DNA of 64,000 nt from an uncultured Lacinutrix sp. (GTDB lineage: Bacteria > Bacteroidota > Bacteroidia > Flavobacteriales > Flavobacteriaceae): positions 372,001-436,000 of the forward strand of contig NZ_CANMRQ010000002.1 in NCBI RefSeq assembly GCF_947500325.1, read 5' to 3'. A program made the translations under genes and the position numbers. Below, piece by piece: positions 1 to 64,000 of this stretch. Every line of letters starts with the position of its first letter. Positions within the stretch are counted from its first letter, which is position 1. Below the pieces are notes generated by a model that saw nothing but the letters and a program-made list of their open reading frames with translations, did not search any database and was not told where the DNA came from.

Positions 1-1
1 C

Positions 2-1573
2 TATACCTTAAAAAAAGGATTAAGAACGATAGAATTAGTGACAGAAAAAGATAGTATTGGTGAATCATTCTATTTTAAAGTAAATGATATACCAGTATAT
101 GCAAAAGGAGCTAATTATATTCCGCAACATAGCTTTCAAAATCAAGTAAAAATAGAAGATTATAAACGTATTTTGGGAGATGCTGTAGACGCTAATATGA
201 ATATGCTTCGTGTTTGGGGTGGCGGCATTTATGAAGACGATATATTTTATGAGTTGTGTGATGAAAAAGGTATTATGGTTTGGCAAGATTTTATGTTTGC
301 ATGCGCTATGTATCCAGGAGATGATAATTATCTAGAAAATGTAAAACAAGAAGCTATTGATAATGTAAAACGTCTAAGAAACCATAGTTCTATAGCTTTA
401 TGGTGTGGTAATAATGAAAATAATGAAGCTTGGCATCGTTGGGGATGGCAAACAGGAAGAAGTGAAGATGAAAAAAACGAAATATGGGGTAATTATCTTA
501 AGTTGTTTGACACGCTTTTACCGCAAGTTGTAAACGATTATCATAACGAGATAGACTATTGGGAAAGTTCACCAAGATATGGAAGAGGAAATCCTTTATA
601 TAAAACCGAAGGAGATGCCCACGATTGGTGGATTTGGCATGACGAATATCCTTTTGAACATTTACAGGATGCTGTGCCTCGTTTTATGAGTGAGTTTGGA
701 TTTCAAGCGTTTCCAAGTTATGAAGCTATAAAATATATTAACGGTAACGAAAGTACTTCGGTATCTTCTAAGGCTTTCGATACGCATCAAAAACACCCAA
801 GAGGTTATTCTATTATAAAAAACTATATGGAACGTGATTACCCTGTGCCAGATAATGATGAAGATTATGTCTATATGAGTCAACTAATGCAAGCTAATGG
901 AATGGTAATGGGTTTTGAGGCGCAACGCCGTGCTAAACCATATAATATGGGCACATTGTATTGGCAACTTAATGATTGTTGGCCTGTAATATCATGGTCT
1001 AGTATAGATTTCTTAGGAAATTGGAAAGCAATGCATTATAAAACAAAGAAAGCTTTTGAAGATGTTTTAATTTCTTCAAGAGTGGTTAATGATACTTTAA
1101 ATGTTTACTTAATTAATGATGATTTAGAGTCGTATAAAGGAGATTTAAAACTTAAAATAATAGATTTTAACGGTAATCTTTTACATGAAGTCTCTAAGCC
1201 AATAGATGTAGAAGCAGATAGTAGTGAGATAAAATATAAATTAGATATTACAAGGTTTAATAAAGATGAAGTTGTTGTAATCTCAACATTTAAAGATGAG
1301 ATTTCTCTTTTTTATCTAGGTAAGTATAAGGCATTAAAACTTCAAAAGGGAGATATTAAACAAACTGTAACAAAAACAGATGATGGTTTTTCTATTGAAT
1401 TATCAAGTAAAATACTTCAAAAAGACGTGTTTTTAATTTCAGAAGCAAAAGGTCATTTTAGTGATAATTTTTTCGATATACTACCTAATGAAACAAAAGT
1501 GATAGAGTTTAAAAGTAAGGCAAACGAAATTAAAGATTTTCGTATAAAAACCTTTAACAATTTAGTAAGATAA
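2..1573 (+). CDS. Beta-mannosidase, GH2 family (5' end outside window)
   Basis: This is the C-terminal part of a GH2 exo-beta-mannosidase, which removes terminal beta-mannose from manno-oligosaccharides or N-glycan cores. The frame is open from the first bases, and the residues before the first possible start (a GTG at 38) read YTLKKGLRTIEL, a typical GH2 strand entering the catalytic domain, so the true start lies upstream. The TIM barrel shows the acid/base Glu in WCGNNENNEAW (codon 416-418) and the nucleophile Glu in MSEFGFQAFP (codon 692-694). The motif WQLNDCWPVISW near 960-1010 is also typical of the mannosidase branch of GH2. A beta-sandwich-like tail follows. The signal peptide, if any, is not visible, so the compartment is unknown. 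The family call is firm. Substrate within the family is inferred. Confidence 0.9.
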   Translation, partial: YTLKKGLRTIELVTEKDSIGESFYFKVNDIPVYAKGANYIPQHSFQNQVKIEDYKRILGDAVDANMNMLRVWGGGIYEDDIFYELCDEKGIMVWQDFMFACAMYPGDDNYLENVKQEAIDNVKRLRNHSSIALWCGNNENNEAWHRWGWQTGRSEDEKNEIWGNYLKLFDTLLPQVVNDYHNEIDYWESSPRYGRGNPLYKTEGDAHDWWIWHDEYPFEHLQDAVPRFMSEFGFQAFPSYEAIKYINGNESTSVSSKAFDTHQKHPRGYSIIKNYMERDYPVPDNDEDYVYMSQLMQANGMVMGFEAQRRAKPYNMGTLYWQLNDCWPVISWSSIDFLGNWKAMHYKTKKAFEDVLISSRVVNDTLNVYLINDDLESYKGDLKLKIIDFNGNLLHEVSKPIDVEADSSEIKYKLDITRFNKDEVVVISTFKDEISLFYLGKYKALKLQKGDIKQTVTKTDDGFSIELSSKILQKDVFLISEAKGHFSDNFFDILPNETKVIEFKSKANEIKDFRIKTFNNLVR

Positions 1574-1616
1574 AACAGTCTGTAAATGGTTAATTTTGAT
1601 AAAAATTAATTTATCT

Positions 1617-2858
1617 ATGATTCGGTTAATTATCTTCATTGTCATTTTTGTTATTATAGATATATATGCTTATCAGGCATTTAGAACGCTATTTAAATAC
1701 CAATGGTTACCTTGGGTTTATTTTATACTATCTATAGCTGTTTATAGTTATTTTACTTATGTGTTTTTAAATTATGATCGAAGTGTTGGTCAAACGAGTA
1801 AAACACTTTGGGCAATGGGATTGTTTTTATTGTCGTTTATTCCAAAACTAGTCGTGTTTTTTGTGATGTTTGGTGAAGATATTATTAGACTTCTAGTTGG
1901 TGGTTATAATTATATTACAGATAATTTTTTCTCTGGAACTTCTGAAAAGTATTTACCTAGTAGAAGACAGTTTGTTAGTAAAATAGCTTTAGGTATAGCT
2001 GCTATGCCATTAGCTTCTTTACTTTATGGTATGTATAAAGGACGCTATAATTATAAAGTACTAAAGTATACGCTACATTTTGAAGATTTACCAAAAGCAT
2101 TTGATGGTTTTAAATTAACTCAAATAAGTGATATTCATTCTGGGAGCTTTGATAATAAAGAAAAAATTGAATACGCAATAGATTTAATAAATGAACAAGA
2201 AACGGATGTAATATTATTTACTGGAGATATTGTTAATACTAAAGCGGAAGAAATGGACCCATGGATTGATACTTTTAAACGTATTAAAAACCCAAAATTT
2301 GGGAAGCATTCTGTATTAGGAAACCATGATTATGGAGAGTATGCCTCTTGGCCATCAAAAGAAGCAAAACAAGCTAATTTTGAAGCTATAAAAAATATTC
2401 ATAATAAAATAGATTTTAATTTATTGTTGAATGAAAATACATTCCTTGAGAAAGATGGAGAACGTATTGCTTTAGTGGGCGTAGAGAATTGGGGTAAGAG
2501 TTTTAAAAAAGCTGGCGATTTAGATAAAGCGATAGCTTCTGTTTCTAGTGAAGATTTTAAAATATTAATGAGTCATGATCCTTCGCACTGGGAATATGAA
2601 GTTAAGTCTCATAAAGAACACTTTCACTTAACATTAAGCGGACATACACATGGTCTTCAATTTGGTATAGAAATACCAGGTTTCTTTAAATGGAGTCCAG
2701 TACAATATGTCTATAAGCAATGGGCTGGATTATATAATGAGGCAAGTCAATACATAAATGTAAATAGAGGTTTTGGTTATCATGCTTATCCTGGACGTGT
2801 AGGTATTTGGCCAGAAATTACTGTTATAGAGCTTAAAAAAGGCGCGAAAGTTGCTTAA
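1617..2858 (+). CDS. Membrane-anchored metallophosphoesterase
   Basis: A calcineurin-like metallophosphoesterase with a membrane-embedded N-terminus of about 110 residues (three to four hydrophobic segments), followed by an SRRQFVSK stretch, another hydrophobic segment and the catalytic domain. All metal-site motifs are present in order: SDIHSG, TGDIVN, GNHDYGEY, SHDPSHW and GHTHGLQFG. This matches the YkuE/YaeI-like group, whose characterised members act on UDP-sugar or lipid-linked phosphates; the substrate here is unknown. The frame can be extended to a TTG at 1596, but ATG at 1617 gives a normal hydrophobic N-terminus and TTG starts are uncommon in this phylum, so I chose 1617. The gene starts about 45 bases after the mannosidase stop. 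Confidence 0.88.
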   Translation: MIRLIIFIVIFVIIDIYAYQAFRTLFKYQWLPWVYFILSIAVYSYFTYVFLNYDRSVGQTSKTLWAMGLFLLSFIPKLVVFFVMFGEDIIRLLVGGYNYITDNFFSGTSEKYLPSRRQFVSKIALGIAAMPLASLLYGMYKGRYNYKVLKYTLHFEDLPKAFDGFKLTQISDIHSGSFDNKEKIEYAIDLINEQETDVILFTGDIVNTKAEEMDPWIDTFKRIKNPKFGKHSVLGNHDYGEYASWPSKEAKQANFEAIKNIHNKIDFNLLLNENTFLEKDGERIALVGVENWGKSFKKAGDLDKAIASVSSEDFKILMSHDPSHWEYEVKSHKEHFHLTLSGHTHGLQFGIEIPGFFKWSPVQYVYKQWAGLYNEASQYINVNRGFGYHAYPGRVGIWPEITVIELKKGAKVA

Positions 2859-2934
2859 AATGAACTGGATAAATCTATAAGTTGTTAAAAAATTGTAGAT
2901 TTACAATAACAAGTTTGAACTAATACTTTAAATA

Positions 2935-3231
2935 ATGTCAAAATTTGGAGAATTAATCGATGTAAACATTCCTGTTTTATTAGATTTTTTTACAGAATGG
3001 AATGAGCAATCTACCGCAATGCATCCAGTACTTAGGGATGTTGCTGCTGCGCTTGGAGATAAGGCTAAAGTAATTAAGATTGATGTTGATAAAAATAAAG
3101 AGTTATCTGAGGCGCTGAGAGTAAAAGGTTTGCCAACACTTATTATATATAAAAATGGTGAAATGAAATGGCGCCAAAGTGGTGAGCAAGATGCTAATAC
3201 TTTAATAGCTTTAGTGCAGTCTTATTACTAA
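2935..3231 (+). CDS. Thioredoxin-fold protein lacking the active-site cysteines
   Basis: A 98-residue single thioredoxin fold. The beta-sheet core and the cis-proline segment (GLPTLIIYKNGE) are well kept, and the region ahead of the active site (VLLDFFTEW) is canonical. Where thioredoxins have WCGPC, this protein has WNEQS, and no cysteine occurs anywhere in it, so it cannot act as a disulfide reductase. Length is that of an ordinary thioredoxin, so nothing is truncated. It may act as a redox-inactive binding or chaperone-like protein; that is inference. Its stop overlaps the end of the convergent deacetylase gene by four bases. Confidence 0.88.
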   Translation: MSKFGELIDVNIPVLLDFFTEWNEQSTAMHPVLRDVAAALGDKAKVIKIDVDKNKELSEALRVKGLPTLIIYKNGEMKWRQSGEQDANTLIALVQSYY

Positions 3232-3872
3232 GTTTTAATTGCTTCAAATGTATAGTTTTTATTACTAAAGTGTTCTAGGAATTTTGGTAATGAATACATC
3301 ATGTTTTTAGATGCTTTTACGCTGTCATGAAACACAATAATATTTCCTTTTTTTGTTCTTGAAATAGCGTTTTTTAAACATTGCTCTTTAGAGACCTCTT
3401 TTTCCCAATCGAAAGTAATAACGCTCCACATAATTATTTTATAACCAAGCTTAATTAATGCTTTTCCTTGACTATTTTTAATCTTGCCAAACGGCGGACG
3501 AAATAAATTGACTGTACCTTTTTCTAATTGACTATTTATAGCTTTCTCAGCTTGAATTACATTTTCTATGTAACTTTTAGTTTCTGTTTTCCAGCCTATT
3601 ATATGGTCATGAGTATGGTTGCCAATACTATGGCCATTAGCTAGTATGTTTTTAAATATTTCTGGGTGTTTTATAACATTATTACCAATACAAAAAAAAG
3701 TAGCTCGGGCATTATATTTTTTTAAAGTGTCTAGTGTCCATTGGGTAATTTCCGGTGTTGGTCCGTCATCAAAAGTGAGATAGATAACTTTATCTTTAGA
3801 CGAAAAATCCCAAACATAGTTTGGGAAAATTCGCGTTATAAATTTAGGTATTTTAACAGGAATAAAACGCAT
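3228..3872 (-). CDS. Polysaccharide deacetylase (NodB/CE4 domain)
   Basis: A CE4 esterase-like deacetylase of 214 residues, little more than the bare NodB domain. The catalytic base and metal Asp pair is in LTFDDGP (D35, D36), and the metal histidines are in HSIGNHTHDH (H86 and H90). The later RPPFGK and HDS segments (motifs 3 and 5) are also present. Such enzymes remove N- or O-acetyl groups from cell-wall or surface polysaccharides. No clear signal peptide is visible, only a short basic-hydrophobic N-terminus. It lies three bases downstream of the GT117/DUF2723 gene on the same strand, so the two are very likely co-transcribed and may modify the same surface glycan. Confidence 0.88.
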   Translation of the reverse strand: MRFIPVKIPKFITRIFPNYVWDFSSKDKVIYLTFDDGPTPEITQWTLDTLKKYNARATFFCIGNNVIKHPEIFKNILANGHSIGNHTHDHIIGWKTETKSYIENVIQAEKAINSQLEKGTVNLFRPPFGKIKNSQGKALIKLGYKIIMWSVITFDWEKEVSKEQCLKNAISRTKKGNIIVFHDSVKASKNMMYSLPKFLEHFSNKNYTFEAIKT

Positions 3873-3875
3873 GCT

Positions 3876-6800
3876 TTATTCTTCAGGTTCTACAACTGGA
3901 ATGCTACTATCTCTATTGATATCGCGATCTTCTATCATATCTGGTCTTTCCATTTCTTCTCGTTTAGGAAAAAGATCATCAAAAAGACTTTCATAATTAC
4001 CAAATACCTTAAATTCTTTTTCTGCAAAGTCTTCATCGTATTCAACTAGAACTATTATTAATGCTCTATAACGCTCTAAATCTGTAATAATGTTTTCACC
4101 ATTTTTAAATTGATTTTCACGAGTAAGCTCACTATAATATTTTAGATTTTCTTGATATTTTACAGCAACATCCTTAAAAAGTTGTCTGGCTTTATCTTTA
4201 GCATTAGCTTCGTAATAACCACTAATATATGGTTCTAATAACGTGTAATAGCCAAATTTATCTACAGGCATGTTTTCCATTGCTATGTCTGCAACTTCTT
4301 CAGCTTTGTCTAATTTCTTTTCATTAATTAAAGCTTCCATTAAGCGTGCTAAATTACCTCTGTAAGTAATAGAATTTTTACGTGTTTCTGGATCGTGATA
4401 AATATTGTCACTACCACTATTTCCCCAATCCCAGGTTTTAACTTTTTCATACATTAGGTCACTATCTACTCTACCCATATCAAAAGGGTTTGCACGTTCT
4501 ACAGGTGTTTTAATAGGTACTAATTTATAACACATACCATCAAGTTGCAGGTAATCTTTCATCCAGATATAATCATCTTCACCAAAGGCACCACCAGTAA
4601 AGTATAATGGGCGTTCCCAATTATTATTGGCAACGATATCTAGCATTAATAAACGTTGTTTATATATAGCGCTTTCATCTATTTTTATATCAATAAAATC
4701 TACAATTTCATCAGCATCTTTTTCTTTTACTAATCCATTTCTAAGGACTTCTGCTTTATTTACAGGTACTCTAATGTTTTCAACAGGGAAATAATTAGTA
4801 TTTAATAGTTGCGAAGGGTATTGTGACTCATCTTCACCTTGCAATTGAATAATACGCTTAAATTTTGTTTTTGGATTATCGCTCGATACAAAATCCATAA
4901 ATTCTTTAATCGTTAATGTATCACGACTAAATGTTGGTTTGTATTCTTCGGTTTTAGGGTCGTGATAACTGGTTCTCTTCATGATATATTCACGTGTACC
5001 TTTCTTGTATTGATAATGGGTAAGCTGCGATGGTATAGGATCACTTTCGTAAGCTTTACGTTTCATTTGGTCTATATACCAATCGGTTTGAAATAAACTG
5101 GTGTTTACTACCCGAACATCGGTTCTATAGTTTTCAATTTCTTGGGCATACCATAAAGCAAAGGTATCATTATCTCCTATAGAGAATAGAATGGCATTCT
5201 CTGCACAGGAATCAAGATATTTTTTTGCCATTGCTAGTGCAGTATACTTATTAGATCTATCGTGGTCATCCCAATTGTTTGCAATTAAAACTCCAGGTAC
5301 TAATAGTAAACAGACCAAAGCTATAGCGGGAGCTAATAACTTCCCTTTTACTTTTGTTCTAAGGACATCAAAAATTGCATAAACACCAAAACCAATCCAG
5401 ATGGCGAATACATAAAAAGAACCTACAACAGAGTAGTCACGTTCACGAGGCTCAAATGGTCTTACGTTTGTATATACTTGTATCGCTAAACCTGTAAATA
5501 GGAAAAAGACGAGTAAGACCCAAAATAGTTTTTTATCCTTATTAAATAGGAAAAGCAAACCAATAAGTCCTAGAATTAGAGGCAGGAAATAGTATGTGTT
5601 TCTTGCTTTGTTATCCTTTACATCACTAGGTAAATTATCTTGAGATTGTCCTAGATGTAATGAGTCAAATGCGTTAATACCACTAATCCAGTTACCATGA
5701 TTGTTATATTCACCTTGAATATCGTCTTGCCTTCCAGTAAAATTCCACATAAAATAACGCCAATACATATAGCCTAGTTGGAACTCTAATAAGTAAGATA
5801 TGTTGCTTCCTAAAGATGGCTTTTTTACATTAAGGTATTGTTGCCCATATTGTTTTAAGAAATTATGATACCCTTTGTAATCAACATTACGTTTAGCTAC
5901 TTCATTTTTAAACTGCTTTATTAGCGCAATCTCTTTTTGTATTCTTGTATTAAGATAAAGATTTAGTTTGTCTCCATATTGAGCCATAAAACGATCATAT
6001 TCCGTTTCAGTTAACTGGTTGCTTTGGTATTTGGTTACAAAATCTGCTATTTTCTTTTCTGTAAAAGGGTCAACAATGTATTCGTCTTTTAAGCTAAAAT
6101 CTAAAAAACCAGAAAAGAGCATATAGTTTTCTGCATTTTCACCACTCCACATTCTTGGTAAAATAGCCGCTTGTTCACTATTAAAGTTTTGATTTGCGTT
6201 TTTATAATCATTAACTATAACATATTTTCCTAAAGCCTCATCCTTTTCATATTTAGGTTTATCATCTATGTAGGGTTTATCTTCATCTAATCCAGAATAT
6301 TGATCTGTAAATAAAGGTCCATAAAACAAGTGTGTCTCTGGATATTGCTCTAGGTTATAATACGCTAATAACTCTCTTGCGCTTGATGGGTTATTTTCGT
6401 TAACTACCACATTAGCATTCGCTCGAATAGGTAACATTATCCATGAAGAAAAACCAATAACAACAAAAGTAATACATAAAATACCTGTGTTTATATGCTT
6501 GTAACCTTTTTTTCTAGTATAATTTAAACTAAAATAGATAGCTGCAATTAATAATAACCCTGCGATTATAGAGCCAGAATTAAATGGTAAACCTATAGAG
6601 TTAACAAAGAAAATTTCTAATACACTAAAGAACCTTAAGATGTTTGGCGCTAGTAATTTGAAAATGAATAATAATATAGCTATAGAAACAACATTTGCAA
6701 TTATAAAATTAGCAATGGTAACAGTCTTATAATTCTTAAAATAATAAATTAACCCAATAGCAGGGATTGTTAATAACCCCATAAAGTGTACACCAAAAGA

Positions 6801-7358
6801 TAATCCAATTACAAAGGCTATTAATACTAGCCATTTATTGCCTCTAGGTTTGTGCATGTCTTTTTCCCAACGTAAGGCTAAATAAAATAAGATAGCCATA
6901 ATTAATGTAGCCATGGCATAAACTTCAGTCTCGACAGCATTAAACCAAAAAGAATCTGTAAAGGCAAAAGCCAAACTTCCTACAAAAGCACTACCTAAAA
7001 TAGCTTGTGTTTTTCTATCTGAATAGGCTTCATCTCCAACCATTTTTTGTAGTAGTAATGAAATACTCCAAAACATGAATAAAATAGTAAAAGCACTACT
7101 AACTGCACTTACCATATTAAGCATGAGTCCAATATATTGAGGTTCTATTGCTAATGTTGAGAACATAGCACCTAACATTTGAAATAAGGGCGCCCCAGGT
7201 GGATGACCAACTTGTAGTTTAGCTGAGGTTAAAATGTATTCGCCAGCATCCCAATAACTAACAGTAGGTTCTACTGTTAAACTGTATGTAATTAATGCTA
7301 TTAAAAAAGCGAACCAACCTAGAATGTTGTTCCATTTTTTAAAGTTGATTGAAGTCAT
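3876..7358 (-). CDS. DUF2723 / GT117-family multi-pass membrane protein
   Basis: An 1160-residue integral membrane protein. The N-terminal third carries about ten or more hydrophobic helices and the family hallmark: an acidic loop (SYWDAGEYILTSAKL) directly followed by QVGHPPGAPLF. A long soluble segment, a second group of helices (near residues 600-700) and a large hydrophilic C-terminal region with helical-repeat character follow. DUF2723 is now classed as glycosyltransferase family 117, with a fold like PMT/oligosaccharyltransferases using polyprenyl-linked sugars; target glycan and acceptor are unknown. It is the first gene of a likely two-gene unit with the deacetylase. Length fits the family. 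Family call is firm, reaction inferred. Confidence 0.87.
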   Translation of the reverse strand: MTSINFKKWNNILGWFAFLIALITYSLTVEPTVSYWDAGEYILTSAKLQVGHPPGAPLFQMLGAMFSTLAIEPQYIGLMLNMVSAVSSAFTILFMFWSISLLLQKMVGDEAYSDRKTQAILGSAFVGSLAFAFTDSFWFNAVETEVYAMATLIMAILFYLALRWEKDMHKPRGNKWLVLIAFVIGLSFGVHFMGLLTIPAIGLIYYFKNYKTVTIANFIIANVVSIAILLFIFKLLAPNILRFFSVLEIFFVNSIGLPFNSGSIIAGLLLIAAIYFSLNYTRKKGYKHINTGILCITFVVIGFSSWIMLPIRANANVVVNENNPSSARELLAYYNLEQYPETHLFYGPLFTDQYSGLDEDKPYIDDKPKYEKDEALGKYVIVNDYKNANQNFNSEQAAILPRMWSGENAENYMLFSGFLDFSLKDEYIVDPFTEKKIADFVTKYQSNQLTETEYDRFMAQYGDKLNLYLNTRIQKEIALIKQFKNEVAKRNVDYKGYHNFLKQYGQQYLNVKKPSLGSNISYLLEFQLGYMYWRYFMWNFTGRQDDIQGEYNNHGNWISGINAFDSLHLGQSQDNLPSDVKDNKARNTYYFLPLILGLIGLLFLFNKDKKLFWVLLVFFLFTGLAIQVYTNVRPFEPRERDYSVVGSFYVFAIWIGFGVYAIFDVLRTKVKGKLLAPAIALVCLLLVPGVLIANNWDDHDRSNKYTALAMAKKYLDSCAENAILFSIGDNDTFALWYAQEIENYRTDVRVVNTSLFQTDWYIDQMKRKAYESDPIPSQLTHYQYKKGTREYIMKRTSYHDPKTEEYKPTFSRDTLTIKEFMDFVSSDNPKTKFKRIIQLQGEDESQYPSQLLNTNYFPVENIRVPVNKAEVLRNGLVKEKDADEIVDFIDIKIDESAIYKQRLLMLDIVANNNWERPLYFTGGAFGEDDYIWMKDYLQLDGMCYKLVPIKTPVERANPFDMGRVDSDLMYEKVKTWDWGNSGSDNIYHDPETRKNSITYRGNLARLMEALINEKKLDKAEEVADIAMENMPVDKFGYYTLLEPYISGYYEANAKDKARQLFKDVAVKYQENLKYYSELTRENQFKNGENIITDLERYRALIIVLVEYDEDFAEKEFKVFGNYESLFDDLFPKREEMERPDMIEDRDINRDSSIPVVEPEE

Positions 7359-7605
7359 ATATGGTATATTTAATACTATGGCGAATTTACTAATAAATAT
7401 GAAATGAGCATAACAATTAAATTTCTAGCATGAAAAAGATTGTAATTCGAATTCCATTCAACAAAATAAAGGAAATAAAGATGAACAGATAAAATGAAAA
7501 TGCTAAATTTTTCTTAACTAAAAAGTTGTTATGCTGTCTTAATTAAGGTGTTAAACGTGGTTTTTTAATTAAGAGTATATTTTTATGTTTTTTTATTGAA
7601 AAATA

Positions 7606-7636
7606 TTTGCTCAAATAAAACTTTGTTTTAAATTTG
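7606..7636 (+). promoter_or_regulatory. Bacteroidota-type promoter of tRNA-Gln
   Basis: TTTG at 7606-7609 and TAAATTTG at 7629-7636 are separated by exactly 19 bases. This fits the Bacteroidota primary sigma consensus (-33 TTTG, -7 TAnnTTTG) perfectly. The expected transcription start lies about ten bases before the tRNA. Confidence 0.8.
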
Positions 7637-7653
7637 CAACCTGTTAGAAACAC

Positions 7654-7726
7654 TGGCCCATGGTGTAACTGGCAACACGTCGGTTTTTGGTACCGAAGAG
7701 TCTAGGTTCGAGCCCTAGTGGGCCAA
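7654..7726 (+). tRNA. tRNA-Gln (anticodon TTG)
   Basis: A 73-base cloverleaf. The acceptor stem TGGCCCA (7654-7660) pairs with TGGGCCA (7719-7725), with discriminator A at 7726. The D stem is GTGT/ACAC. The anticodon stem TCGGT/ACCGA carries the loop TTTTGGT, giving anticodon TTG, which reads CAA/CAG. The T arm is CTAGG-TTCGAGC-CCTAG. The 3' CCA is not encoded. It has its own promoter and terminator and is a stand-alone transcription unit. Confidence 0.96.
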
Positions 7727-7733
7727 CAAAATT

Positions 7734-7766
7734 AATCCTAATTCAAATTGAATTAGGATTTTTTGT
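7734..7766 (+). terminator. Rho-independent terminator of tRNA-Gln
   Basis: A perfect 11-bp stem (7734-7744 with 7750-7760) around a five-base loop is followed immediately by a T run. It sits eight bases after the tRNA. Confidence 0.85.
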
Positions 7767-7774
7767 TTTTAAGA

Positions 7775-7806
7775 ATAAAAAAAGCTTCTCACATTGAGAA
7801 GCTTTT
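7775..7806 (-). terminator. Terminator of the GH13/sus operon
   Basis: Stem AAAGCTTCTC (7781-7790) pairs with GAGAAGCTTT (7796-7805). Read on the minus strand the hairpin is followed by seven T residues. It lies about 35 bases past the stop codon of the GH13 gene and closes the minus-strand starch operon. Confidence 0.82.
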
Positions 7807-7839
7807 CTGTTTTCAGATATACATCCTACAATAATTAGA

Positions 7840-10722
7840 CTACAACTTTATAAGCTTAGTGGTTGCTGTTGTTCCTAATTTATTTTCCGTTTTTATAATA
7901 TACATGCCATTAGAAAGGTCTTCTATATTGAAATTTTCACCTTTTTTAAAATCACCACTTAAGGCTTTTATTAGTTTACCTGAAACATCATAAACTTCTA
8001 GTTTAGAAATCGCTTTGTTAATAGTAAATGAATTTTTAGTTGGGTTTGGAAATAATGTTAGTTTACTTTCTAAACTATAATTGTTAGTAGACAAGGTTTG
8101 AGAATTTTTATTCCCATACATTTTAAACTGTCCTGCAACTACGTTTATTGGAGTTGAGGTATCTGTAATATTAATTGAAGTTGTTCCTGTAGGATCCATT
8201 AAATCATACCAAATGCCAGTATATGGGAAATTTGGAATTATGTTTTGAGAATTAACATCAAAGTTTGCTAGAATAACAACATTTTTAAGCTCAGATGATA
8301 GTAATGTATCATCCCAAATATAAATTTTAGGCGTTAAATTTCCAGAATCTATAGAATAATTACCTTCAAAAACAGCTTCCTCAGTTTTTAAAAGATTAAT
8401 TCTAGCCCAATCATTATATATTTTGTTTCTATTTGTATCTGCTAACCAATTATTACTCCATTGCGGTTGCGGTTTTGTATCTAATTTGCAATCTCCAGAA
8501 GCTGCATCACTATCTGTATTAACACTTCCATTATTACATGTGAAAATTGAGTTTTCCATGCCTAATGCTCCAAAATGCCATATCATTTTTGGACCAGGAA
8601 CAGTTAAAGTAACGGCTCCCAAAGCAGACATTCTAGACAATGCCGTATTTAAATCTTGTACATCATGAGATGGATTTGATTGTTGTCCAAATTGAAGGTT
8701 TTTATACATTAATCGTTCTTCATCATGACTTTCTGCATAACCAATTAATCTAGGCGCAATAAAGTTGCGACTATCATGACCAACACCAGAAATATCATTA
8801 TTAGAATTATAACCCATAGTTAATTGGTTATAATTAGTAGTCATTTTGCCCCAAAGCATAATACCTTTTGGTTCACTTTCATTTACTCTGTAATCTGCCC
8901 ATTCTTTTTCTTCTTGATTACCTCCTAAATGTTCAAAAATAACATAATGTGTTGGGTCCAAACTCCATGAATAATCTGCATATTCTTTTAGAATAGCAAC
9001 ACGATCTGCTTGATAGCTATTGGTACAACCTTCGTCATTAGCTGTACAGTTTTGGGTAAACCCTTTTGTTAAATCCCAACGAAATCCATCAATTTTAAAA
9101 TTGTCTACCCAATGTTGTATTACACGTTTTACATAGTCTTTAGTTCTTGGGTTTGAATGATCAAAATCATAACCCACGTTATAACTGTGTCTTGCATCTT
9201 CATTTAAATATGGGTTTTCGCTATTTGGTTGTCCCCAACCATCATTGTCTGAGTCGTTCATCCACATTCTTACCATAGGACTTCTTCCAAAAGCATGATT
9301 TAAAGCGACGTCTAAAATGACAGCAATATCATTTTGGTGGCATAAGTCTATAAATTCTTTTAACTTGTCTTCGGTGCCATAAAACTTATCTAAGGCCATA
9401 TGATAAGAGGTGTTATAGCCCCAACTTTCATTACCTTCAAACTCCATTACGGGCATTAATTGAATAGCATTGATATTTAAGTTTTTAAAATAATCAATCT
9501 TATCAATTAAATCTTGAAAGTTTCTATCTGCATCAAAATCTCTTACTAAAACTTCGTAGATAATTAAATCTTCTTTTTTAGGCTTTTGAAAGTTGGTTAC
9601 TTGCCATGGATAATTACTTTGACCAGTTTGTAAAACTGTAACTTCTCGTTCTTGTCCAACAGGGTAACTTGGTAGATTTGGGTATGAAGTTGAAGGGATA
9701 AACGGATCGTCAAAAGGAGATAATACCAGTGTTGAATATGGGTCTGCTGTTTTTACTAGAGCTGGAGAATTTGTAGCAGCTGTTTTATCTACTACCCAGT
9801 ATTGATAAGTTTCTATTTGACCAGGAGTTAAGCCTGTTAATTCGATCCAGAATTTATTGTTTCTAGTCACATCTTTTTTCATTGCATAACTAGTGTCTGG
9901 TTGCCAATTGTTAAAACTTCCAGCGACATAAACAAAGTCCTTGCCTGTAGCGTATAAGACTAATATAGCTGTGTTGTCATCAATATAAGTTATGCCATCT
10001 TCATAGGTAGTTGGCATAATGCCAACATTACTTCCAGGGTCTATAATTACATTAAAAACATTGGTTACAATATTTCCTGCTAGATTTACTTCTAGTTCAT
10101 AATTTTGATTGTCTATAATGTTAGTATGAGTATAAGAGTAAGTAGATATGTTTGATTGAGAATCTAAAACCACTCCATTTGCTCTTAAAGTATAATTTGC
10201 ATTTCCTCCAGTATTATTAGCATTTATAGCTAACATTTCTCCTGCATTAATTATAGTAGTAGAATTAGTTTGAGGCGTGTTTTGTATAACTTGAAACGAG
10301 CCAACATCTAATGTTATATCTTGAGATTTCTTGTCGCCTGAACCATCATTTGCTTTTATTAAAAAGCCTATTCTCCCAATACCTGTTCTGCTATAAAAAG
10401 TGTTAGGTGTAAATGAAATCGAATAAGTGTCATTACCACTATTGTAGGTTAGTTTGTTTGTTTCGTTAGAGTCTGTCCACATGCCGTTAGTAGGGCAGTC
10501 TTGTATGTTTTGCAGATTTAAGTCAAAAGACCAAGACCATATATAAAGGGAGTTGTCTGTTATTCCCCAGGTCGCTTCGTTAATACTATTGCCATCAATA
10601 GTAATAGTAATTGTTTCATTTTCTTCAAATGGATTTGGGCTTACAGAATATGTTATATTTTGTTGTTGTGCGTAGCTTCCAAGCGTAAGAAGAATAAATA
10701 AATATAGTATGTTTTTTTTCAT
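7840..10722 (-). CDS. Secreted GH13 alpha-amylase-type enzyme with T9SS sorting domain
   Basis: A 960-residue extracellular starch-active enzyme. Order: signal peptide (MKKNILYLFILLTLGSYA); an Ig-like N-terminal domain (about 25-140); a second beta domain; a CBM48-like module with FVYVAGSFNNW (about 255-345); the GH13 barrel from about 385; a C-terminal beta domain; and a type A T9SS tail (FPNPTKNSF ... ending TTKLIKL). Catalytic residues are D550 in DGFRWDLTKGF, E597 in VIFEHLGG and D667 in AESHDEERL. The T9SS tail implies export across the outer membrane and surface attachment or release. It is the last gene of the susC-D-E operon, so it supplies the oligosaccharides that the SusCD pair imports. 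Exact specificity (alpha-amylase versus pullulanase-like) cannot be read from the sequence. Confidence 0.93.
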   Translation of the reverse strand: MKKNILYLFILLTLGSYAQQQNITYSVSPNPFEENETITITIDGNSINEATWGITDNSLYIWSWSFDLNLQNIQDCPTNGMWTDSNETNKLTYNSGNDTYSISFTPNTFYSRTGIGRIGFLIKANDGSGDKKSQDITLDVGSFQVIQNTPQTNSTTIINAGEMLAINANNTGGNANYTLRANGVVLDSQSNISTYSYTHTNIIDNQNYELEVNLAGNIVTNVFNVIIDPGSNVGIMPTTYEDGITYIDDNTAILVLYATGKDFVYVAGSFNNWQPDTSYAMKKDVTRNNKFWIELTGLTPGQIETYQYWVVDKTAATNSPALVKTADPYSTLVLSPFDDPFIPSTSYPNLPSYPVGQEREVTVLQTGQSNYPWQVTNFQKPKKEDLIIYEVLVRDFDADRNFQDLIDKIDYFKNLNINAIQLMPVMEFEGNESWGYNTSYHMALDKFYGTEDKLKEFIDLCHQNDIAVILDVALNHAFGRSPMVRMWMNDSDNDGWGQPNSENPYLNEDARHSYNVGYDFDHSNPRTKDYVKRVIQHWVDNFKIDGFRWDLTKGFTQNCTANDEGCTNSYQADRVAILKEYADYSWSLDPTHYVIFEHLGGNQEEKEWADYRVNESEPKGIMLWGKMTTNYNQLTMGYNSNNDISGVGHDSRNFIAPRLIGYAESHDEERLMYKNLQFGQQSNPSHDVQDLNTALSRMSALGAVTLTVPGPKMIWHFGALGMENSIFTCNNGSVNTDSDAASGDCKLDTKPQPQWSNNWLADTNRNKIYNDWARINLLKTEEAVFEGNYSIDSGNLTPKIYIWDDTLLSSELKNVVILANFDVNSQNIIPNFPYTGIWYDLMDPTGTTSINITDTSTPINVVAGQFKMYGNKNSQTLSTNNYSLESKLTLFPNPTKNSFTINKAISKLEVYDVSGKLIKALSGDFKKGENFNIEDLSNGMYIIKTENKLGTTATTKLIKL

Positions 10723-10736
10723 GTGATTAATAAATA

Positions 10737-10771
10737 AAAGGCTGCTAATATTTAATATTAAAACAGCCTTT
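10737..10771 (-). terminator. Intercistronic hairpin between susE-like and GH13 genes
   Basis: AAAGGCTG (10737-10744) pairs with CAGCCTTT (10764-10771), and the inner sequence can pair further. On the minus strand the stem is followed by TTATTTATT, a weak T tract. It may be a partial terminator that lowers expression of the downstream amylase, or an mRNA-stabilising hairpin. Confidence 0.5.
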
Positions 10772-10793
10772 ATGGTTTATATGAATTTATTAT

Positions 10794-12146
10794 TTAGTTA
10801 ATAGAATAAGTACTATTAGTAATATCTAACTTGATTCTATAATCTCCAGCTGTAACTGCGATGTTGTCTCCTCCAGCATCTAAAGTTCCATCTGCGCCAG
10901 TATCACCAAAATCTGAAGCCCAGTCATCGTTTACTCTAAATTTAATTTCTCCATCAATCAGTGTTACAATGTCACCAACCCAAATATCATTACTTAGTGG
11001 TGTTAAAGTGAAATCTTGTGTAGCTCCCCAATCATTATAACCAGAACCAACAATACCATATAAATCTGAAGTTTCGATAGTGTATGTGTTAGCATTAAAA
11101 TCTAAAGTTATTGTGTAGTGTCCTGCGGTTACTGCAATATTATCACCACCAGCTTCTAAAGTACCATCAGCTCCTGTGTCTCCAAAGTCTATATTCCATT
11201 CGTTATTTTGACGGAATTTGATTTCACCATCAACTAATCTTATACCAACTTTAAAAGTGTCAGTAACATAATCATAGTAAAATTTACCATCTGGTGTTGC
11301 TCCCCAATCGTTATAACCAGAACCTACAACTCCCCAAGAAAATGGTTCAATAGAATAAGTATTGTCATTTAAATTCATTGTAATTTTATATGTTCCAGCG
11401 GTTACTACAATATTGTCTCCGCCAGCATCTAACGTCCCATCTGCTCCAGTATCACCAAAGTCGTTATCCCACATGTCATTCTCTCTAAATTTAATCTCCC
11501 CATCAACAAGTGTTGCGTATGTAACAAATATATTAGCTTCACTAGTTGAGTAAAATGTTTGGTCTTCGTAAGCGCCCCAATTATTATAACCTGAACCTAC
11601 AATTCCCCAACTTACTGGTTCAATTCCAGAACTACCACCACTAGACGCTGCTTCTAATAACCTTACCGTTAAAGGTTGATTAGAGCTAAATTGTTCTGTT
11701 GTAGACCCTGTGTCGCCAGGGTAAGCTCTAAGTCTAAACATTAAGTCTCCAGTATCTGGTTCTGTAGTATCTGGATCATTATCTAATCCAGAAAGAGTAG
11801 CGATACTTTTTAATTGACCAATATTTATTGTGATTTGGTTTTCTGAAGTAGCTCCTAAATTATCTAAAGTAGCAGCATCTGAGAAGTCTCCTAATAAAGA
11901 ATATTGTACTTCGTAAGATATATTTGTTTGTACATTAAAATTTGCTGGGTTCCAGGTAAATACTACACCTATGTTATCATCTGCATCAGTAGAAGCTGGT
12001 AATACATATTCTGGTAATATAGTATTTGTTAATTCAAAACCTCCTTGAGGAGCAGCTGTAAATACTAAATCATCGTTTTGTTCGCAAGAACTTAAACCAA
12101 CAATGGCAAAGACTGCTAATAGTAATAGTGTTTTAAAATTTTTCAT
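10794..12146 (-). CDS. SusE-like outer-membrane starch-binding lipoprotein with three tandem modules
   Basis: A 450-residue surface glycan-binding lipoprotein. The signal peptide ends at C21 (GLSSCEQNDD); acidic residues just after the lipid-bearing Cys resemble the surface-export signal of this phylum. An N-terminal SusE-type Ig domain (about 30-170) leads to three tandem modules of about 91 residues starting near 178, 269 and 361. Each opens with a GxVGSGYNxWG motif and contains DGEIKFR, FGDTGADGTL and AGGDNI motifs. They are probably three maltodextrin-binding beta domains giving avidity. The gene lies 12 bases after susD in the susC-susD-susE-amylase operon. Confidence 0.9.
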   Translation of the reverse strand: MKNFKTLLLLAVFAIVGLSSCEQNDDLVFTAAPQGGFELTNTILPEYVLPASTDADDNIGVVFTWNPANFNVQTNISYEVQYSLLGDFSDAATLDNLGATSENQITINIGQLKSIATLSGLDNDPDTTEPDTGDLMFRLRAYPGDTGSTTEQFSSNQPLTVRLLEAASSGGSSGIEPVSWGIVGSGYNNWGAYEDQTFYSTSEANIFVTYATLVDGEIKFRENDMWDNDFGDTGADGTLDAGGDNIVVTAGTYKITMNLNDNTYSIEPFSWGVVGSGYNDWGATPDGKFYYDYVTDTFKVGIRLVDGEIKFRQNNEWNIDFGDTGADGTLEAGGDNIAVTAGHYTITLDFNANTYTIETSDLYGIVGSGYNDWGATQDFTLTPLSNDIWVGDIVTLIDGEIKFRVNDDWASDFGDTGADGTLDAGGDNIAVTAGDYRIKLDITNSTYSIN

Positions 12147-12158
12147 AATTCTTTTTTA

Positions 12159-13706
12159 TTAGTAACCAGGGTTTTGTTGTAAGTTTGGATTAACCTCTAA
12201 AGCAGTTTGAGGAATTGGGAATAGTCTATAGGTATCTGGAATTGATGTTCCGCTAACGGTTCCACCTTTCCATGGCCATAAATAGCTTCCTCCTGTAAAC
12301 TTTCCAAAACGAATAAGATCTGTTCTTCTTTGTCCTTCTAAATTTAATTCTCTACCACGTTCATCAATTATAAAATCTAAATCTAAGTCACCCATTGTAA
12401 TTGGGTCTGCATTCGATCTAGTTCTTACTTGATTAACATAAGAGAGTGCGTCACTCATATTAGCGTTAGAAGCTCCACGAACAGCACATTCTGCATACAT
12501 CAAGTAAGCATCTGCTAATCTGTAGAAAGGGAAATCTGTTCCAGAAAATGAAGTTGGAGGCGTGATTTCGCCAAAATTATTATTTCTAAATTTAATAGAA
12601 GGATAACCATCGGTCCATACCGTATAGTCATTCATTTCATAATTATGTCCATTTGTCCAAAACAGCTCGGCTCTATCATCATTAGTTGTAGCTAAGTCAC
12701 CATAAAGACCATACCATGCTTTGGTTGCTCTGTGACCTTGCCATCCTTCTGCAGCTCCAAAATCTGAAATGGTTATAGTATCTGGGCTTAAATTTCCATT
12801 CACGATATAAGTAGTGTTACCAAAGCTTTGACTTTCAATTGGATCAGCTAATAGAGGGAAAATAATTTCTGAAGACATATCATTATCGCCAGAAAAGTTT
12901 TCTAAAAAGTTAGTGGTTAACATATATGGTCCTTCAGTAATTACTTTATTTGCATATGTACTAGCATCATCCCATCTAGCTGTTCCTGAATAAACTTGAG
13001 CATTCAAATATAGTTTTGATAGTAACATATCTACTACATATGTATTTGCTCTTCCATAACCATTATTATTTCCAATAGTAGATTCAATTGCTAATAACTC
13101 AGACTCTACATAGTTAAAAAGATCAAGTCTTGAAGCTTCTGGTAATGGTGTTGTAACTCCTAAATCATCTTCGGTTACAAGAACACCTTTACCAAAGGTA
13201 TCCATTATGTTGTAATAAGCTAATGCACGCAAGAAGCGCACTTCACTTTTAATACCTTCTTTATTTGGAATATCAACATTATCTAAGACAGGAATTAAAT
13301 TATTACACTGAGGAATTGTGTAATATGCACGATCGTAAAACAATCTAAAAAATTTGTTGTTACTATCCCAATTTGATGTTGTTGTTAATTGATCTAATCC
13401 ATCATCTCCCCAGCGATTTTTCATTGAGTCTGAAGTGAAGTCTTGAAGGTTAATTATAGCTCTTAGAAATGCACCTTCACCAGCATCAGGGCTTGTAATA
13501 TCTGAGCTTCCAGGTCCATTTGTGCCTGATAATGCATATGAAGCGTATAGTCTAGATAGAATACCTTCAACAGCATTGGGGTCTTGAGCTAATAATTGTT
13601 CTAAGGATAATTCTACCTTAGGTTCTGTATTTAGATCGTCTGTACATGAGACCATTCCTAAAGCAACGATTCCCATAAAAATTAATATTATTTTTTTCAT
13701 AATCAT
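12159..13706 (-). CDS. susD: SusD/RagB family outer-membrane glycan-binding lipoprotein
   Basis: A 515-residue SusD homologue that caps the SusC barrel and binds oligosaccharide. Lipobox Cys is residue 21 (ALGMVSCTDD), followed by acidic residues as expected for a surface lipoprotein. The body shows the helical TPR-like scaffold (AYYNIMDTFGKG, LLSKLYLNAQVY) and the C-terminal family signature DERGRELNLEGQRRTDLIRF. A second in-frame Met lies two codons in; either start gives the same mature protein. It starts six bases after the susC stop, so the two are co-transcribed and form the SusCD transport complex. Alpha-glucan specificity is inferred from the enzymes around it. Confidence 0.95.
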   Translation of the reverse strand: MIMKKIILIFMGIVALGMVSCTDDLNTEPKVELSLEQLLAQDPNAVEGILSRLYASYALSGTNGPGSSDITSPDAGEGAFLRAIINLQDFTSDSMKNRWGDDGLDQLTTTSNWDSNNKFFRLFYDRAYYTIPQCNNLIPVLDNVDIPNKEGIKSEVRFLRALAYYNIMDTFGKGVLVTEDDLGVTTPLPEASRLDLFNYVESELLAIESTIGNNNGYGRANTYVVDMLLSKLYLNAQVYSGTARWDDASTYANKVITEGPYMLTTNFLENFSGDNDMSSEIIFPLLADPIESQSFGNTTYIVNGNLSPDTITISDFGAAEGWQGHRATKAWYGLYGDLATTNDDRAELFWTNGHNYEMNDYTVWTDGYPSIKFRNNNFGEITPPTSFSGTDFPFYRLADAYLMYAECAVRGASNANMSDALSYVNQVRTRSNADPITMGDLDLDFIIDERGRELNLEGQRRTDLIRFGKFTGGSYLWPWKGGTVSGTSIPDTYRLFPIPQTALEVNPNLQQNPGY

Positions 13707-13712
13707 AGGTTT

Positions 13713-16700
13713 TTAAAAATCTAAATTGATACCAAAAGTATAAGCTGTTGGTCTTGGATAGAAATTATTATCAATACCTCCAAAATTTTCAGGATCTTGA
13801 CCAGAATACTCAGTAATAATGAAAGGATTATTTACAGCAGCATATAATCTCATACGTGTATTTTTAATAAAGTTATCTTTAAACTGATACCCTAAAACAA
13901 TATTTTCACATCTTAGAAAGGCAGCATCTTCTAAATAATAATCTGAATATTGTTTGTTTTGTATCACATCTTCAAATACAATATTTGATTCGCCTTCATA
14001 GAAGTCTAATACATTAGCTAAACTATTATCTCTAGTAGGTATAGCTCCATCTCTATTACCAAAATTTAAAGTATTAAAGTTGTATGTTTTTCCATCTAAT
14101 TGACCTCTAAAGGTTGAGCTAAAATCCCAGTTTTTGTAAGAGACATTAAAGCCAAATCCAAAAGTCCAGTTTGGTACTGTTTTAACTAAGTATTTATCAT
14201 CATCAGTAATTACATTATCACCATTTAAATCTGCAAATGCTCCAGGTATTGGGTTACCATTAGCGTCATATATTTGTTTGAAAACTGCAGCTTCTCGAAT
14301 TTCTCTTCCTACATTGTTAAAATACAAGTTAGATCCTGTACCTGTTAAGCTTCCTCCAGCTCTAAGTGTTGTAATGTCTTGCAGGTCTGTTATTTCTGTT
14401 TTTGCATATGCTAAATTTCCGTTTAATGAGATATTAAGATTATCACTTTGTATAGGGTTTAATCCCAATGATAATTCAAATCCTTCACTTTCTGTAGATC
14501 CTACGTTTTTAACAAATTCGTTTGTTAAAAACTGTCCAGGAGGAATAGCGACTCTTGCTAATAAATCTGTAGTCTCTCTTTTAAAGATGTCAAATGATCC
14601 AGTTATGATATTATTTTGAAAAAAATCAAAGTCTAAACCAAGGTTGTAGGTGTCTGTTTTCTCCCATGTTAAATCTGGGTTAAACGGTAATGCAGAATAC
14701 AAGAAAACACCTGGTAAATATTGACTGTTTTGATTACCTGCAGCAAAGAATGGTGTCGATGGATAGAAACCTACATTACCAGTAATATCTTGTTGTCCAG
14801 TTTTACCATATCCTAATCTTAATTTTAAATCATTAATATATTTAGAATCATTAATAAAACTTAATTTATTCAATTTCCATGCTACTGCTCCAGCAGGAAA
14901 ATATCCCCAACGATTATCTTCACTAAATAGAGACGAGCCATCTGCTCTTAAAGAAAGTGTAATTAATAATTGGTCTGCGATATCTAAATTAGCTCTACCA
15001 AAAAATGACTGTAAATTTAATTCGTTAAAATAACGGTTAGTAGGGTTTTGAGGATCAATATTTAATTCTCTAACACCAGTTGTAGGATTGTTTATAAAAC
15101 GATCTTGATTACCATCTGTTTTAAAATTTTGATAAGAATAACCACCTTGAATATCGAAACGTTTTAAGAAGCTGTTATCTAATTCTTTATTATATAATAG
15201 ATAACCGTCTAAAGTTGTATTTGTAATGTCTTGTCTTTCTCTATAATTAACGCCAGGATTAAAAACAATAGCATTTGCATTGTCTGTATCAATTCCAAAG
15301 GCAGATAAAGCATTATTAGTAAAACGTTCCTCAATTTTTACTTTTGAAGCGTCTAAACCTAAGTTTACAACAGCTTTTAAACCATTAATAAAAGGTAGTT
15401 TATAGTCAAGTTCAATATTTCCTAAAAGTCGTAACGCACGTTCTGGTCTTGTACGTTCTTCGAGTATGGTTACTGGATTAGATCGGCCTTGAATTTGAAT
15501 AATACCAGCATTATCGATTAAACTATTTACATAGTAGCCATTAAATATTGAGTTGTTATCTAAAATAGGTTTCGTAGGATCAAATCTTAATGCTCCATCT
15601 ATAGCTCCACCAGTATTAGCATTGTTTTTATCTACAAATGTTGCTTTTGCATTAACGTCAATTTTTAAATTGTCATTTAATAATTTAGGGGATAATCTTA
15701 AAGAGCCGCTAAATCTCTCATAATCATCAGTCCTAACGACACCTTCAGCATTATTGTAACCAACAGAAGCTCTAAAAGGAATGCTTTCTCCTAAGTTTGT
15801 TCTAACACTAAAATGTGTATTAGATGTAAAAGCTGTTCTAAATACTTGATCTTTCCAATTAGTATCATATATAGCTCTATCTTGAAACTCTACAAAATCC
15901 CCATTCTCATCAAATATACTTACTTGAATAATTTGACTAACTGGTTGATTTGTAGAAACAGATCCTACGGGTACACCAAGCCTAAAAGCTTGATCTGGGT
16001 AATATTCTTGAATAAACCGGACATAGTTTTCACTACCCATTACGTTTAAACCTTCTCCAGCACTACTTACTGTCGCATCTGTAGAAAAATTAAATTTTAT
16101 ATCTCCAGATGTTCCTTTCTTAGTAGTTATAATAATAACACCATTAGAAGCTCTAGAGCCATAAATAGCAGTAGCAGAAGCGTCTTTTAAGATAGTGAAG
16201 CTTTCTACATCGTTTGGGTTTACCAGTGCTAAAGGATTACTTACGCCAGCAGGGTTTTGATTTCCAATTGGTATACCATCAATAACAATTAGTGGACTAC
16301 TGTTAGCGCTTAAAGAAGCACCTCCTCGTATTCTAATATTTGGAGCAGAATCAGGAGAACCACCATTATTAGTGATTCTTACACCAGCAGCTTTACCGGT
16401 TATCAATTGATCTGTAGTTAAAATAGCACCTTTGTTAAATTCTTTCGAGCTTACAACATCTACAGAGCCAGTAAGATCTTCTTTTTTTACACTACCATAA
16501 CCTATAATGACTACCTCGTCTAATTGAGATGTATCATTAGCTAAAATTATATTTAACGTAGTTTGTCCAGTATAGCTGATTTCTTGAGTAAGATAACCTA
16601 CGTATGAGAATTCTATAATATCTCCTGTATTTACTGTTATTTCATAATTTCCATCAAAATCGGTAGCGGTTCCATTGTTGGTGCCTTTAACAAGTACATT

Positions 16701-16823
16701 TACACCTGGAAGTGGTAATGATGAAGATTGTTCTGTTACTGAGCCCGAAATAGTATTCTGCGCAATTAGTATTGAGGGCAGAAAAACTAAAGCAAACAGT
16801 AAACTATTCAAAATTGTTTTCAT
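13713..16823 (-). CDS. susC: SusC/RagA family TonB-linked outer-membrane transporter
   Basis: A 1036-residue TonB-dependent barrel. Signal peptide (ending LIAQ), a carboxypeptidase-D regulatory-like domain (ISGSVTEQSSSLPLPGVNV through about residue 100), a TonB-box-like segment (LDEVVIIGYGSVKKEDLTGS), a plug domain with IRIRGGASLSANSSPLIVID and SATAIYGSRASNGVIIITTK, then a 22-strand barrel ending in an aromatic C-terminus (NLDF). With the following susD gene it forms the importer for maltodextrins. It is the first gene of the minus-strand operon and diverges from the LacI-type regulator across a 269-base intergenic region. Confidence 0.96.
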   Translation of the reverse strand: MKTILNSLLFALVFLPSILIAQNTISGSVTEQSSSLPLPGVNVLVKGTNNGTATDFDGNYEITVNTGDIIEFSYVGYLTQEISYTGQTTLNIILANDTSQLDEVVIIGYGSVKKEDLTGSVDVVSSKEFNKGAILTTDQLITGKAAGVRITNNGGSPDSAPNIRIRGGASLSANSSPLIVIDGIPIGNQNPAGVSNPLALVNPNDVESFTILKDASATAIYGSRASNGVIIITTKKGTSGDIKFNFSTDATVSSAGEGLNVMGSENYVRFIQEYYPDQAFRLGVPVGSVSTNQPVSQIIQVSIFDENGDFVEFQDRAIYDTNWKDQVFRTAFTSNTHFSVRTNLGESIPFRASVGYNNAEGVVRTDDYERFSGSLRLSPKLLNDNLKIDVNAKATFVDKNNANTGGAIDGALRFDPTKPILDNNSIFNGYYVNSLIDNAGIIQIQGRSNPVTILEERTRPERALRLLGNIELDYKLPFINGLKAVVNLGLDASKVKIEERFTNNALSAFGIDTDNANAIVFNPGVNYRERQDITNTTLDGYLLYNKELDNSFLKRFDIQGGYSYQNFKTDGNQDRFINNPTTGVRELNIDPQNPTNRYFNELNLQSFFGRANLDIADQLLITLSLRADGSSLFSEDNRWGYFPAGAVAWKLNKLSFINDSKYINDLKLRLGYGKTGQQDITGNVGFYPSTPFFAAGNQNSQYLPGVFLYSALPFNPDLTWEKTDTYNLGLDFDFFQNNIITGSFDIFKRETTDLLARVAIPPGQFLTNEFVKNVGSTESEGFELSLGLNPIQSDNLNISLNGNLAYAKTEITDLQDITTLRAGGSLTGTGSNLYFNNVGREIREAAVFKQIYDANGNPIPGAFADLNGDNVITDDDKYLVKTVPNWTFGFGFNVSYKNWDFSSTFRGQLDGKTYNFNTLNFGNRDGAIPTRDNSLANVLDFYEGESNIVFEDVIQNKQYSDYYLEDAAFLRCENIVLGYQFKDNFIKNTRMRLYAAVNNPFIITEYSGQDPENFGGIDNNFYPRPTAYTFGINLDF

Positions 16824-16858
16824 ACAATATTATTAAGTTAGTTTTTAAAATATCTTGT

Positions 16859-16875
16859 TTATATTTTTACTTCTC
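16859..16875. promoter_or_regulatory. 17-base motif shared with the transporter leader (copy 1)
   Basis: TTATATTTTTACTTCTC lies 36-52 bases upstream of the susC start. The identical 17 bases occur at 18187-18203, upstream of the MFS transporter gene. Both flank the LacI regulator gene. It may be a shared regulatory element; the function is unproven. Confidence 0.4.
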
Positions 16876-16934
16876 GGTGTTAAATCTATGTAAATTTTAT
16901 ATTAATATTCTAGAAACCCTTGAATTTAAAGGCA

Positions 16935-16950
16935 ACGCAAACGTTTTCGT
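16935..16950. promoter_or_regulatory. Candidate LacI-family operator in the susC-lacI divergent region
   Basis: ACGCAAACGTTTTCGT is a 16-base inverted repeat with one symmetric mismatch, centred on CG, with AAACGTTT at its core. That is the standard architecture of LacI/GalR-family operators. It lies between the divergent susC and lacI-type genes, about 110 bases before susC. Confidence 0.6.
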
Positions 16951-17092
16951 GTTGACAACTTTTTTAAATACTAAGACTTTTTCAATAAAAAAGATGATTT
17001 TTTGAACTTTTAGTTGTAAAATGTGTCGATTTTAACAAATGAATAATAAAAGCTCATATTTTTGAGATTATTCTAACATCTTATCTTGTAAA

Positions 17093-18133
17093 ATGAAACG
17101 AAAAGTTACCCTAAAACAAATAGCAAAAGAATTAGATGTGTCAATTTCTACAGTTTCTAAAGCTTTAAGAAATAGTAAAGAAATTAGCGAAGATACTAGG
17201 CAGAAGGTCCAAGCCTTTGCTAAGTTGTATAACTATAGGCCAAACAATATTGCGCTAAGTTTAAAAAATAGAAAAACGAAAACAATAGGTATTATTATTC
17301 CAGAGATTGTACATCATTTCTTTTCTAAGGTCATTAGGGGTATTGAGTTGGTAGCTAATAAAAGAGGATATAATGTAATTGTTGGGCTTTCTAATGAATC
17401 TTTTTCTAAAGAGGTTATTAATATGGAAATGCTAGCTAATGGCAGTATTGATGGTTTTATTTTGTCTATCTCTAAAGAAACTTTACAACAACAAGATTAT
17501 CATCATTTTACAGAGACTATAAATCAGGGTATGCCTATAGTTATGTTTGATCGCGTTGTAAACGAAGTAAATTGTGATAAAGTAATAGTTGATGATTTAA
17601 AAGGTTCGAAAAAAGCAGTTAATAGATTAGTTGAAAAAGGTTGTGAAACTATTGCTATTATTACAACTAAAGATTACGTTAGCGTTGGTAGACTTAGAAC
17701 TCAAGGTTATATAGAGGCATTAGAAGAAAATAATATAAAATTAAAAGGGAGTCTTATTTTAAAAGTTGATGATGCTTTAGTATCTGATGATGATTTAGAA
17801 TTTTTAGAAAAAGACATCGTTACACTAATTGAAAGCAATAAAAATATTGACGGTATTTTTGCAGTAAATGAGTTATATGCAATTACAGCAATGAAGGTAG
17901 CAAGAAAACTAGGGTTGAGAATCCCTGATGATATTCAAGTTATTGGTTTTACAGATGGTGTACTGTCTAAACATGCTACGCCTAGTTTAACAACAGTAAG
18001 CCAACATGCACAAGAAATGGGTGAAAAATCTGCAGAATTATTGATTAATAATCTTGAAATAGAGGAAGATGAAGATCACTATCAAACAGTTGTAATAGAA
18101 ACAGAATTAATAGAGCGAAATTCAACAAAATAA
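17093..18133 (+). CDS. LacI/GalR family transcriptional regulator of the maltodextrin locus
   Basis: A 346-residue regulator. The N-terminal helix-turn-helix (residues about 3-25, VTLKQIAKELDVSISTVSKA) and hinge helix (YRPNNIALSLKNRKTKTIG) are canonical. A periplasmic-binding-protein-like sugar sensor domain follows, with the usual IGIIIPEIVHHFF opening and a C-terminal VIGFTDGVLSKHATPSLTTV. It most likely senses maltose or a related sugar and controls both flanking operons; a palindromic operator candidate is at 16935-16950. Starch loci in gut Bacteroides use the hybrid activator SusR, so a LacI-type regulator is the flavobacterial arrangement. A TATTTTTG element at 17057-17064 could be its -7 box. 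Confidence 0.94.
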   Translation: MKRKVTLKQIAKELDVSISTVSKALRNSKEISEDTRQKVQAFAKLYNYRPNNIALSLKNRKTKTIGIIIPEIVHHFFSKVIRGIELVANKRGYNVIVGLSNESFSKEVINMEMLANGSIDGFILSISKETLQQQDYHHFTETINQGMPIVMFDRVVNEVNCDKVIVDDLKGSKKAVNRLVEKGCETIAIITTKDYVSVGRLRTQGYIEALEENNIKLKGSLILKVDDALVSDDDLEFLEKDIVTLIESNKNIDGIFAVNELYAITAMKVARKLGLRIPDDIQVIGFTDGVLSKHATPSLTTVSQHAQEMGEKSAELLINNLEIEEDEDHYQTVVIETELIERNSTK

Positions 18134-18178
18134 AAAATTAACATTGCCTATTTAAAATCTTTTATATCTTTACAGCCA

Positions 18179-18240
18179 ATCAAAACTTATATTTTTACTT
18201 CTCAGGTAATTAAGTTTTGATAAGTATACCGCTTATCAAA
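18179..18240 (+). promoter_or_regulatory. Leader with two mutually exclusive stems before the sugar transporter
   Basis: ATCAAAACTTA (18179-18189) is perfectly complementary to TAAGTTTTGAT (18211-18221). TTTGATAAG (18216-18224) is perfectly complementary to CTTATCAAA (18232-18240). The pairs share 18216-18221, so as RNA only one can form at a time. The stretch ends 25 bases before the ATG. It may be an attenuator-like switch or a cluster of DNA-binding half sites. The shared 17-mer (18187-18203) lies mostly in the first loop. Confidence 0.45.
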
Positions 18241-18265
18241 TAGTAATAATTTAAACTTACTATTT

Positions 18266-19642
18266 ATGAAAAAGCGTAAGCTAAGTTTCTTGGAAATCTG
18301 GAATATGAGTTTCGGTTTCCTTGGTATCCAATTTGGAATGGCCTTAACTGGCGGTTTCATGTCTAGAATTTTTCAAACTTTAGGAGCAGAGATAGATGCT
18401 ATCCCTATTTTATGGATTGCGGCACCCTTAACTGGTTTGTTAGTTCAACCTATTATTGGATATATGAGTGACCGTACTTGGAGTCCAAGATGGGGACGCC
18501 GTCGTCCATATTTTTTAATAGGAGCAATATTGAGTTCCGTTACTTTAATATTTATTCCACATTCTCCAAGCTTATGGATTGCTGCAGGTTTTTTATGGAT
18601 TTTAGACGCTTCTATTAATATTTCAATGGAACCGTTTAGAGCATTAGTTGCAGATAAATTGCCTGGTTCTCAAAGATCATATGGTTTTGTTGTACAGACT
18701 TTAATTATAGGAGTAGGTACATGGGTTGCTAGTAGTTTACCATGGATGGTTTCTAAGTTAGGAGCAAGTGATTCTGCACCTTCAGGCGTGTTGCCTGCCT
18801 CAGTTAAAGTTGCTTTTGCAATAGGAGCTGTCGTTTTTTTAGTAAGTATACTATATACTGTTTTTACAACAAAAGAATATCCTCCTGAAGATATGGAAGC
18901 TTTTGAAGAAGAAAAGAAACAGAAGAATAGTTTTATTTCAGATATTTTAGAGAATATCGGGAGTATGCCATTAACCATGAAAAAACTTGGAGTCATTCAA
19001 TTTTTTAGTTGGTTTGCCTTTTTTACTATGTGGACATTGGCAAATCCAGCACTTACAGAACATGTGTTTAAAACACCTGCTCCAATTGAAAGTGCATATG
19101 ATATGGCAATTGCAACTCAAGTTGAAACATATAATATTGCTAACACTGCTTTTCAAGAATCTTCAAATCAAGTTGGTAAGTATATGGGAATATATGGCTT
19201 GTCTTCTATGGTATTTGCGCTAATATTAGTGCTTTATACTTCGAAAAGGAGAATAAATAGAAAATATGTACACATGTTTTCTTTAATAGCTGGAGGTATT
19301 GGGTTTATATCAATGTATTTTATTCCTACTCCAGAATACCTAATACTATCTTTTATATTAATTGGTTTCTCATGGGGAAGTGTTCTTTCTATGCCTTATG
19401 CAATGTTGTCTAGTTCTGTAGATCCAAAGAAAATGGGTGTTGTAATGGGGGTTTTTAATATGTTTATAGTTATTCCTCAAATTATTGCTGCGCTTGGAGG
19501 TATAAATTATGTGTCTAAACTTTTTGGAGATAAAACAATTAATGCAATGCTAGTTGCTGGGTCTAGTTTAATTATTGCTGGGTTTTGTAACTTTTTAATT
19601 ACAAACAAAAAAGCAATTACATATCAAACAAACGAAGAGTAG
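18266..19642 (+). CDS. MFS sugar transporter (maltose/sucrose SLC45-like, inner membrane)
   Basis: A 458-residue inner-membrane symporter with about 12 hydrophobic helices. The loop DRTWSPRWGRRRPYFLIG after helix 2 is the signature of the sucrose/maltose (SLC45/GPH-like) branch of the major facilitator superfamily. A charged central loop (about 205-225) separates the two halves. Position at the head of an operon with beta-phosphoglucomutase and a GH65 phosphorylase indicates that it brings maltose into the cytoplasm for phosphorolysis. The next gene starts four bases after its stop. Family call is firm; maltose is inferred from context. Confidence 0.92.
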   Translation: MKKRKLSFLEIWNMSFGFLGIQFGMALTGGFMSRIFQTLGAEIDAIPILWIAAPLTGLLVQPIIGYMSDRTWSPRWGRRRPYFLIGAILSSVTLIFIPHSPSLWIAAGFLWILDASINISMEPFRALVADKLPGSQRSYGFVVQTLIIGVGTWVASSLPWMVSKLGASDSAPSGVLPASVKVAFAIGAVVFLVSILYTVFTTKEYPPEDMEAFEEEKKQKNSFISDILENIGSMPLTMKKLGVIQFFSWFAFFTMWTLANPALTEHVFKTPAPIESAYDMAIATQVETYNIANTAFQESSNQVGKYMGIYGLSSMVFALILVLYTSKRRINRKYVHMFSLIAGGIGFISMYFIPTPEYLILSFILIGFSWGSVLSMPYAMLSSSVDPKKMGVVMGVFNMFIVIPQIIAALGGINYVSKLFGDKTINAMLVAGSSLIIAGFCNFLITNKKAITYQTNEE

Positions 19643-19646
19643 TAAA

Positions 19647-20303
19647 ATGAATAAAAAAGGATTCATATTCGATTTAGACGGCGTTATTGTAGATACCGCA
19701 AAATATCACTTTTTGGCTTGGAAACAACTAGCAAAAAGTATTGGTATAGATTTTAATCATGAGCAAAATGAACAGCTAAAAGGAGTTAGTAGAGTACGAT
19801 CGTTAGAGAAAATATTAGAATGGGGAAATAAAGAGATCTCGCGAGATCAATTTATGGCATTAATGTCAAGAAAAAACGATGAGTATCTAAGTTATATTTC
19901 AAAAATGAATGACTCCGAAATTCTTCCAGATGTTTCCAAAATGTTAGACTTTTTAATTAATAAACAGCAACCTATTTCGTTAGGTTCTGCAAGCAAAAAT
20001 GCGAGGCAAATATTAAAAAAAGTATCGCTTTTAGAAAAGTTTAATGCTATAGTAGATGGTAATGATGTTTCTAAAGCAAAACCTGATCCAGAAGTGTTTT
20101 TAACAGCAGCAAAAGTATTAGAAATTGAGACGAAAGACTGTATTGTTTTTGAAGATTCTGTCGCTGGAGTTAAGGCTGCAAATTCTGCAAATATGATATC
20201 TATTGGTATTGGAGATAAAGATGTATTGCGTGAAGCAAATTATATTTTTAGTGACTTCACTGAAATTAGTGAAGATTTTATAGAGCAATTAATAAACAAA
20301 TAA
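19647..20303 (+). CDS. pgmB: Beta-phosphoglucomutase (HAD superfamily)
   Basis: Converts beta-glucose-1-phosphate to glucose-6-phosphate in the cytoplasm. The 218-residue length is that of the family. HAD motif I is FDLDGVIVDT with nucleophile D9 and acid/base D11. The cap domain carries the substrate-loop segment LKGVSRVRSLEKIL, motif II is LGSASKN, the motif III Lys is in KAKPDPEVF, and motif IV is VFEDSVAGVKAA. It lies between the transporter (4-base gap) and the GH65 phosphorylase (38-base gap), which would produce its substrate. Confidence 0.95.
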   Translation: MNKKGFIFDLDGVIVDTAKYHFLAWKQLAKSIGIDFNHEQNEQLKGVSRVRSLEKILEWGNKEISRDQFMALMSRKNDEYLSYISKMNDSEILPDVSKMLDFLINKQQPISLGSASKNARQILKKVSLLEKFNAIVDGNDVSKAKPDPEVFLTAAKVLEIETKDCIVFEDSVAGVKAANSANMISIGIGDKDVLREANYIFSDFTEISEDFIEQLINK

Positions 20304-20341
20304 GAAGAAAAATTCTGTTCATTCAGAAACGATAATATAAT

Positions 20342-22648
20342 ATGAATTTAGATTACATAAAACCAGATAACTGGTCGATTATAGAAGAAGGATTCAATCC
20401 AGAATATGTTAAATCATCCGAGAGCATATTTAGTATAGGTAATGGAGCTATGGGGCAACGTGCTAATTTTGAGGAAACCTATTCGGGTTCAACGTTTCAA
20501 GGTAGCTATATTGCAGGAGTGTATTATCCAGATAAAACACGAGTTGGTTGGTGGAAAAATGGCTACCCAGAATATTTTGCTAAAGTTTTAAACGCACCAA
20601 ATTGGATAGGTATAAGAATAATTGTTAATAGTGAAGAATTAGACTTATATGCATGTCAGTCTGTTAGTAATTTCCGTAGAGAACTTAACATGAAAGAAGG
20701 TTGGTTGTCTAGAACGTTTGAAGCTACATTACAGAATGATACTATAGTTAAAGTAGAAGCTAAACGTTTTTTAAGCCTAGATATTGACGAGTTAGGTGCA
20801 ATTCATTATGAAATTACACCATTAAATAAAGACGCTAAGATTGTTTTTCAGCCCTATTTAGATAGTGGCATTACAAATGAAGATACTAATTGGGATGATA
20901 AATTTTGGGATACTATTAATGTAAGCCATGAAAATCATCAAGCATTTATACAAGCTAAAACCATGAAAACAGATTTTTATACCTGTACATTTATGGAGTC
21001 TGAGGTTTTTATTAATGGAAAATCTGTTTTAATTGAACCCAATATTAATGCAGATGCTAATTATGCCTCTTTTAGTTATGAGTATCATGTAAAAAAAGAT
21101 GAAACCTATTCTATTAATAAATATGGAGGTTATACTGTAGATAGAAACCATGACAAATCAGGGTTAGTTACTGTAGCAAAAACTATTCTCAATAAAGCTA
21201 CAACAACTGGATATCATACTTTATTAAGCCAACAAAAAGTAGCTTGGGATAAGATCTGGAACATGGCAGATATAACTATAGATGGAGATATTAAAGCGCA
21301 ACAAGCTATCCGATTTAATATTTTTCAGTTAAACCAAACTTATTCTGGTAAAGACGCTACTTTAAATATAGGACCTAAAGGGTTTACTGGTGAAAAATAT
21401 GGAGGTAGTACCTATTGGGACACCGAAGCCTATTGTATTCCGTTTTATATGGCTACTAAGAATCAAAAAGTTGCTAGAAATCTATTACAATACCGCTATA
21501 ATCATTTAGATAAGGCTATTGAAAACGCTGCTAAATTAGGATTTAATAATGGAGCGGCTTTGTATCCAATGGTAACCATGAATGGAGAAGAGTGCCATAA
21601 TGAATGGGAAATTACTTTTCAGGAAATACATAGAAATGGTGCTATAGCATTTGCTATTTATAATTACTATCGTTATACGGGAGATTTTAGTTATATACTA
21701 GAAATGGGACAAGAAGTCCTTATTGGTATTGCACGATTTTGGTATCAACGTGCGACATTCTCATCAGAAAAAAATCAATTCGTCATTTTAGGTGTTACAG
21801 GGCCAAATGAATATGAGAATAACATTAATAATAATTGGTATACAAACTATATTGCTAAATGGTGTATTAATTATGCTATAGAGACTTTAGAAAAAATAAA
21901 AGAAGATTATAATAAAGACTATAATAGAATTATTAATAAAACTAAAGTAACAGATAACGAATTAAGGTTATGGGATAATGTATCTAACAATATGTACTTT
22001 CCATTTTCCGAAGAACACCAAGTATATCTTCAACAAGATAGCTTTCTAGATAAGGAATTAATTACAGTGGAAGGTTTAGATAAATCACAGCGACCAATAA
22101 ATCAAAAATGGAGTTGGGATCGCATCTTAAGGTCACCTTATATTAAACAAGCAGATACTCTACAAGGTTTCTATTTTTTCGAAGACCATTTTTCGATTGA
22201 AGAATTAAAACGACATTTCGATTTTTACGAACCATTAACTGTACATGAAAGTTCATTATCTCCTTGTGTACATAGTATTCAAGCAGCTAAATTAGGACAA
22301 ATGGATCAAGCATATGCTTTTTATTTGCAAACGGCTCGTTTAGATTTAGACGATTATAATCATGAAGTAGAAGAAGGTTTACATATTACTAGTATGGCTG
22401 GAACATGGATGAGTATTGTTGAAGGATTTGGAGGTATGCGAGTTAAAAATAATAGCCTGTCTTTTGAACCAAAAATACCAAAACAATGGAAAGGCTATTC
22501 ATATAAAGTCAATTTTAGAAATCAAGTTATAAAAATAAAAGTAACTCAAAATGAGACCACTTTTGAGCTAGATGGAGAACAAGAGTTAACTATTTTAGTT
22601 AATGGAAAAGAATTGAAAGTGTCTCCAAATAAAGAAGTAACAAAATAG
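20342..22648 (+). CDS. GH65 family glycoside phosphorylase (probable maltose phosphorylase)
   Basis: A 768-residue cytoplasmic phosphorylase that cleaves an alpha-linked glucose disaccharide with phosphate to give glucose and beta-glucose-1-phosphate. The N-terminal beta-sandwich begins with FNPEYVKSSESIFSIGNGAMG, the (alpha/alpha)6 barrel has YWDTEAYCIPFY, and the general-acid Glu (about E423) is in ECHNEWEITFQEIHRNGA. C-terminal HESSLSPCVHSI and LHITSMAGTW are phosphate-site segments of GH65. There is no signal peptide. Linkage to pgmB and the sugar transporter strongly supports maltose phosphorylase; trehalose or kojibiose phosphorylase are alternatives within GH65. Confidence 0.92.
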   Translation: MNLDYIKPDNWSIIEEGFNPEYVKSSESIFSIGNGAMGQRANFEETYSGSTFQGSYIAGVYYPDKTRVGWWKNGYPEYFAKVLNAPNWIGIRIIVNSEELDLYACQSVSNFRRELNMKEGWLSRTFEATLQNDTIVKVEAKRFLSLDIDELGAIHYEITPLNKDAKIVFQPYLDSGITNEDTNWDDKFWDTINVSHENHQAFIQAKTMKTDFYTCTFMESEVFINGKSVLIEPNINADANYASFSYEYHVKKDETYSINKYGGYTVDRNHDKSGLVTVAKTILNKATTTGYHTLLSQQKVAWDKIWNMADITIDGDIKAQQAIRFNIFQLNQTYSGKDATLNIGPKGFTGEKYGGSTYWDTEAYCIPFYMATKNQKVARNLLQYRYNHLDKAIENAAKLGFNNGAALYPMVTMNGEECHNEWEITFQEIHRNGAIAFAIYNYYRYTGDFSYILEMGQEVLIGIARFWYQRATFSSEKNQFVILGVTGPNEYENNINNNWYTNYIAKWCINYAIETLEKIKEDYNKDYNRIINKTKVTDNELRLWDNVSNNMYFPFSEEHQVYLQQDSFLDKELITVEGLDKSQRPINQKWSWDRILRSPYIKQADTLQGFYFFEDHFSIEELKRHFDFYEPLTVHESSLSPCVHSIQAAKLGQMDQAYAFYLQTARLDLDDYNHEVEEGLHITSMAGTWMSIVEGFGGMRVKNNSLSFEPKIPKQWKGYSYKVNFRNQVIKIKVTQNETTFELDGEQELTILVNGKELKVSPNKEVTK

Positions 22649-22652
22649 AAGT

Positions 22653-25046
22653 ATGTTCTATATGAGGCAAAAACTATATTATTTTTTTCTTTTAGTTGTA
22701 GTGTTCTCGTATGCGCAAAATCCAGATAGAATATATAAAGATTCGGCATTTCAAGATGAGAGTTTTTTAATAATTAATGTGAATGATGGAACGTATTGGA
22801 TTAAAGCATACTCAAAAGAAATAATCGAAACTACTTTTGTCCCTTTAGGGGAAGAATTGGATCTTAAGTCTCATGCTGTAGTTTTAAAACCAGAATATAC
22901 TGGAGTAAAACATAGTAGTGATGATGAAAAAGTATATTTTAAAACGCAAGGTATTTCTGTAACAATTAATAAGAAACCTTTCCAAATTTCATATTCTTAT
23001 AAAGGAAAATCTATCATTTCAGAAAAAGAAGGTTATGTAAAAAATGATAGTTTAGAAACCATAAAATTCAACTTAAAAAGTGATGAGGTTTTATATGGTG
23101 GTGGCGCTCGTGCATTAGGAATGAATCGCCGTGGCAATAGATTACAATTATACAATAAAGCACATTATGGTTACGAGACTCGAAGCGAATTAATGAACTA
23201 TACCTTGCCAATTGTATTATCTTCTAATCAATATATGCTTCACTTTGATAATGCTCCAATAGGTTTTCTAGATTTGGATAGTAAGAAAGATAATACACTA
23301 TCTTATGAAACTATTTCTGGAAGAAAAACATATCAAGTTATAGTAGGAAACACATGGTTAGACATTATTAAAAATTATACAAGTTTGACAGGTAAACAAC
23401 CCTTGTTGCCACGTTGGGCTTTAGGTAATTTTGCAAGTCGTTTTGGGTATCATTCTCAAAGAGAGGTTGAAGCTACGATAGCTAAATTTAAAGAAGAGGA
23501 AATACCAGTTGATGCTGTGATTTTAGACTTATATTGGTTTGGTAAGGATATTAAAGGTACAATGGGGAATCTTGAAGTTCATAAAGATTCTTTTCCCGAT
23601 TTTAAAGGAATGACTTCCAGATTGAAGCAACAAGGAGTTAAAACTATTGCTATCACAGAACCATTTGTTTTAACAACGTCTAAACGATGGGAAGAAGCAG
23701 TAAGTAAAGATGTTTTGGCAAAAGATTCTATTGGTAACCCTTATCGTTATGATTTTTATTTCGGTAATACTGGCTTGATTGACATCTATAATCCAAAGGG
23801 AAAATCGTGGTTTCAAAATATATATAGAGAAATGTCAAGTATTGGTATAGATGGTGTTTGGGGAGATTTGGGTGAGCCAGAAGTACATCCTTCTAATTTA
23901 TTGCATGTTAGAGGAACTGCAGATGAGGTTCATAATATTTATGGACATGATTGGGCGAGATTAGTACAAGAGTACTATGAGAAAGATTTTCCAAATAAAA
24001 GACCATTTATTTTAATGAGAGCAGGAGCAGCTGGTTCTCAAAGATTTGGTATGATTCCATGGTCTGGCGATGTTAATAGAACTTGGGGAGGATTACAATC
24101 GCAACCAGAAATAGCAATTCAAATGGGTATGCAAGGACTTGCATATATGCATAGTGATTTAGGAGGTTTCGCTGGTGCTAATTTAGACGATGAATTATAT
24201 GTACGTTGGTTACAATATGGAGTTTTTCAACCAATTTATAGACCGCATGCTCAAGAGGAAGTACCAGCAGAACCAGTATATAGAGCATCTAAAGCTAAAA
24301 TGTTAGCTAAAAAGGCTATTGAATTACGTTATAAATTGCTCCCATATAATTACACTTTGGCATTCCATAATTCTCAAACAGGAGCACTTTTAATGCGCCC
24401 ATTGTTATTTGAAGAAGCTAATAACAAGGAATTATATACTAATGCAAACACCTATTTATGGGGTGACGATTTTTTGGTAACTCCAATTACAAAGCAAGGT
24501 GTTAAAACTATAGAAATATATTTCCCAAAAACTAGCAATTGGTTTGACTTTTATACAGATAAAAAAGTAACAGGAGGACAAACAAAAACGATAAAAACAA
24601 AAGAAAATAGTATTCCAACTTATATTCGGGGAGGCGCTTTTTTAGTCATGGCAAAACCAATGCAAAGTACTAATGAATATAACGGAAATACATTTAATCT
24701 CCATTATTATTTTGATACTTCCATTAAAGAAAGTAAACGAGAATTATATAATGATGATGGTAAAACCAGAAATGCATTCCAAAAAGGGAAATATGAACTT
24801 ATAACCTTTGAAGCTGAAACAAAAAAGAAATATTTAGAATTAGAATGTAATACGCAATTGGGTTCAGAATATTCAGCATCAACTAAAAATATTAATGTAG
24901 TTATACATAACTTCTCTAAGAAACCTAAGTATATAGAGAGAAATGGCAAGAAACTTCCATTCGAGTATAACACGTTAAGTAAAACACTCATGTTTAAAAT
25001 AATATGGAATACTTCAAAAGAATTAGAAACGAAAATTAGATTTTAA
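22653..25046 (+). CDS. GH31 alpha-glucosidase, exported
   Basis: A 797-residue alpha-glucosidase releasing glucose from maltodextrins. An N-terminal signal peptide (hydrophobic run ending FSYAQN) indicates the periplasm. The GH31 N-terminal beta domain is followed by the barrel (GNFASRFGYHSQREVEA), with the nucleophile D405 in GVWGDLGEPE and the acid/base D473 in PWSGDVNRTWGGL. HAQEEVPAEPVYR and the C-terminal beta domains complete the family pattern. Two ATGs (22653 and 22662) fit the signal peptide; the second gives a more usual basic start (MRQKLYYF). It follows GH65 by four bases. It probably trims imported oligosaccharides to glucose and maltose. Confidence 0.93.
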   Translation: MFYMRQKLYYFFLLVVVFSYAQNPDRIYKDSAFQDESFLIINVNDGTYWIKAYSKEIIETTFVPLGEELDLKSHAVVLKPEYTGVKHSSDDEKVYFKTQGISVTINKKPFQISYSYKGKSIISEKEGYVKNDSLETIKFNLKSDEVLYGGGARALGMNRRGNRLQLYNKAHYGYETRSELMNYTLPIVLSSNQYMLHFDNAPIGFLDLDSKKDNTLSYETISGRKTYQVIVGNTWLDIIKNYTSLTGKQPLLPRWALGNFASRFGYHSQREVEATIAKFKEEEIPVDAVILDLYWFGKDIKGTMGNLEVHKDSFPDFKGMTSRLKQQGVKTIAITEPFVLTTSKRWEEAVSKDVLAKDSIGNPYRYDFYFGNTGLIDIYNPKGKSWFQNIYREMSSIGIDGVWGDLGEPEVHPSNLLHVRGTADEVHNIYGHDWARLVQEYYEKDFPNKRPFILMRAGAAGSQRFGMIPWSGDVNRTWGGLQSQPEIAIQMGMQGLAYMHSDLGGFAGANLDDELYVRWLQYGVFQPIYRPHAQEEVPAEPVYRASKAKMLAKKAIELRYKLLPYNYTLAFHNSQTGALLMRPLLFEEANNKELYTNANTYLWGDDFLVTPITKQGVKTIEIYFPKTSNWFDFYTDKKVTGGQTKTIKTKENSIPTYIRGGAFLVMAKPMQSTNEYNGNTFNLHYYFDTSIKESKRELYNDDGKTRNAFQKGKYELITFEAETKKKYLELECNTQLGSEYSASTKNINVVIHNFSKKPKYIERNGKKLPFEYNTLSKTLMFKIIWNTSKELETKIRF

Positions 25047-25048
25047 AA

Positions 25049-26716
25049 ATGAAAAATAACGTATTAATATGCCTCACTTTATTGTTCGTTTTTGCATGTA
25101 AACCGAATAATGAATCTGAAAAAAAAGAAAAACAAGAAAGAGAAAAGGCACCTTTTGTTTGGGAAGGCGCAAATCTTTATTTTTTATTGACAGATCGCTT
25201 TAATAATGGAGATACGAGAAATGATGTTAATTACAATAGAACAGATGAAACGGCAAAATTACGTGGTTTTGAAGGTGGCGATTTAAAAGGAATTACACAG
25301 AAAATAAACGAAGGTTATTTTACAGATTTAGGAGTTAATGCTATTTGGATGTCACCTATTTTTGAACAAATTCACGAAGGTACAAATGAAGGCACAGGAA
25401 AAACGTATGGGTTTCATGGTTATTGGACAAAAGATTGGACGAATTTAGACGCTAATTTTGGTACAAGAGAAGATTTAAAAACATTAGTAGAATCTGCACA
25501 CAAAAAAGGTATTCGAGTAGTTCTAGATGCTGTAATTAATCATACAGGTCCAGCAACAGATAAAGACCCTGTTTGGCCAAGCGATTGGGTTAGAGTAGGT
25601 CCGCAGTGTGAATACACAAACTATGAGAATACTATTGCTTGTACATTAGTAAAAAACTTACCCGATATAAAAACAGAAAGTAATGAGACTGTCAATTTAC
25701 CTCCGGAATTAATAGAAAAATGGAAAGCAGAAGGCCGTTATGAAAAAGAAATAGCTGAACTAGATGCCTTTTTTAAGCGTACTGGATATCCAAAGGCGCC
25801 AAGATTTTATATTATAAAATGGTTGACTGATTATATTTCAGATTTTGGAATTGATGGTTACAGAGTAGATACTGTAAAACATACCGAAGAATATGTTTGG
25901 CAAGAATTTAAAAAGGAATGTGACTTTGCTTTTTCTAACTGGAAAACGACAAATTCGAATGCAGTTTTAGATGATAATAAGTTTTATTTAGTAGGTGAAG
26001 TATATAATTACGGAATTTCATCTGGTAAATTATTCGATTTCGGTGATAAAAAAGTAAATTATTTTGATAATGCGTTTAATCAACTTATCAATTTTGAATT
26101 AAAATGGAATGTAAAAGAAAAGAGTAAAGAAGAAGTATTTAAACGTTATTCTAATATTTTAAATAGTGATTTAAAAGGTTATGGAATTTTAAATTATTTA
26201 AGTTCTCATGATGATGGACAGCCGTTCGATCCAAAACGAGAAAAACCATACAAAACAGCAACAATGTTGTTGTTAACACCTGGAGCATCACAAATTTATT
26301 ATGGAGACGAAACTGCAAGATCTTTAGTTGTAGAAGGAACTGTAGGAGATGCTACACTTCGTTCATTTATGAATTGGAAGGCGCTTACAGAAAATCCCGA
26401 AATCCAAAACATATTAAAGCACTGGCAAAAATTAGGGCAATTTAGAAAGGAACATCCTGCAGTTGGAGCTGGTGTGCATCAAATGATTAGTGAAACACCT
26501 TATGTGTTTTACAGGAGTTATATAAAAGGTGATTATAAAGACGTCATTGTTTCAGGGCTAGACCTGCCAAAAGGAGAAAAACAACTAGATGTATCATCTG
26601 TTTTTAAAAATGGAGACATATTACACGATGCTTATTCTTACCAAGATGTTGAAGTAAAAAACGGCAAGGTAAGTTTAACTTCAGAGTTTGATATTGTATT
26701 ACTAGAAAAGAAATAA
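25049..26716 (+). CDS. GH13 alpha-amylase family lipoprotein 1
   Basis: A 555-residue GH13 enzyme anchored as a lipoprotein (lipobox LFVFAC, C17). The barrel has LTDRFNNGD, VVLDAVINHTG (conserved region I), GIDGYRVDTVKH (region II, nucleophile D274), LVGEVYNYG (region III, E317) and LSSHDDGQ (region IV, D388). An inserted segment in domain B (about 175-240) contains two closely spaced Cys residues. The residues after the lipid-bearing Cys (KPNNESEKKEK) lack a clear acidic surface-export signal, so a periplasmic location is likely. It starts two bases after the GH31 stop. It probably shortens imported maltodextrins; the exact product pattern is unknown. Confidence 0.93.
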   Translation: MKNNVLICLTLLFVFACKPNNESEKKEKQEREKAPFVWEGANLYFLLTDRFNNGDTRNDVNYNRTDETAKLRGFEGGDLKGITQKINEGYFTDLGVNAIWMSPIFEQIHEGTNEGTGKTYGFHGYWTKDWTNLDANFGTREDLKTLVESAHKKGIRVVLDAVINHTGPATDKDPVWPSDWVRVGPQCEYTNYENTIACTLVKNLPDIKTESNETVNLPPELIEKWKAEGRYEKEIAELDAFFKRTGYPKAPRFYIIKWLTDYISDFGIDGYRVDTVKHTEEYVWQEFKKECDFAFSNWKTTNSNAVLDDNKFYLVGEVYNYGISSGKLFDFGDKKVNYFDNAFNQLINFELKWNVKEKSKEEVFKRYSNILNSDLKGYGILNYLSSHDDGQPFDPKREKPYKTATMLLLTPGASQIYYGDETARSLVVEGTVGDATLRSFMNWKALTENPEIQNILKHWQKLGQFRKEHPAVGAGVHQMISETPYVFYRSYIKGDYKDVIVSGLDLPKGEKQLDVSSVFKNGDILHDAYSYQDVEVKNGKVSLTSEFDIVLLEKK

Positions 26717-26726
26717 ACTTATTTTA

Positions 26727-28157
26727 ATGAAAAAACTAACGCTATTATTAGCCACACTATTAATAATTGTGGCTTGTAAAAAAGAAAACAAGACAGAAGT
26801 CGTAGTACAAAACAAAGTCCTAAATACTATTGCACCAGTATCTAAAGAAATAATGGAAAGTGCAGTGATCTATGAGGCTAACATTCGTCAATATTCTAAG
26901 AAAGGTGATTTTAAATCTTTCACTAAAGATATACCAGAGATTAAAAAATTAGGAGTAAAAATAATTTGGTTAATGCCTATTTTTCCTATTTCTGAAACGA
27001 AAAGAAAAGCAACTGGCGGAGAATTTGCGTCTTTAATTGAAGATAAAACCACACGTGAAAAAATGTTAGGAAGCTATTACGCAGTGTCAGATTTCACTAA
27101 AATTAATCCTGAATTTGGGACCATTGATGACTTTCGTGATTTAGTGAAAACGGCACATGATAATGGTATATATGTTATTTTAGATTGGGTGCCAAATCAT
27201 ACCGGTTGGGATCATACATGGCTTAAGACAAATCCAGAATTCTATACTAAAAATGCTAAAGGAGAAATTACAGATCCATTAAATGAAGATGGAATTCCTG
27301 TTGGTTGGGCAGATGTTGCAGACTTAAATTATGATAATAAAGATCTTAGAAACCAAATGGTAAAAGATATGAGTTACTGGATTGAAAAAGAAGATGTAGA
27401 CGGCTTTAGGTGTGATGTAGCTGGTTCTGTTCCAACAGATTTTTGGCAAGAGGCAATCCCTCAATTAAGAGAGAAGAAAGATTTGTTTATGTTGGCAGAA
27501 GCATGGGAACCAGAATTATTAAAAAATAACTTGTTTGATATGGCTTATGGTTGGGATCGTCACCACGTAATGAATCATATTTCAAAAGGAGAAAAAAGAG
27601 TTATGGAATGGGATGAGACTTTTAAAATAGATAATGGGAGATATGAAAGTGATGATATTATAATGAATTTTGTAACTAATCATGATGAAAATTCTTGGAA
27701 TGGGACAGTAAAAGAAAGAATGGGAGATGCTGCTGAAGCTATGACGGCATTAATTTATGCTGCGCCAGGAATGCCTTTAATATATTCTGGACAAGAATAC
27801 GATTTAGCGCATAGGCTATTGTTTTTTGAGAAAGACGAAATTCCTCATGCTAAAGGAAATATGTGGGCTGTTTTAGAAAAGTTAGGAAAGTTAAAAAATA
27901 CCAATATAGCTTTACATGGTGGAAAAAATGCAGCATCTTATTCTCGTTTAGACACAAAAAATGAAAACGTTTTAGCTTTCGAACGCAGTAAAAAAAATAG
28001 CTCATTAATTTATGTAGCTAATTTCTCTAATGAAGAAGAAATAGTTTTACCTTTTTTTAATGGTACTTTTTTAGATTATATGGCTAATACTAAGATTGAA
28101 ACAGGGAAAGAATCAATGATATTAAAACCATGGGAATATAAAATATTGATTAAATAA
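26727..28157 (+). CDS. GH13 alpha-amylase family lipoprotein 2
   Basis: A 476-residue GH13 lipoprotein (lipobox IIVAC, C17), clearly different from the preceding paralogue. Conserved regions: VILDWVPNHTGWDH, VDGFRCDVAGSVP (nucleophile D230), FMLAEAWEPELL (E258) and FVTNHDENSW (D320). The WVPNHTGWDH and AEAWE forms resemble cyclomaltodextrinase or neopullulanase-like periplasmic enzymes, so it may attack short or cyclic maltodextrins. It begins ten bases after the previous gene and is the last gene of the plus-strand operon, which ends at the hairpin near 28186-28217. Confidence 0.92.
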   Translation: MKKLTLLLATLLIIVACKKENKTEVVVQNKVLNTIAPVSKEIMESAVIYEANIRQYSKKGDFKSFTKDIPEIKKLGVKIIWLMPIFPISETKRKATGGEFASLIEDKTTREKMLGSYYAVSDFTKINPEFGTIDDFRDLVKTAHDNGIYVILDWVPNHTGWDHTWLKTNPEFYTKNAKGEITDPLNEDGIPVGWADVADLNYDNKDLRNQMVKDMSYWIEKEDVDGFRCDVAGSVPTDFWQEAIPQLREKKDLFMLAEAWEPELLKNNLFDMAYGWDRHHVMNHISKGEKRVMEWDETFKIDNGRYESDDIIMNFVTNHDENSWNGTVKERMGDAAEAMTALIYAAPGMPLIYSGQEYDLAHRLLFFEKDEIPHAKGNMWAVLEKLGKLKNTNIALHGGKNAASYSRLDTKNENVLAFERSKKNSSLIYVANFSNEEEIVLPFFNGTFLDYMANTKIETGKESMILKPWEYKILIK

Positions 28158-28185
28158 AAAAGATACATCATCATAATATATGATT

Positions 28186-28217
28186 AAAGCTTTGCTAAAT
28201 TAGTAAGGCTTTTTTTA
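28186..28217 (+). terminator. Terminator of the plus-strand maltose operon
   Basis: AAAGCTTTGCTAA (28186-28198) can pair with TTAGTAAGGCTTT (28200-28212), with two G-T wobbles and a small loop. It runs directly into further T residues. Confidence 0.65.
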
Positions 28218-28359
28218 TAAACATATTTTTAGAAAAATGAATATTACTAATGAATCTAAAAATAGATTTTCGGTATACGGTAAATTATTTCGTTACATTA
28301 TTGCTTTGATAGAGATGTCCTCTCTGAAAAAAGGAATACTTTAGCAAAAAACTTAAACA

Positions 28360-29955
28360 ATGAAAACAAGAATAAACGCTATTTTATTTATGTTACTGAG
28401 TATTAGTGCCTTTGCTCAAATAGATCAAGATGTTCCAGTGGCAGGAGCACAAGTAATTACTGATGATTTAGTAGTTAATGGAAGTTTAGCAGTAGGTATC
28501 GATGCACCTAATGCACCAAGCTTTGGCTTCGATACTTTTAGACTACAAGAAAACAACTTAAGAATTCACTTCGATGATACATCTTCAAGTGCTAGCTTTC
28601 CAGGCAACGATTGGAGAATAGCCATAAATGATACTGGAAACGGAGGTGCAAATTATTTTGCAGTAGAAGATGCAACAGCAGGTAATACCCCTTTTACAAT
28701 ATCTGCAGGTTCTGGAGCTAATGCTTTATATGTAAGTAATTCTGGAGGTAACGTAGGATTAGGTACAGCAAGCCCTGTAGTAGAATTACAAGTTACAGAT
28801 GGAGACTCGCCAACAATTCGTATTGAACAAAACGGAGCTAATGGATGGACACCACAAACATGGGATATTGCAGGTAATGAAACTAATTTTTTCATTAGAG
28901 ATGTTACCAATGGAAGTAAATTACCTTTTAAAATAAAACCAGGCGCACCAGATAATGCTTTGTTTATTGCAGCAAGTGGAAATGTTAGCTTAGGAGATAC
29001 ATCGGCTTCAGAAAAACTAGAAGTAAATGGTAATGCGTCAATTATTGGTAATTCTTATGTGTCTGCACAAATTGGAGTAGGAACTATAACGCCTAATGCT
29101 AATGCTTCTTTAGATTTAAAAAGTGTTACGCAAGGACTATTAATAAATAGAATGACTACAGCCGAACGTACAACCTTTACTGCAAGCTTAACTGGAGATG
29201 AAAACGGGATGTTAGTATACGATACTGAAGAAAATATTACTTATTCTTGGAATGGAACTACTTGGGCTAATATAGCTGGAGAAGACGCTCAAGGTGCAGA
29301 TATTTTTCAATTAGATAATCAATCACTATTGCTATCTCTAGATAATAATGATAATCAATCTACTGTAGATTTATCTCCTTTATTGGCAGATGTAGAAGCA
29401 AGATTAACTGCGTTAGAAGATGCACAATCTATGGGGTCTGGACAGGTTCCAGAATTATTGAATTACCAATCGTTATTAAGAGATAATACTGGTGCTGTAA
29501 TGTCTAATCAAGATGTTACTTTTAAAATAAGTGTACTTAAAGGATCTAATGCTGGAGCTGCTGTTTATACAGAATTTCATCAGGTAACAACATCAGACCA
29601 AGGATTAGTTAACTTTCACATAGGTAGCGGTTTTGGTACTGGAGGTACTCAGTTTAGTGCAATAGATTGGGGAGCAGATAATTATTTTATGCTAGTTGAG
29701 ATAAATACAGATGGTGGTATATTTTTTAATACTATTGGGACAACACAATTTGTAAGTGTGCCTTATGCTTTAAGAGCAAAAACGGCAGATACAGTTAATC
29801 CTGCATTGTCTAAACAATTTTCTAATAATGTAAAAGAATTAGAGTTAACTAAACAACAATTAGAAAAAACTACTAAAGACTTAGAAGCATTAAAAGAAGA
29901 AAATAAAATGATGAAAAAACAAATAGATACTATTCTAAAAAGAATAGGAAACTAA
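28360..29955 (+). CDS. Secreted beta-rich repeat protein with C-terminal coiled coil, function unknown
   Basis: A 531-residue exported protein with a signal peptide ending ISAFAQ. Residues about 85-225 contain two copies of a module of about 55-60 residues (NxFxxxD, then PFxI, then NALY or NALF, then SGNVxLG), resembling repeats of phage-tail-fibre-like and flavobacterial surface adhesin proteins. A segment typical of flavobacterial secreted proteins (SLDLKSVTQGLLINRMTTAER) follows near 250. The last 40 residues are a heptad-rich coiled coil (LELTKQQLEKTTKDLEALKE), suggesting trimerisation. No T9SS tail or lipobox is visible. It stands alone between two terminators after the maltose operon; a functional link is not shown. 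I do not recognise a specific function. Confidence 0.8.
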   Translation: MKTRINAILFMLLSISAFAQIDQDVPVAGAQVITDDLVVNGSLAVGIDAPNAPSFGFDTFRLQENNLRIHFDDTSSSASFPGNDWRIAINDTGNGGANYFAVEDATAGNTPFTISAGSGANALYVSNSGGNVGLGTASPVVELQVTDGDSPTIRIEQNGANGWTPQTWDIAGNETNFFIRDVTNGSKLPFKIKPGAPDNALFIAASGNVSLGDTSASEKLEVNGNASIIGNSYVSAQIGVGTITPNANASLDLKSVTQGLLINRMTTAERTTFTASLTGDENGMLVYDTEENITYSWNGTTWANIAGEDAQGADIFQLDNQSLLLSLDNNDNQSTVDLSPLLADVEARLTALEDAQSMGSGQVPELLNYQSLLRDNTGAVMSNQDVTFKISVLKGSNAGAAVYTEFHQVTTSDQGLVNFHIGSGFGTGGTQFSAIDWGADNYFMLVEINTDGGIFFNTIGTTQFVSVPYALRAKTADTVNPALSKQFSNNVKELELTKQQLEKTTKDLEALKEENKMMKKQIDTILKRIGN

Positions 29956-29973
29956 AAGAATATTTCATCAATA

Positions 29974-30010
29974 ATAAAAAAGCCATTTCTTATAGAAATG
30001 GCTTTTTTAT
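29974..30010. terminator. Bidirectional terminator
   Basis: A perfect 16-bp stem (29974-29989 with 29995-30010) has GC-rich middle pairs and A/T runs on both sides. It lies between convergent genes and overlaps the last base of the minus-strand stop codon. Confidence 0.9.
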
Positions 30011-33000
30011 TATTGTTTAGTTAACGTATTGGGGTAGCTTATAAGATAAGTGTTATTAGCGATTACATCTTCAATTAAATAACTTTCACCATTACTCCAT
30101 TTAACAGTAATATCAACTTTATTATCTTCTCCTAAACCGAAGTGTTGCATTTTTGGATGACCAGATAAATAACCTGTTGTACTATGTATTTCGCGCCATA
30201 TGTTTTTGTGATGTTTACTATTTAAAATAAGAGTAGAACCTATAGCATCTCTATTTATCTTTTTATTAATATTACCTATAAGCTTAATCTTTATCCAATG
30301 ACTAGAATTTTCAATTTTATTCTCTAGTAAGTTAGCGCTATCGTGGTAATTATTAATAATGATATCTAAATCGCCATCATTATCATAATCTAAATAACTA
30401 GCGCTTCTAGAATTAGAGTTTATAGCTAAACCTAATGTTTCAGCTTTATTTGTAAGCGTATTATTTTCATTTACAAAAAAGACATTCTTTTCTCGATTAC
30501 TTTTTGCGTAAAAGACAGACTCAGACTTTCTTTCAAAATAAAAAGGGTTTTCACTTGCATAAACACTAAAATCGTTCATCCCGTTTAAACAATATAAATC
30601 TTCATCTCCATCGTTATCATAATCAAAAAAGTCTGCATCCCAAGACCATCCAGTAGCAGAATAGCCTCTTCCAATGTTTGTAGATAATTTATAGTGCTTA
30701 ATCTCCTTATTTTCTACCTGAGATAAAAATAAATCATTAGCTTCAATAGTTCGCATAGTTGTCATTTTTTTAGAATCAAACTTCATTTGCGTGTCAGCAT
30801 TAGGGCTTACGTATTTTTCATCTTTTTGCATGACAACAATATTAGAAATATAAAAGTCTGGGTATAAATCTTTATTTAAATCGGTAATACCTATATTCAT
30901 AGAGTAAGACGGTTTGTCTGTGCCTAATTGTTTGCTAACTTCTTTAAAAAGACCATCACCTGTATTGTAATAGTATTTGTTTACTCCAAAATCATTTCCA
31001 ACAATAAGATCCTGTAAGCCATCTTGATTAATGTCTGAATGCCCAACGGCTTGCGTCCAGCCAAAATTTGAATTTTCTGTAAATGTTACTTCTTCAAAAG
31101 TAAAATTGCCTAAGTTTTTGTAGAGTTTGTTAGGAGATCCATTTTTATTATCTCTACTTAGAGTAGGTAATATGCCGTCTATATAATTTCCAAAATAACC
31201 AATAAAAATGTCTAGTAATCCGTCATTGTTATAGTCAAAGGCAGTAGCTGGTCCAGCTACCGCGTTTTCACCTTTTAAATCGCTAGAAGCACTTACATCT
31301 TCAAATTGGGTTCCGTTTATATTCTTATAAAGTTTGTGAGAATCGTTAACATAAGTAATAAAAATATCTTGTAATCCATCATTATTAAAATCGGCTATAA
31401 TAGGTTGTCTTGGTTCGCCATAGGAGTTGAGTTTGGCATTCCAGTGATTTAATTTACTTTTTTTAGTGACATCAATAAAGCGATTGTTTTTTGTGTTGAG
31501 GTACAGTTTGTTTCCAAAACCGCTTAATAATAAAACATCAACTAGACCATCGTTATTAATATCTTCACAAGCGACTCCAGAGCCTCCAAAAGCAGGAGGA
31601 ATAGTTAGTTTTATCTCTTTTTCTTCAGTATTAGTACTATAACTTCTAATATGTCTACTTAACCAATCTGAGGATTTGTGTTCAAATAATATATTTGCTT
31701 GTTGCGAAACATCAATAAAACCTTCATTACTATTATTGGTGGTATTAGAAGAATTGATATTTGTATTATTCTCTTGTTTTTTATAAGAAGAGTATGAGTT
31801 TATTAGTTTCTGTACTTTGGCAAAACTTGCTTCTATGTCTTTATTATCAAGAGCTTTTTTTTCTTTTTCATGAGAAATTTCACCAGCAATACGAAGTGTT
31901 AATACGCCTAATTGAGCAATACCTTCGACTACTAATTCTGCAGCATTGGGATCTAGGTTTTTAATTGTTGTATCGTTTAAATCGTTGATAGAGTATTCTA
32001 AAATCTTCCAATGAATACCACTATCTCTATAAGCATCTAAATCGTAAGACTCAATATTAATGCTTTCTAAAGCGTTATTTGGAAAAAAAAGAACATCTTC
32101 AAAGGCATTAGTAGAATATGGTAAAAAACTACTTAAAGCTAACTGTATATCTGAAACTCTTATTAATGTATGTTGGTTTTTTGTCGATGTCTTGTTTGCT
32201 TCTTTAAGTAGGCTATTTGAAAATTGAACTAAAGATTCTATATAATAGTTTTTTAATTGATCTGAAATAGTTTTTTCTACTGGCCACTTTTGTCTTGCAA
32301 AATAAACTTGAATATTTCTAAGAAAAACATTTGTAATAATAGCATTGTAGGTATTGTATGATTCTAATTTTTGTTTAATTATATCTTTAATAATTGCATT
32401 ATTCTTAATAGCAGCTTCTTCAGTGTTTTTTAATTTTGGATAAACAAGTTTAGTGATTTTCTCTTCTTTAGATTGCTTTAAAACAGCAATCCAGCTATTT
32501 TTTATAAGCGTTTTATTTATTTCAGAATGATTGTTTTTTCTAGCAGTATTATCTGCTATTTTTAGAACAACGAGAGTTACTAAATTTATATAATCGCTAA
32601 TAGATTGTATTACATCAATATCAAACGGTAGTGTACTTTCTTCTGGTATAAATAAAAGGTCTTGTTCTACAGATAGAATAGATCTATAGGCATAAGAAAC
32701 CGACGAGTATTGATCAAAATCTAATTTCGAAATAGGTATGTATCCAGTGCCATATTGGTATAAAAAATCACCGTTAGTATCTCTTTTATATCTTGAAATG
32801 CTATTTACTGTAGGTTTTAAATCATCAAATCGTATAGTTTTAGATTTTGCAGCAATTGCATTTTTTGTGCCTTCTCTTTTAAGATGTAAAATGAGTGTTT
32901 TTTGTATTTCAATTTTTAGATTACGAGCGTCTTCGTCTAAAGGCGTACCGTACATAAAATCTTCTAAACGATTTGCTGTTGCATAACATTTTGGGTCTTT

Positions 33001-33123
33001 CTCTTTTTCTAAAATGTTTATTTTTTCTATAATGTTAGAAATACTATTGTCTTGTTGTGCAGTAACAGCTACAGAAAATAGAATATAAAAAAGTGAAACA
33101 ATGTATAGAAGTTGGCGCTTCAT
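30010..33123 (-). CDS. CRTAC1 family protein with FG-GAP/VCBS repeats and ASPIC/UnbV domain
   Basis: A 1037-residue exported protein (signal peptide ending VAVTAQQ). The N-terminal half (about 30-480) is helical with no domain I recognise. The C-terminal half is a beta propeller of FG-GAP-like repeats with calcium-loop motifs such as DINNDGLVD, DFNNDGLQD, DYNNDGLLD, DINQDGLQD, DLNKDLYPD and DYDNDGDED. It ends in an ASPIC/UnbV domain (GSTLILNSKH, HFGLGEDNKVDITVKWSNG). Such proteins are surface or secreted calcium-binding propellers, and in marine Bacteroidota often accompany glycan loci. There is no T9SS tail. A TACATTTG element on the minus strand at 33153-33160 could be its -7 box. Function is unknown. 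Confidence 0.87.
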   Translation of the reverse strand: MKRQLLYIVSLFYILFSVAVTAQQDNSISNIIEKINILEKEKDPKCYATANRLEDFMYGTPLDEDARNLKIEIQKTLILHLKREGTKNAIAAKSKTIRFDDLKPTVNSISRYKRDTNGDFLYQYGTGYIPISKLDFDQYSSVSYAYRSILSVEQDLLFIPEESTLPFDIDVIQSISDYINLVTLVVLKIADNTARKNNHSEINKTLIKNSWIAVLKQSKEEKITKLVYPKLKNTEEAAIKNNAIIKDIIKQKLESYNTYNAIITNVFLRNIQVYFARQKWPVEKTISDQLKNYYIESLVQFSNSLLKEANKTSTKNQHTLIRVSDIQLALSSFLPYSTNAFEDVLFFPNNALESINIESYDLDAYRDSGIHWKILEYSINDLNDTTIKNLDPNAAELVVEGIAQLGVLTLRIAGEISHEKEKKALDNKDIEASFAKVQKLINSYSSYKKQENNTNINSSNTTNNSNEGFIDVSQQANILFEHKSSDWLSRHIRSYSTNTEEKEIKLTIPPAFGGSGVACEDINNDGLVDVLLLSGFGNKLYLNTKNNRFIDVTKKSKLNHWNAKLNSYGEPRQPIIADFNNDGLQDIFITYVNDSHKLYKNINGTQFEDVSASSDLKGENAVAGPATAFDYNNDGLLDIFIGYFGNYIDGILPTLSRDNKNGSPNKLYKNLGNFTFEEVTFTENSNFGWTQAVGHSDINQDGLQDLIVGNDFGVNKYYYNTGDGLFKEVSKQLGTDKPSYSMNIGITDLNKDLYPDFYISNIVVMQKDEKYVSPNADTQMKFDSKKMTTMRTIEANDLFLSQVENKEIKHYKLSTNIGRGYSATGWSWDADFFDYDNDGDEDLYCLNGMNDFSVYASENPFYFERKSESVFYAKSNREKNVFFVNENNTLTNKAETLGLAINSNSRSASYLDYDNDGDLDIIINNYHDSANLLENKIENSSHWIKIKLIGNINKKINRDAIGSTLILNSKHHKNIWREIHSTTGYLSGHPKMQHFGLGEDNKVDITVKWSNGESYLIEDVIANNTYLISYPNTLTKQ

Positions 33124-33152
33124 AAGTTTTTAGGATCTAAAATAATAACGTC

Positions 33153-33160
33153 CAAATGTA
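33153..33160 (-). promoter_or_regulatory. Candidate -7 element of the CRTAC1 gene
   Basis: TACATTTG on the minus strand matches TAnnTTTG exactly, 30 bases before the start codon. No good TTTG is seen at the -33 position, so support is partial. Confidence 0.4.
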
Positions 33161-33316
33161 CTCATATTTAGTTTTTAATTCATGTACTTTCTATTATATA
33201 TAAAAACAGTTGTAATTTTTAGAAAAAGGAAGGTAAATTCTTATTGATTAAGTTTATTAAGGTAAATAAAAATCTTGTCAAGATGTTAAATAAAATACGA
33301 CCAATACAATAATTCG

Positions 33317-33324
33317 TAAATTTG
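33317..33324 (+). promoter_or_regulatory. Candidate -7 element of the GAF-domain gene
   Basis: TAAATTTG matches TAnnTTTG exactly, 16 bases before the ATG at 33341, giving a very short leader. The -33 element is weak. Confidence 0.4.
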
Positions 33325-33340
33325 TTATAAATCATATATA

Positions 33341-35716
33341 ATGATAGACTTAAACGACAACCTAGAATCCCCATTTACACTTAAAGTAAGCTTTGATAAA
33401 TTCTTAAATCGTTATGAAGAATTAGCTAAAAGTGATGATGAGTTTGTTTCGGCCAAAGCTAAACGAATTTTAAAAGTGCAGGAACCGTATCCAGAACTTC
33501 GCGATGGGTTTAGTGATATGTCTTTGTTAAAAAAGTATGAAAAGGAAATTAAGTTTATACTTCAGGATTCTTTTAGTGAGGTTTTGACTTTGAATGAAAT
33601 TAAAACAGCATCTGTACCTTATCATAATCTTATTTTTAATTCTTCTGAGCGTTTTAAAAATATAATTAAAACAGCAGGAGAAGATTTTGAGCTTACTATA
33701 AAAAATATGCCAGAAGATGATAAATACATTATAGCATGTACTATCATCCTAGCATTTTGTTATGGCCATAATATTAATTTTAAAAGGCCATTTTATTATG
33801 AAATTCCTGATGCTAATGGTGTCATGCAATTTTATAAAATATTATATAATGCAGATTTTACTGAAATTATTCCAACTAAGAATGCTCCTAAAATAACGCA
33901 AGCAGATGTTGATCAGTTATTAGATAATTATGAGAATATTGAATTATGGAAAGAAAAATTTCCACCACAGAGTTATATCTTTAAAGGCTTTGTGATTTCT
34001 AATATTTTTAATGTAACAGATGATCAATCAATCTCTAATATTAAATCAAGCCTAATAGGAGAAGATAAAAGAAAAGATGAAGGGTTTATGGAAGATTTTC
34101 ATGAGATTTTCCGTTCATTATTAGGGCTTAAAGATATAAAGGTTGGGTTTTCTATATACAATGAAGAAGAAGATACGTTTGAGCATGTCTACGGTACAGG
34201 AATGAATAGTTTTCTTTTAAATCAATTAGAGACAGCTCAATGTTCAGATTCTTTATGCGATTGGTCATATAATCGCTTATTGAAAGAGAAAAAGTATTTT
34301 TCTGTATCAGATGTAGAAGCGCTATACGACAAGTCTAAAGGTTACGCACCACATGTAAAGTTATTACATGATCAAGGTATACGAAGTGCTATTTTTGCGC
34401 CTATAGCTAATGATGATGGGTTAATGGGTATTCTCGAAATTGTTTCAGAAAAAGCGAAGGTTTTAAATAGTATTAATGCTAATAAGCTTTTAGACATTAT
34501 GCCATATATTATTTCTGCAGTTGAGAGATCAAAGAGTGAAGAAAAGAATTTAATAGAAGCCATAATTCAAACAGAATGTACATCGATACATCCAAGTGTA
34601 CATTGGAAATTTGAAAAAGAAGCAAAAGATTTTATTAAAAATCAATTTAATGAAAAAGAAGCACATTTTAATAAAATTGCTTTTGAAAACGTGTATCCTT
34701 TATATGGTCAAATAGATATTAAAGGCTCTTCAGAAGCTAGGAACTCTGCAACTAAGCAAGATTTAAATATTCAATTAAAAGCTATAAAAGCTATTGTTGA
34801 AGATGCTATAAAAGTTGAAAACCTTCCAATATACGAGCAGTTTTTATATCAAATAAATAAACATTTAGAAGGATTAGAGTCTAATTTTCAGGTTGATAGC
34901 GAGCAACAAATCTCTGCGTTTATAAAGCAAGATATCGATCCGTTATTAAGTCATTTAAAAGCTGTAGAGTCACTAAAAGGTAAGATAGGAGCTTATTTTG
35001 ATAGTATTGATGATAAAGTAGAAGTTTTATACAAACATAGAAAGGATTATGATGATACAATTACTTTAGTTAATAAAGAAATGGCTTCATTATTAGATAA
35101 AAAACAAGTTGAAGCACAAGCCATGTATCCTCACTTTTTTGAGCGTTTTAAAACAGATGGTGTTGAGCATAATATGTATATAGGCGAGTCTATTACTAAA
35201 GAAGATAGCTTTAATGCGATATACTTATATAATTTAAGACTTTGGCAATTACAAGTCATGTGTGAAATGGAAAATGCATTTTATTTAATGCAACCAGAAT
35301 TTCCTGTAAAATTAGATGTAGCTTCAATGGTTTTAGTATTTAATCAGCCTTTATCTATTAGTTTTAGAATGGATGAAAAACAATTTGATGTAGATGGTAC
35401 TTATAATGCGAGATATGAAATTGTTAAAAAACGTGTAGATAAAGCGTATATAAAAGGCACTCAAGAACGTGTTACTCAAAAAGGAAAAATAAGTATTGTA
35501 TACTCTCAAAAACAAGACGAAATCGAGTATTTAAGATATATAAGGTTTTTACAATCTAAAAAGTATTTAGATGAAGATGTGGAAATTGTTGAGCTTCAAG
35601 ATTTACAAGCAGTAACAGGTTTAAAAGCAATTAGGGTAAGTGTACTATATCATAAAGATAAAGATGATAAATCATTCTATACCTATGATGATTTGATGAA
35701 GGAAATTAAAAATTAA
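33341..35716 (+). CDS. GAF domain-containing cytoplasmic protein
   Basis: A 791-residue protein with no signal peptide or membrane helix. A GAF-like sensor domain lies at about residues 250-400 (VGFSIYNEEEDTFEHVYGTG ... IRSAIFAPIANDDGLMGILE). The N-terminal 240 residues and the C-terminal 380 residues are helical and match nothing I recognise; no HTH, kinase, GGDEF or phosphatase motif is present. The size, with a GAF domain in the middle, is seen in conserved flavobacterial proteins of unknown role. It could sense a small molecule or act as a scaffold. The small gene at 35724 follows after seven bases. Confidence 0.82.
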   Translation: MIDLNDNLESPFTLKVSFDKFLNRYEELAKSDDEFVSAKAKRILKVQEPYPELRDGFSDMSLLKKYEKEIKFILQDSFSEVLTLNEIKTASVPYHNLIFNSSERFKNIIKTAGEDFELTIKNMPEDDKYIIACTIILAFCYGHNINFKRPFYYEIPDANGVMQFYKILYNADFTEIIPTKNAPKITQADVDQLLDNYENIELWKEKFPPQSYIFKGFVISNIFNVTDDQSISNIKSSLIGEDKRKDEGFMEDFHEIFRSLLGLKDIKVGFSIYNEEEDTFEHVYGTGMNSFLLNQLETAQCSDSLCDWSYNRLLKEKKYFSVSDVEALYDKSKGYAPHVKLLHDQGIRSAIFAPIANDDGLMGILEIVSEKAKVLNSINANKLLDIMPYIISAVERSKSEEKNLIEAIIQTECTSIHPSVHWKFEKEAKDFIKNQFNEKEAHFNKIAFENVYPLYGQIDIKGSSEARNSATKQDLNIQLKAIKAIVEDAIKVENLPIYEQFLYQINKHLEGLESNFQVDSEQQISAFIKQDIDPLLSHLKAVESLKGKIGAYFDSIDDKVEVLYKHRKDYDDTITLVNKEMASLLDKKQVEAQAMYPHFFERFKTDGVEHNMYIGESITKEDSFNAIYLYNLRLWQLQVMCEMENAFYLMQPEFPVKLDVASMVLVFNQPLSISFRMDEKQFDVDGTYNARYEIVKKRVDKAYIKGTQERVTQKGKISIVYSQKQDEIEYLRYIRFLQSKKYLDEDVEIVELQDLQAVTGLKAIRVSVLYHKDKDDKSFYTYDDLMKEIKN

Positions 35717-35723
35717 TTGTTTT

Positions 35724-35912
35724 TTGTATCCGTATCATAATAAAATAAAATCGAGAATAGCTAATGGCGAATTGATTAAATATGAATATGTGGAAACATA
35801 TAAAAAAATAGCGCCTTGTTTAGTATTGTATTTTAATACAGAGCCATACATTAGACCTATTAGAGAACATCGTTTTGAACAGTATGAAACACTTTTTAAA
35901 ACTTTAAAGTAA
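35724..35912 (+). CDS. Small conserved-looking hypothetical protein (62 aa, TTG start)
   Basis: The frame encodes 62 charged residues with no signal peptide or membrane segment. It has no internal ATG, so the only plausible start near the preceding gene is the TTG at 35724 (seven bases after the GAF gene stop). Composition is that of a real soluble protein (ANGELIKYEYVETYKKIAP, FNTEPYIRPIREHRFEQYE), and no longer frame competes. It is probably translated with the GAF gene. No function is recognised. The start codon is uncertain. Confidence 0.55.
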   Translation: MYPYHNKIKSRIANGELIKYEYVETYKKIAPCLVLYFNTEPYIRPIREHRFEQYETLFKTLK

Positions 35913-35917
35913 TTTCT

Positions 35918-37114
35918 TTATGTTACTTCTTGTATTTTAAATGCAATAGCAAAAGCAATAACACTTACTATTATACCAATCATAAAAACACTATAAGTTA
36001 ATCTTAATAAGCTGTATTTTCTATTTAAAACTAAGCCTAAAAAGTATAAATCTTTGGTGAGTGATCCATATAGGTAATCTCTGTCTTGCATCATTTCATT
36101 CATAGCCCATTCAAACTCATCAAGTTTCATTTTGTGAAAATTTCCAAAGAATAATAAGTTTACTTTTTTATTAGCAACATCTTCTTTGTTAAATTTTCCA
36201 CTAGTTACATTTGGACGAGTTGCTAAAACAGATAATACAATCGAAATAACTGTAAATAAAGCAAAAATGGCAGTTGGCCATATTAAATAATCATTAGTAG
36301 GATTATCTAGTTTAGAGACTAAATTTGATAACACTAATGAAATAATAATAGCATTTACAGAGAGAAGAATATTAGCTTTAGTATCTGCAATATCACTTAA
36401 CGTAATATGATTACGAAGTGCCACTCTAAACATCGTTTCTATACCGCGTTCTGGTAAGTCTAATTTGTGTTTTTTAAAGTTTAATTCTTCTTTTTTCTGT
36501 TCTAACTTCTCTTCTTCTGCTTTTATTTTATTTTGACTCTGTAGTAAAGTAGCTAAGTTTTTTCCTTTTCGTTTTTCCCACTTACTAGCTGCTAATGGAG
36601 AATAAAAGGAATGGTTTGTTATAAAGGAAATGTTTTCTTGAATCCAATCATTTTTAGATACCTTTTTACCTAAAGTTAACTCCCATTCTTTTCTTAAAAG
36701 TGCAGCGTATTCATCATAATTTTTACTGGATATATGAGAACAATCCGCATCTTTAATAAGACCTTCTAATTTAGTTTTTGGCGTATGCATCATTTGAGTC
36801 GCCATTATAATATTAGAAATGATTTCAATATCTTCTTCAGATACTTTTTGAGATTTTAAAAAGGTGGTAGCAATTTTTACACTTTCTTTTTCATGATGTT
36901 CTATAGTTTTAGTAAAACCTGTGTCATGAAACCAAGCGGCGATTAATAAATTCTTTTTTTCATTGTCGTTTAACTCACTTTCATTAGCCAGTTCAAGAGC
37001 CTTTTCTACAACACGCTGCGTATGAGATAAGTTGTGATATACAAAAGAGGAATCTAAATGTTCATTTAGAAAACTAACAACGTATTTTTCGACTTCTGTA
37101 AGTATGTTTTTCAT
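35918..37114 (-). CDS. HD-domain phosphohydrolase fused to a PycTM (Pycsar effector-type) membrane domain
   Basis: A 398-residue fusion. Residues about 20-135 form an HD domain with metal-ligand motifs YHNLSHTQRV, AAWFHDTGF and DADCSH. A charged coiled coil (about 190-215) connects to a membrane module opening with RNHITLSDIADTKANILLSV, followed by two hydrophobic helices and a third at the C-terminus. This module matches the DUF5706/PycTM family, known as the membrane-disrupting effector of Pycsar anti-phage systems. No nucleotide cyclase lies beside it, and the neighbours are a GAF protein (convergent) and a metalloprotease (divergent). It may be an orphan effector, or a housekeeping HD enzyme with the same membrane module. 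Confidence 0.82.
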   Translation of the reverse strand: MKNILTEVEKYVVSFLNEHLDSSFVYHNLSHTQRVVEKALELANESELNDNEKKNLLIAAWFHDTGFTKTIEHHEKESVKIATTFLKSQKVSEEDIEIISNIIMATQMMHTPKTKLEGLIKDADCSHISSKNYDEYAALLRKEWELTLGKKVSKNDWIQENISFITNHSFYSPLAASKWEKRKGKNLATLLQSQNKIKAEEEKLEQKKEELNFKKHKLDLPERGIETMFRVALRNHITLSDIADTKANILLSVNAIIISLVLSNLVSKLDNPTNDYLIWPTAIFALFTVISIVLSVLATRPNVTSGKFNKEDVANKKVNLLFFGNFHKMKLDEFEWAMNEMMQDRDYLYGSLTKDLYFLGLVLNRKYSLLRLTYSVFMIGIIVSVIAFAIAFKIQEVT

Positions 37115-37355
37115 TTAAAGAATTATTTTTACTAATGTAGCTAATTAATCTAATAGTATGAAATTACGATTAGGTCTAACAATTAATATTATTTATGCCA
37201 TATATCTTAATATAAAGACGAGAATTATACTCAAACCTTTCTTGATACTATATTGGTCTATGGTGATACTATATTAACCTATGTATTTCCATTAGATTAA
37301 GGTTTTATTTTGAATGGTAAAAGATTGCTATATTTATCGAAAATTAATAGAAATC

Positions 37356-39377
37356 ATGAGAGATTTATTGTTATGTGTCGTTTTAATGTTTGTTACAATA
37401 AGTTATGGGCAAAGGTATTGTGGACAAGATATTTATCAACAAAAAATATATAATGAAGATCCTTCTCTTCGACCAGAAAACAATCCTTTCCATAAGGAAT
37501 TAGAAGATTTTACAAAAGCATTCGAATTAGAGCAGTCTAATAATGAATATAAGCGAAATATTGAAGGTCTTACTATAGGAACAGATTATATTATACCAGT
37601 TGTAGTTCATGTTATACATGATAATGGTTCGGAAAACGTATCTGATGAAGTCGTTGAAAGAGCTATTGAAATGATGAATATTTTTTTTGAAGGCAAATCG
37701 GCTTATGATAATAATATAGACTCTGATTTTTTAAGTGTAAGAGGTGCTTTTACAAGTAAACGGTTAAAGTTCGTATTAGCAAAATTTGACCCTAATGGAA
37801 ATCCAACAAATGGAATAGACAGGCAGCAAGATGCTTTTTATACTATACGAGGAGATAATTTTGGAATGCGTCAAGTTTATAATTGGCCAAGAGCTAATTA
37901 TTTTAATATTTATGTTGTGAGACAAGCAATAGAAAATAGTAATACTTCTGCATTTGCTACTTTTCCTCCAGATGTTGCTAATTCTATAAATGCATTTAGT
38001 GATGGAGTTGTAATGTCTGCTTGGAATTTTGGAGAGCATACAGAAATGTGGCAAACTTGGTACCATAATTTATCTCATGAAGTTGGCCATTGGATGAACG
38101 TATACCATATATGGGCAAATGCTGGAGGTAATGGTGATGCAGTATATTGTAGTCAAGATGATTCTGTAACAGATACACCCAATACAGTAGGAAATTCACT
38201 TTCAGATTTAGATGATTCTCCTGGAGTAGGAACTGTTTTTAATTGCAGTACTAAAGATAATTATACAAATATGATGGATTATACGGCTCCAGTATATGCA
38301 ATGTTTACTAATGGCCAAAAAACACGTATGGAAGCTGCTTTAAATTCTAGCGTGTCTGATAGGGATAACTTATGGTCTGTAGATAATGTGTTAACTACTT
38401 TATATGGATGTACTACAGGAACAGATACAGATAATGACAATATTCCAGACGCCTGCGATACCTGTCCAAACGATATAAATAATGATAGTGATGGAGATGG
38501 TGTTTGTGATAGTTTAGATCAATGTAATGGGTATGCAGATGTTAACTTAGATGGTAATCCATCTGCTATGGATGCCTGTGATACTTTATTACCTATAATT
38601 GATTTTGATACGCAAACAATTTTGTCTTATGATTCTTCTGAAGATAATGGGGTTTCTGTTGTGTATGATAATGGTTCTACATTACACCTTTCTACTAATG
38701 CTTGGAAAGCAATTCCTTTAAATTATACAATTACACCAAATACTGTAATAGAATTCGATTTTAAAAGTACAATAGAAGGTGAGATACATTATATTGGATT
38801 GGATAATGATTTATCATTAGATCCTTTAGTAGGTTTTGTGTTATTTGGTACGCAAACAAATGGTTTTCCTAATAATACTAATTTAGATTTTGATAATAAT
38901 TATACACCTTTCTTCGATTTTTATAACTTTAAACACTACTCAATTCAAATTGGAGCATATTATACAGGTAATGCACCGTATTTAATTTTTGGAGCCGATA
39001 ATGATGTAGAAAATGAAGTCTGGACTTCAGGAACAACATATCCAGGTGGAGGCAGTTATAATGAAGCTACTTCATTTTATAGAAATGTAAAAATTTATGA
39101 AAGTGATGTGCTTTCTAATCCAAGTTTTGAAAACATAGAATCTAATATTTCAGTTTTTCCAAATCCAGTTAATGATTTAATGGTTGTAAAAGTTAATAAT
39201 GATATTCATTTATCTCAAATGATAATGTATGATATTAATGGAAGAATTGTAAAAACAATACCTCTTATAAAAGAACAATCTCAAGAAGTTAATCTTGAAG
39301 CATTAGCATCAGGTGTTTATTTTGCTAAAATTAAATCTAATAAAGGAGTCGTTACAAAAAAAATAATTAAGCTATAA
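37356..39377 (+). CDS. Secreted M43 (pappalysin-like) metalloprotease with T9SS sorting domain
   Basis: An extracellular zinc protease. ATG at 37356 gives a normal signal peptide (MRDLLLCVVLMFVTISYGQ); the frame can be extended to an ATG at 37314, but that adds 14 polar residues before it. The metzincin site HEVGHWMNVYHIW (about residues 241-253) and the Met-turn segment NMMDYT are intact. After the catalytic domain come thrombospondin-3-like calcium loops (DTDNDNIPDACDTCPND, DGDGVCDSLDQC), a lectin-like beta domain and a type A T9SS tail (VFPNPVNDLMVVKV ... ending KKIIKL). It is flanked by divergent and convergent genes, so it is monocistronic. The substrate is unknown. Confidence 0.92.
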   Translation: MRDLLLCVVLMFVTISYGQRYCGQDIYQQKIYNEDPSLRPENNPFHKELEDFTKAFELEQSNNEYKRNIEGLTIGTDYIIPVVVHVIHDNGSENVSDEVVERAIEMMNIFFEGKSAYDNNIDSDFLSVRGAFTSKRLKFVLAKFDPNGNPTNGIDRQQDAFYTIRGDNFGMRQVYNWPRANYFNIYVVRQAIENSNTSAFATFPPDVANSINAFSDGVVMSAWNFGEHTEMWQTWYHNLSHEVGHWMNVYHIWANAGGNGDAVYCSQDDSVTDTPNTVGNSLSDLDDSPGVGTVFNCSTKDNYTNMMDYTAPVYAMFTNGQKTRMEAALNSSVSDRDNLWSVDNVLTTLYGCTTGTDTDNDNIPDACDTCPNDINNDSDGDGVCDSLDQCNGYADVNLDGNPSAMDACDTLLPIIDFDTQTILSYDSSEDNGVSVVYDNGSTLHLSTNAWKAIPLNYTITPNTVIEFDFKSTIEGEIHYIGLDNDLSLDPLVGFVLFGTQTNGFPNNTNLDFDNNYTPFFDFYNFKHYSIQIGAYYTGNAPYLIFGADNDVENEVWTSGTTYPGGGSYNEATSFYRNVKIYESDVLSNPSFENIESNISVFPNPVNDLMVVKVNNDIHLSQMIMYDINGRIVKTIPLIKEQSQEVNLEALASGVYFAKIKSNKGVVTKKIIKL

Positions 39378-39422
39378 AAAAACAATCAGTTGAATAATTG
39401 AGAGTATAATAGAGTGTTTTAA

Positions 39423-40232
39423 TTATTCTAGTTTAAACTCATAAATATTACCTCCTGTTTTATTGCTGTATTCATCAGTAATAAAAACGGTAAAATCATC
39501 TTTATAACAAATACCTTCTTTTTGAGACTTGTGTTCAAAATCTAATAAAGTGATGGTTCCAGTTGAAAAATCATCATTTTTAAAGTTGTTTATTTTTATG
39601 ATTTTGTCATGATTTAGCAGTATTATTTCGCGTTGTTTTGCATTAATATCTGCAGAGGTAATTCGGTTATGTTTGCCTTTAAACTTTATTTCGCAAACAA
39701 ATTCAGCGACTTGATCACCAATAGCGTTAGGTACCTTTATAACTATTGTTTTTTTATTTTCTTTACTAAAAATATAAAAGTAGTTTTTCCATAAAAAAAA
39801 GGATTCGAAATCTTTAGACTTTATAGTTTTAGGAAGCTTGAAGTTAATTATTTCTGCTTTTGTTTTCTTTTCAAGCGAAGGAACATTCAATACTTTATAA
39901 ATGGTAAACAGTTTTCTTTTTCTACTATTATTTCCAAAATCACCTATATATAAATTGCCAGATTCATCGCTAGTTAAATCTTCCCAGTCAATATTCTTAG
40001 AATTACTAATGTCAATATCTTTAATAATAGAGCCATAAGTATCTAAACCATAGATATTGTTTTTATTACCAGAGTCTTCTATAGTCCATATAAGATTAGA
40101 ACCAATTACCGTTTCGGTAGCAGAAGCTTCTTCAATACTTTTAGAAAGGTCACCAAGGAGTATCAATTTTCCAGTTTGACAGCTAAAAACGGATAATAAA
40201 AGAATAAAGAAAGGATATAAATAGAAACGCAT
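39423..40232 (-). CDS. Putative lipoprotein, beta-propeller-like, function unknown
   Basis: A 269-residue exported protein with a lipobox ending at C18 (LSVFSCQTGK). The rest alternates short beta strands and turns with repeated segments such as WTIEDSGNKNNIYGLD, DWEDLTSDESGNLYIGDFG and KSQKEGICYKDD. This is the pattern of NHL/SdiA-regulated-like propellers that report on the state of ligands. No catalytic motif is seen. It converges on the metalloprotease gene and diverges from the GDPD gene. Confidence 0.75.
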   Translation of the reverse strand: MRFYLYPFFILLLSVFSCQTGKLILLGDLSKSIEEASATETVIGSNLIWTIEDSGNKNNIYGLDTYGSIIKDIDISNSKNIDWEDLTSDESGNLYIGDFGNNSRKRKLFTIYKVLNVPSLEKKTKAEIINFKLPKTIKSKDFESFFLWKNYFYIFSKENKKTIVIKVPNAIGDQVAEFVCEIKFKGKHNRITSADINAKQREIILLNHDKIIKINNFKNDDFSTGTITLLDFEHKSQKEGICYKDDFTVFITDEYSNKTGGNIYEFKLE

Positions 40233-40295
40233 AGTCTGTATAATAAATGCTAAATTTACTGAGATATTTTTCAGTATAAAAATAGAAACGTATTT

Positions 40296-40985
40296 ATGAG
40301 TAAAAAGGTATTAGCAATTGGTCATCGAGGCGCAAAAGGTTATGTTGTAGAAAATACTTTAGAGTCTATTAAACGCGCAATAGAATTAAATGTAGATGGT
40401 ATAGAAATAGATGTGCATTTATGTAAAAGCGGAGAATTAGTTGTTTTTCATGATTTTACTGTAGACAGATTAACAAATGGTAGTGGAGAGATTTCAAATT
40501 TCACACTTCAAGAATTAAAGGCCTTGAAATTAGAAGGTGATTTAAAAATACCAACGCTTCAAGAGGTTTTGTCTCTTATTGATAGGCGATGTCATGTTAA
40601 TATAGAATTAAAAGGACATAATACGCCAAATGAAACCTGTAAACTTGTTAGGCAATATATTAAAGAGTATCAATGGGAAACCAATAGCTTTGTTGTATCA
40701 AGTTTTCAGTTAGATATACTTGAAAAAGTCTTTAAAATAGATAATAATATTCCAATTGGAGTGCTCACAGATACTAACTTAGAACAAGCCATTACTTTTG
40801 GAAAAAAGATTAATGCTAAAGCAATACATCCCAATTATACAATGTTAACTAAGGCTAATGTAAAAAAAATGAAAACGGAAGGCTTTAATGTAAATACATG
40901 GACCGTAAACGAAATAGAAGCAATAAAAAGAATGCAAGACTATAAAGTTGATGCTATAATAAGTGATTTTCCAGATAGAATATGA
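40296..40985 (+). CDS. Glycerophosphodiester phosphodiesterase
   Basis: A 229-residue GDPD that hydrolyses glycerophosphodiesters to glycerol-3-phosphate and an alcohol. The family motifs are intact: GHRGAKGYVVENT near the N-terminus, DGIEIDVHLCKSGELVVFHD with the metal-binding Glu/Asp and catalytic His, and the later NIELKGH and VNTWTVN segments. There is no signal peptide, so it is cytoplasmic, and it is slightly shorter than many homologues but complete. Its stop overlaps the ATG of the next gene by four bases (ATGA), indicating translational coupling. Confidence 0.93.
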   Translation: MSKKVLAIGHRGAKGYVVENTLESIKRAIELNVDGIEIDVHLCKSGELVVFHDFTVDRLTNGSGEISNFTLQELKALKLEGDLKIPTLQEVLSLIDRRCHVNIELKGHNTPNETCKLVRQYIKEYQWETNSFVVSSFQLDILEKVFKIDNNIPIGVLTDTNLEQAITFGKKINAKAIHPNYTMLTKANVKKMKTEGFNVNTWTVNEIEAIKRMQDYKVDAIISDFPDRI

Positions 40986-42190
40986 TTGTAAAAGATATTA
41001 TTATTGTTGGCGGTGGTGCTGCAGGTTTTTTTGCAGCTATTAATATAGCAGAGCAATATCCAGATTTAAAAATTGCTATTTTAGAAAGAGGTAAGGACGT
41101 GCTTACCAAAGTAAAAGTGTCTGGTGGTGGACGATGTAATGTAACGCACGCAGAGTTTATACCGCAAGATCTTGTGCAAAACTATCCTAGAGGAGAAAAA
41201 GAATTACTAGGGCCATTTCATACGTTTATGACTGGAGATACTATAGAATGGTTTGAAAAAAGAGGTGTAGCACTTAAAATTGAAGACGATGGTCGTATGT
41301 TTCCAATCTCGAACTCTTCACAAACCATTATAGATTGCTTTATAAATGAAGCTAATAAATATGGCGTTGAAGTTCTAATTAATCAGCCTGTGCAAAATAT
41401 TATTAAGGAGGCTGATGAATGGGAAATAGAAACAAAAACAGAATTATTTAAGAGCAAAAAACTTATAGTTGCTACAGGTAGTAACCCTAAAATATGGAAA
41501 CTGTTAGAAGGTCTTAATCATTCTATTGCCAAACCAGTGCCATCTCTTTTTACATTTAATATTAAAGATAAGCGTATTAAAGACATTCCTGGTGTTGTAG
41601 CTAAAGATGTGGAAATAAAAGTTATTGGAACTAACTTAACATCTTCTGGACCATTATTAATAACACATTGGGGAATGAGTGCTCCAGCGATATTAAAATT
41701 ATCTGCTTTTGGTGCTTTAGAGTTGGCAAAACGTGATTATAAATTTGATATTGAAATTAACTTTATATCTAAAGAATATGATGCAGTTATAGACCTTTTA
41801 AAAGACTATAAAAAAACACTATCCAAAAAGGCAATTTATAATTATACGCAATTCGAATTGCCAAAGCGATTATGGCAACAATTAGTTTTGGCAGTAGGAA
41901 TCAACGAGCAATTACGATGGGCAGATGCCAGTAAACAACATATAGATGCTTTAGCTAAACAGTTAACAAAAGCTATTTTTAGTGTCGATGGAAAGAGCAC
42001 TTTTAAAGAAGAATTTGTTACAGCTGGAGGTATTAATTTAAGAGAAGTAAACTTTAAAAAATTTGAAAGTAAACAACATGAAAACTTGTTTTTTGCTGGG
42101 GAAGTTTTAAATATTGATGCTGTTACTGGAGGATTTAATTTTCAAAATGCCTGGACAAGCGCCTATATTGTTTCACAAAATATAATGTAA
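40982..42190 (+). CDS. NAD(P)/FAD-dependent oxidoreductase (BaiN/HI0933-like)
   Basis: A 402-residue flavoprotein. The N-terminal dinucleotide-binding motif is IIIVGGGAAGFFAA, followed by the family signature VKVSGGGRCNVTHAE. The C-terminal FAD-binding segment is FFAGEVLNIDAVTGGFNFQNAW. This is the HI0933/BaiN family of FAD enzymes, often annotated as an aminoacetone oxidase-like or bile-acid reductase-like protein, with no established reaction outside the gut examples. It is translationally coupled to the GDPD gene (4-base overlap) and followed after four bases by the DUF1697 gene. Confidence 0.92.
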   Translation: MIVKDIIIVGGGAAGFFAAINIAEQYPDLKIAILERGKDVLTKVKVSGGGRCNVTHAEFIPQDLVQNYPRGEKELLGPFHTFMTGDTIEWFEKRGVALKIEDDGRMFPISNSSQTIIDCFINEANKYGVEVLINQPVQNIIKEADEWEIETKTELFKSKKLIVATGSNPKIWKLLEGLNHSIAKPVPSLFTFNIKDKRIKDIPGVVAKDVEIKVIGTNLTSSGPLLITHWGMSAPAILKLSAFGALELAKRDYKFDIEINFISKEYDAVIDLLKDYKKTLSKKAIYNYTQFELPKRLWQQLVLAVGINEQLRWADASKQHIDALAKQLTKAIFSVDGKSTFKEEFVTAGGINLREVNFKKFESKQHENLFFAGEVLNIDAVTGGFNFQNAWTSAYIVSQNIM

Positions 42191-42194
42191 TAGA

Positions 42195-42722
42195 ATGAAT
42201 ACTTATGTTGCACTCTTAAGAGGAATAAATGTTGGCGGTCATAAAAAAACACCAATGGCAGCGCTAAGACAATTATTAACAGATTTGCAATTTGAAAACG
42301 TAAAAACGTATATACAAAGTGGTAATATTGTTTTTAATTCTATAGAGAAAGAGCCTGTTGTTCTAGAAAATAAAATTTCTGAAGCTATAAAAAAGTATTT
42401 TGGTTTTGAAGTGCCTACATTAGTAAAAACTAAAGAAGAATTCGAATCTATTTTTAATAACTGCCCTTTTACCGATGAAAAAAAACAGCAAAGTTATTTT
42501 ACATTATTACAAAGTGTACCTAAAAAAGAGTTGCTTTACTTTATAGAGGAATTAAACTATCCGGATGAAGAGATTGTGCCAACCAATAGATGTATCTATT
42601 TTTTTTCAGATAAACCGTATGGAAATGTAAAGTATAATAATAATTTAATTGAAAGAAAACTTAAAGTATCTGCTACTTCCAGAAATTACAAAACAATGAA
42701 ACGATTATTAGAATTACTATGA
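42195..42722 (+). CDS. DUF1697 domain-containing protein
   Basis: A 175-residue cytoplasmic protein that is entirely a DUF1697 domain: MNTYVALLRGINVGGHKKTP at the N-terminus, then LTDLQFENVKTYIQSGNIVF and a C-terminal KLKVSATSRNYKTMKRLLEL. The family has no firmly assigned activity. It is the last gene of the three-gene coupled set beginning with GDPD. Its 3' end overlaps the convergent TetR-type gene by six bases. Confidence 0.92.
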   Translation: MNTYVALLRGINVGGHKKTPMAALRQLLTDLQFENVKTYIQSGNIVFNSIEKEPVVLENKISEAIKKYFGFEVPTLVKTKEEFESIFNNCPFTDEKKQQSYFTLLQSVPKKELLYFIEELNYPDEEIVPTNRCIYFFSDKPYGNVKYNNNLIERKLKVSATSRNYKTMKRLLELL

Positions 42723-43283
42723 AGGATCATTATTCTTAATACAATCCCACGACATTTGTAAAGCATCATTAATCTGCTTATCATTCATTTCTAATTCTCC
42801 TTTAAACTTTAATCTAGCGGCAGAAATAACATTACCAAATGTTATTTGTAGCATTAATCTAAGGTTAACATCTCTTAATTCTTTACTTAATATTCCTGCT
42901 AAAAAGAATTCTTTAATATTTACAAAGTGAGGAATGTTCTTTCGTCTAATCTCTGGAGTAATAATAGGCGGCACACCAACAAACTCCATAAATTTAAATG
43001 CTAAAGGGTTGCCTATAAAATAATTGTATAGGTTTAACCACATGATTTCGTATTGTTCTTTTAGATTTTCTTCTGGAAGATTAGCCATTAAAACAACTCC
43101 AAAATCTTGACAAATCATAGAATATATTTCTTCTATAATTTGCTCTTTATTATTAAAATAATGATAAATAGTGCCTACAGCAACGCTTGCTTCCTTTGCA
43201 ACTTGAGACATAGGAGTAGCATGAACGCCTTGTTCAACCACCAGTTCTAACATGGTGAGAATAATTCTTTGTTTCTTATCCAT
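42717..43283 (-). CDS. TetR/AcrR family transcriptional regulator
   Basis: A 188-residue regulator with the TetR N-terminal HTH (ILTMLELVVEQGVHATPMSQ, then VAVGTIYHYFNNKEQIIEEI). The C-terminal helical ligand-binding domain has no recognisable specificity. It diverges from the mevalonate-pathway genes across a 245-base gap that contains a TTTCGC-GAT-GCGAAA inverted repeat. Autoregulation or control of the neighbouring unit is possible, but not shown. Confidence 0.92.
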   Translation of the reverse strand: MDKKQRIILTMLELVVEQGVHATPMSQVAKEASVAVGTIYHYFNNKEQIIEEIYSMICQDFGVVLMANLPEENLKEQYEIMWLNLYNYFIGNPLAFKFMEFVGVPPIITPEIRRKNIPHFVNIKEFFLAGILSKELRDVNLRLMLQITFGNVISAARLKFKGELEMNDKQINDALQMSWDCIKNNDPS

Positions 43284-43459
43284 TTAAAAGTAGTCCTAAT
43301 TTAAATTAAGACAATTTTTAAGCTTATAGAGGGAGATTAAGGGATCTTAAATAAAGCTAGTGTTAGTTATTATATTACCAACAATCAGTATAACAATGGT
43401 TTAATTAGCGGCAAATTATACTTTTATCGATGAACGTTACTAAACCGAATGAAAATATT

Positions 43460-43474
43460 TTTCGCGATGCGAAA
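43460..43474. promoter_or_regulatory. Inverted repeat, candidate TetR-type operator
   Basis: TTTCGC (43460-43465) and GCGAAA (43469-43474) form a perfect 6-bp inverted repeat with a 3-base centre, in the divergent region between the tetR-type gene and the mevalonate decarboxylase gene. A small palindrome like this could be a regulator site; no second copy is seen. Confidence 0.35.
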
Positions 43475-43502
43475 TATAGAAAATATTAATAGAATTAAAA
43501 AC

Positions 43503-43510
43503 TATATTTG
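43503..43510 (+). promoter_or_regulatory. Candidate -7 element of the mevalonate operon
   Basis: TATATTTG matches TAnnTTTG exactly, 18 bases before the ATG at 43529. The -33 region is not a clear match. Confidence 0.4.
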
Positions 43511-43528
43511 TGGAAATTTAATTTTTAA

Positions 43529-44611
43529 ATGACATTAAATCAATATATTCCTACAAATTTAACAAAAGAAATTAATAAAGGAGAAGCTATATGGACATCG
43601 CCTAGCAATATCGCATTGGTAAAGTACTGGGGCAAAAAAAAACATCAAATTCCCGAAAACCAATCTATTAGTTTTACTCTAGATGCATGCAAAACTAAGA
43701 CTAAGCTTAGCTATGAAAAAACAAATAAAGTTATAGATAATTACTCCTTTGATGTGTATTTAGACGGTGAGGAAAAATTAGATTTTAAACCAAAAATCAA
43801 TACTTTTTTTGAAAGAATAGAGGTCTATCTCCCTTTTTTAAAAGACTATCATTTTAAAATTGAAACCTCAAATACATTTCCTCATAGTTCAGGAATAGCA
43901 TCGTCTGCTTCAGGAATGAGTGCCCTTGCATTATGTCTAATGAGTCTTGAGAAGGAATTAAATCCAGAAATAACACAAGAGTATTTTAATGAAAAAGCTT
44001 CATTTTTAGCTAGATTAGGTTCTGGTAGTGCTTCTAGAAGTATTGAAGGCGATTTAGTAGTTTGGGGTGCGCATAAAGCAATTGAAGGTAGTAGTGATTT
44101 ATATGGTATTAAATACCCTTATAAAGTTCATGATAATTTTAAAAATTACCACGATACTATATTATTGGTAGATAAAGGAGAAAAGCAAGTAAGTAGCACG
44201 GTTGGGCATAATTTAATGTATAATCATCCTTTTGCTAAAACACGTTTTAAACAAGCAGAAGAAAACATTACTAACATTAAAGGGATATTAGAAACTGGGG
44301 ATTTAGATGGGTTTATAGCGCTAATTGAAAGCGAAGCATTAACACTCCATGCAATGATGATGACTAGTATGCCGTATTTTATTTTAATGAAACCCAATAC
44401 GTTAGAGATTATTGATAAAATATGGGCTTTTAGAAAAGAGACAGGATTGCATATAAGTTTTACTCTAGATGCAGGTGCAAATGTTCACGTTTTATATCCT
44501 GAAAAAGAAGCAGAAGCTATTTACGATTTCATTAAGACAGAGTTAGTTGCATATTGCCAAAACGGTCACTATATTTGCGATAGAATTGGTTTTGGTGCAA
44601 AACAATTGTAA
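43529..44611 (+). CDS. mvaD: Diphosphomevalonate decarboxylase
   Basis: Converts mevalonate diphosphate to isopentenyl diphosphate using ATP. The 360-residue GHMP-fold protein has the N-terminal signature SPSNIALVKYWGKK and the ATP-binding glycine/serine loop PHSSGIASSASGMSALAL. RLGSGSASRSIEGD contains the conserved active-site Ser/Arg region, and the C-terminal TLDAGANVHVLYP carries the conserved Asp. It heads a plus-strand group with a mevalonate kinase-like gene and a UbiA prenyltransferase gene, supporting isoprenoid synthesis by the mevalonate route, which is normal for Flavobacteriia. Confidence 0.94.
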   Translation: MTLNQYIPTNLTKEINKGEAIWTSPSNIALVKYWGKKKHQIPENQSISFTLDACKTKTKLSYEKTNKVIDNYSFDVYLDGEEKLDFKPKINTFFERIEVYLPFLKDYHFKIETSNTFPHSSGIASSASGMSALALCLMSLEKELNPEITQEYFNEKASFLARLGSGSASRSIEGDLVVWGAHKAIEGSSDLYGIKYPYKVHDNFKNYHDTILLVDKGEKQVSSTVGHNLMYNHPFAKTRFKQAEENITNIKGILETGDLDGFIALIESEALTLHAMMMTSMPYFILMKPNTLEIIDKIWAFRKETGLHISFTLDAGANVHVLYPEKEAEAIYDFIKTELVAYCQNGHYICDRIGFGAKQL

Positions 44612-44641
44612 CTTTATAAACCAAGACATTAATAACTACTT

Positions 44642-45571
44642 ATGAAAGGTCCACTGTTTTATTCAAAAATCCTTCTCTTTGGAGAGTATGGAATCATTAA
44701 AGATTCTAAAGGATTATCTATACCATATAACTTTTATAATGGTGCTTTAAAAATGGATGAAAATCCTTCGAAAGAAGCTAAAGATTCTAATGCCAGTTTA
44801 AAGAACTTTGCAACATATTTAGCAGAAATAAGTGATGAGGTAGTTGTTTTTGAAAATGAGAAATTGAATAAAGATGTTCAAGCTGGAATGTATTTCGATT
44901 CTTCTATACCTCAAGGTTATGGTGTAGGAAGTAGTGGCGCATTAGTTGCAGCTATTTACGATAAGTATGCTCAAGATAAAATTACAGTACTTGAAAATTT
45001 AACAAGAGAAAAGCTTTTAAAATTAAAAGTTATTTTTTCTGAAATGGAATCGTTTTTCCATGGTAAATCTTCAGGTTTAGACCCTTTAAATAGTTATTTA
45101 AGTTTACCAATATTAATTAACTCTAAAGATAATATAGAGGCTACAGGAATACCAACACAAAGTACCTCTGGAAAAGGAGCTGTGTTTTTACTAGATAGTG
45201 GTATTACTGGAGAAACAGCTCCAATGGTTAGTATTTTTATGGAAAACATGAAACAAGAAGGGTTTCGTAAAATGCTTAAAGACCAGTTTATAAAACATAC
45301 AGATGCTTGTGTAGAAGATTTTCTTAAGGGCGATATAAAATCATTGTTTAATAACACAAAGCAATTATCTAAAGTTGTGCTTAGCAATTTTAAACCTATG
45401 ATACCAAAGCAGTTTCATGATTTATGGAAAAAAGGTATTGAAACTAACGATTACTATCTAAAACTATGTGGCTCTGGTGGTGGTGGATATATTTTAGGCT
45501 TTACGCAAGACTTTCATAAAGCACAAGATTCACTTAGCGATTATAAATTAGAAGTGGTATATAACTTCTAA
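44642..45571 (+). CDS. GHMP kinase, probable mevalonate kinase
   Basis: A 309-residue GHMP-family kinase. N-terminal substrate segment SKILLFGEYGIIKDSKGLSI, ATP-loop SSIPQGYGVGSSGALVAAI, FHGKSSGLDPLNSY with the catalytic Asp region, and the C-terminal glycine-rich motif KLCGSGGGGYILGF. It begins 30 bases after mvaD. In Flavobacteriia this mvaD neighbour is taken to be mevalonate kinase; phosphomevalonate kinase is the main alternative and cannot be excluded from sequence. Confidence 0.88.
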   Translation: MKGPLFYSKILLFGEYGIIKDSKGLSIPYNFYNGALKMDENPSKEAKDSNASLKNFATYLAEISDEVVVFENEKLNKDVQAGMYFDSSIPQGYGVGSSGALVAAIYDKYAQDKITVLENLTREKLLKLKVIFSEMESFFHGKSSGLDPLNSYLSLPILINSKDNIEATGIPTQSTSGKGAVFLLDSGITGETAPMVSIFMENMKQEGFRKMLKDQFIKHTDACVEDFLKGDIKSLFNNTKQLSKVVLSNFKPMIPKQFHDLWKKGIETNDYYLKLCGSGGGGYILGFTQDFHKAQDSLSDYKLEVVYNF

Positions 45572-45581
45572 ATTTTAAATC

Positions 45582-46487
45582 ATGCTTTCTCGTAAACAGA
45601 AACATATATTGCTTAAGTTTTTTAGTATGTTTTCTGTAGTTAGAGGTTACAATATTCTCATTATTGTAATAGCACAGTATTTAACATCCATATATATTTT
45701 TGCGCCAGAAAAACCCCTGCGAAAAGTACTGTTCGATTTAAACTTATTAATGCTAGTATTAGCGTCTGCAGCAGTTGTAGCAGGAGGTTATATTATTAAT
45801 AATTTTTACGATTCGGAGAAAGACTTAATTAATAGACCTAACAAATCTATGTTAGATAAGTTGGTAAGCCAGAATACAAAACTATCATTCTATTTTGTAC
45901 TTAATTTCTCGGCTATAATTATGGCCAGTTATGTAGATTTTAAAGCTGTACTATTCTTTTCTGTTTATATTTTTGGAATATGGTTTTATTCTCATAAGCT
46001 TAAAAGATTACCTATAGTAGGTAATGCCGTTTCTGCATTATTAACAATTACGCCATTCTTTGTTATTTTTATTTATTATAAAAACTTTGATACTGTCATT
46101 TTTGTACACGGTTTATTTCTGTTTTTCATTATTGCTATTCGAGAACTCACTAAAGATTTAGAAAATATAAAAGGGGATTTAGCATTAGATTACCAAACCA
46201 TTCCTATAAAGTATGGCGAAAATGTTTCAAAAAAAATGATTACGCTTTTAGTAGCATTAACATTAATCCCCGCTTATTTATTGGTTACTAAATATAATAT
46301 TGGGGATATGTGTATTTACTTTTATTTATGTATTGCCCTATTAATGATTTACCTTGTCTTTTTATGGAAATCTAATACTAAACGCCAATATTTAATTCTT
46401 CATAATATCTTAAAGTTTATTATTGTAGCGGGTGTTTTTAGTATCTTGTTGATTGATATTAATCTCGTTTTAAAACGTATTATATAA
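45582..46487 (+). CDS. UbiA-family prenyltransferase (geranylgeranylglycerol-phosphate geranylgeranyltransferase-like)
   Basis: A 301-residue integral membrane prenyltransferase with about eight or nine helices. The two Asp-rich prenyl-diphosphate sites are NNFYDSEKDLINRP (about residues 68-81) and ELTKDLENIKGDLALDY. In Bacteroidota such proteins next to mevalonate genes are usually annotated as geranylgeranylglycerol-phosphate geranylgeranyltransferases; the acceptor here is not proven. It starts ten bases after the kinase and stops one base before the nitrilase ATG. Confidence 0.88.
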   Translation: MLSRKQKHILLKFFSMFSVVRGYNILIIVIAQYLTSIYIFAPEKPLRKVLFDLNLLMLVLASAAVVAGGYIINNFYDSEKDLINRPNKSMLDKLVSQNTKLSFYFVLNFSAIIMASYVDFKAVLFFSVYIFGIWFYSHKLKRLPIVGNAVSALLTITPFFVIFIYYKNFDTVIFVHGLFLFFIIAIRELTKDLENIKGDLALDYQTIPIKYGENVSKKMITLLVALTLIPAYLLVTKYNIGDMCIYFYLCIALLMIYLVFLWKSNTKRQYLILHNILKFIIVAGVFSILLIDINLVLKRII

Positions 46488-47438
46488 ATGGATAACACCC
46501 TTAAAATTGCAATGGCACAAATTTCACCAGTGCTATTGAATAAAACAGAAACATTAAAAAAAGTAGAACAATCAATAATAGATGCAGGTAAACAAAACTG
46601 CGAGCTTATTGTTTTTGGCGAAGCATTAGTACCAGGTTATCCGTTTTGGCTAGCTCTAACTGGAGGTGCAGAATGGAATACAGAAGTAAATAAGGCATTG
46701 CATGCCACTTATGTACGTAACTCTGTTCAAATAGAAGCAGGAGAACTAGATTCGGTTTGCGAATTAGCAAAACAAAATAATATCGCTGTGTATTTGGGGA
46801 TTATGGAACGTGCTCAAAACCGTGGCGGACATTCAATCTATGCCTCGTTAGTGTATATAGATGCATTAGGAGAGATAAAATCTGTGCATCGTAAGCTTCA
46901 ACCTACCTACGATGAGCGCTTAACTTGGGCGCCAGGAGATGGCAATGGTTTGCAAGTACATTCGCTAAAACAATTTACTGTAGGCGGATTAAATTGTTGG
47001 GAAAACTGGATGCCTTTACCTAGAACAGCCTTATATGGTTTAGGCGAAAACTTACATATAGCAGTTTGGCCAGGTAGTGATCATAATACAAAAGATATTA
47101 CACGTTTTATAGCTCGTGAATCAAGATCGTTTGTAGTTTCAGTATCAAGTCTAATGATCAAAGATTTGTTTCCAAAAGAGACACCACATCTTGATAAAAT
47201 ATTAGAAAATTGCCCAGATGTTTTAGCAAATGGCGGAAGCTGTATTGCTGGACCAGATGGCGAATGGATTATAGAACCTGTATTACATAAAGAAGGTTTA
47301 ATTATACAAACAATAGATTTTAATCGGGTTTATGAAGAGCGTCAAAATTTCGATCCAGTAGGACATTATTCAAGACCAGACGTTACTAAATTAACAGTAA
47401 ATAGAGAACGTCAATCTACAGTAGAATTTGAAGATTAA
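46488..47438 (+). CDS. Nitrilase / carbon-nitrogen hydrolase
   Basis: A 316-residue cytoplasmic enzyme of the nitrilase superfamily. The Glu-Lys-Cys triad is visible as E45 (VFGEALVPGYP), K136 (HRKLQPTYDERLTWAPGDG) and C170 (GLNCWENWMP). The YDERLTWAPGDG and NCWENWMPL segments favour a true nitrilase (nitrile to carboxylic acid and ammonia) over an amidase. Its ATG immediately follows the stop of the UbiA gene (TAA then ATG), so it is translationally coupled, although no biochemical link is evident. The substrate is unknown. Confidence 0.92.
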   Translation: MDNTLKIAMAQISPVLLNKTETLKKVEQSIIDAGKQNCELIVFGEALVPGYPFWLALTGGAEWNTEVNKALHATYVRNSVQIEAGELDSVCELAKQNNIAVYLGIMERAQNRGGHSIYASLVYIDALGEIKSVHRKLQPTYDERLTWAPGDGNGLQVHSLKQFTVGGLNCWENWMPLPRTALYGLGENLHIAVWPGSDHNTKDITRFIARESRSFVVSVSSLMIKDLFPKETPHLDKILENCPDVLANGGSCIAGPDGEWIIEPVLHKEGLIIQTIDFNRVYEERQNFDPVGHYSRPDVTKLTVNRERQSTVEFED

Positions 47439-47480
47439 ACAAATGATTAATCAAAAAATCGTCAATCTCAAATTATAACC

Positions 47481-47488
47481 TATCTTTG
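47481..47488 (+). promoter_or_regulatory. Candidate -7 element of the pseudouridine synthase gene
   Basis: TATCTTTG, followed by CA, matches TAnnTTTG exactly. It lies about 70 bases before the ATG at 47561 in the only non-coding gap upstream. The -33 element is weak. Confidence 0.5.
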
Positions 47489-47560
47489 CACCCTCAAAAA
47501 TAGTTGGTATCATTTGTTTTTGAAATGATTACAAGGGTATTAAAATTAAATTATTAAGTA

Positions 47561-48382
47561 ATGAACAAGCAAGGCGGACAACGACAAGGAAAATCTAAAG
47601 CACCTAAAAAAGATAAAGCTTTTGGTGCTAGAAAGACACAGCCTAAAAAGAAAGCTGCTCCTAAGAAAGCTGCAGATTCTAATGAGATTCGTTTAAACAA
47701 ATATGTTGCAAACTCAGGTATTTGTTCACGTCGTGATGCAGATGTTCATATTGCTACGGGCTTAGTAACTGTAAATGGTAAAGTAGTTACAGAAATGGGC
47801 TACAAAGTGAAGTTAGAAGATGAAGTGCGTTATGATGGTGCACGTATCAACCCAGAGAAAAAAGCCTATGTGTTATTAAACAAGCCTAAAGGTTTTGCAA
47901 CCACAACAAGTGACCAAAAAGGTAAAACGGTTATGGATTTGGTAGCCAACGCTACTAGATCTCGTATTAAACCTATTGGTCGTTTAGGAAGAAACTCTAC
48001 TGGCTTATTGTTATTTACAAATGATGAAAAAGTAGTGGCTCGTTTTACAAATTCTAAAAAAGGAGTAGAGCGTTTATTCCATTTAGAATTAGATAAGAAT
48101 TTAAAATTAGAAGATTTAAAGAAAATTCGAGAAGGATTTAGAGTTGAAGGCAAACAAGTTACAGTTGAGGAAATTGACTATGTAGATAATAAGAAAAACG
48201 AAATTGGCATAAAAATTAAAAACACAGGTAACTCTATTTTACATACTATTTTCGATTACTTTAAATACGAATTGGTTAGAATAGATTGTGTGCAAATTGC
48301 GCATTTAACTAAGAAAGATATTCCTAGAGGTAACTGGAAAATACTAACAGAACAAGAAGTTAATAACTTGAAAATGATGTAG
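47561..48382 (+). CDS. RsuA/RluB/RluE-type rRNA pseudouridine synthase
   Basis: A 273-residue RNA-modifying protein. Residues 1-45 are a basic, Lys-rich extension common in Bacteroidota homologues. An S4 RNA-binding domain (about 46-105, RLNKYVANSGICSRRDADVH) is followed by the catalytic domain with NKPKGFATTTSD, PIGRLGRNSTGLLLFTND and KKIREGFRVEGKQV. In characterised members the catalytic Asp is the D of GRLD; here the aligned residue is Gly (GRLG), which deserves checking against close homologues. The gene has its own promoter-like element and a strong terminator, so it is monocistronic. Confidence 0.88.
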   Translation: MNKQGGQRQGKSKAPKKDKAFGARKTQPKKKAAPKKAADSNEIRLNKYVANSGICSRRDADVHIATGLVTVNGKVVTEMGYKVKLEDEVRYDGARINPEKKAYVLLNKPKGFATTTSDQKGKTVMDLVANATRSRIKPIGRLGRNSTGLLLFTNDEKVVARFTNSKKGVERLFHLELDKNLKLEDLKKIREGFRVEGKQVTVEEIDYVDNKKNEIGIKIKNTGNSILHTIFDYFKYELVRIDCVQIAHLTKKDIPRGNWKILTEQEVNNLKMM

Positions 48383-48431
48383 TCATTTTACATGTTGTTT
48401 TTTAGGAAACAGAAAAAGTAAACATGAATAT

Positions 48432-48458
48432 AACACCACCTTTTAGGTGGTGTTTTTG
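48432..48458 (+). terminator. Terminator of the pseudouridine synthase gene
   Basis: AACACCACCT (48432-48441) pairs perfectly with AGGTGGTGTT (48445-48454) around a three-base loop, followed by a T run. Confidence 0.88.
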
Positions 48459-48657
48459 TTTATATAAGGTTCGTTTTTTAATTTAAATATAATCGGTTAT
48501 TATTTGTCTTTACAAACCTATTTATTTGTTAAGTGTTTTGTAGTTAATGTGTTATAAGTTGTATTTTTAAAAATAAGATCAATATTTAATCAAAAATATT
48601 GTAACAAAGACTCTAAAATACAGTCTTATAATAAAACCAATCAAAATACATGTTTAT

Positions 48658-50595
48658 ATGAAAAAATTAATCGTAGTATTCTTTTTAGCAGCTTTAATCG
48701 TGTCTTGCAAAGAAGAACCAAAAAAAGAGGAGTTAAAAGAAAGTGTAGCTGCACTTGAGCCAGCTCCAGAAATTCCAGTAGAAGATTTCTTTAAGAACTC
48801 AGAAAAAAGAACATTTCGTCTATCTCCAAATGGCGAATTTGTAGCTTATATGGCGCCATACAAAAGCAGAATGAATATTCACGTTCGTAAATTTGATGGC
48901 GAAGAAGTAACTAGAGTAACTAGCGTAGAAGATCGTGATCTTTCAGGCTATTTTTGGGCTAGTGATAATCGTTTAGTTTATATTAGAGATAAAGGCGGGA
49001 ATGAAAATTTCCATCTTTTTGCAGTAAACAAAGACGGTAGTAATGAAAAAGACTTAACACCGTTTGATGGTGTGAGAGCTCAAATTATTGATGACCTTTC
49101 AGAAGATCCTTTACATATGATAGTTGGATTAAACCAAAGAATACCTCAAGTGTTCGATCCTTATAGAATTAATATTGAAACAGGAAAGCTTGAATTGTTA
49201 TACGAAAATCCAGGAAATATAACAGGATGGCAAACAGATCATGATGGTAAACTGCGTTTAGCTTATGTTACTAATGGTGTAGACAATACCATTATGTATC
49301 GTAAAAACGAAACAGATGCCTTTAAAGAAGTTATAACAACTAATTTTAAACAAACTTTAGCACCACAGTTCTTCGATTTTGATAATGGATCTATAGTTTA
49401 TGCGGTTTCAAATTTAGGAAGAGATAAAACGGCTGTTGTTAAATACGATTTAGAACAGAATAAAGAATTAGAACAAATTTTTATTAATGATGAAGTAGAT
49501 GTAGACGGAATGTCTTATTCTAGAAAACGAAAAGTACCTACAACTATTAATTATACTACAGCAAAATTAAATAGAAAGTTTTTAGATAAAGAGACCGAAA
49601 CAATATTTAAAAACTTAGAAAGCAAACTAGGTAGTAATAATGAATATTATATAACGTCGAGTAATAAAAATGAAGATAAGTTTCTTGTGTATGCTGGAGA
49701 TGATAAAACCAGAGGTGCCTATTACCATTACGATAAAGCAACGGGAAATATATACCATATGGCAGATTTAAGCCCTTGGATTAATCCAAAGCATATGGCC
49801 GATATGAAACCTATACAATATACTTCAAGAGATGGATTAACTATTAACGGCTACCTTACACTACCAGTAGGTATAGAGGCTAAAAGGCTACCAGTTATTA
49901 TAAATCCTCATGGCGGACCATGGGCAAGAGACAATTGGGGCTTTAACTCAGAAGTACAAATGATGGCCAATAGAGGTTATGCTGTTTTACAAATGAATTT
50001 TAGAGGCTCTACAGGTTATGGAAGACAATTCTGGGAAAGCTCATTTAAAAAATGGGGGCAAGAAATGCAAAACGATATTACAGATGGTGTTAAATGGCTA
50101 ATAGAAGAAGGTATTGCAGACCCAAAAAGAGTGGCAATATATGGTGGTAGTTATGGTGGTTATGCTACGTTAGCAGGTATAACCAATACGCCAGAATTGT
50201 ATGCAGCTGCAGTAGATTATGTAGGTGTGTCTAACTTATTTACGTTTATGGAAACGATACCGCCATATTGGGAACCATATAAGGAAATGTTATATGAAAT
50301 GGTAGGAGATCCAAAAACTAAAGATAGTATCATGATGAAGGCAAACAGCCCTGTGTTTCATGTAGATAAAATTGAAGCAGCTTTATTTGTAGCTCAAGGT
50401 GCTAACGATCCAAGAGTAGTACAAGCAGAATCTGACCAAATGGTAGAGGCTTTAAGGAAAAAAGGCATTATTGTAGAATATATGCTTAAAGAAGATGAAG
50501 GTCATGGTTTCCGTAATGAAGAAAACAGATTCGATTTTTATAAAAGTATGATCACTTTCTTAGACGATAACTTAAAGAAAAATATTAAAATGTAA
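48658..50595 (+). CDS. S9 family prolyl-oligopeptidase-type peptidase, lipoprotein
   Basis: A 645-residue exported serine peptidase. Lipobox Cys is residue 17 ([13 protein letters not shown]); the K-E-E directly after it resembles the surface-export signal of Bacteroidota lipoproteins. A seven-bladed-propeller-like N-terminal part (about 60-390) precedes the alpha/beta hydrolase domain, with catalytic S498 (YGGSYGGYA), D584 (GANDPRV) and H616 (EGHGF). The oxyanion segment [12 protein letters not shown] is intact. It resembles acylaminoacyl-peptidase/dipeptidyl-peptidase members of S9 and probably degrades peptides at the cell surface or in the periplasm. A terminator follows at 50697. Confidence 0.92.
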
Positions 50596-50608
50596 CACGT
50601 TATTAAAT

Positions 50609-50659
50609 GTCAGTTCGAGTGATTTTGTCCCGATAGCTATTGGGATTAAAATTCACTCT
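50609..50659. repeat. Interspersed palindromic repeat (GTCAGTTCGAGTG family), copy C
   Basis: Begins with GTCAGTTCGAGTG and contains nested inverted repeats: CCCGATAGC...ATTGGG inside GAGTGA...TCACTC. The 13-base head recurs at 55900-55912 and, inverted, at 56315-56327, so this is a dispersed non-coding element placed after a gene end. Confidence 0.65.
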
Positions 50660-50696
50660 AATTAACACGTTTAAGCTTCTAGGTAATAAAGCATGT

Positions 50697-50726
50697 AAAA
50701 GCCGTAACTATATAGTTGCGGCTTTT
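50697..50726 (+). terminator. Terminator after the S9 peptidase
   Basis: AAAAGCCGTAACTA (50697-50710) pairs with TAGTTGCGGCTTTT (50713-50726) with one wobble pair. It can work on both strands, but the nearest upstream gene is the plus-strand peptidase. Confidence 0.75.
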
Positions 50727-50748
50727 ATAATAAATATTATCTCCATTT

Positions 50749-50822
50749 CGTCATTTCGCACTTGATGCGGAATCTACTTACAAAAATAGGTTACTGCTAA
50801 AGCGAATCTTAATCGCAGTCGA
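50749..50822. repeat. Second intergenic repeat-like segment
   Basis: CGTCATTTCGCACTTGATGCGGAA begins a segment resembling the common Bacteroidota intergenic palindromes built around TTCCGCA...TGCGGAA, followed by GCGAATCTTAATCGC. No second copy occurs in the window, so membership in a repeat family is based on its resemblance to such elements elsewhere. Confidence 0.4.
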
Positions 50823-50853
50823 AAGGCAGGAATAATTTATATTATTAATTGTT

Positions 50854-51363
50854 TTACTCTATAACCCCTTTAAATCTTTTTAATTGACTATAAATCTTAA
50901 AACCAAATAAATGCCATTCTAAAATACCATAAACATCGTATGTGCTTTTTTCATTAGGAGTATAATTACTAATACTCATACCTATTAATTTCCATTTATG
51001 TCCAGAAATAACCCCAGCCATTCTAGCGCTACCATTTATTGGGACAAACGTATTATTTTGAGAAGAGTATTTAACAGACAGAACAAAATCACTAACAAAA
51101 TTGTTTTCTAGTGTTACGTTTTTTACTACACTCTTTTTTTGGTTAAAAGCATTTTCATTTATACTAATATAGTTTTGGTCTTTGTCGTTGTCGTCTACAT
51201 GTGGTATAAGTATTTGTATGCAGCCTAAAACTATTATAAGTATTGAAAATTTTTTAAAGCGGTTTTTAAAAATGCGCTTACCTATTAGAATTAACCCCAT
51301 AATTAAATACAAAAAATAGATAAAGAGAATTGTATTTATAATAGACCAAATAATGTGTAGCAT
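50854..51363 (-). CDS. Hypothetical membrane protein (169 aa)
   Basis: Two hydrophobic helices (about residues 5-28 and 38-55, separated by a basic loop GKRIFKNRFKKF) anchor a soluble region of about 110 residues, probably beta-rich and outside the cytoplasm (positive-inside rule). No motif or family is recognised. It has no close neighbours on the same strand and lies in the irregular 50.6-59 kb region. The start at 51363 gives a sensible membrane N-terminus. Confidence 0.65.
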   Translation of the reverse strand: MLHIIWSIINTILFIYFLYLIMGLILIGKRIFKNRFKKFSILIIVLGCIQILIPHVDDNDKDQNYISINENAFNQKKSVVKNVTLENNFVSDFVLSVKYSSQNNTFVPINGSARMAGVISGHKWKLIGMSISNYTPNEKSTYDVYGILEWHLFGFKIYSQLKRFKGVIE

Positions 51364-51757
51364 AGTGTTTGTTTATGGTTAATTTATAATTATGTTAGTT
51401 TTTAGAGTAAACATTCTGTATACTTATTTCTATTTGAAAAATGGCCTAAAGAACTAATGTCAACCGATGGAGCGATAAACTTATTTATATGTTATTGTTT
51501 TTATAAAATAATCAAACTATTACTCTTTTAATTGATAATTTGGATGACCTGTTTGCCAAAGAGCAAAAGAAAAAACATTCCCCCATTCTTCATAAGAATA
51601 CTAAAAGTGATAATAGTAAAAAAAATATAGTAGTTTGTTAAACTTAATATTAAAACTATATAAATATTTTATTTAATTCTTATTCTGACTTTAGATTTGA
51701 CAAAACAATATTATTAATTATTTTATAAAAAAAGCACTTAGAATCGTGATTTATAAA
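51364..51757. other. Intergenic gap with a possible gene remnant
   Basis: No complete gene is seen in these 394 bases. On the minus strand an open stretch of 26 codons (51523-51600) ends in a stop and lies between stops, with no start codon. Its translation (including FALWQTGHPNYQLKE) looks protein-like and could be the tail of a decayed gene. The rest is AT-rich with no recognisable signal. Confidence 0.3.
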
Positions 51758-51765
51758 TCACGATT
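51742..51765. repeat. Palindrome 1 at the edge of the regulator duplication
   Basis: AATCGTGATTTA followed by its exact reverse complement makes a perfect 24-base palindrome. It overlaps the stop codon of the AraC-type gene and could also terminate its transcript. Related 20-base palindromes recur at 53517 and 55288. Confidence 0.65.
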
Positions 51766-53434
51766 TATTTAACTGTTTAATAAAGTATGATGGATAGATA
51801 CCTTTTTCTTTATAAAAAGATTTAGAAAAAGATTCTGCCGTTTTAAAACCGACTTCTAGGGCGATAGCATTAATAGTATAATTTCGAAATTTTATATTAT
51901 GCTTTAACTCATTAATAGCATAATTAATTCTAAGATTATTTAAATAATTAGAAAAAGATTGTTCTTTATAATGATTTATAATTTTTGATAAATAAGATGA
52001 ATTTGTATTTAATTCTTTTGAAATACTATTTAGTGTAAGTCCTTTCTCTAAGAAGTTTTTATTTTTTTCAAACTGTTCTAGTTTTTCTAATACGTCATCA
52101 ACAATATCTTTTGAGATACTTATGTTTTCATTATTAATTATTTTTACTCCCTCTTTTTTATTTAAAGATTTAGTTTCGTTTACTATTTTAAGGTAACGAT
52201 TTTTATAAGTGTTTTGAGTTTTATAAAATTTATAAATGAATAGTAAAGCAATAATTATAATTAGGCTTAAAATGATACTAATTATAAAACTGGACTTTTT
52301 TGTTTTAACTAATTTTTGCTCTAATTTTTTTTGCTCAACTTTGAGTTTAGGTATGTCATATTTTTTAATAATTTCATTTTCAGAATAATGGTGGTTTAAA
52401 TCTAAAATACTATCGACAACAATAAGTTTTTTTACACTATTAAGTTGTTCTTTTTCTATTCCTTTTGTTGAGTAATAATTAAATAAACTTTTATAAACAT
52501 CTCTTAATTCTATAAAAGGGTTATTAGTTATTTGATATAAAGAATCTACTTGATTAAATAGTTTAACACTTTCATTAATATTATTTAGTTGATGGATTTT
52601 TGCCGTATAATATAGGCACATAGCAAGCCTATTATTATCGTCTTTAATCTTAGGTCTTAATTTTTCTAAACTATCTAAAGCTTGGGTATATTTTTTTTTA
52701 TAGTAATAGGCACTTCCGCTTGTTGAAAGAAAGCGATTATACATTTCATTGTCATTAACTTTTAAACTTTTAATTATACCTTCTTTTATATATATAAGAG
52801 CTGAATCTGGTTGTTTTCCTCTTAAAAACGTTTTAGATAAGTCGTCTAAAGCAATCAAGTATATTGAAGGATATCTATTTACATATTCTGGTTGATTTTT
52901 TAAAAACACTAACTGTTCTTTAAAAATTAACAACGCCTCTTTATACGCACCAAAGTTATATTTTGTTCCTCCTACAAATTGTTTAATTTGTATTTGTTGT
53001 TTTAAATTGTTGTTTTTTACAGCGTACTTATCTGCTTTTAAATATTCATCTACTGCTTTTTTATCTTTACCCTCATTATAATAATGATAACCTTTAACCA
53101 TATAGCCAAAAGCAGGAAAATCTTTATGTTTTAAATTAACTGTTAATTTAATTATACTATCAGAATATTTAATAGCATCGGCATAATTGCTTACATATGA
53201 TTTATACATATATCCATTTGCTATTTCTACAATATTCTTCTCTTTTTTTGCAAGTTTAAGTTGAATTTTTGCATATTTATTTGCTAATGAATCTACATCC
53301 ATAGACTCAAAAAAGGACTTTTTAAGTTCCTTATAAGACATTTGTGGTATAGTATCTATGGTCTTTTCTTGAGAGAATATATAATTATTACTAAAGATTA
53401 TAATAATTATTGTTAGTATGGAGTTTAGTCTCAT
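51758..53434 (-). CDS. TPR/membrane/AraC-type transcriptional regulator, copy 1
   Basis: A 558-residue hybrid regulator. An N-terminal signal-like hydrophobic segment leads to a TPR-rich sensor region (about 40-370, including YHYNEGKDKKAVDEYLKADK). One membrane helix (about 380-405, SSFIISIILSLIIIIALLF) follows, then a cytoplasmic linker and a C-terminal AraC HTH domain (about 445-555; INYAINELKHNIKFRNYTIN, VGFKTAESFSKSFYKEKG). Such proteins sense a periplasmic signal and act directly on DNA. The next gene upstream (53531-55204) is a close paralogue in tandem; the C-terminal 130 residues are nearly identical. The target is unknown. Confidence 0.9.
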   Translation of the reverse strand: MRLNSILTIIIIIFSNNYIFSQEKTIDTIPQMSYKELKKSFFESMDVDSLANKYAKIQLKLAKKEKNIVEIANGYMYKSYVSNYADAIKYSDSIIKLTVNLKHKDFPAFGYMVKGYHYYNEGKDKKAVDEYLKADKYAVKNNNLKQQIQIKQFVGGTKYNFGAYKEALLIFKEQLVFLKNQPEYVNRYPSIYLIALDDLSKTFLRGKQPDSALIYIKEGIIKSLKVNDNEMYNRFLSTSGSAYYYKKKYTQALDSLEKLRPKIKDDNNRLAMCLYYTAKIHQLNNINESVKLFNQVDSLYQITNNPFIELRDVYKSLFNYYSTKGIEKEQLNSVKKLIVVDSILDLNHHYSENEIIKKYDIPKLKVEQKKLEQKLVKTKKSSFIISIILSLIIIIALLFIYKFYKTQNTYKNRYLKIVNETKSLNKKEGVKIINNENISISKDIVDDVLEKLEQFEKNKNFLEKGLTLNSISKELNTNSSYLSKIINHYKEQSFSNYLNNLRINYAINELKHNIKFRNYTINAIALEVGFKTAESFSKSFYKEKGIYPSYFIKQLNKS

Positions 53435-53516
53435 TATTTAGTTTAGATAGAATTGTAAATCTACACTTTTTTAAGAAAACCCTTTAAATCAAAGGTTTTA
53501 AAATATTTTTAGTTAG

Positions 53517-53536
53517 TCGTGTTTTATGAATTACGA
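53517..53536. repeat. Palindrome 2 between the duplicated regulators
   Basis: TCGTGTTTTATGAATTACGA is an imperfect version of the 20-base palindromes at 51744 and 55288, sharing TCG at one end, a central TTTAT-type core and CGA at the other. It overlaps the stop codon of the second regulator copy and is 1773 bases from palindrome 1. Confidence 0.6.
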
Positions 53537-55204
53537 CTTGTTTAATTGCTTTATAAAATAAGATGGGTAGATTCCTTTTTCTTTAAAAAAAGATTTAGAA
53601 AAAGATTCTGCAGTTTTAAACCCGACTTCTTGAGCAATAGCATTAATAGTATAATTTCGAAATTTTATATTATACTTTAACTCGTTAATAGCATAATTAA
53701 TTCTAAGGCTATTTAAATAATTAGAAAAAGATTGTTCTTTATAATGATTTATAATTTTTGATAAATAAGATGAATTTGTACTTAATTCTTTTGAAATACT
53801 ATTTAGTGTAAGTCCTTTTTCTAAGAAGTTTTTATTTTTTTCAAACTGCTCTAGTTTTTCTAATACTTCATTAATAATCTCTTTTGAGATATTTAAATTT
53901 TCATTATTAATTATTTTTGTGTTCTCTTTTTTATTTAACGATTTAGTGTCGTTTACTATTTTAATATAACGTCTTTTATAAGTATTTTGAGTTTTATAAA
54001 ATTTAAAAACAAATAAAAATGCAATCACTATAACTAGGCATAAAACGATACTAATAATAAAACTAGACTTTTTTGTTTTAACTAATTTTTGCTCTAGACT
54101 TTGTTGCTTAACTTTCAGTTTAGGTATATCATATTTTTTAATAATCTCATTTTCAGAATAATTATAATTTAAATCTAAAATACTATCGACAACAATAAGT
54201 TTTTTTACACTGTTAAGTTGTTCTTTTTCTATTCCTTTTGTTGAATAATAATTAAATAAACTTTTATAAACATCTCTTAGTTCTATAAAAGGGTTATTAG
54301 TTATTTGATAAATTGAATCTACTTGTTTTAAAATAAATACCGCTCTATCTGGATCTTTCTTTTCGTGTATTTTTGCCATATAATATAAACACATGGCTAA
54401 TCTATTGTCATCTTTAATTTGAGGCTTCAGTTTTTCAAGACTGTCAATAGCTTGATTATATTTTTTTTTAAAATAGTATGAGCTTCCACTAGTTAAAAGA
54501 AACCTGTTATACATTACATCTTCATTTTGTTTTTGGGCTTCTATTATACCTTCTTTTACATATTTAAGTGCTGAATCGATTTCTTTTCCTCTTAAAAATG
54601 TTTTAGATAAATCATCTAAAGCAATTAAATAATCTGTTTTATACTTATTCTTATAATCAGATTGTTTCTTTATAAAATCTAATTGTTCTTTAAAAATAAC
54701 TAATGCATCTTTATAATCTCCAAAGTTGTATTTAATCCCACCAATAAACTGTTTTATTTCTATTTGCTGTTTTAAATTATTACTATTTACTGCATATTTG
54801 TCTGCTTTTAAATATTCATCTACAGCTTTTTTATCTTTACCCTCATTATAATAATGATAGCCTTTAAGCATATAACCCAATGCAGGATAATAAATATGAT
54901 TCTGATTTATAGTTAAGTCAATAATACTATCTGAGTATTTAATCGCTCCCTCATAATTGCTTATGTAAGATTTATATAGATAACTATCAGCTATTTTAAT
55001 AATATCATTTTCTTTTTTTGCTCTTTTAATATGGACCTCTACATATTTATTTGCGACAGAGTCTATATTCAAACTACTAAAGAACCCAGTTTTTAACTCC
55101 TCGTAGGATAATTTTTTTAGTGAATCTATACTATTACCTTGGCAAAAAGCATTTTGGAGAGCAAAAAAAGTAATTATTAAAGCGAAAATTTGTTTAAATC
55201 TCAT
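53531..55204 (-). CDS. TPR/membrane/AraC-type transcriptional regulator, copy 2
   Basis: A 557-residue paralogue of the neighbouring regulator, with the same layout: exported N-terminus (ALQNAFCQGNS), TPR sensor (GYHYNEGKDKKAVDEY), one membrane helix (about 380-405), and a C-terminal AraC HTH (INYAINELKYNIKFRNYTIN, VGFKTAESFSKSFFKEKG). Differences are concentrated in the sensor half, while the DNA-binding half is almost unchanged. The two probably see different signals but bind the same or similar sites. The 80 or so bases upstream of both genes are also alike, so the duplication included the promoter. Confidence 0.9.
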   Translation of the reverse strand: MRFKQIFALIITFFALQNAFCQGNSIDSLKKLSYEELKTGFFSSLNIDSVANKYVEVHIKRAKKENDIIKIADSYLYKSYISNYEGAIKYSDSIIDLTINQNHIYYPALGYMLKGYHYYNEGKDKKAVDEYLKADKYAVNSNNLKQQIEIKQFIGGIKYNFGDYKDALVIFKEQLDFIKKQSDYKNKYKTDYLIALDDLSKTFLRGKEIDSALKYVKEGIIEAQKQNEDVMYNRFLLTSGSSYYFKKKYNQAIDSLEKLKPQIKDDNRLAMCLYYMAKIHEKKDPDRAVFILKQVDSIYQITNNPFIELRDVYKSLFNYYSTKGIEKEQLNSVKKLIVVDSILDLNYNYSENEIIKKYDIPKLKVKQQSLEQKLVKTKKSSFIISIVLCLVIVIAFLFVFKFYKTQNTYKRRYIKIVNDTKSLNKKENTKIINNENLNISKEIINEVLEKLEQFEKNKNFLEKGLTLNSISKELSTNSSYLSKIINHYKEQSFSNYLNSLRINYAINELKYNIKFRNYTINAIAQEVGFKTAESFSKSFFKEKGIYPSYFIKQLNKS

Positions 55205-55287
55205 TAGATAGTCTAAATAGAATTGTAAAACTACACTTTTTTAAGTAAACCCTTTTAAAACCATTGTTTTAAAATATTTTTAATATA

Positions 55288-55307
55288 TCGACATTTATAA
55301 ATGTCGA
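55288..55307. repeat. Palindrome 3 upstream of the regulator pair
   Basis: TCGACATTTATAAATGTCGA is a perfect 20-base palindrome sharing the TCG-n3-TTTATAAA-n3-CGA pattern with palindrome 1. It lies 1771 bases from palindrome 2, the same spacing as between palindromes 1 and 2, so the three mark the junctions of the tandem duplication. Confidence 0.65.
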
Positions 55308-55401
55308 CTCGATATTTACAAATACCGATATACACCACTTGCAAATCACTTAATCCTGCCGCTACATTTGCCACGACACTAATTTTAAAAACCAACGTTT
55401 T

Positions 55402-55893
55402 ATGGCATTAGAAAATTTAATAAGCATCACTTTTACAGACGAAGAGTTAACACAATATGATGCACACCTTACAGGGATACAAACTTTACTTACAGGTAAA
55501 ACAGTAAACCTTACTCCAGAGCAACGCCAGCAATATGGACGTATTGCTAACCAAAATAAACTCATTGTAGATAAAGCCAAAGGTTATATGGAGCAACACC
55601 CACAATGGGTCCCTAATTTTATAGATAAGGCAGAGTTTGATCGCGATTATAATGCCCGCACTCAGGTAGAAACCAGAGCCCAACGTTTAGAAAATTTAGC
55701 ACAGCAATTATTAGATACCAAAACCTTACTAGACCACGACAATTATACTAATGCTTTAAGCTTTTACCGTATGCTTCGTTTTTTAGCAGGCGAAAACGAG
55801 CCAGGCACCAAAACAGTATACGAAGACATGAAAGTACTATTTGCAAAATCTACTAGTGCTACAAACAACACAAATAATAATACAAGTACTTAA
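55402..55893 (+). CDS. Hypothetical soluble helical protein (163 aa)
   Basis: A cytoplasmic, mostly helical protein with no signal peptide: ITFTDEELTQYDAHL, LTPEQRQQYGRIANQNKL, VDKAKGYMEQHPQWVPNF and TQVETRAQRLENLAQQLLDT. It ends in an Asn/Thr-rich low-complexity tail. Codons are noticeably richer in C and G than in neighbouring genes (GCC, CGC, CAG), which could mean recent transfer or high expression. The frame is unambiguous, and I recognise no function. A GTCAGTTCGAGTG repeat begins six bases after the stop. Confidence 0.75.
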   Translation: MALENLISITFTDEELTQYDAHLTGIQTLLTGKTVNLTPEQRQQYGRIANQNKLIVDKAKGYMEQHPQWVPNFIDKAEFDRDYNARTQVETRAQRLENLAQQLLDTKTLLDHDNYTNALSFYRMLRFLAGENEPGTKTVYEDMKVLFAKSTSATNNTNNNTST

Positions 55894-55898
55894 AGCTA

Positions 55899-55963
55899 CG
55901 TCAGTTCGAGTGAAATTTTGCAAAAATTTAGCCTGCCCTCAACTTGATTGGGGTATCGAGAAC
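55899..55963 (+). repeat. Interspersed repeat (GTCAGTTCGAGTG ... TATCGAGAAC), copy A
   Basis: CGTCAGTTCGAGTG (55899-55912) opens the element and TATCGAGAAC (55954-55963) closes it. Both end motifs recur in inverted order in copy B. The interior includes an AAATTTTGCAAAA inverted repeat. Confidence 0.7.
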
Positions 55964-56274
55964 TAGCATTACTGCTCTAAAAGCAGCTCTCTAAATATAT
56001 TTAGCAGCATTGTGTAAGCTGTAAAACAATCTAACAGACGATTGTTACCCATTGCCAAAGTACCTATAAAGCAACGAAAACGGCTACCTGCCCTTTTGTG
56101 TATGGGCTTATAGCATATTGCTAAGGGCTATAAGACCAAATATAATGCCTTGAGGTGATAACAAAAGGGCTTTTTAGGCTTAATAATAACAGTAAACAGT
56201 ATAAGAACGTGGGGCTAGTACTATAGTATTACTGCCAAAACCCATAAACCAGAGTGGTTTTTATAAAAGTAACT
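55964..56274. other. Non-coding island between two inverted repeat copies
   Basis: About 310 bases, less AT-rich than the surroundings, enclosed by repeat copies A and B. No open frame of convincing quality is present on either strand. Several short self-complementary stretches (for example GCAGCTCTCT and AGCAGC near 55980-56010) are visible, so a structured RNA or a decayed gene is possible. Nothing further can be supported. Confidence 0.3.
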
Positions 56275-56275
56275 G

Positions 56276-56328
56276 GTTCTCGATACATTCTATTGGCTTT
56301 ACAAGCCAATAGAACACTCGAACTGACG
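56276..56328 (-). repeat. Interspersed repeat, inverted copy B with perfect hairpin
   Basis: GTTCTCGATA (56276-56285) and CACTCGAACTGACG (56315-56328) are exact reverse complements of the ends of copy A. Between them, TTCTATTGGCTT (56288-56299) pairs perfectly with AAGCCAATAGAA (56303-56314) around a 3-base loop, a 12-bp hairpin. Confidence 0.72.
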
Positions 56329-56369
56329 CTACTTTTAGATCACAATTAGAAAAATATAATTAAAACCAA

Positions 56370-56546
56370 ATGCGCTTAAAATCGATACATTTTTTAAAAG
56401 TAGGGGTACTATTTACTGGTATTGGTTTACTGGCATTTGGTTTTAATTATATCACGCTTAGCCTTATAATAAATGGTAGTGCGATACTACTTATTTGTTA
56501 TGCCATATTTAGAATAAAAAAAGATTAATAATACATAAACACTAAT
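56370..56546 (+). CDS. Small membrane protein (58 aa), hypothetical
   Basis: ATG at 56370 opens a 58-residue frame. It has a short basic N-terminus (MRLKSIHF), two hydrophobic segments (KVGVLFTGIGLLAFGF and LIINGSAILLICYAIF) and a basic tail (RIKKRLIIHKH). That is a plausible two-helix membrane protein. It ends four bases before the start of the next lipoprotein gene, with which it could be co-transcribed. No homologue is recognised, and length alone makes it uncertain. Confidence 0.45.
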
Positions 56547-56550
56547 AATC

Positions 56551-57969
56551 ATGACACAAAACATTTTAAAACTTTTATTAAGTCTAACTTTAATTTTTAC
56601 AATATTTTCTTGTGAAAAAGACGACCAAGCAGTAATAGACGAATCTCAATTAGAAAAAAAAACACCATTAGTACTAAATAAAAAAATACCATTTGAACAT
56701 GCCTTACATTTTAATACAATACAAGAAAAAGTAAGCGATTTACAAACAAAAATAACTAACTTACAGTCTTTAAACAGAACTAGCGAAGACGATATTACAA
56801 TACTAACAGACGAAGTCTTGTATGTTACTTATGCTAGTACGCATACTTATACATTTAAAATTTTGCGAGAAACACCTCAAGCCTATATAGAGAATATTAC
56901 ACTGCATTATGATATAGATACAGACAATTATAAAGAGTACTTAGTGCAGTATCACGTACCAGCAGACCAATACGAAGCATTGTATAACGGTAGTATGCTA
57001 GAAAATTCAAATAATGTGGCTATTACGTTATTAGATACTGGTTTTTTTGAAACCAATACCCAAGCCAGAGATTGCGAACGGGTTTGCCAAACTATTTTTG
57101 TAGACTGCTCTTCAGGAGCACACCATGCTGGAAATGTAGGGAGTTGGGGAGGTTGTACTGCAAGTGAGGCGCCTTCTACTTATCAGTCTTGTGGCTCTGT
57201 TTGTGATGCAATCACTGCACCAGATGGGCCTTCTGGCGGAGGTGGTAACGATGGAGGTACTGGTGGTGACGTTGTTATCATTTCTAACCCATTACCTAAT
57301 GAACCTTGTGCAAATAGTAGTACTGGAGATACGGGTGTTAAAGACAATAATGGTGGTTGTGTAACGCTTGAAGAGGATGATTGTCCACCAGTATCATCAG
57401 ATGTCTTGTCGCAATTAGAAGAAGCTTTTGGAGAGGATAACGTATCTACTTTATGTGATGATGAATTATTAGAAAACGCTCCTGTAACCAATAGTATTGA
57501 AGATATTAATGCTCTTTTTGATGAAATAATGCAGCGTCAATTTCAATCAACAAGCCAAGGAGAGGTTGACCAAAACAACGTTAGAGCAGACACACAGTCT
57601 ATTCGTCTTTCCGATCCACCTGTTGAAGCAAATATTGTAACAACAGTAAGATTAAATGAACCGATAAATCCAGACGATGAGTGCGTTAATATAATTTCTG
57701 TAACATCTGAGGCGTCTGGAAACACAGCACTAACTAAATGGGAACAATTAGACTCAATAGATCCTAACGACCCTCTAAATGGAGTTTTAGTTACTAATAA
57801 AGATTTATTGGATGAGATTTGGATTGAGGTACGAGGCAAGTTAACGGTTGGTTCTCATTATGGAGATTTAGGTAAATTAGCAATTATTACAAGAATTGTA
57901 ACGGTTAAATTATACTATAACTACACTACAGGAGAGTTTATGAATGGTAGAATTTTAAGTTCATTTTAA
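56551..57969 (+). CDS. Cysteine-rich putative surface lipoprotein
   Basis: A 472-residue lipoprotein (lipobox TIFSC, C21) with acidic residues right after the Cys (EKDDQAVIDE), as in surface-exposed Bacteroidota lipoproteins. Residues about 50-75 look coiled-coil. Residues about 175-225 carry a cluster of Cys (DCERVCQTIFVDCSSG ... GGCTASEAPSTYQSCGSVCD) likely to form disulfides. A Gly-rich linker (SGGGGNDGGTGGD) leads to an acidic middle and a beta-rich C-terminal domain. No catalytic motif or T9SS tail is visible, and I recognise no function. It is followed by a second small lipoprotein gene. Confidence 0.78.
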   Translation: MTQNILKLLLSLTLIFTIFSCEKDDQAVIDESQLEKKTPLVLNKKIPFEHALHFNTIQEKVSDLQTKITNLQSLNRTSEDDITILTDEVLYVTYASTHTYTFKILRETPQAYIENITLHYDIDTDNYKEYLVQYHVPADQYEALYNGSMLENSNNVAITLLDTGFFETNTQARDCERVCQTIFVDCSSGAHHAGNVGSWGGCTASEAPSTYQSCGSVCDAITAPDGPSGGGGNDGGTGGDVVIISNPLPNEPCANSSTGDTGVKDNNGGCVTLEEDDCPPVSSDVLSQLEEAFGEDNVSTLCDDELLENAPVTNSIEDINALFDEIMQRQFQSTSQGEVDQNNVRADTQSIRLSDPPVEANIVTTVRLNEPINPDDECVNIISVTSEASGNTALTKWEQLDSIDPNDPLNGVLVTNKDLLDEIWIEVRGKLTVGSHYGDLGKLAIITRIVTVKLYYNYTTGEFMNGRILSSF

Positions 57970-58028
57970 TCACTTATTTTAATTAATTACTCAAGTCTTT
58001 TTTAAGGCTTGAGTTTAAATAACAAATC

Positions 58029-58454
58029 ATGAAAAATCTATTTTTATTATCTATACTACTTTTTCTATTAAGTTGTAAAACCGCACAACAAAAAACAGTT
58101 ATAAAATACTTGTCATTAACAAGTAATGAATATAAAACAATTAAAAAAGATAAAGAAGTTGTTAATAATTTATATTTTTTAATAAAAGACTCTGTGCAAA
58201 CAAAAAAATTAAGTAAAGCTTTAAACCTGTACTTAACAGGAAAAGACACTAGAAAACAACTAATACAAGCAATGGAAATGTATAGTGTTTTTGGTAACGA
58301 TGTTGAAATAACAGATATTAAAATAGACTCTACAAATAACAATTATATTAAGTTTAAATCTTTAGAAGAACTTAAAGCTTTTGAAAAAAAATTAACTAAA
58401 GGGCTTGAAGCTCGTGGCGGTAATATTCGAGACCTTAAAAAAGACACGTTATAA
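58029..58454 (+). CDS. Small putative lipoprotein (141 aa)
   Basis: The signal peptide ends in a lipobox (LFLLSCKTA, C16). The mature part is charged and helical (TSNEYKTIKKDKEVVNNLYF, SLEELKAFEKKLTKGLEARG) with no recognised domain. The residues after the Cys are not acidic, so a periplasmic-facing location is likely. A frameshifted sequence with the same signal-peptide pattern starts directly afterwards at 58456, which suggests a local duplication. Confidence 0.68.
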   Translation: MKNLFLLSILLFLLSCKTAQQKTVIKYLSLTSNEYKTIKKDKEVVNNLYFLIKDSVQTKKLSKALNLYLTGKDTRKQLIQAMEMYSVFGNDVEITDIKIDSTNNNYIKFKSLEELKAFEKKLTKGLEARGGNIRDLKKDTL

Positions 58455-58455
58455 C

Positions 58456-58531
58456 ATGAAACAATTATTTTTATTATTAACATTATTTTTTTCTTTTTAA
58501 CTGTAAAACATTAGAACAAAAAAGCTTTTAA
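58456..58531 (+). pseudogene. Frameshifted lipoprotein remnant
   Basis: ATG at 58456 gives MKQLFLLLTLFFSF and a stop. Removing one T from the T run at 58486-58492 restores MKQLFLLLTLFFLFNCKTLE, a normal lipobox very like that of the gene just upstream (LLFLLSCKTAQQK). Further stops follow within 25 codons. This is best read as a broken second copy of a small lipoprotein gene; a sequencing error in the homopolymer cannot explain all the stops. Confidence 0.5.
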
Positions 58532-58597
58532 TGAAAAACACAAGAAAAAAGATTTTCTTTAAACAGTTTACAATACTAACAAAACAATAACGCAACT

Positions 58598-58717
58598 ATG
58601 GATTTAATTACACCTGATTATGGATTAGTTATTTGGAGTATAGTACAAATACTAATTGCTATAGCTATTCTTTATGTACTATATAAAGTAGTAAGAAAGT
58701 ATCTAAATACTAAATAA
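58598..58717 (+). CDS. Mini membrane protein resembling the N-terminus of ATP synthase subunit b (39 aa)
   Basis: ATG at 58598 encodes 39 residues: a polar start (MDLITPDYGLVIW), one hydrophobic helix and a basic end (KVVRKYLNTK). MDLITPDxGLxxW is how AtpF begins in many Bacteroidota, but here the soluble stalk is absent. It may be a genuine short membrane protein or a detached fragment. A strong hairpin terminator follows at 58729. Confidence 0.5.
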   Translation: MDLITPDYGLVIWSIVQILIAIAILYVLYKVVRKYLNTK

Positions 58718-58728
58718 GTTAATACATT

Positions 58729-58788
58729 AAAAGAGCCTGTTTTAAAAGAGATGCTATAAAAGTATACTTTTTTATACAGGCTCTTTTT
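58729..58788 (+). terminator. Terminator after the mini membrane protein gene
   Basis: AAAAGAGCCTGT (58729-58740) pairs perfectly with ACAGGCTCTTTT (58776-58787) and is followed by T residues. The long loop contains a second small hairpin. Confidence 0.75.
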
Positions 58789-58807
58789 TAATAAAAACAC
58801 TAAAACC

Positions 58808-58984
58808 ATGGAAAATAGCTTTTACACGCTAGGAATATTATCAATATTAATAATCGTTTTTAAGTTTATAATGATGCTATTTGCTATTACAGCAGGCTAT
58901 TATGTACTTAAGTTGCTTATGCTATACCAAACGTATTTAAAGCTAAAAATTCAAGATTTAAATCGTAAAATGGGGCAAGAGTAA
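58808..58984 (+). CDS. Small membrane protein (58 aa), hypothetical
   Basis: ATG at 58808 opens a 58-residue frame. One or two hydrophobic segments (LGILSILIIVFKFIMMLFAI and TAGYYVLKLLMLY) are followed by a basic amphipathic tail (KLKIQDLNRKMGQE). It is bracketed by terminators at 58729 and 59009, which is the spacing expected of a small independent gene. No family is recognised. Confidence 0.5.
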   Translation: MENSFYTLGILSILIIVFKFIMMLFAITAGYYVLKLLMLYQTYLKLKIQDLNRKMGQE

Positions 58985-59008
58985 GCTATATGTCTAAATA
59001 ATAATAAT

Positions 59009-59039
59009 AAAACCATAACTATTTAGTTATGGTTTTTTT
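59009..59039. terminator. Bidirectional terminator
   Basis: AAAACCATAACTA (59009-59021) pairs with TAGTTATGGTTTT (59024-59036), with A/T runs on both sides. It lies between the convergent small membrane protein and SDR genes and overlaps the SDR stop codon. Confidence 0.82.
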
Positions 59040-60036
59040 GTTTCCAATCATGCTTTAAATACTGTAATGCCTCAATTAATGCTTGTTTAGACGACTTGGG
59101 GTTAAAACCCAAGTCCTGTCTAGATTTACTAATATCGTAATCTTGTTTTAACCCGTAAAACATATCTAAATAGTGTCTTTGTAATAAAGGGGCTTTGCCT
59201 GTTATTTTACTTCCAAATTCCATTATACTAGCAATGGCATATAACAACCATTTTGGAACTTTTTTGGGAATCTTTAATTTTAATTCTGGATATAATTCTG
59301 AAGCTATTTTTACACTATCTTGTAGTGTAGTATGTTGAGTGTTAGCTAAGATATAACGCGCTCTGTTTTTTCCTTTTAACATGGCTTGATAAGCACCAAA
59401 AGCAACATCTTTTACATCAATCCAATTTAAGGTAATATTAGTGTCTATTGGTATTTCTCCTTTTAGAATTTGATAGACTAATTTATTAGAATAACTTAAT
59501 TTATATGCTTCGCTACCAATCATTGCAGAGGGTAAAATTAAAACGGTTCTAATGTTGTATTGCTCGCTTAATTTTAGTGCAAGCTTATCTGAGTCATTTT
59601 TAGAATTAAAGTACCAATTTCTTCGGTCTTGATTATAACCATGATCTACATGTGCTGGTAGTTTTGTAAAATCTAATGCCGCTACAGAACTTACATAAAC
59701 AATGTTTTTAATGCCACAAGCTTTTGCTGCATCAAACACGTTTTGTGTGCCTTGCATATTAGTATCATAAATTTCGGCTTTTGGCTTTTTTGCCCACATA
59801 TTAAAATTAGCAGCTACCGCATAAATATTTGTAACGCCTTTAAATGCCTTTTTTAACGAAGCTTTGTCTGTAATATCTGCTTGCACAACGTCACAATCTA
59901 AACCTTCAAAAGGTGCTTTGTTATTAATGTTTCTAACAGTAGCTCTTACTTTTATGTTTTTAGAGAGTAATAACCTAACCAAGTTATTTCCTAAATGGCC
60001 ATTGGCTCCAGTTACTAATGAAATGTCGTTGCTCAT
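59023..60036 (-). CDS. NAD-dependent epimerase/dehydratase (extended SDR, dihydroflavonol reductase-like)
   Basis: A 337-residue extended short-chain dehydrogenase/reductase. The Rossmann motif VTGANGHLGNNLV has the TGxxGxxG glycines (G10, G13, G16). The active-site Tyr-Lys pair is Y142 and K146 (YFNSK), preceded by VYVSSVAAL with the catalytic Ser. The C-terminal KSRQDLGFNPKSSKQALIEA is typical of the dihydroflavonol-4-reductase-like branch, whose bacterial members act on varied sugar, sterol or ketone substrates. The Crp/Fnr-type regulator gene lies 59 bases upstream on the same strand and may control or be co-transcribed with it. Confidence 0.9.
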   Translation of the reverse strand: MSNDISLVTGANGHLGNNLVRLLLSKNIKVRATVRNINNKAPFEGLDCDVVQADITDKASLKKAFKGVTNIYAVAANFNMWAKKPKAEIYDTNMQGTQNVFDAAKACGIKNIVYVSSVAALDFTKLPAHVDHGYNQDRRNWYFNSKNDSDKLALKLSEQYNIRTVLILPSAMIGSEAYKLSYSNKLVYQILKGEIPIDTNITLNWIDVKDVAFGAYQAMLKGKNRARYILANTQHTTLQDSVKIASELYPELKLKIPKKVPKWLLYAIASIMEFGSKITGKAPLLQRHYLDMFYGLKQDYDISKSRQDLGFNPKSSKQALIEALQYLKHDWKQKNHN

Positions 60037-60095
60037 ATTTTATTATTTATATAAGCAAATGTCGTGAGCTTCTAGAATGTAAAAAATAACATTTG

Positions 60096-60665
60096 TTAGA
60101 AAGTAACCTGTTTTCTAATACGACTTAAAGATTGTGGTTCTATACCTAAAAAGGAAGCCATGTTTTCAACCGAAACGTTTAGTGCCAAATTAGGAAACTG
60201 GTTTATAAATTTAAGATAGCGCTCTTTGGCTGTTAATAATTGAAAATCTTTAACGCGATCTAATTTACAGTTTAAATGTTCATTGGTAACAAGCTCTACA
60301 AACTCGTTCCAAAACGAGGTATTGTCTCGCATGAAATCGAAATCTTTTTTTGAAATTCTTAATACGGTACAATTGGTAACGGTTTCGTAATAATCAATTG
60401 AAGGTGTTTTAGTCATGAAACTCTCTAAAGACGTAAACACATCATGCTGCTCTATAAGATGCTGAATAACTATTTTGCCATCTATATTTTGATAACCTTT
60501 TACAATGCCACTACTTAAAAAATAGATATAACGTTCTACTTGTCCTGCTTCTAAAAGTTTTGTGTTAGCAGAAACACTAAGCGTAGTAAAATAAGTTTCT
60601 ATTAATTTAATATCACTTGCTGTTATAGATACTCGTGATTTAATATAGTTAAGTAGCTCTCTCAT
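60096..60665 (-). CDS. Crp/Fnr family transcriptional regulator
   Basis: A 189-residue regulator with an N-terminal cyclic-nucleotide-binding-like beta barrel (about 20-115; NTKLLEAGQVERYIYFLSSG, then EQHDVFTSLESFM) and a short C-terminal winged HTH (NVSVENMASFLGIEPQSLSR). No Fe-S cysteine cluster is present, so it is not an FNR oxygen sensor. The phosphate-binding residues of true CRP are not clearly conserved, and its effector is unknown. Many Bacteroidota have such stand-alone members next to oxidoreductase genes, as here. Confidence 0.92.
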   Translation of the reverse strand: MRELLNYIKSRVSITASDIKLIETYFTTLSVSANTKLLEAGQVERYIYFLSSGIVKGYQNIDGKIVIQHLIEQHDVFTSLESFMTKTPSIDYYETVTNCTVLRISKKDFDFMRDNTSFWNEFVELVTNEHLNCKLDRVKDFQLLTAKERYLKFINQFPNLALNVSVENMASFLGIEPQSLSRIRKQVTF

Positions 60666-60748
60666 TTGTTATCATTTCTGTTAGTTAAATAAAGGTTGTC
60701 ATTTTAATGATGATTTAAAAGAAATAAGTAGTTGTATAGCGTTTTTAG

Positions 60749-61510
60749 TTAGTTTTTATAAACTTTGTTAGCAAATGCTATTTTGTCTTTTTGGAATATA
60801 GTTGGCTCAATTTCTGTATTGTAGGGAATTGTTTTAAAAATTATAGGCTTTTCTTTGTCTCCCCTATAAAAATCAAAAATTTGTTCTCTACTATTAATTA
60901 ATCCTCTTGTGGCAGCTAAAAAAATGATATAACTATCAAAGAAAGATACTTTAGTGTTATCCCAGACTATATAATAATCAGATAAATAAACAACTTTTGG
61001 TTCTTGATTATCTTCGTCTGGAAGAAAAGACATACAATCTGTTTCACTGTATAAATCAAAAAGGTATAACATATTGCCAAAGGAATTACCTTCATATACA
61101 TAGTCCCCAAAATGAGTAAAGAAATCTCCTGTTTCCGATTTGTCAAAATAATCTTGCTCGTATATAAAAACATCTTCAAAGGGTAGAATATTAATACATC
61201 CTATCTCAATATCTCTTTTAAAAGGGAGTTCTAAGTCTGTAAATAGCTCTGGTAACTTTTTGTATGATAACGCATCTAATTTTGATGATAGTTTCCATTT
61301 TATAGTTAAACCATTAAATTGACTATAAAAATTAAAAACAGATTCCATTTTTATTTTTTTATAAAAACTTGAAGACTCATGCAACTCCGTTATTAACTTT
61401 TCTAATTCTTTGGAATTGAGTCCTTCGTTGAATTTATATTCAGTCAATTCTAAATAGGGATTAGTTTTAATATCTATTATAATTTGTTCAAATAATTTTT
61501 TGTAGTCCAT
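60749..61510 (-). CDS. Hypothetical protein, possibly SMI1/KNR4 (SUKH)-like
   Basis: A 253-residue soluble protein, acidic, without a signal peptide or membrane segment. Segments such as FYSQFNGLTIKWKL and INILPFEDVFIYEQDYF, together with the length, resemble the SUKH (SMI1/KNR4) fold found in immunity proteins of polymorphic toxins. No toxin gene is adjacent. The match is by general pattern only, so a different fold is possible. It is monocistronic. Confidence 0.6.
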   Translation of the reverse strand: MDYKKLFEQIIIDIKTNPYLELTEYKFNEGLNSKELEKLITELHESSSFYKKIKMESVFNFYSQFNGLTIKWKLSSKLDALSYKKLPELFTDLELPFKRDIEIGCINILPFEDVFIYEQDYFDKSETGDFFTHFGDYVYEGNSFGNMLYLFDLYSETDCMSFLPDEDNQEPKVVYLSDYYIVWDNTKVSFFDSYIIFLAATRGLINSREQIFDFYRGDKEKPIIFKTIPYNTEIEPTIFQKDKIAFANKVYKN

Positions 61511-61850
61511 TTAAATAAAAGCATATTTTTTATAAACATAATACTAAACTGTACTTCTAAGATTAAATTTAGTAATTAATTTTAATGCGTATGGAAGTTC
61601 TTTTTTATTGAATATATTTTGTGTTAAAATTAACAGAATTATGTTAATTCTCTTAGATGCGAAATCTAAAATAAAAAGAGCGGCGTATATAATATTGTAA
61701 TTACAAAACTACCTGCAGTTTCATGAGACTGCTAAAAGATTCTCGGACTTTGTGGTAGACGATTTTCCGATATTTATTTTAACTCAATAGAATTTTATCG
61801 AAAATGAAACTTTTCATTTTAAGGTAAAAAATCAAAAAAATTACAAAACA
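61511..61850. other. Non-coding gap of 340 bases
   Basis: AT-rich with no convincing gene on either strand. It contains a GCAGT/ACTGC-based hairpin near 61710-61730 and a 9-bp perfect inverted repeat, AAAATGAAA (61801-61809) with TTTCATTTT (61812-61820), 30 bases before the start of the next gene. The latter may be an operator or leader hairpin. A divergent promoter pair for the flanking genes must lie here. Confidence 0.35.
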
Positions 61851-62240
61851 ATGAAAACAAATTTTAAAGTAGTAGTATTAGTAATATGTATCTCTTTTTT
61901 TAGCATATCAAGTTTTGCAACTAATACAGTAGAAACCCCTATAATAGAAGACGTAACAGTAATTAATGCACAAAAAAACACCGTAAAAGGCGTGTATAAA
62001 GGGCATGATGCTTCTGGCTATGTTTTTAGTATTGTTGACGAGTATGGAAGCGAAAGTAAAATGGTTTTTGAAAAAGTAGATGATGCCGTTTTAAAAGCTA
62101 ATGACTTAGAGTCTAAATCTTTAATTGGAGAGACATTTGAAATTACTTTTGAAAAAACAATGGCAGAACAATTAGATAGTAGTGGCGAAGTTGTTAGTCA
62201 AGAAATTAAAACAATAAAGGGATTAAAAGCATCTAGATAA
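61851..62240 (+). CDS. Small exported protein of unknown function (129 aa)
   Basis: The signal peptide (MKTNFKVVVLVICISFFSIS, cleaved near SSFAT) is followed by about 105 residues of beta-rich mature protein: KGVYKGHDASGYVFSIVDE, SKSLIGETFEITFEKT and VSQEIKTIKGLKAS. The pattern suggests a small periplasmic beta barrel, OB-fold-like. No cysteine and no lipobox. It is followed by a bidirectional hairpin terminator, so it is monocistronic. Confidence 0.75.
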   Translation: MKTNFKVVVLVICISFFSISSFATNTVETPIIEDVTVINAQKNTVKGVYKGHDASGYVFSIVDEYGSESKMVFEKVDDAVLKANDLESKSLIGETFEITFEKTMAEQLDSSGEVVSQEIKTIKGLKASR

Positions 62241-62257
62241 GAGGCTTAAATACAATC

Positions 62258-62297
62258 TAAAAAAAGGCTATCTATTTAATGAGATAGTCTTTTTTGT
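62258..62297. terminator. Bidirectional terminator
   Basis: A hairpin with AAAAAAGGCTATCT on one side and AGATAGTCTTTTTT on the other (one wobble) around an 8-base loop. It separates the convergent small exported protein and mannosyltransferase genes and overlaps the latter's 3' end. Confidence 0.8.
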
Positions 62298-63754
62298 TTT
62301 ATAAATACTTCCCAAATAAAAAAACCATAGACTACTAGATATTCAAAACCAATAATCCAGAGGTTTTCTGTATGATCTGTATTGGCATAAGCGAGATAAC
62401 TTATTATAATTATAAAACTCCAAACTAAAGGAAATTTGTACGTTGTAAAAACACTTAAACTAAGAATAGTTGCTATATACCAAGGATGTACAGTAGTGCT
62501 TGTAAATAAATAAAAGGTAAAAGCAAAAAGCATTACTGTTATTAATTGCTTTGTATTTGAGTTCTTTTTAAAGTATGATAAGTATAAAATATAGAGCACG
62601 GTTAGTATGGGTAATATTTTACCAATAATAGCAATTTCATTCCAACCTCTAAATAAATAACCTATTTCTCGAGCCACATAATATATACTAGCATTAAACT
62701 CAAAATTACCAAACCATAAACCTACAGTTTTAGAATAGTTGTCTATAAATTGTGTTGAGAAAAAAGGTGCAAATATTATAAGTGTTGTAATACCAACGAT
62801 TAGGTAAAAACTAATTAGTTTTATCATTCCTGACTTTTGACTGGGCTCAATGTGAACTTTAGCAGAAACTTCCATTGTGTCATTGCGAGGAGTTTGCGAT
62901 GTGGCAATCTCATTAATTGAAACAGATTGTTTCATTTTACTCTCGATAACGTTGTTTTTTTTCTTTGTTAAAAACCACCAAAAAAATAATGGTAAAAACA
63001 TAAGTGGAACCAATTTTGTTGCAATAGATAAGGCGAAAATAACTGCTGCTAATTTCCATTTATTGCTATGTAATAAATACAAACTCCATACTAAAAAGAA
63101 AATCATAACACCTTCAAAATGCAGGTTGCCAGTAAGTTCAATAATAATAAATGGGTTAAGAATGTACCAGAAAATATTATGTATTGGTAATTTAAGTTTT
63201 TCTAATAATTTTTTACCAAAGTACAGTGTTCCAAAATCTGCAGCGATAATTAGTAAACGTAATACAGCAGCAGACCCAACAATACTTTTTCCTGCAAAGA
63301 GTCCAGCAATAATAAAACACAATTGATTTACTGGAGGATAATTAGTATAATGGCTAGCATTTAATTCTCGCATACCAATATAGAGTTCTTGCGCTTGTGC
63401 TATTGGTAATTCTCCATTGGATATAAAAGATTGGGGTGTGTGTAAATAGGGATTAAAACCTTCAAGAACCATACGGCCGTCCCAAATAAAACGATAGAAG
63501 TCTTGCGATAAATTAGGAATAGCAAGAATAAAAATAGCTCTAAATACAAAAGCTAATGCCGTTAAAAAACGTGTGTTATCTTTATTGCTTTCTACTAATT
63601 TGTAAAACAGAAAAAATAACGTAACATAAATACTAATAAGTTTTATATAGTCTGTTCTTGCTAAATTATATGCAAACACAACATAAAGTACAACACTTAT
63701 AAGTGTAAATAAAAGTGGTAATTTATTGGTTTTAAATAAAGCTAAATTGAACAT
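62276..63754 (-). CDS. Membrane mannosyltransferase-like protein (GT87/GT-C type) with an in-frame repeat insertion
   Basis: A 492-residue GT-C glycosyltransferase with about 12 membrane helices. The first large loop carries NLSQDFYRFIWDGRMVLEGFNPY, the Asp-containing signature of polyprenol-phosphate-mannose-dependent mannosyltransferases, and YTNYPPVNQLCF follows as expected. Between two helices, residues about 268-312 form an unusual hydrophilic loop that includes EIATSQTPRNDT. At DNA level this loop is an interspersed repeat of the TCATTGCGAGGAG type (62877-62934), read through without a stop. The enzyme therefore probably tolerates an inserted element. Sugar and acceptor are unknown. Confidence 0.87.
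   Translation of the reverse strand: MFNLALFKTNKLPLLFTLISVVLYVVFAYNLARTDYIKLISIYVTLFFLFYKLVESNKDNTRFLTALAFVFRAIFILAIPNLSQDFYRFIWDGRMVLEGFNPYLHTPQSFISNGELPIAQAQELYIGMRELNASHYTNYPPVNQLCFIIAGLFAGKSIVGSAAVLRLLIIAADFGTLYFGKKLLEKLKLPIHNIFWYILNPFIIIELTGNLHFEGVMIFFLVWSLYLLHSNKWKLAAVIFALSIATKLVPLMFLPLFFWWFLTKKKNNVIESKMKQSVSINEIATSQTPRNDTMEVSAKVHIEPSQKSGMIKLISFYLIVGITTLIIFAPFFSTQFIDNYSKTVGLWFGNFEFNASIYYVAREIGYLFRGWNEIAIIGKILPILTVLYILYLSYFKKNSNTKQLITVMLFAFTFYLFTSTTVHPWYIATILSLSVFTTYKFPLVWSFIIIISYLAYANTDHTENLWIIGFEYLVVYGFFIWEVFIKQKRLSH
62877..62934. repeat. Interspersed palindromic repeat inserted inside the mannosyltransferase gene
   Basis: GTGTCATTGCGAGGAG, then GTGGCAATCTCATTAATTGA, then a small hairpin TGAAAC-AGATT-GTTTCA (62918-62934). 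This is the widespread bacterial intergenic repeat type with TCATTGCGAGGA and GCAATCTC ends. It sits in frame in a loop-encoding part of the gene. Confidence 0.65.
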
Positions 63755-63923
63755 TTAATTTGCGTTAGCGGTTGAAACGTTATCCTTTTTAAAAATAATT
63801 AAATATTAAGTATATTTTAATTGTAAATGTAACAGATTACTATATTGCTTATGCTTTGCAATACTGTTTTAAAAAGATTTAAGTGGAAAACGCGACCTTT
63901 AGGTAACGCCCAAAACATTAACA

Positions 63924-64000
63924 TTATGCTTTAGAGGTTAGCGATTTAAAAAACACAAAACCAAAACCTATAGTTAGCATTAAGTGAAATGGGAATAATC
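63924..64000 (-). CDS. Possible C-terminus of a membrane protein (continues beyond window)
   Basis: On the minus strand the last 25 codons before a stop at 63924-63926 remain open to the window edge and read LFPFHLMLTIGFGFVFFKSL then TSKA. This is a hydrophobic helix with a basic end, as at the C-terminus of an inner-membrane protein. The rest is outside the window, so this is tentative. Confidence 0.3.
   Translation of the reverse strand, partial: LFPFHLMLTIGFGFVFFKSLTSKA

Follow-up and report, generated by a model that had tools for sequence, protein, structure and literature searches.

A hydrophilic loop in a mannosyltransferase-like membrane protein of an uncultured Lacinutrix sp. contains an inverted pair of REP-like palindromic units that is read in frame, and in related genera this loop has been occupied repeatedly by members of two repeat families. 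Both repeat families flank small GIY-YIG nuclease genes, type by type, and in one case a complete REP-GIY-YIG-REP unit is accompanied by a target duplication at a place where relatives have an empty site. Judging from sequence comparison, we give a probability of about 0.7 to a joint reading of these results, in which the window holds an in-frame REP-like pair in a tolerant and recurrently used loop, and in which GIY-YIG nucleases would mobilise their cognate repeats. Here, the window is the whole stretch of DNA that was analysed (64,000 nucleotides), and positions refer to it unless a contig or locus is named.

The host gene (62276–63754, minus strand) encodes a multi-spanning membrane protein of 492 amino acids. 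Its description as mannosyltransferase-like comes from a Pfam match to PF05007 (1.9e-05; 25.2 bits against a cut-off of 23.4), which is the only family on which the assignment rests, the score for GT87 being under its cut-off. The open reading frame is intact, and a relative of the gene is found in 13/13 genomes of the genus. Outside the loop, dN/dS ranges from 0.07 to 0.13 in comparisons with seven orthologues, and the gene is under purifying selection. The loop is located between two hydrophobic segments and is likely cytoplasmic, as suggested by its positive charges. On the opposite strand, an open frame of 149 amino acids (62877–63326, plus strand) exists and starts at the repeat, in agreement with the original prediction, which had called it misleading; it is judged to be no gene, because it lies wholly within the conserved minus-strand gene. 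The orthologue of relative G004 (G004:C1:2804919-2806414) is matched in two overlapping pieces, one of them with internal stops; either the gene is disrupted or the assembly of this 84% complete genome is faulty here.

As predicted, the motif TCATTGCGAGGAG...GCAATCT (62880–62910, plus strand) is read through in frame and without a stop within the 492-residue minus-strand frame. It belongs to unit A (62878–62910, plus strand), a TGTC-tagged ATTGC...GCAAT palindromic unit close to the consensus, with the tag at 62878, which reads TGTCATTGCGAGGAGTTTGCGATGTGGCAATCT and falls within NEIATSQTPRNDT as read on the minus strand. A copy elsewhere in the same genome (G000:C1:447577) is 84% identical to unit A over 49 bp. 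Unit B (62924–62951, minus strand; CGTTATCGAGAGTAAAATGAAACAATCT), which is read as VIESKMKQS, is the inverted and decayed partner of unit A, with 22/28 bases equal to CG plus TCATTGCGAATGAAATGAAGCAATCT in a copy from another genome, G121. Units A and B form an inverted pair of 74 bp, the coding-strand reading of which is VIESKMKQSVSINEIATSQTPRND. This pair accounts for residues ~268–293 of the span 268–312 that had been attributed to the repeat, and the rest of the span is other loop sequence with what may be a remnant of the second family of repeats (TCATTCCTG-CTTT; 62824–62837, plus strand), read around SGMI and adjoining the following membrane helix. The remnant was sought after being noticed, so its p value of 0.002 against base shuffles is post hoc; clear copies of the second family are found at the same end of the loop in orthologues G008 and G073.

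The small hairpin described in the original prediction proved to be weak. A 5-bp stem can be recognised by inspection, the fold of the single window unit is no better than those of shuffled sequences (z −0.11), and the fold of the whole pair is slightly better (z −1.82). Good folding was obtained for a repeat copy from contig C3 (z −3.79). A repeat search of 62740–63045 gave no inverted repeats of at least 12. Exact TCATTGCGAGGAG occurs only once in the 64-kb window, and a second match with two mismatches is near chance (0.48 matches expected).

The pattern TCATTGCGAN{6,30}GCAATCT retrieves 143 copies from the genus, present in 13/13 genomes with 2 to 39 copies each, against one match for the reversed control. 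Only six of these copies are in this genome, where the closest to the window copy are the one at C1:447577 and a cluster on C3, whose members carry a CGTC tag; Tandem Repeats Finder reported no array at the C3 locus. The window repeat type is also present in 64/159 genomes drawn from the family, with two matches for the control. The second repeat family, GATTCCTGC..GCAGGAATGAC, reads IPAFAGMT where it is intact, and its palindrome, GTCATTCCTGC-GAAA-GCAGGAAT, has a stem of 8–9 bp by sequence, the fold giving 7/8 pairs. Short single units (two were checked) are open in 5/6 reading frames, compared with 2/6 for the window pair and 1/6 for the C3 compound element. Since openness is lower in the longer elements, ease of capture would hold more for single units than for long elements.

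The loop differs in length among orthologues to the extent that had been anticipated (about 40 residues): the segment matching residues 252–325 comprises 74 amino acids in the Lacinutrix protein and 34 in G005, G007 and G012. These three loop-less orthologues are, however, nested among loop-bearing relatives inside the genus tree, so that loss in them is as likely as gain elsewhere, and the simple gain on a loop-less ancestor that was first proposed does not hold. As all 13 genomes of the genus carry the repeat family, the case of the same loop in a repeat-free species cannot arise within the genus. The repeat queries used for scoring the loops all came from copies located outside the host gene. 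The sample consisted of 41 orthologues, 12 from the genus and 29 from the family (29 loci used, out of 53 further family genomes that have an orthologue; G004 was left out), and five loops shorter than 10 amino acids were dropped, which left 36. One of the two repeat families was recognised in 11/36 loops, distributed over seven genera (p ≤ 0.01 against codon shuffles), the score for unit A of the window reaching z 14.5, whereas only 1/328 control windows elsewhere in the same proteins attained that significance. The loops that score as the window's repeat family are its own and those of G009, G002, G017, G063, G071 and G031, and those that score as the second family are found in G008, G001, G073 and G061. 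The length and sequence of the loop vary among orthologues, which would suit an ordinary low-complexity hydrophilic linker whose likeness to a repeat came from coincidence or codon bias; against the codon shuffles and the control windows, such an explanation becomes extremely improbable for the loops as a set, and chance resemblance is ruled out for the window copy.

On the tree of the 41 orthologues, the presence of a recognisable repeat in the loop requires at least nine changes, a count obtained with many weak forks and with decayed copies treated as absent. This number bears on the possibility of one ancient insertion in the ancestor of several genera, followed by slow decay and by loss in G005, G007 and G012. 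Unit B and the loops of G009, G003, G002 and G017 do resemble decayed forms of one design, and the nesting of the loop-less three within the genus is compatible with such a loss. Nevertheless, all seven orthologues compared have a dS above 1 to the host gene, whereas unit A still shares 30/31 bases with a copy now present elsewhere, in G008; moreover, some orthologues hold the second family instead. We therefore regard a single old event as unlikely, although it retains appreciable weight. Recurrent capture is preferred, and the loop is an insertion-tolerant landing site, in which an inverted CGTC-tagged REP-like pair lengthens the protein. It provides a natural series within one protein (no repeat, clear repeat, decayed repeat and second family), in which the cost and the fate of a repeat-made peptide are measurable.

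Regarding what may spread these repeats, the C3 cluster contains two 99-residue GIY-YIG genes, both with copies of the window's family on either side, and the REP-flanked small genes match the GIY-YIG domain PF01541. From 47 GIY-YIG matches with open frames shorter than 150 amino acids, 41 genes were retained (13 genomes), one contig-edge fragment and five matches near 22 bits being omitted. For 27 of these 41 genes, the 300-bp flanks on the 5′ and 3′ sides have an exact stretch of at least 15 nt in common, compared with 9/558 other open reading frames of the same loci. With eight motif patterns, composed after inspecting the flanks of the genus GIY-YIG genes, the same motif type is found on both sides of 28/41 GIY-YIG genes versus 3/541 control frames. 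A motif on one side only is seen in 67/541 control frames, and none of the eight motifs accompanies 3/41 GIY-YIG genes. A nuclease tree was built from the 34 intact genes, seven of the 41 being omitted as broken or short. On it, the motif type changes eight times, against a mean of 21 in 200 shuffles, none of which gave fewer than 17; the label of the second family (R2) appears in more than one place. The 34 genes occupy about 17 sites (18 if the neighbouring pair on C10 is separated), and gene counts therefore overstate their independence. Residues Y7, Y18, G20, R28, H32, E65 and N84 are invariant in 15 aligned GIY-YIG proteins of the genus, and we take these to be the expected catalytic positions. 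The window copy itself does not lie beside such a gene, as none of the seven places matching PF01541 in this genome is near G000:C2:434880.

The arrangement extends beyond the genus. In a wider set, comprising the best 80 of at least 563 relatives in named genomes, the flanks share at least 15 nt at 44/77 loci (three of the 80 had no flank) versus 1/94 control frames, and a motif is present on both sides at 42/80 loci, on one side at 23 and on neither at 15. Among the matches listed, motifs on both sides occur in many Bacteroidota and in contigs labelled Alphaproteobacteria, Lysobacterales, Marinospirillum, Limnohabitans, Gastranaerophilales and Nomurabacteria; also among the matches listed, Helicobacter, Deltaproteobacteria and a second Alphaproteobacteria contig have no motif. 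Within the family, the repeat was found in 18/20 genomes with the closest GIY-YIG clade versus 46/139 others, at a threshold picked post hoc, and, at 1e-15, in 47/80 genomes with a GIY-YIG match versus 17/79 without one, all of these counts including copies brought by the GIY-YIG loci themselves. The persistence of the repeat in 17/79 genomes without a match indicates that a resident nuclease is unnecessary for keeping it.

The clearest case of movement is found on contig C10 (L103:7606-9250), where a repeat-GIY-YIG-repeat unit is located at the start of a dehydrogenase E2 gene. The N-terminus of the E2 protein, MSEKEIPAFAGNYE, is made up of the end of the GIY-YIG gene and a repeat of the second family. 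Copies of the E2 start are present to the left and right of the unit as a 27-bp target duplication, with 25/27 bases equal. Nine relatives have one uninterrupted E2 start and no such repeat in the 600 bp upstream; they represent 9 of the 11 relatives with E2, since G002 and G010 were unmatched by the text pattern used, and G009 had no E2 match. The relatives have neither REP nor GIY-YIG gene and the duplication lies outside both REPs, which argues that the repeats and the gene arrived together. In G003 (C26:389 kb; L111 ~9640-10500), two GIY-YIG genes are arranged in tandem behind a tRNA-Asn gene. An exact 86-nt repeat, which takes in the end of tRNA-Asn, borders the second of them on each side and one of 62 nt the first, and TCCCGATAGCTATCGGGA palindromes are contained in these exact duplications.

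These data can be set against two other accounts of how repeats and enzymes are associated. The GIY-YIG genes might parasitise the repeats, the nuclease homing into existing REPs that are spread by something else. Mobile genes do enter REPs elsewhere, as described for ISPpu9 in the available text, and the repeats found in 17/79 family genomes without the nuclease would fit this view. On the other hand, the E2 site, although one site only, has an empty counterpart without REP in nine relatives and a duplication outside both repeats, and the motif types track the nuclease clades, which together leave homing into pre-existing repeats rather improbable. A transposase of the RAYT (Y1/HUH) type, mobilising these CATTGCGAG repeats as happens with GTAG REPs, is still harder to reconcile with the data and is considered very unlikely: there is one Y1_Tnp gene in this genome, but its 3.2-kb locus contains none of the eight motif types and has a different, 21-nt inverted flank. 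As a source for this genome only, a RAYT was rejected, the sole Y1_Tnp match (G000:C1:153598-153819) being without the studied repeats.

In the mobilisation by GIY-YIG nucleases that we prefer, the enzyme would act on its cognate palindromes by cutting a cruciform, single-stranded hairpins or the target, and repair after the cut would copy the repeat to new sites. Copying together with the gene would generate an autonomous unit, and copying without it would leave a solo repeat, as in the window. Most landings would be intergenic, with survivors in the tolerant loops and linkers of proteins, their survival being aided by the openness of short single units in as many as five of the six reading frames. 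As one such solo landing, the window copy would have persisted thanks to the tolerance of the loop for added residues. With a slight preference over its negation, we propose that REP-associated GIY-YIG families, each with its own palindrome and present in Bacteroidota and in the labelled contigs, may constitute a second class of REP mobiliser. These families would move as REP-nuclease-REP units, seed solo REPs recurrently into permissive loops and represent the missing mobiliser of CGTC-tagged REPs.

Several known systems resemble parts of this arrangement. Stand-alone GIY-YIG homing endonuclease genes share with it a compact nuclease and an insertion whose site is empty in relatives, but here the flanking repeats are also dispersed as non-coding copies. 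The REPtrons, that is, RAYT genes with GTAG REPs, are similar in having a small nuclease gene with its own REP type that follows the enzyme clade, and solo REPs elsewhere (as described in the available text of PMC3733652 and PMC2817692). The genes studied here have cognate REPs on both sides as well; the enzyme, however, is a GIY-YIG nuclease of ~100 amino acids and no Y1 HUH transposase, and the repeats are CGTC- and not GTAG-tagged. By analogy, the GIY-YIG arrangement would work like a REPtron, without being one. According to the main text of the survey by Di Nocera et al. (2013; PMC3733652), CGTC-tagged REPs have a stem of 8 or 9 bp and a loop of 4 or 5, and are without a dedicated transposase. 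The repeats described here agree with that account in their tag (CGTC or TGTC, the class being defined by a terminal CGTC, TGTC or CCTC), in the AT at the first stem bases, in their inverted dimers and dispersed copies, in some copies being inside open reading frames and in their occurrence in Bacteroidetes, one of the named phyla (PMC3733652). The perfect stem of the window type (ATTGC/GCAAT), in contrast, is of only 5 bp, and the second family fits better; because of this stem the window type is called CGTC-tagged REP-like and is not assigned to families 1–4.

REPs inside open reading frames, some of them in frame, are already in print (PMC3733652), and the RPEs of Rickettsia likewise are palindromic repeats in frame in proteins that probably work (available text, PMC3733652). 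The window repeat, which to judge by its comparisons is also in frame within an intact and selected gene that has insert-free orthologues, differs from the RPEs in that it is found in another phylum, that one loop has been struck repeatedly by two families, and that a partner nuclease is visible. With in-frame palindromic repeats known from Rickettsia and other REPs, the capture in the window is a further case of a known kind. What is seemingly new is the recurrence of capture at one loop and, even more, the partnership with GIY-YIG genes: in a search of the open-access literature by title and beginning of abstract, with subscription journals and preprints outside its scope, none of the papers listed connects GIY-YIG genes with REPs or with the palindromic repeats of bacteria at genome level. 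The term GIY-YIG has 0 occurrences in the main text of the 2013 REP survey (PMC3733652), and the terms palindrom, inverted repeat and flanked are all absent from the available text of the 2006 paper on the GIY-YIG superfamily (PMC1564403). GIY-YIG and RAYT are both among the genes exclusive to one Moraxella clade, unconnected in the text available (PMC9465073). REPs are widespread bacterial repeats, and the main text of the 2013 survey does not settle which agent disperses the CGTC-tagged class (PMC3733652). The GIY-YIG nuclease is a candidate for this role, and a nuclease gene with cognate flanks, an empty site and a target duplication opens the way to a direct bench test of CGTC-REP spread.

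Finally, the repeats lie in frame in other genes too. The notion that they are confined to intergenic DNA stands only as a tendency, since 5/30 further loci, which were the first places in each genome and hence a non-random choice, have the repeat within an open reading frame of at least 150 amino acids. These five, which include an orthologous pair, are the window gene itself, an HsdS gene of G012, an Eco57I-type methylase of G010 (L307), and an AcrB-type transporter in G005 (L289, scanned with Pfam) and in G011 (L309, similar by eye). In this genome, the dehydrogenase E2 gene holds a further coding copy. In a 792-kb sample of genus DNA, repeats were found within the coding sequence of HsdS (Methylase_S) in G008, G003 and G012, the G012 gene being the one just named, and within that of HsdM (HsdM_N, N6_Mtase) in G003. 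At L108:469-3668, L088:15174-16625 and L096:10021-11349, which come from three genomes, HsdS genes hold two or three of the repeats in frame, and an HsdM gene contains another repeat type.
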